Below, one piece after another: positions 1 to 20,101 of a DNA stretch of 20,101 nt; the stretch's first letter is position 1, and every line of letters starts with the position of its first letter. Location: positions 1-20,101 of the IMG/VR virus record IMGVR_UViG_3300043436_000199. One strand, written 5' to 3'. A model generated the notes under the pieces. That model worked only from the letters and a program-made list of their open reading frames with translations, did not search any database and was not told the DNA's origin. Both the position numbers and the translations under genes were made by a program. Source of the DNA: a virus.

Positions 1-1
1 T

Positions 2-184
2 TGGGTGGAGATGAAGCGGGAGAAGGGGGGAGTGTTGAGCCAAGATCAGAAGGACTGGATCAACTATCTAGAAGCCAACCAATATCACTGCCTTGTCGCG
101 AAGGGATGTGATGACGCAAAGCAACAAATTGGGGAGTTTATCCTAGAACACCTTGACACGGAATGTGAACGCACTCACAATTGA
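2..184 (+). CDS. VRR-NUC domain nuclease, C-terminal part (5' end outside window)
   Basis: An open frame enters from the left edge and gives 60 residues before TGA at 182-184. The visible part matches the second half of a VRR-NUC domain, a PD-(D/E)xK nuclease fold. The E-x-K catalytic signature is residues 3-5 (E-M-K), followed by a short Lys/Gly turn, a Leu-Ser-x-x-Gln-x-x-Trp helix start (about residues 12-19) and a final strand-helix ending near Cys-Asp-Asp-Ala. Phage members are stand-alone nucleases of about 100-150 residues, thought to act on branched or recombining DNA; that role is family knowledge. The upstream catalytic residues lie outside the window, so activity cannot be judged. 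It is the first of five rightward small genes, which suits a replication/recombination operon. Confidence 0.75.
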   Translation, partial: WVEMKREKGGVLSQDQKDWINYLEANQYHCLVAKGCDDAKQQIGEFILEHLDTECERTHN

Positions 185-217
185 ACCCATCGCAACACAC
201 AACCCGGAGCTTCCGAA

Positions 218-466
218 ATGTGCTACATCACCAGCCAAACCAACAAATACCTCGATCAAATGGAACAAGACGAGCGCGAATATGAAGAACAATTTCAGTT
301 TATTGCTGAATTTCGTATTGATGATGTGGCCGATGAAATGGAAAACGATACGCCAACTTTTGTTGAGGCTTGCAACAAGGTGGAGAAGGGTCTCATGACC
401 CTGGAGGATCTTGGCCGATTGGTGATGACTGCACGAAACGACATCATTGACTCTATGATCGACTAA
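218..466 (+). CDS. Hypothetical acidic protein, 82 aa
   Basis: This 82-residue protein is strongly acidic and probably all-helical. Residues 10-45 are rich in Glu, Asp and Gln (DQMEQDEREYEEQ), and the C-terminal half alternates hydrophobic and charged residues. No Cys-rich, membrane or catalytic motif is evident, and I do not recognise the family. The start is supported by a GGAG at 206-209, eight bases before ATG 218. The gene lies 33 bp after the VRR-NUC gene on the same strand and probably shares its transcript. An overlapping frame opening at 153 has no ribosome-binding site and a less natural composition, so it was not chosen. Confidence 0.65.
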   Translation: MCYITSQTNKYLDQMEQDEREYEEQFQFIAEFRIDDVADEMENDTPTFVEACNKVEKGLMTLEDLGRLVMTARNDIIDSMID

Positions 467-473
467 CAGATAT

Positions 474-514
474 GGGGGTCTGAAAAGGTAAGTTCGGGTG
501 AGCCCGACACCCCC
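474..514 (+). promoter_or_regulatory. Two-tier hairpin in the leader of the gene at 523
   Basis: Six bases at 474-479 (GGGGGT) can pair with 509-514 (ACCCCC). Inside them, 494-498 (TCGGG) pairs perfectly with 503-507 (CCCGA) around a four-base loop. The structure fills most of the 56-bp gap between two genes and ends eight bases before the ATG at 523. No run of T follows, so it does not look like an intrinsic terminator. It could control translation of the next gene or mark an RNA-processing site; this is inference from base pairing only. Confidence 0.35.
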
Positions 515-522
515 GCCAAATC

Positions 523-771
523 ATGAATACAAAAGCCCTGAGACTTGTTAGAAAGCTGTGGAACAGCAGTTCGGTTTCACGGGATGTAAACCGGCACAAT
601 CAACGTCAGTGGGTTCGTGCTGTTCGGCAACTAGGCAAGCGGTGGCTGCTTGCGGAGACTCAATCAAAAGGAAACGTATGTCAGACGTGGAAGGAACATT
701 GCAGGAACGTGGCCAGAAGTACGGCAAGTTTTCGGGACATGCAGAGGTCTCACAAGATCTCAAGCTTGTAA
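523..771 (+). CDS. Small basic phage protein of unknown function, 82 aa
   Basis: The first 50 or so residues are basic and amphipathic, with a pattern (R-L-V-R-K-L, then N-R-H-N-x-R-Q-W and L-G-x-x-W-L-L-A) that I associate from memory with short, conserved, functionally unknown phage proteins. No catalytic motif is visible. After about residue 50 the frame continues for some 33 residues inside the next gene, overlapping it by 94 bp. That tail looks like shadow sequence, and the conserved family probably ends near residue 50. The start ATG at 523 has no strong Shine-Dalgarno nearby and is preceded by a hairpin. A lost stop codon or a small frameshift near 670 may have lengthened it. Coding status is moderately supported. 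Confidence 0.5.
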   Translation: MNTKALRLVRKLWNSSSVSRDVNRHNQRQWVRAVRQLGKRWLLAETQSKGNVCQTWKEHCRNVARSTASFRDMQRSHKISSL

Positions 772-956
772 TTCGGACACACCTCAAGCATCGAGGCAAG
801 ATCCTTGCCTTGGACCAGCAAGAGGCCCTGGAGATGATCTGTCACAAGATCGCCAGGATCATCAACGGGGACGCCGACTACGCCGATAGTTGGCACGACA
901 TCGCAGGCTATTCAACTCTGATTGTTCAAAGACTGAAAGGGGACGATGATGTGTAA
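678..956 (+). CDS. DUF6378-like phage protein, 92 aa
   Basis: The 92-residue product matches the pattern of a common phage domain, DUF6378: an N-terminal E-R-G-x-x-Y-G block (about residues 10-16), a central E-A-L-E-M-I-x-H-K-I-x-R-I block (49-61), then N-G-D-x-x-Y-A-D-S-W-H-D-I-A-G-Y (63-78). The metal-binding-like E, H and D residues in the two later blocks recall MazG/dUTPase-type all-helical folds, but no reaction has been assigned to the family as far as I know. The start is ATG 678, because an AAAAGGA lies just upstream at 667-672; the same frame is open further upstream but without a ribosome site. The stop overlaps the start of the next gene. Confidence 0.8.
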   Translation: MSDVEGTLQERGQKYGKFSGHAEVSQDLKLVIRTHLKHRGKILALDQQEALEMICHKIARIINGDADYADSWHDIAGYSTLIVQRLKGDDDV

Positions 957-1113
957 CGGTAACTGTGATCAAGGTCGTCAATGTGACTGTGTGCCGGATT
1001 GGGAATGGAACGAGCCAACCGAGATTGAAGGCATCGCATCAATGGCCGCAAGCCTGTTGATGATTGTTCTAATCATCGCCAGCATCACCGGTATCGTGAT
1101 GCTTTACGTATAA
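946..1113 (+). CDS. Cys-rich small membrane protein, 55 aa
   Basis: This short gene starts at ATG 946 (or ATG 949) inside the last codons of the DUF6378-like gene, with AAAGGGG immediately upstream at 936-942. The 55 residues divide into a Cys-rich head (C-N-G-N-C-x-Q-G-R-x-C-x-C, residues 3-15), a short acidic Trp-containing linker, and one C-terminal hydrophobic helix of about 22 residues (32-54), ending V-M-L-Y-V. Similar Cys-x3-Cys-x-Gln-Gly-Arg-x-Cys-x-Cys proteins occur in the early regions of other phages, from memory. The Cys cluster could bind metal. Its function is unknown. The last 45 bp are antisense to the end of the endolysin gene. A spanin role was considered, but there is no lipobox or signal peptide. 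Confidence 0.65.
   Translation: MMCNGNCDQGRQCDCVPDWEWNEPTEIEGIASMAASLLMIVLIIASITGIVMLYV
1059..1077. repeat. Perfect 7-bp inverted repeat in the convergent overlap
   Basis: GATGATT at 1059-1065 is exactly mirrored by AATCATC at 1071-1077 around a five-base spacer. The leftward endolysin stop codon (1069-1071) lies within it, and the rightward 55-aa gene reads through it. It is AT-rich and has no T-run on either side, so it is a weak candidate for a bidirectional terminator or pause site between the convergent operons. It may also be chance. Confidence 0.3.
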
Positions 1114-1575
1114 AAGCCGTTCAGCAATACGACGCCGTTGTAACCCGGGCAGGACTTTCCCGCCTGCTCGGACAAACTTCAAAAACTCGCTGGCTGCTCC
1201 AGCGTAGTCTTTTCTGAGGTGCTTTCTTCTGAGCGTTGACCGCTGAAGGGCACCGAACCCCAGGTTGAAAGCGAAGCTAACCAGAGCATCAAATTGAGAT
1301 TGCGTTGTGCTTCTTCCGCATAGTCTTTCAACACCCCGCTCAAACCGACGAAGATCATTTCTGAGTAGATCATTGACTTCCTCTTGTGTGAATGTCCGAT
1401 TGTGAGCTGGAGCGAGCTGGAAATGCATACGCTCCTCGAGCGTTAGGTGATGCTGTCTCGGGTACAAAACGTGCCCAACGCCAACCGTCCAGAGCAAAGC
1501 AGGGCACCTATATGGCTTGAGCCTGACACCCTCAAAGTGTTTGATAAGGCTGATGCCGACTTCTGAAGTCTTCAT
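1069..1575 (-). CDS. Endolysin, T4/P22-type lysozyme (GH24)
   Basis: A 168-residue muramidase that hydrolyses the MurNAc-GlcNAc bond of peptidoglycan at the end of infection. The catalytic triad pattern E-x8-C-x5-T is visible as Glu15, Cys24 and Thr30, inside the block that runs from H-F-E-G to W-T-V-G-V-G-H. Cys replaces the Asp of T4 lysozyme, as in many phage GH24 enzymes. The C-terminal A-G-G-K-V-L-x-G-L-x-x-R-R motif (about 136-148) is also family-typical, and the length is normal. There is no signal peptide or SAR segment, so export should depend on a holin pore. The start overlaps the holin-like gene stop as ATGA. The last 45 bp overlap the convergent 55-aa gene. Confidence 0.93.
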   Translation of the reverse strand: MKTSEVGISLIKHFEGVRLKPYRCPALLWTVGVGHVLYPRQHHLTLEERMHFQLAPAHNRTFTQEEVNDLLRNDLRRFERGVERLCGRSTTQSQFDALVSFAFNLGFGALQRSTLRRKHLRKDYAGAASEFLKFVRAGGKVLPGLQRRRIAERLLYVKHHDTGDAGDD

Positions 1576-2087
1576 TTGCCGAAGGCTCTTCCGCCGAAGT
1601 GAAACGCTATCACGGAGGCAAATAGCGCCTGGGTGTTCTCATCCCAGAGCTGCGCAGCCACATCAACAAACGAAGCGCCAGCCGCTACCCCATAGAAGAA
1701 AATGCCGATGTCAATCAGAACCAGAAGGATGAAGAATCCATAGGTGACTACAGGCCGCACAGACGCGCGAATGTTAATCACCCACTGGCTAGCGCCCTCG
1801 CCGATGGCCGCGTCATGGGTGTAGATCGCTTTCATTTCGTCGCTCTGTGCGCCTATTCTGTCCTGGATCTCTCGGCTTGCAATCTCCATCTCCAGCTGAG
1901 CGGAGCGGATCTCCTCAAGCTTGGCCTCTGCATCAAATCCAATCTTTCGAAGTTCCAACTCCCTCTGAATCTGCATCCCCAACAGCTCAATCTCTTGTCG
2001 CTTGTCGCTGCGATCCTTCATAAACTCCAAGAACCTGGGCAATCCACCAGCCAGAAACGAGACGATTGTGCTGAGTAGAGTGAGCAT
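1572..2087 (-). CDS. Holin-like membrane protein (GTA_holin_3TM-like)
   Basis: The 171-residue protein has a hydrophobic N-terminus (residues 1-16), a long charged helical region rich in Glu and Arg (25-85, probable coiled coil), then W-V-I-N-I-R-A-S-V-R-P (102-112) leading into a strong transmembrane helix (113-136) and a last hydrophobic segment (153-169). The W...R-x-x-V-R-P signature before the membrane helix matches the three-TM holin family first named for gene-transfer-agent release. It lies directly before the endolysin, with a TAATG junction to the gene before it and ATGA to the endolysin, as in a lysis cassette. The likely role is to permeabilise the inner membrane so the endolysin can escape. 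It is longer than classical holins, so another membrane role is possible. Confidence 0.72.
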   Translation of the reverse strand: MLTLLSTIVSFLAGGLPRFLEFMKDRSDKRQEIELLGMQIQRELELRKIGFDAEAKLEEIRSAQLEMEIASREIQDRIGAQSDEMKAIYTHDAAIGEGASQWVINIRASVRPVVTYGFFILLVLIDIGIFFYGVAAGASFVDVAAQLWDENTQALFASVIAFHFGGRAFGK

Positions 2088-2311
2088 TATTTTTTATCCT
2101 CTTTATTGTCTAATTTGTCACTGATTTTGCCGAGGAGCGATTTCACTTCGTGCATATCTTCTCTATAGTCATCACGTCTGACGTACTTTGCAGGAGAAGA
2201 TCTAGTCTCCTCCTCTAGTCGCTCAATCGCCTTGTAAATGTTGTTCAGAACCCATCCACCAAGGAACCCCGCAAGGCTTACGGCGGCGTTGAAAATCATC
2301 TGATTGTCCAA
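2087..2311 (-). CDS. Small membrane-anchored protein of the lysis cassette, 74 aa
   Basis: A 74-residue protein with one N-terminal hydrophobic helix (about residues 6-25, F-N-A-A-V-S-L-A-G-F-L-G-G-W-V) followed by a charged, probably coiled-coil C-terminus with many Asp, Glu, Lys and Arg. The start is taken as TTG 2311, because GGAG at 2319-2322 sits seven bases before it; the internal ATG at 2299 would be too far from that site. Similar proteins commonly precede holins in podovirus and siphovirus genomes and are variously called holin, antiholin or unknown; that is from memory. Its stop overlaps the holin-like start (TAATG), which implies coupled synthesis and perhaps interaction. It could modulate lysis timing, but no function can be proven. 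Confidence 0.65.
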   Translation of the reverse strand: MDNQMIFNAAVSLAGFLGGWVLNNIYKAIERLEEETRSSPAKYVRRDDYREDMHEVKSLLGKISDKLDNKEDKK

Positions 2312-2322
2312 TTGCTTGCTCC
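2309..2322 (-). promoter_or_regulatory. Shine-Dalgarno deciding a TTG start
   Basis: On the minus strand GGAG (2322-2319) is followed by seven bases and TTG (2311-2309). The nearest in-frame ATG is 19 bases from the site. This spacing favours the TTG as the start of the 74-aa membrane protein. Confidence 0.6.
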
Positions 2323-2324
2323 GT

Positions 2325-4517
2325 TTATTGACTCAATGCGTTTCTGTTTTCAGGTGCCAGATTATTAGATTGTGTTGTCACTGGCAAGGATCTCAACCCG
2401 CCAGAAGTAGCCAGGATCCTTGAAACATAACTTTTATGTTCTTTTGGAACCTTATCCAAAAGCTCCTTCAAGCTTGCTCCAGAAGCAAAACCTTTTTCCA
2501 GCTCATTAAGAACTTTTGTTCCGAGCCTGCTTTGCATTTCTGCTAGAACGGCATTTGCGGCAGTTGACTTTGGAATGAAGGAGGGGATCCTCATCGCCCT
2601 TGTGTTTTGCTGGATGATTTCATCAAGGTAAGATTTTCCGGCTTGAGCTTGTTCGGCCATTGAAGCGGATCTCTCAACACCGGCGGCAATCGGGCGAATT
2701 GTCTGAATTTTTGATCCCATTTCTCTAACTATGTCATAACTTCCTGGGCCAAAAATTGATTCAACTGCCGCAGGGTCATTGCCTTGCATCAACCTTACGA
2801 AGCCCGGCTTATTGGTCTGATAAAGGTCCATCAATTGAGCGGCCATTTTGGTCTGATCAATACCTCTCATCCCCATTTCGTAAGAATGCAAATAATCTCT
2901 CCACGCTCTCCCACCTGCTCTCTGGATTGCGTCGTCAATCATCGGCTTGACTTCACTTAAAACACTTGCCGCGCGTGCATTTTTTGCACTCTGAGAGGCA
3001 TTAGGCATTAGTTGTTCAATGACATCGTTAATTGCGCTTTTGCGAACTGCATATAATGCCTCTGCCGTTATGGTTCCATTTTCATCTGCCCATTCTCTTA
3101 ATTTTGCAGAGACATTATTCAATGCTTTTGAATTGATGTCTGGAATTCCGACTTCAGGATTGGCCAACCTTCTTTCGATGTTGGAAACCATCCCATTGAC
3201 GTTTAATGGCTCAAGTCCTGCTGCCCTAATAGAAGCCAAACGATCTTCTGCACTCCGTGCAGTTGCTAAGGCAACTTCTCTTTCTGTTGAGCCGGCTGGA
3301 TACAAATAAGCATTGCCTCCGCCTGGAGGAACTCCAAATTCTCGCCCACGTCTTGAAATTTCTTCAGCTCTTTGAATGGTTGCCGTGGTTCTGTTTGCCT
3401 GCCCTAATGCCTCTTGCCTAATTGGTGCGGTTTGAGCATTCAGAGCGGCTTTCATGCGTTCCGCTTCTTGCATAGCTGCTGTTTGTGTTGGACCACCAGC
3501 CATTCTTGCTAACGTGTTTTGATTTACTTCTTCTTGACGAGCAAGCTTATTTCTAATGGTTCTTGTTGAATCTCTTGCTGCCAAAACTTCGCCTAATGCT
3601 TGAAGCTGCGGTGCATCGGCTGCTGAAATTGCTTGGGCTGCCGTTTCAGTTTCTGGAGCTGCCCCTGCCATTGTTCTAACAATAGGCAACTGTTCACCTG
3701 CCGCCTGTCTAACAATATTTGCGGCTCTTTGTTCTGCGGAAGGGAAAAAGTTTCGATATATGTTTCTTGTCCCTTGTACGGCTAAAGGCCCTAAAGGAAA
3801 TATGGCTCCCAGTGCTGTACCGGCACCCACATCAACTTCCCCAATCGGAGCGGTGCTAACTGCCCCAGAAACTCCGCCTGCTGCTGAACGAGCAGCAATG
3901 TCAGCGAAACGATTTTGAGCCACTCTGCCGCCAAACCCGCCAGATTCAATAGCGGTAGCAGCAGGAGTCAAAAATCTTGAGGCAGACGGAACTATTGTTG
4001 CGCCATAGCGCAATCCTTTTGCAACCAAAGAAGGGCCGCCCATAGTTCCAGCAATTTCAGCTCCAACCTTTCCAGACTTGTACCCAAAAGATTCTGGGCT
4101 GGCTCCTGTCAACTGTTGCAATGCTTCGTCCATTGCTTGACGACGCTGCACATTTTCTTCCGCCGTCTCAAATGGCCTAAGAATTGTTGCGCCAATAGAT
4201 CCAGCGCCACGAACACCGCCCGCTGCAACTTCAATCAATGGGTTAGTTGCTTGCACAGTAGCAAATTTTGCCTGTTTCCGTTCTTCCGGGGTCATTGAAG
4301 CAAAGTCAACTCGACGCTTAGTTGGGATGCCTTCGGAAACTGTTTTAGTGGGCTGAGAAAGGTAACCTAAAATCTCGTCAGATTTATATCCTGCATCAAT
4401 AGCAGTTTTTAACTTCGGCCCAAAGTCAGGGGTCTCCCCAAGAAACTTAACAATCTCGTCATCGTTGTAACCGGCGTCTCTTGCTTTAGTGATCTTTTCT
4501 TGAATTGACGTGGCCAT
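2325..4517 (-). CDS. Large ejection-type internal virion protein, 730 aa
   Basis: The last and largest of three tandem virion proteins, in the place of P22 gene 16. The N-terminus has two copies of a short helical repeat with the core A-G-Y-x-x-D-E-I-x-x-x-L (about residues 7-27 and 36-55). Then comes a Gly/Ala-rich, weakly hydrophobic region (95-270) that could insert into membrane, and a long Ala/Gln/Arg-rich helical C-terminal part. I see no lytic transglycosylase or protease motif. Proteins of this type are packaged in the head and enter the cell with the DNA to form a conduit; here that is inferred from position, size and composition. It starts at ATG 4517, sharing one base with the previous stop (TAATG). 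Sequence identity to P22 gp16 is not obvious. Confidence 0.65.
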   Translation of the reverse strand: MATSIQEKITKARDAGYNDDEIVKFLGETPDFGPKLKTAIDAGYKSDEILGYLSQPTKTVSEGIPTKRRVDFASMTPEERKQAKFATVQATNPLIEVAAGGVRGAGSIGATILRPFETAEENVQRRQAMDEALQQLTGASPESFGYKSGKVGAEIAGTMGGPSLVAKGLRYGATIVPSASRFLTPAATAIESGGFGGRVAQNRFADIAARSAAGGVSGAVSTAPIGEVDVGAGTALGAIFPLGPLAVQGTRNIYRNFFPSAEQRAANIVRQAAGEQLPIVRTMAGAAPETETAAQAISAADAPQLQALGEVLAARDSTRTIRNKLARQEEVNQNTLARMAGGPTQTAAMQEAERMKAALNAQTAPIRQEALGQANRTTATIQRAEEISRRGREFGVPPGGGNAYLYPAGSTEREVALATARSAEDRLASIRAAGLEPLNVNGMVSNIERRLANPEVGIPDINSKALNNVSAKLREWADENGTITAEALYAVRKSAINDVIEQLMPNASQSAKNARAASVLSEVKPMIDDAIQRAGGRAWRDYLHSYEMGMRGIDQTKMAAQLMDLYQTNKPGFVRLMQGNDPAAVESIFGPGSYDIVREMGSKIQTIRPIAAGVERSASMAEQAQAGKSYLDEIIQQNTRAMRIPSFIPKSTAANAVLAEMQSRLGTKVLNELEKGFASGASLKELLDKVPKEHKSYVSRILATSGGLRSLPVTTQSNNLAPENRNALSQ

Positions 4518-5854
4518 TATTTGCCCCCGAAAATATCGTTTAGAGATGGACGGTTTGTTGGCGCTGCTGCGGGGGCCGAAACTTCCCCAGCCGGGGCAAT
4601 GCCCTCATTAGCCATTGCTTGATTGACAAATTGTCCTTGTCTGGCTTTCATTAACTTTACAAGAACTTCTGCAGCACTTCTTCTTGTCTCAATGGGCAAA
4701 GCTTCATTGGCAAGTTGCCCAGCGGCTTCTTTATAAGATTGGGTGTCTTTGTCAGACTGAGGGCCTTCAAATCTTGGAACCATTTTTAACCCAAGATCAG
4801 CAATCGGTTTTAACGCCGCCGCCGCTTTAGCGCCTTCTGTATGTTTTCCAAAGAATGCCAGGCCAGTGTCTAACCTCTTACCTAATCCGCTGGCTGTGGA
4901 TTTTTCTAGCAATCCGCCGGGCTTAATAGCATCTTCAATTTCAGTTATGGCCAAAGTAATGTCTCTAGACATCTGTTTTCTTTGAGCCTCTGCTTTTTCG
5001 GCAAAAGCAGTTGGTTTTGCTTTAATAGGTCCGCCGCCCTCTCCAGTTACAGGTTTTGCCACAGGAGGAACTCCCGGAGTTACTCTTGTAGGCAAAGCAA
5101 TAATGTTACCTTGGGCATCTGTTTGATATGAAACGCCTTGGCCTGCAAGCTCTCTTTGCAGAACCATCTGCTCTTTTTGATATGGAGTAATAGGTTGCTC
5201 GTACTCGCTACCAGGAACAACGCCAACACGCCCAGAAATTGGTTCAACTGAAACAAGTCTATTTCCTTGTTGCATGACCGTTGGCTTACTCATTTCAAGA
5301 TATTTTTGAACGCCACTAGCCATTCGGAGCTGCAAATCTCTAAATGCAGTTGTTGGATCAGGCGAGTTTTGAGCTTGTTCAATAGCTTTTAATCCAACAT
5401 TAACATCTCTCCCGGATTGTTTAAGCATTGGGCCAACCAATGGATCATTGAACATTCCTTGATAAATGTTTGCTATTTCTTTAAAAGAATGCGCTGATCC
5501 AATTTGATTCAAATATCTTGATTGAATTTTGGACATTAGGTCTTCTTGAGACTTGGCCGCTTCGCGTTCTTCTTTCTTTGCGGCCATGACTCTTTGAGCC
5601 ATTTCGGCGCCAGTTTTGCCAAAGCCATATAAGCCTTTTACAGTTTCTGGAGCAGTCAAGTTTGCGCCGCCAGACAGGTAATTTCTAACCTGTTCCTGCT
5701 CTTGAAGGCCGCGCCTGTTTTCTTGAGCTTGCATTTTTGCCAACTCATTTGCATACCTTGCTCGCTCTTGCCCAAGTCTTTGAGCCTCAAATTCTTGAGG
5801 CGTAGTAAATTCAGGCATTTGCACTTGAAGCGCCAACGGGAATGATTTTGCCAT
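4517..5854 (-). CDS. Ejection-type internal virion protein, 445 aa
   Basis: A 445-residue protein in the place of P22 gene 20. Residues 20-110 are a long Gln/Glu/Arg-rich helix (E-A-Q-R-L-G-Q-E-R-A-R-Y-A-N-E-L onward), followed by a mixed region, a Pro/Gly-rich linker (about 255-280) and a helical C-terminal domain, ending in an Ala/Pro-rich tail. No enzyme motif, signal peptide or clear transmembrane helix is visible. Together with its two neighbours it forms the three-gene block typical of podovirus ejection proteins. The gene starts 11 bp after the previous stop. The Shine-Dalgarno (GGATAAAGAAAA) is imperfect. The family was not recognised from sequence alone, so the function is contextual. 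Confidence 0.6.
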   Translation of the reverse strand: MAKSFPLALQVQMPEFTTPQEFEAQRLGQERARYANELAKMQAQENRRGLQEQEQVRNYLSGGANLTAPETVKGLYGFGKTGAEMAQRVMAAKKEEREAAKSQEDLMSKIQSRYLNQIGSAHSFKEIANIYQGMFNDPLVGPMLKQSGRDVNVGLKAIEQAQNSPDPTTAFRDLQLRMASGVQKYLEMSKPTVMQQGNRLVSVEPISGRVGVVPGSEYEQPITPYQKEQMVLQRELAGQGVSYQTDAQGNIIALPTRVTPGVPPVAKPVTGEGGGPIKAKPTAFAEKAEAQRKQMSRDITLAITEIEDAIKPGGLLEKSTASGLGKRLDTGLAFFGKHTEGAKAAAALKPIADLGLKMVPRFEGPQSDKDTQSYKEAAGQLANEALPIETRRSAAEVLVKLMKARQGQFVNQAMANEGIAPAGEVSAPAAAPTNRPSLNDIFGGK

Positions 5855-5865
5855 GATCGTTTTCT

Positions 5866-6771
5866 TTATCCGTATTTAATAGGATTCATGCCGCCGCCGA
5901 TGTCTATATTGTCCGGAGCATAATATGTACTTGAACCACCTGGGGCAAGGCTATTAAATCCGCCGGCGCGTTGGTATTGGCCAATTGCATTTAACAACGT
6001 ATTTGCTCCGCCAACGTATGCGGATCCTTTTGCCATGCCCACATTTTGCAACGCTTGGCCTGCCCCCGATGCATAATTTTGGCCAGCAGTACCAAGGAGC
6101 TGAGCGGCTGTTTGGCTTCGACCCATCAATGATTCCAGCGGCTGAAGTTGGTTCGCTCGATTGGTCTGATAACGATTGAAGGCGTTCATGTACTCTTGGC
6201 TTGCAAGATCTTGCCCATATCGTTGAGAAGCCTTTAAAGCACCTCCAGAGATCAAGCCGCCGCGAGCAGCCGCCTGACGATCCAGCGCCTTTAAACCTTC
6301 GCTCATGCGGAAGGCATATCCAGGATCTTGCTCAAAGTCTTGCACCCCAAAGTCGCGCGTGTACTTGCCGAACTCCGGCGAAGCCTTCAAAGCTTCATAT
6401 TCTTGTCTTGCTTGAGCATCCTTAGCCATTTCCGCTTGAACTGCTGCGGATAGGCCAGCCTCATCAACTCCCTGAATTCCGCCCTCACCGATCCCCGGCT
6501 GCATGTACTGAGCAGCTAAAGCATTTCGGATTTCTTGTTCTGTGCGTGCCGTTGGAGATTGAGAGAGCCCCAAAAGGTTCATGTACCTTTGTTGAGCCGT
6601 GAGCCCAGCTTGTCTGAAAGGTTCTTGAAGCTCAATTTGCCTCTCAAACATTTCACGTTCTAGTTGAGCTGCTCTATTGGCGGCGTCAGCTTGAGACTTT
6701 GCAGCCTTACTTGACGCCATCCCTCCAATTACGGCGCTGCCTAAAAGTGCTGCCCCTGTGCCAATTGCCAT
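5866..6771 (-). CDS. DNA-transfer/ejection protein, gp7-position, 301 aa
   Basis: The first of the three internal virion genes, in the place of P22 gene 7. The N-terminus is a small-residue hydrophobic segment (A-A-L-L-G-S-A-V-I-G-G-M-A-S-S, residues 6-20), followed by a long charged helix (25-60) whose E-x-F-x-x-x-I-x-x-x-x-P-F-R-x-A-G pattern recurs in phage proteins annotated as DNA-transfer or virion proteins. The C-terminal half is Gly, Ala, Gln and Tyr-rich and low in charge. No catalytic residues are evident. The gene follows the GNAT gene by one base, with GAGGTG as ribosome site. Its role in moving DNA across the envelope is inferred from gene order. Confidence 0.65.
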   Translation of the reverse strand: MAIGTGAALLGSAVIGGMASSKAAKSQADAANRAAQLEREMFERQIELQEPFRQAGLTAQQRYMNLLGLSQSPTARTEQEIRNALAAQYMQPGIGEGGIQGVDEAGLSAAVQAEMAKDAQARQEYEALKASPEFGKYTRDFGVQDFEQDPGYAFRMSEGLKALDRQAAARGGLISGGALKASQRYGQDLASQEYMNAFNRYQTNRANQLQPLESLMGRSQTAAQLLGTAGQNYASGAGQALQNVGMAKGSAYVGGANTLLNAIGQYQRAGGFNSLAPGGSSTYYAPDNIDIGGGMNPIKYG

Positions 6772-6772
6772 A

Positions 6773-7228
6773 TCACACCTCTTTTATAAAAGTTCGTTCC
6801 ATTGGCCTAAACCCGGCTCTAGAGTAAAGCCGCTCCATTTTGGAGGCTCTATCGTCTTCTAGGGCAATCATAAACAAAGCATTTGCGTTCTTTGCTTTGG
6901 CCCATTGTTCAATGTTTTTGAACATTTGTGAACCAGCTCCGCTCCCTCTTTCTGAGGGGTCAAGCCACCACCACAGCTCTTGAACCACCAACGATGAAGG
7001 GTTGAAGTACAAGGGGTAAGCGATTGCTCCACAGATTCCAACAATTTTCTTGTCAACTTCACAAACCCAAACCCCGACTGAATCGTTAGCTAACGATTGA
7101 AGGAAAAATTGTTTATAACCTGGTTTGTCGAAGGCGATAACACCATGCATTGGCGAAGCAGCATGAAACTTTGCTGCGGCTTCTGTGTAGCCATCAGCAT
7201 CACTTTCATTCGCTCGCCTAACGATCAT
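6773..7228 (-). CDS. GNAT-family N-acetyltransferase
   Basis: A 151-residue protein with the GNAT fold signature. The acetyl-CoA-binding motif A is W-W-W-L-D-P-S-x-R-G-S-G-A-G-S (about residues 86-100), with the pyrophosphate loop R94-G-S-G-A-G99. A preceding strand (I-V-G-I-C-G-A-I) and a C-terminal L-Y-x-x-x-G-F-R-P (134-142) complete the usual order. GNAT enzymes move acetyl from acetyl-CoA to an amine; the substrate here is unknown. It is tightly coupled on both sides: ATGA overlap with the gene before, and one base before the ejection gene. It is therefore made with late virion proteins, so a virion protein or a host protein late in infection are both possible targets. The length is normal and nothing is truncated. 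Confidence 0.85.
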   Translation of the reverse strand: MIVRRANESDADGYTEAAAKFHAASPMHGVIAFDKPGYKQFFLQSLANDSVGVWVCEVDKKIVGICGAIAYPLYFNPSSLVVQELWWWLDPSERGSGAGSQMFKNIEQWAKAKNANALFMIALEDDRASKMERLYSRAGFRPMERTFIKEV

Positions 7229-7560
7229 GTGATCTCCCGCCCACTGGCCCGAATGTTGATAGCAGAAGCGGTGCCCGCAATCGTTGAAATAAATCCGCTA
7301 GGGGCAAGCACTTGACCAACTAGCTCTGGAAAGGTGTAAACCTCCGAAGCCTGCAAGGTCTTGGACTTGGTGATCAAGTTCTGATTCCCAGCCGTGTCTG
7401 CACTTGTGACCAAGTTTACAGAAATTGTCGCCGCCGTGGCGCTGTAATTGGTGGCCGTAAACTTGTCAATGATTGTTGTGACACCGGTTGCGGTGTATTG
7501 CGTAGTCTGAGAGTTTTCAGCCGTCTTGGCGGGAATGAGAACTTTTACAGTGACGGTCAT
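7225..7560 (-). CDS. Small beta-sandwich virion-type protein, 111 aa
   Basis: A 111-residue protein of predicted beta strands with no Cys, Trp or membrane segment. It follows a pattern often seen in phage structural operons: a strand ending in Y-T-A-T-G-V-T-T-I-I-D-K (about 22-33), a central T-N-Y-S-A-T-A-A-T-I-S-V-N-L-V (37-51), an E-V-Y-x-F-P-E-L (72-79) and a final A-S-G-R-E-I (105-110). Function is unknown; it may decorate the tail or bind a neighbouring protein. It overlaps the previous stop by one base (TAATG) after a GGGG site and is followed by the GNAT gene with ATGA. Its position roughly matches P22 gene 14, but no sequence relation is claimed. Confidence 0.65.
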   Translation of the reverse strand: MTVTVKVLIPAKTAENSQTTQYTATGVTTIIDKFTATNYSATAATISVNLVTSADTAGNQNLITKSKTLQASEVYTFPELVGQVLAPSGFISTIAGTASAINIRASGREIT

Positions 7561-8330
7561 TACTGAACCCCTTCAATGTTGTTGGTTACGGTCACAATGA
7601 TTGACGGAATTGCCGGGTAAAAAGCAGAGGCTGGGAAATTTTTCAATTCCACGGTTGTGTCATCCACTGCAAATTTAAATTCCACATAATCACCGGCGGC
7701 CAACTCAAGAAAAAAACAAGCGGCAGAAAAAATTTCCGCGTTGTTGCCTTGAATTCTCATTTGACTAGCACTGTTTGGGACATCTGTTCCATTTACGCTA
7801 GGCCATATCCAAAACGCCCCAACACCGCCAGCAGTTTTATCAATCTGAATACTAAATATAAAATTATAAATTGCTTCTTCATCTACATAAATTCTAGATG
7901 AAGGCGAGCCCAAATAAACACCATTACTAACATCTGTTGTGTTGTAAGTAATGGCGTAAGCGGTGTTAATTACAGCAGCAGTTTGTGTCGTTGTGTCAAA
8001 AAATTGACCATAACGCGATCTTTTAAAATGTCTAGGTGGAGGGTTCATTTGCAACCCTTCCACTTGTTTTTCTAATTCTGCAATTTGCGATTGCAACTCT
8101 TGAATTGGTTTTGTTTCTACAAATTCAGAGAGCTTCTGTAAAGCAGAATCATAAGACGCCAATAATGAATTAACGTCTGACCCTTTGTTCCAATCTTCGC
8201 TAGACTGCGCAATTGAAAATAAAGACAAAAAAAACAAGTACCAAGCACGATCAATCAGCCCGGTTCTTTGGTCAATGAACGGCACTCTCGGCGGAGTGAT
8301 CGGGGTGGGAGTTGCAATTGGACTAGGCAT
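7560..8330 (-). CDS. Tail needle/knob-like protein with C1q/TNF-like domain
   Basis: The 256-residue protein follows the gp10-like gene, where P22 encodes its tail needle (gp26). The N-terminus is Pro-rich and then has P-F-I-D-x-x-T-G-x-I-x-x-x-W-Y-x-F-F (residues 17-34), a motif seen at the start of many phage adhesion or needle proteins. A short heptad-rich coiled coil covers about 53-95. The C-terminal domain (107-250) runs from Y-G-Q-F-F-D to P-S-I-I-V-T-V and has the strand and Trp/Phe pattern of C1q/TNF-like jelly rolls. I start at ATG 8330, overlapping the gp10-like stop by eight bases; the frame is open upstream to 8363 but without a ribosome site. A needle with such a short coiled coil would be unusual; a fibre is the alternative. 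Confidence 0.6.
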   Translation of the reverse strand: MPSPIATPTPITPPRVPFIDQRTGLIDRAWYLFFLSLFSIAQSSEDWNKGSDVNSLLASYDSALQKLSEFVETKPIQELQSQIAELEKQVEGLQMNPPPRHFKRSRYGQFFDTTTQTAAVINTAYAITYNTTDVSNGVYLGSPSSRIYVDEEAIYNFIFSIQIDKTAGGVGAFWIWPSVNGTDVPNSASQMRIQGNNAEIFSAACFFLELAAGDYVEFKFAVDDTTVELKNFPASAFYPAIPSIIVTVTNNIEGVQ

Positions 8331-9762
8331 TTGTTCCGCTGAGTAACAATTCAGCCCCAACAATAGCGGTTTTGACAGGATCAGTCATAGACAACTCGTA
8401 AACACGATCTCTGATTTTTAAAGTCATTCCAAGGCGTCTAAAGAACACTCTTTTATAGTGCTCTCCGATCTTTCCTATGGGTGCCGTGTGATAGTTTGAC
8501 CAAGTGTGCCCGCCGTCATCCGACCATCGCAACATCACTTCTGGGTCACTTCCTTGGCCTAAATTTAAACCAACCCCAGACTCTAGATCTATCTGAAGTG
8601 AATGCTGGGCCGTACGGCGCAGGTTGTTTTGGCCCGTTGGGAGTGCTCTCCAGCTACGAAGCCATTTTTGAATCTGACCATCATCAGCGTAAGTGTTCAA
8701 GTCAAAGGCGTGAATTTTCCCGTTTTCGTAATCTCCGACAACAATTTTATTGTTGAACGCCATCTGACAATTGCTTCGATGCCTAGTAAATAAGCCGTTA
8801 TTCCAGCCGGCTCTTTCGTGCCATGACCCGGTTGCCACATCGTAAACCCAAGTCGTGTTTGCACTTGGGAAGATCAAAACATAAAAGCTGTGCCCGTCTT
8901 GCTGATAGGTGTAGGCTAGTGCGTCAGACAGATTTCCATATTGTTGAATTTGCCATTCAATGGCATGAGTCGAAATACGCTGTCCCGTGTATCCATTGGC
9001 TCGATAAACAATGCCCTGCCCACGAGCATCAGCACCTAGCCAAAAAACGCCATTATCAATTTTTGCAATCGTATAGGCAGAGATGCACCCAATTTCATTG
9101 AATGCGCCTTGGATTCTTTGAAGTGGAAAGTCTGTCGCGCCTGAGTCATACCAGACTTCAACGCTATTGGTTCCAAAAACCCAAACCTCTCGATGGTCGA
9201 CAATTAAGCCAACAACGCCATCAGGTGATCCTTCGGCGCTAGCAAAATCAAGAGCATCAATAGATGTGCCGTCGAGGAGACTTGTGACCCATATCCTTTG
9301 GCTATTTGGCTCGTTAAACACAAAATAACCGTCCAAATACCCAACAGTTCCCGCACCAGGGAAGTCAGGATCTGTGATTTGTAAGAAAACATTAGTAGTG
9401 TTGTTGTAAATGTAGCTGGGGCCATTACAGGCTATGAACAATTGAGTCCCATTGTCCGCCATGCTGACAGGCCCAGTGCCGCTTACATTTCCAATGAGTG
9501 TCGCGGAATAACTTGTATTGATCTTGTAAAGCTTTGTGCCAGACACTACAAACGCAACAGTCTTGTCAGATGAGAACGCCCACAGCCCACGTATGGGGCC
9601 ATCCCCGATAGTCGCCAGATTGAGCAGTCCAGGGCATCTTTGAAGATAAGCTGGCTCCTTGCCCCCTTCTGGCACAACCTCTGGGAACAAATTGACCATT
9701 CGAGCATCCGCAGCATTGACGCTGCGAGCCACGTAGCTTGAGCCAAGAATTGGCGTTTTCAT
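8323..9762 (-). CDS. Packaged-DNA stabilisation / tail hub protein, P22 gp10-like
   Basis: A 479-residue beta-rich protein of the P22 gp10 family, close to the family's usual length. It begins K-T-P-I-L-G-S-S-Y-x-x-R-S-x-N-A-A-D, then N-L-F-P-E (about residues 25-29) and a C-P-G-L block, all typical of the N-terminal end. Repeated strand units with Gly/Asp turns (60-370) suggest a propeller-like fold, including a W-Y-D-S-G motif. Gp10 binds the gp4-like ring under the portal and holds packaged DNA in place; this is family knowledge. The start is ATG 9762, forming a TGATG junction with the gp4-like stop. A TTG three bases earlier is in frame but unlikely. Confidence 0.85.
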   Translation of the reverse strand: MKTPILGSSYVARSVNAADARMVNLFPEVVPEGGKEPAYLQRCPGLLNLATIGDGPIRGLWAFSSDKTVAFVVSGTKLYKINTSYSATLIGNVSGTGPVSMADNGTQLFIACNGPSYIYNNTTNVFLQITDPDFPGAGTVGYLDGYFVFNEPNSQRIWVTSLLDGTSIDALDFASAEGSPDGVVGLIVDHREVWVFGTNSVEVWYDSGATDFPLQRIQGAFNEIGCISAYTIAKIDNGVFWLGADARGQGIVYRANGYTGQRISTHAIEWQIQQYGNLSDALAYTYQQDGHSFYVLIFPSANTTWVYDVATGSWHERAGWNNGLFTRHRSNCQMAFNNKIVVGDYENGKIHAFDLNTYADDGQIQKWLRSWRALPTGQNNLRRTAQHSLQIDLESGVGLNLGQGSDPEVMLRWSDDGGHTWSNYHTAPIGKIGEHYKRVFFRRLGMTLKIRDRVYELSMTDPVKTAIVGAELLLSGTNA

Positions 9763-10472
9763 CAATAGTTCCCGGCGTACACGTTGAACCGCTGACGAGT
9801 GGCAACCAGAGAATACGGCAAGCTCATAATGTCATCAGGATTGTTGACGCGCTTGAGGTTCCGTTTGGATGCCATAGCGATACGTTGAACCGTTGGGGAT
9901 GGCTCAACCCCAAACTCTGGAGCCATTTCAGCCGCCAAGTTGTATTTCAAGGCTCGAAGGTAACCGGGCGGAAGATAGAGATTGGTTGCAAGGTTGGCCG
10001 GCTGGGAAATTTCCTGAACCGAAACAAAATGCCACTCTAGCGCCCGAGTTGGGCGCGGATAGATGGTCATGGTGATGTCTGGGAAGGTCATGTTCACCCA
10101 CATCACTTGTGGGTAAGTAGACGTGACGGTTTTAACCGCAATCCCGTTGTACTGCTGTTGATTGATCAACTTGACCCCAAACGAAACATTCGTTGTCGGG
10201 TCTCTAAAGTAGGTTGAATCATCAATCAACACAGGCCGATTGCCAACAAAGTCCCCCGTAGGGCCTAACGTGCGGGTGATGGTGTCGGTGGGCCAAGTAA
10301 AAACCTGATCCTGGGTGCTGTAAACCGAAAGACGCTCAATGCTCCACGAATCAATCATTTGATTCAAAGCGGAGAGAGCGTCTTGAGATACTTCAGCAGA
10401 AGGCGTTTCGCCCTCTGCAAGCATTCCGATCAGCCTGAGTGCTGAATTGATGAGGTCACCGGCGGTTGCCAT
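9762..10472 (-). CDS. Tail accessory / head completion protein, P22 gp4-like
   Basis: The 236-residue protein opens with the P22 gp4 family signature: T-A-G-D-L-I-N-S-A-L-R-L-I-G (2-15), then a helix ending N-Q-M-I-D-S-W (37-43) and a strand Q-V-F-T-W-P. In P22, twelve copies attach to the portal after packaging and start closure of the channel; that is family knowledge. This protein is longer than P22 gp4 (166 residues); the extra length is C-terminal. I see no glycosidase motif there. The start ATG 10472 lies 43 bp inside the preceding gene, with AAGGA just upstream, so the two are probably coupled. The gp10-like gene follows by TGATG. Confidence 0.85.
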   Translation of the reverse strand: MATAGDLINSALRLIGMLAEGETPSAEVSQDALSALNQMIDSWSIERLSVYSTQDQVFTWPTDTITRTLGPTGDFVGNRPVLIDDSTYFRDPTTNVSFGVKLINQQQYNGIAVKTVTSTYPQVMWVNMTFPDITMTIYPRPTRALEWHFVSVQEISQPANLATNLYLPPGYLRALKYNLAAEMAPEFGVEPSPTVQRIAMASKRNLKRVNNPDDIMSLPYSLVATRQRFNVYAGNY

Positions 10473-10660
10473 GCTTCGTGTTCCTTCCTGGGAGGTCTAC
10501 CACGGCGTTTGATCTCCAAGGCGTTTGCCGGAGCCGCATCATCTGAGGGTTGCGTTTTTGGATTATATCGCACCCATCCGTTTTGCTCGTCGTATTCGGC
10601 CTCTAGTTCCATTGTGGCAATTTTTGTCCCATGCCGGGGGTGTTTTAGATAGATGTTCAC
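10430..10660 (-). CDS. Small protein with C-terminal AT-hook-like motif, 76 aa
   Basis: The 76-residue protein begins with a K-H-P-x-H-G-T-K block and an acidic E-L-E-A-E-Y-D-E-Q-N-G-W-V segment (about 7-30). It ends in a disordered basic tail carrying K-R-R-G-R-P-P-R-K (51-59), whose R-G-R-P core is that of an AT-hook that reads the minor groove of AT-rich DNA. Start is GTG 10660, overlapping the methyltransferase stop as GTGA, with GGGA upstream. Small proteins with a Gly-Arg-Pro basic tail often precede gp4-like genes in podovirus operons (memory); their job is unknown. It might contact packaged DNA or the portal. The last 43 bp overlap the gp4-like gene. Confidence 0.65.
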   Translation of the reverse strand: MNIYLKHPRHGTKIATMELEAEYDEQNGWVRYNPKTQPSDDAAPANALEIKRRGRPPRKEHEAWQPPVTSSIQHSG

Positions 10661-11151
10661 TTGATCCCAACTCCCATCAAGTTATTGAACATCATGCGTT
10701 TTGTGTGAACTTCGCTAAAGATGCTCAGGCTATCAGCCAAAGTTTTGGATACAAAACCGCAATGATGAGCCATGTAAGGATTGTCCTCAATCATAGACCG
10801 CATTCCATACATGAGATCCAAGCCAGTGATAGGGCCTGCTGGAGATACGTACAGAACTTCCTCTGTAGCTTCCGCGTCTTCAAGATCTGGCACGATGATG
10901 ATTGCCTTGCCGCCAGTCTTTAGCACTCGGTGAAATTCAGCAATGACTTTGTGAACTTCGTGCGGATAGACATGCTCAAGAACATGGCTGCAATACACCA
11001 TGTCAAACTCGCCAATATCGCCCAAGTCTGTGACACTGGCAACAATATCCGGCTCACACCCTGGGTTGGCGTCAAGGCGGACTTCTTGACAGGATGGAAA
11101 CCACTCTGGGAGTGGTTCCCGTCCACATCCGGCGTGTAGCACGCGGATCAA
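10657..11151 (-). CDS. SAM-dependent class I methyltransferase
   Basis: A 164-residue Rossmann-fold methyltransferase. Motif I is V-L-H-A-G-C-G-R-E-P-L-P (residues 4-15), which holds the SAM glycine loop. The acidic residue after strand 2 is in L-D-A-N-P (about 26-30), and the D-M-V-Y-C-S-H-V-L-E-H block (50-60) is the family's motif after strand 4, followed by L-K-T-G-G. The target methyl acceptor cannot be told. Start: TTG 11151 is preferred, because GGAAGGG ends six bases before it and the TTG overlaps the previous stop as TTGA. An in-frame GTG at 11166 is possible but would lie on top of that site. It is coupled to fibre-like protein B and then, by GTGA, to the AT-hook gene. The length is short for the family but all core motifs are present. 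Confidence 0.8.
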   Translation of the reverse strand: MIRVLHAGCGREPLPEWFPSCQEVRLDANPGCEPDIVASVTDLGDIGEFDMVYCSHVLEHVYPHEVHKVIAEFHRVLKTGGKAIIIVPDLEDAEATEEVLYVSPAGPITGLDLMYGMRSMIEDNPYMAHHCGFVSKTLADSLSIFSEVHTKRMMFNNLMGVGIK

Positions 11152-11390
11152 GCCGAACCCTTCCACAGGCCCAGAGCTGAAAGCGTGTTCATGATTTCTT
11201 GAACAGCCGCCAACTGAGTAGCGCCAAACGATGCCGAAGTGGCAAGGTTAGACGTAGCTTGCACGCTGGAAGCGCGTTGAGTAACAGGCGTTTTGCCGTA
11301 GAAGCCAACAGTACCGTCAGACTTGCCGATAACAGCTCCGTCCAGTTGTTGGTCTTCGTAAGCAACGCCAATCGCTTTGGTATTAGGCAT
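11148..11390 (-). CDS. Fibre/decoration-like protein B, 80 aa, paralogue of protein A
   Basis: An 80-residue protein whose residues 28-76 are a near copy of the C-terminal half of the protein at 12081-12389; by eye about 41 of 49 aligned positions are identical. The shared module starts V-G-F-Y-G-K-T-P-V, passes A-T-S-A-S-F-G-A-T-Q-L and ends Q-E-I-x-N-T-L-x-x-L-G-x-W. The G-F-x-G-x-x-P-V motif followed by a short helix is common at the C-terminus of phage head-fibre or decoration proteins (memory). The N-terminal 27 residues differ from protein A and are short. GAGGGA lies nine bases before ATG 11390. It follows the glycosyltransferase by three bases and is coupled to the methyltransferase. 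Its role is inferred. Confidence 0.7.
   Translation of the reverse strand: MPNTKAIGVAYEDQQLDGAVIGKSDGTVGFYGKTPVTQRASSVQATSNLATSASFGATQLAAVQEIMNTLSALGLWKGSA
11149..11164 (-). promoter_or_regulatory. Shine-Dalgarno deciding the methyltransferase start
   Basis: GGAAGGG (11164-11158 on the minus strand) is followed by six bases and TTG (11151-11149). The site lies in the last codons of fibre-like protein B, so translation of the methyltransferase is probably coupled to it. Confidence 0.6.
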
Positions 11391-11393
11391 TTC

Positions 11394-12074
11394 TTATCCC
11401 TCGTAAAGGTCACCACCGGGCTGACGCCTCAGGAAATTGTGGAAATTTCCTTTGTACTCTTGCTCAGTGGTGTGATGTGATATGTCCAGGTCAGGAATCA
11501 ATACGATCTCGCCGCCGCATTCCCGCCAGTTGCGGCAGAACGCATAGTCTTCACCGTACCAAGTTCCTTTGTGAGCGCCATGATTGAACAGATCCACATA
11601 GGGATGATATTTCTCCCCGTAGATCAATTCAGGGTAGGCGGTCATGAACTTATTGACCGCCTCCTTCGTCACCTTCAAAAACCCCGCTGGGGCTGAATGC
11701 GCCAACAGGTTGCCATCGGCTCTGACCAGTGGGGTGCCATCCGTGTTAGATAGCACCGCCCCCATGTATTCCTCTTGGTCCTTCTTAAACCGATAGGTTC
11801 CGCAGACAACATCGCCTTTGGTTTCAATCAGTGTCAAAAGGTCTTGAGGCTTCCATGAAACATCATGGTCAATGAACACAATGGCATCTGCCTTTGCATC
11901 CAAAGCCTTCCTAAGCATGGTTGACCGAGCGTGTGAAATGTACGGACAACCAATTTCAGAAACCATTCCCTCCTCCCATCCCGCCGATTGAATCAACGGA
12001 ATAGAAGCAGCAAGGCTATCAAGCGTCGCCTGATAGGGCTTTTTTAACGTCGGGATGCAGAAGATGACTTTCAT
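11394..12074 (-). CDS. Glycosyltransferase, GT-A fold
   Basis: A 226-residue soluble GT-A-type glycosyltransferase. The N-terminal strand V-I-F-C-I-P-T leads the nucleotide-binding half. A S-H-A-R-S helix (47-51) is followed by V-F-I-D-H-D (66-71), the D-x-D-type metal and sugar-nucleotide site at Asp69/Asp71. The acceptor half has Y-G-E-D-Y-A-F-C (173-180), where Glu/Asp would be the catalytic pair, and a distal I-S-H-H (198-201). No membrane helix or signal is present. The donor and acceptor are unknown. The enzyme lies between two paralogous fibre-like genes just after coat, so a virion protein is a plausible acceptor; DNA bases or host polysaccharide are alternatives. The start ATG 12074 has no clear Shine-Dalgarno. 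Confidence 0.82.
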   Translation of the reverse strand: MKVIFCIPTLKKPYQATLDSLAASIPLIQSAGWEEGMVSEIGCPYISHARSTMLRKALDAKADAIVFIDHDVSWKPQDLLTLIETKGDVVCGTYRFKKDQEEYMGAVLSNTDGTPLVRADGNLLAHSAPAGFLKVTKEAVNKFMTAYPELIYGEKYHPYVDLFNHGAHKGTWYGEDYAFCRNWRECGGEIVLIPDLDISHHTTEQEYKGNFHNFLRRQPGGDLYEG

Positions 12075-12080
12075 GCGCTA

Positions 12081-12389
12081 TTAGGCCGTAGCCCAAACAC
12101 CCAGGCCAATCAGCGTGTTTTGAATTTCTTGCAGAGCAGCCAGTTGGGTTGCGCCGAAAGAAGCCGAGGTGGCCAGGGCTGAGGTGGCGTGAACAGCAGA
12201 GCTGTAAGCACGTTGAACCACGGGGGTCTTGCCATAAAAGCCGACTTTGGACGTTGCAGCATTGCCAACAGTCACGCCGCCAGTGCCAGAACCAAGAGCA
12301 ACAGCTTGACCAGACGCGCCAACATTCAGGGTTTCATTGACGTTGCCATCACCGGCTTGATAGCCATCACCAACTTTAGGAAGTGCCAT
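12081..12389 (-). CDS. Fibre/decoration-like protein A, 102 aa
   Basis: The gene immediately after coat gives a 102-residue Gly/Ala/Thr/Val-rich protein. Residues 1-48 are a repetitive beta-type region (G-D-G-N-V-N-E-T-L-N-V-G, then G-S-G-T-G-G-V-T-V-G-N-A) typical of beta-solenoid fibres. Residues 49-99 are the module shared with protein B, ending in an amphipathic helix that could trimerise. Strong site AAAGGA lies nine bases before ATG 12389. The position after the coat gene matches decoration or head-fibre proteins in other phages. It has many Ser and Thr residues, which could serve as O-glycosylation sites, but that is inference. No enzyme motif is present. Confidence 0.68.
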   Translation of the reverse strand: MALPKVGDGYQAGDGNVNETLNVGASGQAVALGSGTGGVTVGNAATSKVGFYGKTPVVQRAYSSAVHATSALATSASFGATQLAALQEIQNTLIGLGVWATA

Positions 12390-12415
12390 TTCAAATTCCT
12401 TTCAAATATTTAAGG

Positions 12416-12433
12416 AGGGAGCCGAAGCCCCCT
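12416..12433 (-). terminator. cUUCGg-capped hairpin after the coat gene
   Basis: In the late transcript AGGGGGC (12433-12427) pairs with GCTCCCT (12422-12416), seven pairs with one G-U, closed by the very stable C(UUCG)G tetraloop. It lies eight bases past the coat stop codon. The bases after it are CCTTAAATATTTG, so there is no U-run, and strong intrinsic termination is doubtful. It more likely acts as a partial terminator or as a 3' stabiliser giving the coat message higher abundance than the genes downstream. Confidence 0.6.
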
Positions 12434-12440
12434 AGGTTCA

Positions 12441-13643
12441 TCAGCCCCAGATACGGCAAGCCATTTGCGGACGAATCACGCTGTAACCATACAGCACGTC
12501 AATCCGGCAAGGCATACGGTCGTTGTTGATGTCGTACTGACGAACAACGCGCAGGCTGATGCCGTTATGGACAGCACGAGAAGCCATATCAACGCCTTGG
12601 GGCAGCAGCAAGTCAGCCGTGGCAAACGTGATGGCGTCTTTGTGATACACCAAGTTTTGAGCGTACTGGCTAGCAGCAGAACCCAGCATCGTGATGTCTG
12701 CATCATTGGCCGGGAATCCCGTCACGGTGGCAAGAGCGTGAGCCGAGGTGTACAGGGCGGGATAGAACTTCAGGGTGCCGCTGGAAGAAGCGGTCAGGTC
12801 TTCAGTCACCGTGAATTGCTGCAAAGAGCCAGTGGACTCACGGGTTTGAGGATTGACGGCATACACACCCTCAATGGTGAACACGTCGCCGACCTTCCAG
12901 GTCTTGCCGGAGCCGGTGAAAGTGATGTTCAGTTGAGAAGTGCCTTGGGTCGTGGTCGTGCCATCAACTTCAATGGTCGTGCCCCAATCGCCGGTCGTGT
13001 GCTGCTTGATCGACTGAGACATATTGATCTCGTCAAAACCAAGAATGCCGGTGCCCATCATGCCATTCTTAAATTGCTTCGAAATGGTGTCGGTGGGATT
13101 AAAGAGACCTTTCATACCTTCCACCAAACCGGCGTTAGCGGCAGGGTTGACGGTGGCATAACGGGGGCTCATCACGGCGGCGTTTTCGTTCAGCTTCTGT
13201 TGAGCTTGCAACAGAACCAACGAGGTGCCAGGAGTGGTGCCAGGGGTACCAACGCTGTTGCCAATGCTCTTGTAAGCGTTTGCAACGTCAGCATCAATCG
13301 AGGCTGCAAGTTGGCTGATACGAGGCTTCAGAACGCGGTCTGCGAAGTCGTCCAACTGCATGGTCAGTTCGGCGGAGGTGAAATTCACGCCGATATGCTT
13401 TTGGTTGGAAACAGACAAAGTGGTGAATTGTTCGTTGTCGTCCTGAACTTGCAGGGCGGCACCGTCGGTCACCAAAGCGCGATCAGGCAGTCGGATGCGC
13501 AAGGTAGAGCCGATCTTTGCGCCTTCAACAGCGAAAGAGTCGTCATACTGGCGGTTGACGTTACGGGTGAGCACCAAGTTGTTCTCGAGGATCTCGAGAG
13601 CCTTCCGGGTGATCATGTCAATGGTTAACAGGCTATTTGCCAT
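12441..13643 (-). CDS. Major capsid (coat) protein, P22 gp5-like
   Basis: A 400-residue HK97-fold coat protein of the P22 family (P22 gp5 is 430). The N-terminus has M-I-T-R-K-A-L-E-I-L-E-N and then N-R-Q-Y-D-D-S-F, the typical helix and loop. The L-R-I-R-L-P and F-T-S-A-E-L-T blocks follow. Residues about 215-330 are strand-rich (G-D-V-F-T-I-E-G-V, F-T-V-T-E-D) and correspond to the insertion domain that stabilises P22 capsomers. The C-terminus ends R-I-D-V-L-Y-G-Y-S-V-I-R-P. AAGGA lies nine bases before ATG 13643. From codon 6 to near the end it uses no TTA, CTA or TCA codon, in line with very high expression. It follows scaffold by 19 bp. Confidence 0.93.
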   Translation of the reverse strand: MANSLLTIDMITRKALEILENNLVLTRNVNRQYDDSFAVEGAKIGSTLRIRLPDRALVTDGAALQVQDDNEQFTTLSVSNQKHIGVNFTSAELTMQLDDFADRVLKPRISQLAASIDADVANAYKSIGNSVGTPGTTPGTSLVLLQAQQKLNENAAVMSPRYATVNPAANAGLVEGMKGLFNPTDTISKQFKNGMMGTGILGFDEINMSQSIKQHTTGDWGTTIEVDGTTTTQGTSQLNITFTGSGKTWKVGDVFTIEGVYAVNPQTRESTGSLQQFTVTEDLTASSSGTLKFYPALYTSAHALATVTGFPANDADITMLGSAASQYAQNLVYHKDAITFATADLLLPQGVDMASRAVHNGISLRVVRQYDINNDRMPCRIDVLYGYSVIRPQMACRIWG

Positions 13644-13662
13644 GATTGAGTCCTTATAAAAA

Positions 13663-14463
13663 TTAGCGGTTCATTTGTGCTTGCAACTTACGGATCTGTC
13701 TAGCGCGTTCAGCTTCAATCCACTCCGATGCGTTCATGGTCTTCGTTGAACGAGGATCAGTCGTATCGTATGCTGGATTTCCACTAGTCCGAGCTGTAAC
13801 AGGTCTGATAGGTGCAGGCGCAGACGTTGTTTTTTTCTGTGGCGGATCAGAAGCCAATTTTGCTTCAATTTTTCCAAGCTCACGCGCTTGCAAAAGTGGA
13901 GACAAACGTGAAATACGGTCAGCCTCTTTTGGATTGCTGCCCAGCCAATAGGCCAAGTCAGGTCCAATGTCAGAAGCCTTGATTGTTTCGGCCATCACTT
14001 CCGTGACTGGGAGCTTTGGGTTGTAGGCGACTTGTTCAAAGTCGTCATACTTTCCTCGGGCTTCTTCCTCACGCTCTGCGTAGGCTTCCTCAACCTGAGC
14101 ACGTTGCTTATGAACTTCTCGCTGGGCCAACAGTTCTTCAGCCTTTTTAAAAGCCAATGCCTCGGCATAAGCTTCAGGTGATTCAAACTGATCGACCGGC
14201 GGGAGTTCTTTGGGCATTGATTGCCGAGCTTGCATTTCTGCTTGCTTGGCTTGTTGCTCACGTTCCCACTTACGCTGCTCTCTTGCGAGACGTTTACCGA
14301 TCATTGCATCGAGTTCAGCCTGAGTAAATCTCTTTTCCTCTGCTGTTTCGCCGCTTTGGTCAGCAACTTCCGGCGCATTCTGTGCGTTTTCCGTGGTGGC
14401 CGTCACCTCGGGCGCTTGCGCGGATTCAACCTCCGCTAAGTTTTGCTGGACTTCTTCAGTCAT
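13663..14463 (-). CDS. Scaffolding protein
   Basis: A 266-residue, highly charged protein directly before coat, where P22 encodes scaffold gp8. The N-terminal 45 residues are acidic and disordered (many Glu, Ala, Thr). Then F-T-Q-A-E-L-D-A-M-I-G-K-R-L-A-R-E (47-63) starts a long Lys/Glu/Gln-rich helix to about 135. The C-terminus is a short basic helix rich in Arg and Lys (245-266), as expected of the coat-binding hook of scaffolds. Scaffold directs coat assembly into a procapsid and then leaves. P22 gp8 is 303 residues, so the size fits. The F-T-Q-x-E-L-D-x-x-I-x-x-R-L motif is common in phage scaffolds. The ribosome site (ACGGAAA) is weak. Confidence 0.88.
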   Translation of the reverse strand: MTEEVQQNLAEVESAQAPEVTATTENAQNAPEVADQSGETAEEKRFTQAELDAMIGKRLAREQRKWEREQQAKQAEMQARQSMPKELPPVDQFESPEAYAEALAFKKAEELLAQREVHKQRAQVEEAYAEREEEARGKYDDFEQVAYNPKLPVTEVMAETIKASDIGPDLAYWLGSNPKEADRISRLSPLLQARELGKIEAKLASDPPQKKTTSAPAPIRPVTARTSGNPAYDTTDPRSTKTMNASEWIEAERARQIRKLQAQMNR

Positions 14464-14512
14464 TTTTTGTTTCCGTAGAAACCCCGGTCTACTGGGCCGG
14501 TACAGTTGCTAA

Positions 14513-14540
14513 ATTATGCTACAAAACAACAATAAAGCAA
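14513..14540 (-). promoter_or_regulatory. Possible sigma70-type promoter before scaffold
   Basis: The 83-bp gap between the lectin-like gene and scaffold is the longest in the window and AT-rich. On the minus strand CATAAT (14518-14513) matches five of six bases of a -10 box. TTGCTT (14540-14535), 16 bases upstream, matches three of six of a -35 box. A promoter here would raise scaffold and coat transcription after the inserted adhesin block. The -35 is poor, so this is tentative. No other conserved element or terminator was seen in the gap. Confidence 0.3.
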
Positions 14541-14546
14541 TAAATT

Positions 14547-15572
14547 TTATTTAGAAAACGCTTGCACTTCAGAATTGGTTAATTTTTGCGGGTAATACAT
14601 GAAACGAGAAACACATCCATTTAAATAAGAACCATCCCGATGAGAACCAAGTCTTACGGCATTTAAGCCAGATGGCAATAATCCACTATTATCTGTTTGA
14701 ATGTCTCCGCCTTCAAAACTTAATGAAAAATTGTTTTCGGCATACGCAAGGCAAACAGAGTATTGGGATCCAACTAAGAGAGTTGGTGAACCGACTTGCA
14801 AAAGTGCTTGAGCTGCTCCCCCGGAGTTTACATCTGCTCGAACTCCTTTGTTTAGCCCTGATGCGCTTCCCTGCCGAACTGTTAGTGAATTTACATATTG
14901 TCCTGTTGATGTATTATCAAACCAAAACACGCGAGAAGCGCCATAAACAATTTGATTTACAATCCATTCAGCTACAACAGTTCCGGCATTAGAATTAAAC
15001 CAATCGCTAAAACTTGCACCTGTTATATTTGCAACATCCGCGCTTCTTAAAACACTAGATGCGCCTGTGGGGATAAAGCTTGTTACAAAATCCCCAGCTT
15101 CTAGTTGTGCATAGCTAACATTACCGCTTACTGTAAAAGTGCTGCTTCCTGCTGTAGGCGTGAATAAATATTCTTTTCGATTAGGAAAATTTCCACTTCC
15201 TGTGACTGTTGCGGAATGACCGCCAGAAATTTGAACTGATCCTGTCCCATAAAAAGATAAAACATATGGAATATCGGAAAGGGTAACGCTTTGTGTTGTT
15301 AAATTTGACCCATCAACCAAACTGTTAATAAACAGGTTTGTTCTAGATTCTTCTATTAACAAACCTTTGCATTTTAAGGTAATTGGATCAAAATCAAACC
15401 TGGGCAAATTTTCATTAACAACTTGAATAACTCCACTTGAGTTAATTGTTGTTGCTGTGTTGCCCGATCTTGATATTGCAACCCTAGCATCAAGAGAAGC
15501 TGTTGTAAAGTCTAAAGCAAGTTTTGGAAGCGATCTTTCAGCCGCAGTTATGGGATAAGATGCATAGATCAT
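14547..15572 (-). CDS. Lectin-like (LamG-type) tail fibre / receptor-binding protein
   Basis: A 341-residue beta-rich protein with few charged residues. Residues 20-35 (L-x-L-D-F-T) and the G-L-L-I-E-E-S-R-T-N-L motif (70-80) are hallmarks of a phage module found next to carbohydrate-binding domains. Residues 155-185 include Y-x-Q-L-E-A-G-x-F-x-T-S-F-I-P-T, which often ends such a module. The C-terminal 150 residues look like a concanavalin/LamG-type jelly roll, ending V-S-R-F-M-Y-Y-P-Q-K-L-T-N-S-E. The protein probably binds host glycans beside the tailspike. It starts at ATG 15572, 12 bases after the tailspike stop, with a weak GGGA. The base composition is AT-rich like the tailspike. No chaperone is visible nearby. 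Confidence 0.7.
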   Translation of the reverse strand: MIYASYPITAAERSLPKLALDFTTASLDARVAISRSGNTATTINSSGVIQVVNENLPRFDFDPITLKCKGLLIEESRTNLFINSLVDGSNLTTQSVTLSDIPYVLSFYGTGSVQISGGHSATVTGSGNFPNRKEYLFTPTAGSSTFTVSGNVSYAQLEAGDFVTSFIPTGASSVLRSADVANITGASFSDWFNSNAGTVVAEWIVNQIVYGASRVFWFDNTSTGQYVNSLTVRQGSASGLNKGVRADVNSGGAAQALLQVGSPTLLVGSQYSVCLAYAENNFSLSFEGGDIQTDNSGLLPSGLNAVRLGSHRDGSYLNGCVSRFMYYPQKLTNSEVQAFSK

Positions 15573-15584
15573 TATTAAATCCCA

Positions 15585-17216
15585 TCAAGTATTATTTACC
15601 GTATACGTCGCATTGAGCCTGAAATTGTCGCTAGCTGCCCAAGTAATTGGAACAGTGGCATCCCACTGAGATGATGCAGCATCACTCTTTATTCTGATCC
15701 CGTTGCCAAATGCAGGGCCCCCTCCAATTACTGACCCGTATATGTACCCTGTTCCAGAATCTTCACCTTGGACAAAACCGCCAAAAAAGTTTTTTTGCGG
15801 AGATTTTAAAGTAAAGTACCAAGTGCCAGTTCCATAGGTTGTTGTAGAGCCCATTGTCACATCAATAACTGTATTTATCTGTGTGCCCATGCGGGTATAA
15901 AATCCAGAAATTGAACCGTTACCAATGACTGGATCGGTCGTAATTGCTCTCCATACCGGAGTGTAGGCAATTGGCGGGAAAAACACGCTATTCCCTATGT
16001 CGTCAACATTCCCAGTGAGATTGTCTACAATCGTAACCCCAGCATTGCCAAGGTTGATAATATCAATGTGCGATTCGCGCATTTTATTAACAGTGATTGT
16101 TTTTCCTGCCGCCATTGCCACATTAGGGCCAAATCCAATCCCAGATATAGTAGTGACTCCATCACCGATAGTGACGTTTCCAGATATTGAGCAATTCGTG
16201 ACTACATTAAAACTTGATTTCGCAGTGTAATCACCAACAATCCGCGTATTTGCAACATACGCCTGCCCATCAGTGGCATCTAGCCCGCCAATCTGGCAAT
16301 TTGTTATCCCTACAGTAAAAGCCTTACGCAATAAAACAGCAGATGTTGACGTAGTTATATTGACAATTTCATAATAATTTTTCCCGGTAATACCGTCGCC
16401 AAGAACAATCCCGTAACCCGCCGCATCATTAGATGCCCATGCATCATTACAGTTTGAAATTCTTGCGCCAGCGCCAGTGCATGTGAATGCATTTCCATTT
16501 TGCGTTCTAAAAACGCAATTTTCAACAACTATATTGTCACCACTAAATTCAGCGCAGTTTCCAGTAAATGCAACTATTCCATCAAAATACAAATCTTTAA
16601 GGCTAACGCCACGGCCTGTCGATGAAAACAACACGCCATTTGCATTTTTTTTGATAATTGAATTCTGTCCCAAAAACCTTTGGCTGTCAGTTGACTGAGT
16701 CAACCCACTAGCCAAATAAGTCCCATCCGGGAAGAATAATGATTTTCCACTATTGATTGCAGTCTGAATTGCAACCGTGTCATTTGTTAAGCCATCGCCG
16801 ACGGCTCCAAAATCTTTTACACTTACAATTTCTCTTAGTTTTGCTTGAGCCGTAGTTGACACTGCTCCGGTTCCAGATGGATCAAATTGAACATTTAATG
16901 CATTTGTTGCAATGCCAGTTCCATTGATTCCAGTAATGTTGTCCCACGTAACCAAAGTCACGTTTGAACTAGTCATTAGTACAAATTTATAATTGCTGCC
17001 AGCAGTCAGCCAAATCTCCCCTGTTGATACACGTCCAGAAGAATCCAAGATAATAGGATTTGTATGGGCAACATTTCCGGCAACAGTTGTGTAAGTTGCT
17101 TGTGGCGTAGTTGTGCCAGCCTGATAAGACCAAAGTTTCCCGCCGGACAGGATAGTACCATTGTTATCAAAAAACTGTTGGCCAGCTCCAGCCAATGCGG
17201 ATAAGTTTACCGTCAT
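15585..17216 (-). CDS. Tailspike with pectate-lyase-type beta-helix
   Basis: A 543-residue tailspike. Residues 1-95 form an adaptor domain with G-G-K-L-W-S-Y-x-A-G-T-T-T-P-Q-A-T-Y and N-P-I-I-L-D-S-S-G-R, seen at the N-terminus of many podovirus spikes. The pectate-lyase superfamily entry motif V-K-D-F-G-A-V-G-D-G (130-140) with D-T-x-A-I-Q-x-A-I begins the right-handed beta-helix, which runs through repeated short strands to about 400. A distinct C-terminal beta domain ends N-A-T-Y-T-V-N-N-T. It probably binds and may cleave host surface polysaccharide; catalytic acids cannot be assigned by eye. P22 gp9 is 666 residues, so this spike is shorter. Unlike in P22, the gene lies between portal and scaffold. 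Composition is clearly AT-richer than portal. Confidence 0.85.
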   Translation of the reverse strand: MTVNLSALAGAGQQFFDNNGTILSGGKLWSYQAGTTTPQATYTTVAGNVAHTNPIILDSSGRVSTGEIWLTAGSNYKFVLMTSSNVTLVTWDNITGINGTGIATNALNVQFDPSGTGAVSTTAQAKLREIVSVKDFGAVGDGLTNDTVAIQTAINSGKSLFFPDGTYLASGLTQSTDSQRFLGQNSIIKKNANGVLFSSTGRGVSLKDLYFDGIVAFTGNCAEFSGDNIVVENCVFRTQNGNAFTCTGAGARISNCNDAWASNDAAGYGIVLGDGITGKNYYEIVNITTSTSAVLLRKAFTVGITNCQIGGLDATDGQAYVANTRIVGDYTAKSSFNVVTNCSISGNVTIGDGVTTISGIGFGPNVAMAAGKTITVNKMRESHIDIINLGNAGVTIVDNLTGNVDDIGNSVFFPPIAYTPVWRAITTDPVIGNGSISGFYTRMGTQINTVIDVTMGSTTTYGTGTWYFTLKSPQKNFFGGFVQGEDSGTGYIYGSVIGGGPAFGNGIRIKSDAASSQWDATVPITWAASDNFRLNATYTVNNT

Positions 17217-17217
17217 G

Positions 17218-17631
17218 TTAAACCCCTAAATTGCCTGCTGCCAAAAATGTATTTGCCACTGGACAAATCAAAGAAACAACCGCATATTGCCCCATTGTGC
17301 TAAACAAACTGGAATATGAGACCAGAGTTTGACTATTAGGAGAAATGGTCACTTTGCCGGATCCTCCTTGGATAATGGTGCAATTAAATCCAACTCCAAG
17401 CCCGGATGCGCAATTAATTGTTACTGCACTACTTGATGTGCAATAAATAATTTTTCCATTGTCACTGGCGGAAAGTGTACGAGAAGTGGTTCCTTCAGTA
17501 ACAACAACGCCAGTCAAAATTTGTTGAACTGTGACTTTTTTTGTAGAGCTTGATTGAACTGCCGGAAGTTCTTCCGTTAAAGCTAACGGAGTCGTCACTG
17601 CTGTAAGTGCGGAGATTTTTGAGTCAGCCAT
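17218..17631 (-). CDS. Tail adhesin accessory protein with K-I-S-A-L-T N-terminal motif, 137 aa
   Basis: A 137-residue beta-rich protein with few charges. The N-terminus, A-D-S-K-I-S-A-L-T-A with E-E-L-P-A-V and K-K-V-T-V-Q-Q-I-L (2-40), is a module found at the start of many phage tail proteins. The rest (45-137) has alternating Ser/Thr/Val strands and two Gly-rich turns, with four Cys residues (64, 74, 84, 123). It lies one base before the tailspike gene and after the 51-aa gene by nine bases, with AGGA as ribosome site. It may be a spike cap or a second adhesin subunit. Its composition matches the tailspike block. Function is inferred from motif and place. Confidence 0.65.
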   Translation of the reverse strand: MADSKISALTAVTTPLALTEELPAVQSSSTKKVTVQQILTGVVVTEGTTSRTLSASDNGKIIYCTSSSAVTINCASGLGVGFNCTIIQGGSGKVTISPNSQTLVSYSSLFSTMGQYAVVSLICPVANTFLAAGNLGV

Positions 17632-17640
17632 GACTTATCC

Positions 17641-17796
17641 TCAAATCAAAATGAAATCGCCATTTTCTTGAACAAGAAAATCACCATTCTCGCAGAGAAG
17701 GTTATTTTGAGCCTGTTCTTTCCCACGGCCGCCAAATAACGACATAACTCCGCCAATCCCAATAGAGATTGCATTACGGACAGAAAAAAAACTCAT
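17641..17796 (-). CDS. Short protein with tandem E-N-G-D-F repeat, 51 aa
   Basis: A 51-residue gene overlapping the previous stop as ATGA (start 17796-17794) and ending nine bases before the next gene. The N-terminal half is hydrophobic with Gly (I-S-I-G-I-G-G-V-M-S-L-F-G-G, residues 10-23). The C-terminal half carries a strand repeat, E-N-G-D-F-L-V-Q and then E-N-G-D-F-I-L-I (36-51). Such E-x-G-x-x-L-L tandem strands occur at the ends of many small phage virion proteins and suggest a tiny beta-hairpin. It has no own Shine-Dalgarno, so translation depends on the upstream gene. Function is unknown, but its tight packing in the operon supports it being real. Confidence 0.6.
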   Translation of the reverse strand: MSFFSVRNAISIGIGGVMSLFGGRGKEQAQNNLLCENGDFLVQENGDFILI

Positions 17797-18095
17797 CTTG
17801 TGTTCATCGGCTTGGCGTAAACCGTGCCGCCAGTCGAAATTTGAATGGCACTTACTCGCCAGATTCCCGAGGTGTTGGTTGGCACCTTAAACGGGATTGG
17901 GGTAAAGGCAGGAATCGGGGTGCTGGCGGTCGTGGCGACAGCGCCTTCACCTACCTCAATGTAACAGGGTTGGTCAGACCAAACCATTACACCCTCGGGA
18001 CCGGCGTTCCAGCCAGTTGTAGAGCCAGCAGTTCCCGTATACGAGGCAGTTTGAGCCGGGAAAACGGCTTTGGACAAGGGATTCAAGAGTTCCAT
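17793..18095 (-). CDS. Small beta-rich virion-type protein, 100 aa
   Basis: A 100-residue protein of predicted strands, with G-V-M-V-W-S-D-Q-P-C-Y-I-E-V-G-E-G (34-51) and I-P-A-F-T-P-I-P-F-K-V-P (60-71), a pattern found in small phage structural proteins of unknown role. The final segment (V-S-A-I-Q-I-S-T-G-G-T-V-Y) looks like the closing strands of a sandwich. TAAGGAG sits six bases before ATG 18095, one of the best ribosome sites in the window, which suggests high expression and a structural job. The gene is separated from the previous stop by nine bases and coupled to the 51-aa gene by ATGA. I see no membrane or catalytic feature. Confidence 0.65.
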   Translation of the reverse strand: MELLNPLSKAVFPAQTASYTGTAGSTTGWNAGPEGVMVWSDQPCYIEVGEGAVATTASTPIPAFTPIPFKVPTNTSGIWRVSAIQISTGGTVYAKPMNTR

Positions 18096-18104
18096 ATTGG
18101 CTCC

Positions 18105-18467
18105 TTATGCCAGAAATTTTAGCTTGTAGAGCGTGGACAGGTAAAGCCCAACAATCTCGTCAATGATGTTTTGCAAAGCAGTGCAATCTTTGTCAACCAC
18201 CTTGTAACGAATTTGCTCAATTTCGTCTACCTGATCCTGCAAGAACTCCACAACATTGCTAGTTTTCTTGGCAGACATCAAGGAAATTGGGCCAATCAGG
18301 CCGTACTTGCCTTGATACGTCTCGGCAAATTTATCAGCCAAATCAACAATTTCATCGTAAAAAGTGCCTAAAGCACTGTGTTTGGCAAAGCTGCGAGTGT
18401 TCAGATGAACGGAATGCGTGACATCCCGCGCTAGGAACAACATTCCGACAAAATCATTGCATGACAT
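18105..18467 (-). CDS. DUF5856-like protein next to portal, 120 aa
   Basis: A 120-residue, all-helical protein. The block F-L-A-R-D-V-x-H-x-x-H-L-x-T-R-S-x-x-x-H-x-A-L-G-x-F-Y (about 11-37) with later D-L-A-D-x-F-A-E-x-Y-Q-G (42-53) matches the pattern I associate with DUF5856. The regularly spaced His and Glu/Asp recall ferritin- or DnaK-like helical bundles, but no activity is known to me. The start is ATG 18467, as AAGGTGA lies six bases before it. The frame is open upstream to 18524, but that part is portal sequence in another frame. It overlaps the portal stop by 14 bp. Close coupling to portal suggests a late-stage or virion role. Confidence 0.7.
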   Translation of the reverse strand: MSCNDFVGMLFLARDVTHSVHLNTRSFAKHSALGTFYDEIVDLADKFAETYQGKYGLIGPISLMSAKKTSNVVEFLQDQVDEIEQIRYKVVDKDCTALQNIIDEIVGLYLSTLYKLKFLA

Positions 18468-20101
18468 TTGGTTCACCTTGCTCTTGTGGCGCAACAGGCA
18501 TTGATTGACGCATCTCCGGCGCACCGGTCACCAAGTCACCAGTATCCACCGCCGCAGCAATCGTGCCCATCACAATGTCTTGGATCTGCTCAGGAGACAT
18601 TGAAGCCTGCACCGCACTAATCCGCTTCGTTTCAGCATCATACGCCCTAACTTGAGCCTCAAACTCCTTGATAGCAATATCTCTGGCTTCCATAGACTGC
18701 TGAACATTACGAAGCATCTGATGCATCTGCTCCATCTCCTGCCCCATTGCCTGCATCTGCTGTTCAGCAGCTTGCAGCTCAGGCGACTTGTCATCATCCT
18801 GAAGGATCTTCGGATCAATCGTCTTCGCAAACCGCTTGGCCATCTCAGCAGCCCCAGGCCAGTCCATGTTCTTGACGAACAAATCACCCGCCACAGCCCA
18901 CAATTGAGGATTGCCCTGCAACAACTGAGACATGGCATCCAGAGCCTCTTGGCGCTTGGTCATGTAGCTCGGGCCAGTCGTCACGCACACATCATATTTG
19001 CCCACGCTCGGGTTATAAATCTTCTCAATTACCACCCCAGCCTGATCCACAATCTTACGCACTGGCTCTTGCTGCGTCGGATCAATTTTGACCATCTTGG
19101 TCTCGCCATCAATCCCAATAATTCGAGCAATTCGCTGGGTGTCGTAAATCTTCGGCGCCAAGTCAACAATCTGGCGAGTTATGTAGCGCACAGCACGGGC
19201 AAGATTGTCAACGAAGTGGAATGTTCCCGTGTCTCCTTGCTTCTCTCGGGCCAAAATGGCACGCCCTGAACGCTCGTTCGACGTCGCGCCCAGGCTTGCG
19301 TCATACTGACCCGTCGTGCTCTTGATGTCGTCCGCAGCGCCCATTTTGGCTTGAATAAGCCCTGTCTGGGCCATTGGAGGCAAGGCACGCTGCGGAAGTG
19401 GCAGAACCGCGCCCTGTCCATCTGTCGCATCCGGGTTGACTTCCAAGTACGGCCAGTTTTGCGTGTTGGCCGTCTTCCACTGCTGTTCATACCCCTCAAA
19501 CTGCCCACCATACCCAATAAACGGGGCTTTTGGCGCGAGGGCCAACATTTCAGCCTCTTGGCTAACCCAGTAGTTATACATCCGCTGAGCATCCTTCGCA
19601 TTGCGAACCAGCCCAGACACATACAACCGACCATCCACCTCAAACTCGTTACCAACCACCCGAACCACCGGGATGTACTTACCCGCCCAATCACGCTCCT
19701 CAAGAATCTCATATCCATTGATCTTGCACCACTTGACCCGCTGCACGTCCACCCGACGAGTGCGAACAGGCTTCATGCCCATCGCCTTCATCTGCTTGTC
19801 TTCAGGATCACCCTCAAACACCGACATATTGCCAGGGTACAGATTCAGCGTCTTCGCCTCATGCTCAATGTAGAAATACTCAGCAATCCGAACCGTGTCC
19901 TCGTTAATCCACTGCGACAACGACTGATCCCCAATCCCCAACGTCTGCAACGTCGAAATGGGCTGCGCATCCGGGAACATGCGCTCGTAATCTTCTTTCA
20001 GGATGTCCTCAGTGATAAAACACCACTGCGCATCCGAACCGCAAGGGTCTTGAATCGTCGGATCCATGTACACCGAGAACGAATTACGCACCCGACCAAT
20101 C
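18454..20101 (-). CDS. Portal protein, P22 gp1-like (N-terminus outside window)
   Basis: The frame is open to the right edge and gives 548 residues of a portal protein; P22 gp1 has 725, so roughly the first 100-200 residues are missing. The visible part begins with R-N-S-F-S-V-Y-M-D-P (near the family's V-D-P/S-D-A block), has a central Q-Y-D-A-S-L-G-A-x-S-N-E-R-S-G-x-A-I (about 270-290), and ends in a Gln/Met/Glu-rich helix (about 445-510) that would form the P22-type barrel extending into the capsid. A dodecamer forms the DNA-entry vertex and binds the terminase and then gp4. The GTG at 20091 is not a start. The next gene begins before its stop. Confidence 0.92.
   Translation of the reverse strand, partial: IGRVRNSFSVYMDPTIQDPCGSDAQWCFITEDILKEDYERMFPDAQPISTLQTLGIGDQSLSQWINEDTVRIAEYFYIEHEAKTLNLYPGNMSVFEGDPEDKQMKAMGMKPVRTRRVDVQRVKWCKINGYEILEERDWAGKYIPVVRVVGNEFEVDGRLYVSGLVRNAKDAQRMYNYWVSQEAEMLALAPKAPFIGYGGQFEGYEQQWKTANTQNWPYLEVNPDATDGQGAVLPLPQRALPPMAQTGLIQAKMGAADDIKSTTGQYDASLGATSNERSGRAILAREKQGDTGTFHFVDNLARAVRYITRQIVDLAPKIYDTQRIARIIGIDGETKMVKIDPTQQEPVRKIVDQAGVVIEKIYNPSVGKYDVCVTTGPSYMTKRQEALDAMSQLLQGNPQLWAVAGDLFVKNMDWPGAAEMAKRFAKTIDPKILQDDDKSPELQAAEQQMQAMGQEMEQMHQMLRNVQQSMEARDIAIKEFEAQVRAYDAETKRISAVQASMSPEQIQDIVMGTIAAAVDTGDLVTGAPEMRQSMPVAPQEQGEPNVMQ

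What the first reader, a model, noticed from the sequence alone, without database searches (positions are those of the whole stretch)
11148..12389. Glycosyltransferase sandwiched between two paralogous fibre-like genes
The GT-A enzyme (11394-12074) lies exactly between two genes whose C-terminal 50 residues are nearly the same (about 41 of 49 by eye) but whose N-terminal parts differ, with gaps of 3-6 bp and directly after the coat gene. The arrangement looks like a gene duplication split by, or captured together with, a sugar transferase. An attractive reading is a self-contained capsid-fibre glycosylation cassette, with the Ser/Thr-rich fibre proteins as acceptors. Synteny is seen; the substrate is inferred.
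Basis: partly seen in the sequence, partly recalled or inferred. Interest (0 to 1): 0.68.

Follow-up and report, generated by a model that had tools for sequence, protein, structure and literature searches.

The report
Phage head-fibre genes with matching glycosyltransferase
In a large group of uncultured P22-like phages, small proteins encoded right after the coat gene can carry one interchangeable tail domain, and almost every virus with that tail domain also carries a dedicated sugar-adding enzyme beside it, which suggests that the virus glycosylates the surface of its own particle.

Summary
Two small genes, A (12081-12389) and B (11148-11390), share a C-terminal domain (40/51 identical) and flank an intact GT-A glycosyltransferase directly after a P22-type coat gene.

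The "duplication split by a GT" reading fails. A and B are two old slot genes. Their different N-termini recur in the same place in 115/124 (A) and 82/124 (B) GT-less relatives, attached to other C-terminal domains. A's C-terminal domain is closer to that of distant viruses (89%) than to B's (78%). So the C-terminal domain was swapped in, and the GT goes with it.

The "glycosylation cassette" reading is well supported by synteny:
- Coat-anchored loci: domain plus GT 19, domain without GT 0, divergent GT only 9, neither 111.
- Phylogenetically independent pairs on the coat tree: 8:0.
- Second, domain-anchored scan: 73/73 evaluable loci have the GT.
- Bacterial genomes: 4/4 GTs at 57% identity or more are in the cassette, 0/76 at 29% or less.

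Gene order varies, and the F-GT-F sandwich is a minority form (7/106). GT divergence follows the domain, not the coat.

That the GT glycosylates this domain is inferred (about 0.65). Acceptor residue, sugar and virion location are unproven.

The parts
12441..13643 (-). P22-type major coat protein; the cassette lies directly downstream
   Evidence: PF11651 E 6e-46, PHROG_283 major head protein E 1e-79
12081..12389 (-). gene A: small slot protein (102 aa), putative capsid decoration protein or short head fibre
   Evidence: conserved right after coat in relatives; no Pfam/PHROG family
12318..12389 (-). N-terminal part of A (MALPKVGDGYQAGDGNVNETLNVG), putative capsid anchor
   Evidence: same N-terminus in the slot of 115 of 124 GT-less relatives and never outside the slot
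12084..12251 (-). C-terminal domain of A: GFYGxTPVxQR motif, Ser/Thr-rich stretch, helix, terminal Trp; putative acceptor domain
   Evidence: 40/51 identical to that of B; helix 80-96 in the AF2 model, low confidence; column table
11394..12074 (-). GT-A glycosyltransferase, 226 aa
   Evidence: PHROG_1574; AF2 pLDDT 96.8; A197 Z 17.3; invariant R50, D69, D71, D176, H200 among 75 relatives
11862..11870 (-). DxD motif (D69-H70-D71) of the GT
   Evidence: both Asp invariant in 75 aligned relatives; codons read
11148..11390 (-). gene B: second small slot protein (80 aa)
11325..11390 (-). N-terminal part of B (MPNTKAIGVAYEDQQLDGAVIG), putative capsid anchor
   Evidence: same N-terminus in the slot of 82 of 124 GT-less relatives
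11151..11315 (-). C-terminal domain of B, same family as that of A
10657..11166 (-). SAM-dependent methyltransferase, overlaps the end of B by 19 bp; optional member of the cassette
   Evidence: Methyltransf_11 E 4e-10; among fetched loci found with the GT in all but two, L224 and L335 (L224 ends inside the MT gene)
9762..10472 (-). P22 tail accessory factor/adaptor; marks the downstream end of the variable slot
   Evidence: PF11650 E 2e-4; PHROG_637 head-tail adaptor

Best explanation
Downstream of the coat gene these P22-like phages have a two-gene slot for small structural proteins, each built of a conserved N-terminal part (probably the capsid anchor) and an exchangeable C-terminal domain. 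In the window lineage both proteins carry the same ~55-residue domain (GFYGxTPVxQR, Ser/Thr-rich stretch, amphipathic helix, terminal Trp). The GT-A enzyme encoded between them is the dedicated partner of that domain. It is made late with the structural proteins and, before assembly, transfers a sugar from a nucleotide sugar of the host to the domain, most likely O-linked to the conserved Ser/Thr cluster (S70 and neighbours in A). The adjacent methyltransferase probably methylates the sugar. Shown here: the architecture, the exchange of C-terminal domains, the near-obligate coupling of GT and domain, and an intact GT-A catalytic set. Inferred: the capsid location, that the domain is the acceptor, the acceptor residue, the sugar, the role of the methyltransferase, and any benefit (shielding or adhesion).
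For: (1) Coupling: in 139 coat-dereplicated loci fetched by coat alone, domain+GT 19, domain without GT 0, GT without the domain 9 (all divergent GTs), neither 111; independent pairs on the coat tree 8:0, p about 0.008; with all loci 16.5:0, p about 3e-5 (two apparent exceptions, L065 and L225, are ORF-extension artefacts with a GT present). (2) A second sample fetched by the domain alone: 73 of 73 evaluable loci have GT and coat. (3) In bacterial genomes the 4 GTs at 57% identity or more lie in coat-domain-GT order and the 76 at 29% or less have neither domain nor coat nearby. (4) The coupling survives rearrangement: FG, FMG, FFMG, FGM, FFG, FGF(M), which simple hitch-hiking would not predict. 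(5) GT divergence correlates with domain divergence given coat (partial r 0.228, permutation p 5e-4) but not with coat given domain (0.014). (6) Sequence signature by GT status: Tyr in the GFYG turn 119/122, Arg after Q 121/122, terminal aromatic 121/122 with the close GT, against 6, 1 and 0 of 17 without any GT. (7) GT catalytic residues invariant; nearest folds are STIV A197, collagen hydroxylysine galactosyltransferases, LH3 and, lower, a PBCV-1 capsid GT, mostly protein-glycosylating or viral enzymes.
Against: No biochemical data. The fold does not give the substrate. Whole-protein Ser+Thr content is lower than in GT-less slot proteins, so Ser/Thr richness is not evidence. The most discriminating residues are a Tyr, an Arg and a Trp, not Ser/Thr; Tyr or Arg could be the acceptor, or all could be structural. 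The 60-bit domain cut-off was chosen after seeing the scores. Nine loci have divergent GTs beside a shorter relative of the domain. The domain AF2 model is poor (pLDDT 62).
Confidence: 0.65

Rival explanations
1. The GT glycosylates the major coat protein (as STIV A197 is proposed to do), and the domain is only a neighbour or a docking factor.
For: The cassette is next to the coat gene, and GT-A enzymes near coat genes modify coat in other viruses (PMC4187194; mycobacteriophages via PMC12363180).
Against: Coats at 80-87% identity to the window's exist mostly without any GT. GT and coat divergence are uncorrelated once the domain is accounted for (0.014). The GT presence follows the C-terminal domain of the slot proteins.
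Confidence: 0.12
2. The GT modifies a host surface glycan (superinfection exclusion or serotype conversion), and its place beside the domain is hitch-hiking in a mobile block.
For: Phage GTs often do this (PMC12619734 reviews it); the block does move between coat lineages.
Against: The enzyme is small, soluble by its model and lies inside the late structural operon. It is never separated from the domain despite many rearrangements of order, and domain and GT co-vary in sequence.
Confidence: 0.1
3. The GT modifies phage DNA bases.
For: DNA-modifying GTs are widespread in phages (cited in PMC12619734).
Against: None of the 20 proteins of this window scanned against Pfam and/or PHROGs looks like base-modification machinery (a few small ORFs were not scanned), and the position is structural. 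The record is a fragment, so the other genes were not seen.
Confidence: 0.03
4. One reading: a lineage-specific duplication of one fibre gene, split by or captured with the GT.
For: The C-terminal domains of A and B are 78% identical, and in most two-gene genomes the two C-terminal domains resemble each other more than average (0.75 against 0.53-0.56).
Against: The A and B N-termini exist as separate genes in GT-less relatives (115/124 and 82/124). A's domain has 89% and B's 83% identity to domains of other viruses, against 78% to each other. Several two-gene genomes have the order B-A-MT-GT instead. Gene conversion or joint domain replacement explains the within-genome likeness better.
Confidence: 0.07

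Closest known systems
Mycobacteriophage virion glycosylation (Che8 gp110, Corndog gp38, Myrna; Freeman et al. 2023, cited in PMC12363180 and PMC12619734)
   Same: Phage-encoded GT modifying virion proteins; glycans reported at C-termini of capsid and tail tube subunits (as summarised in PMC12619734)
   Different: There the acceptors are coat and tail tube of siphoviruses or myoviruses of mycobacteria. Here the candidate acceptors are small accessory proteins with an exchangeable C-terminal domain, in P22-like phages; no glycan shown yet
STIV A197 (PDB 2C0N), GT-A enzyme of an archaeal virus
   Same: Closest solved fold (Z 17.3, rmsd 2.4 over 163 residues, 22% identity); DxD; proposed to modify the coat protein (PMC4187194)
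   Different: Distant sequence; no domain partner gene known to me; archaeal virus unrelated to P22-like phages
Head fibre gp8.5 of phi29-like phages and Dec-type decoration proteins
   Same: Small protein genes close to the coat gene, with a proposed trimeric structure on the capsid (from general knowledge)
   Different: No sequence match (Pfam scan negative); oligomeric state and location of A/B not known
Caudoviricetes sp. ctTUS972 (MW202573)
   Same: Annotated complete genome with P22 coat - hypothetical protein (the domain) - methyltransferase - 'A197' GT - tail adaptor
   Different: One domain gene, order F-M-G; the link between the genes is not noted in the record

Membership tests
GT-A fold glycosyltransferase | Rossmann-like GT-A fold | tested here: met
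   AF2 pLDDT 96.8; A197 Z 17.3, many GT-A entries above Z 12
GT-A fold glycosyltransferase | DxD motif and downstream metal/catalytic residues | tested here: met
   D69, D71, D176, H200 and R50 invariant in 75 sequences
GT-A fold glycosyltransferase | sugar transfer activity | not testable with these tools
   needs enzyme assay
Pfam Glycos_transf_2 (GT2) | score above the gathering cut-off | tested here: not met
   17 bits against 23.3
P22-like morphogenesis module | P22 coat, portal, tail accessory factor and stabilisation protein in one operon | tested here: met
   PF11651, PF16510, PF11650, PF11134
Virion protein glycosylation system (mycobacteriophage type) | GT gene linked to gene of a virion protein | tested here: met
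Virion protein glycosylation system (mycobacteriophage type) | glycan on the virion protein | not testable with these tools
   needs mass spectrometry
Virion protein glycosylation system (mycobacteriophage type) | sequence relation to the Che8/Corndog/Myrna GTs | not tested
   those proteins were not compared here; no mycobacteriophage was among the 48 tblastn matches in the phage records
phi29 head fibre (gp8.5) | sequence match to the Pfam or PHROG family | tested here: not met
   no family matched by any of 76 domain proteins
Head fibre/decoration protein in general | present on the virion capsid | not testable with these tools
   needs cryo-EM or virion proteomics

The most novel reading that the evidence does not exclude
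P22-like phages carry a plug-in virion glycosylation system: a ~55-residue acceptor domain is exchanged among different capsid anchors together with its own GT (and often a methyltransferase), so that any slot protein that receives the domain becomes glycosylated; the domain-enzyme pair would be a new protein family with a dedicated soluble protein glycosyltransferase.
Probability: 0.5. Interest if true: 0.72.

Novelty: new variant of a known kind. Interest (0 to 1): 0.6.

Why it matters
Virion glycosylation in phages is experimentally known in few systems, and its enzyme-substrate pairs are hard to predict. Here comparative genomics points to one small domain as the likely partner of one GT family in a widespread, mostly uncultured phage group, with a residue signature (Tyr, Arg, Trp) that separates GT-linked from GT-free domains. 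If true, it gives a compact cytosolic enzyme plus acceptor tag that can be tested in E. coli, a rule for predicting glycosylated virions in metagenomes, and a clear case of domain exchange on capsid proteins.

Tried and rejected
Pfam, PHROG and PDB sequence searches with the domain alignment gave no family. AF2 of protein A as a monomer was of low confidence (pLDDT 62), so no fold search was made with it. Ser/Thr richness as evidence was rejected: GT-less slot proteins are richer overall. The tally 'GT before F' and two loci with 'domain but no GT' came from upstream-extended ORFs and were rejected. L037 lacks the domain only because its contig starts at the GT (105 of 106 GT representatives have the domain). 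Scans with two divergent GTs returned too few relatives to use. The type-by-type link of the methyltransferase with the domain subtype was weak and is not claimed. The mycobacteriophage glycosylation paper itself is not held, so it is cited through papers that summarise it. A search for an earlier description of this cassette found none in the held library, which is incomplete.

Full report
1. Observation. The GT is intact: it belongs to PHROG_1574, its model is confident, its nearest solved structure is STIV A197 (Z 17.3), and DxD, Asp176, His200 and Arg50 are invariant in 75 relatives. The neighbourhood is a P22-like late operon: portal (18454-20091), scaffold, coat, A, GT, B, methyltransferase, tail accessory factor, gp10-like stabilisation protein. 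The record is a 20.1 kb fragment of an uncultured virus.

2. What A and B are. Loci fetched with the window's coat protein (80-87% identical coats) almost all lack the shared domain and the GT. Their slot between coat and tail accessory factor instead holds two genes whose N-termini match A (MALPxGxGGYQxGDGN...) and B (MPNTKAIGVAY.D...) but whose C-terminal parts are other domains. Profiles made only from the window clade find the A N-terminus inside the slot of 115 of 124 GT-less relatives and nowhere else in those loci, and the B N-terminus in 82 of 124 (7 hits outside). In more distant coat lineages other N-termini (MATYERLDYGSPDG..., MxRSLGVADS...) carry the same exchangeable C-termini. 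So A and B are two old slot genes with conserved N-termini, probably capsid anchors, and exchangeable C-terminal domains. The window's two copies of the domain are each nearer to domains of other viruses (A 89% to L185, B 83% to L220) than to one another (78%), which speaks against a recent duplication.

3. Domain and GT go together. I tested this three ways. (a) Loci fetched by coat alone (three coat queries, two of them from cassette-bearing phages), dereplicated at 97% coat identity: 19 with domain and GT, none with domain and no GT, 9 with a divergent GT and a shorter related domain, 111 with neither. On the coat tree the two traits changed about 30 times, and phylogenetically independent pairs went the same way 8:0 (p about 0.008) in the coat-anchored set and 16.5:0 (p about 3e-5) with all loci. 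(b) Loci fetched by the domain alone, with a domain subtype remote from the window's: 73 of 73 evaluable loci had GT and P22-type coat, and 3 ended at the contig edge. (c) Bacterial genomes searched with the GT profile: the four hits at 57-65% identity are all coat-domain-(MT)-GT, and the next 76 hits at 31% identity or less (nearly all below 30%) have neither domain nor coat nearby. Among 106 GT representatives, 105 have the domain (the other is cut by the contig end), in the orders FG 55, FMG 12, FFMG 10, FGM 7, FGFM 5, FFG 5 and others.

4. Which partner. GT divergence correlates with domain divergence when coat divergence is held constant (partial r 0.228, permutation p 5e-4, n = 78), but not with coat when the domain is held constant (0.014). 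The effect is modest and the permutation ignores tree structure. Domains beside the close GT family have Tyr in the GFYG turn (119/122), Arg after the Gln (121/122) and an aromatic residue at the C-terminus (121/122). Related domains in loci without a GT have these in 6, 1 and 0 of 17. Column conservation shows two near-invariant hydroxyl positions besides the Tyr: S70 (S/T 97%) and T92 (98%), with T69 85% and S75 80%. I take the Ser/Thr cluster as the most likely acceptor, with Tyr52 as the main alternative. Ser/Thr content itself is no argument, since GT-less slot proteins have more.

5. Mechanism and confidence. Best reading: a dedicated soluble protein glycosyltransferase for an exchangeable C-terminal domain of coat-adjacent structural proteins; the methyltransferase, which is nearly always found only with the GT, probably modifies the sugar. 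Shown: architecture, coupling, catalytic residues. Inferred: reaction, residue, sugar, virion location, benefit.

6. Novelty. Phage virion glycosylation is known from mycobacteriophages (via PMC12363180, PMC12619734) and A197 is proposed to act on the STIV coat (PMC4187194). I found no description of this domain or cassette in the held literature, although one genome record annotates the GT as A197-like. I file it as a new variant of a known kind.

7. Limits. Scans return the best 80 hits, the domain threshold was set after seeing a bimodal score distribution, many loci are fragments, and the domain has no reliable structural model.

Noticed in passing
window 15585-17216 and 14547-15572: A pectate-lyase-like tail spike (PF12708) and a second tail protein (PHROG_5939) lie between portal and scaffold, not in the usual P22 place after the tail accessory genes.
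   Followed up: no
window 6773-7228: A GNAT acetyltransferase (PF00583) sits inside the late operon; a possible further modifier of virion proteins.
   Followed up: no
window 18105-18524: DUF5856 protein (E 2e-22) next to the portal gene.
   Followed up: no
L100:1300-1728 (also L240, L251, L264, L278 upstream of coat): The B-type N-terminus also occurs on a gene upstream of the coat, so the putative anchor is used by a third protein in some relatives.
   Followed up: no
L298, L301, L097 and PHROG_29706: A shorter GFFGATPVVQ version of the domain occurs without GT, and also matches the C-terminus of a tail spike family; it may be a general C-terminal assembly domain of phage fibres.
   Followed up: partly
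L036, L043, L209, L214, L226 and others: In two-gene genomes the two C-terminal domains are usually of the same subtype (identity 0.75 within against about 0.55 between genomes), suggesting joint replacement or gene conversion; L036 is an exception.
   Followed up: partly
L373 (NZ_LFIO01000935.1): Coat-domain-GT cassette in the genome of the isolate Rhizobium ecuadorense CNPSo 671, a possible cultured carrier.
   Followed up: partly
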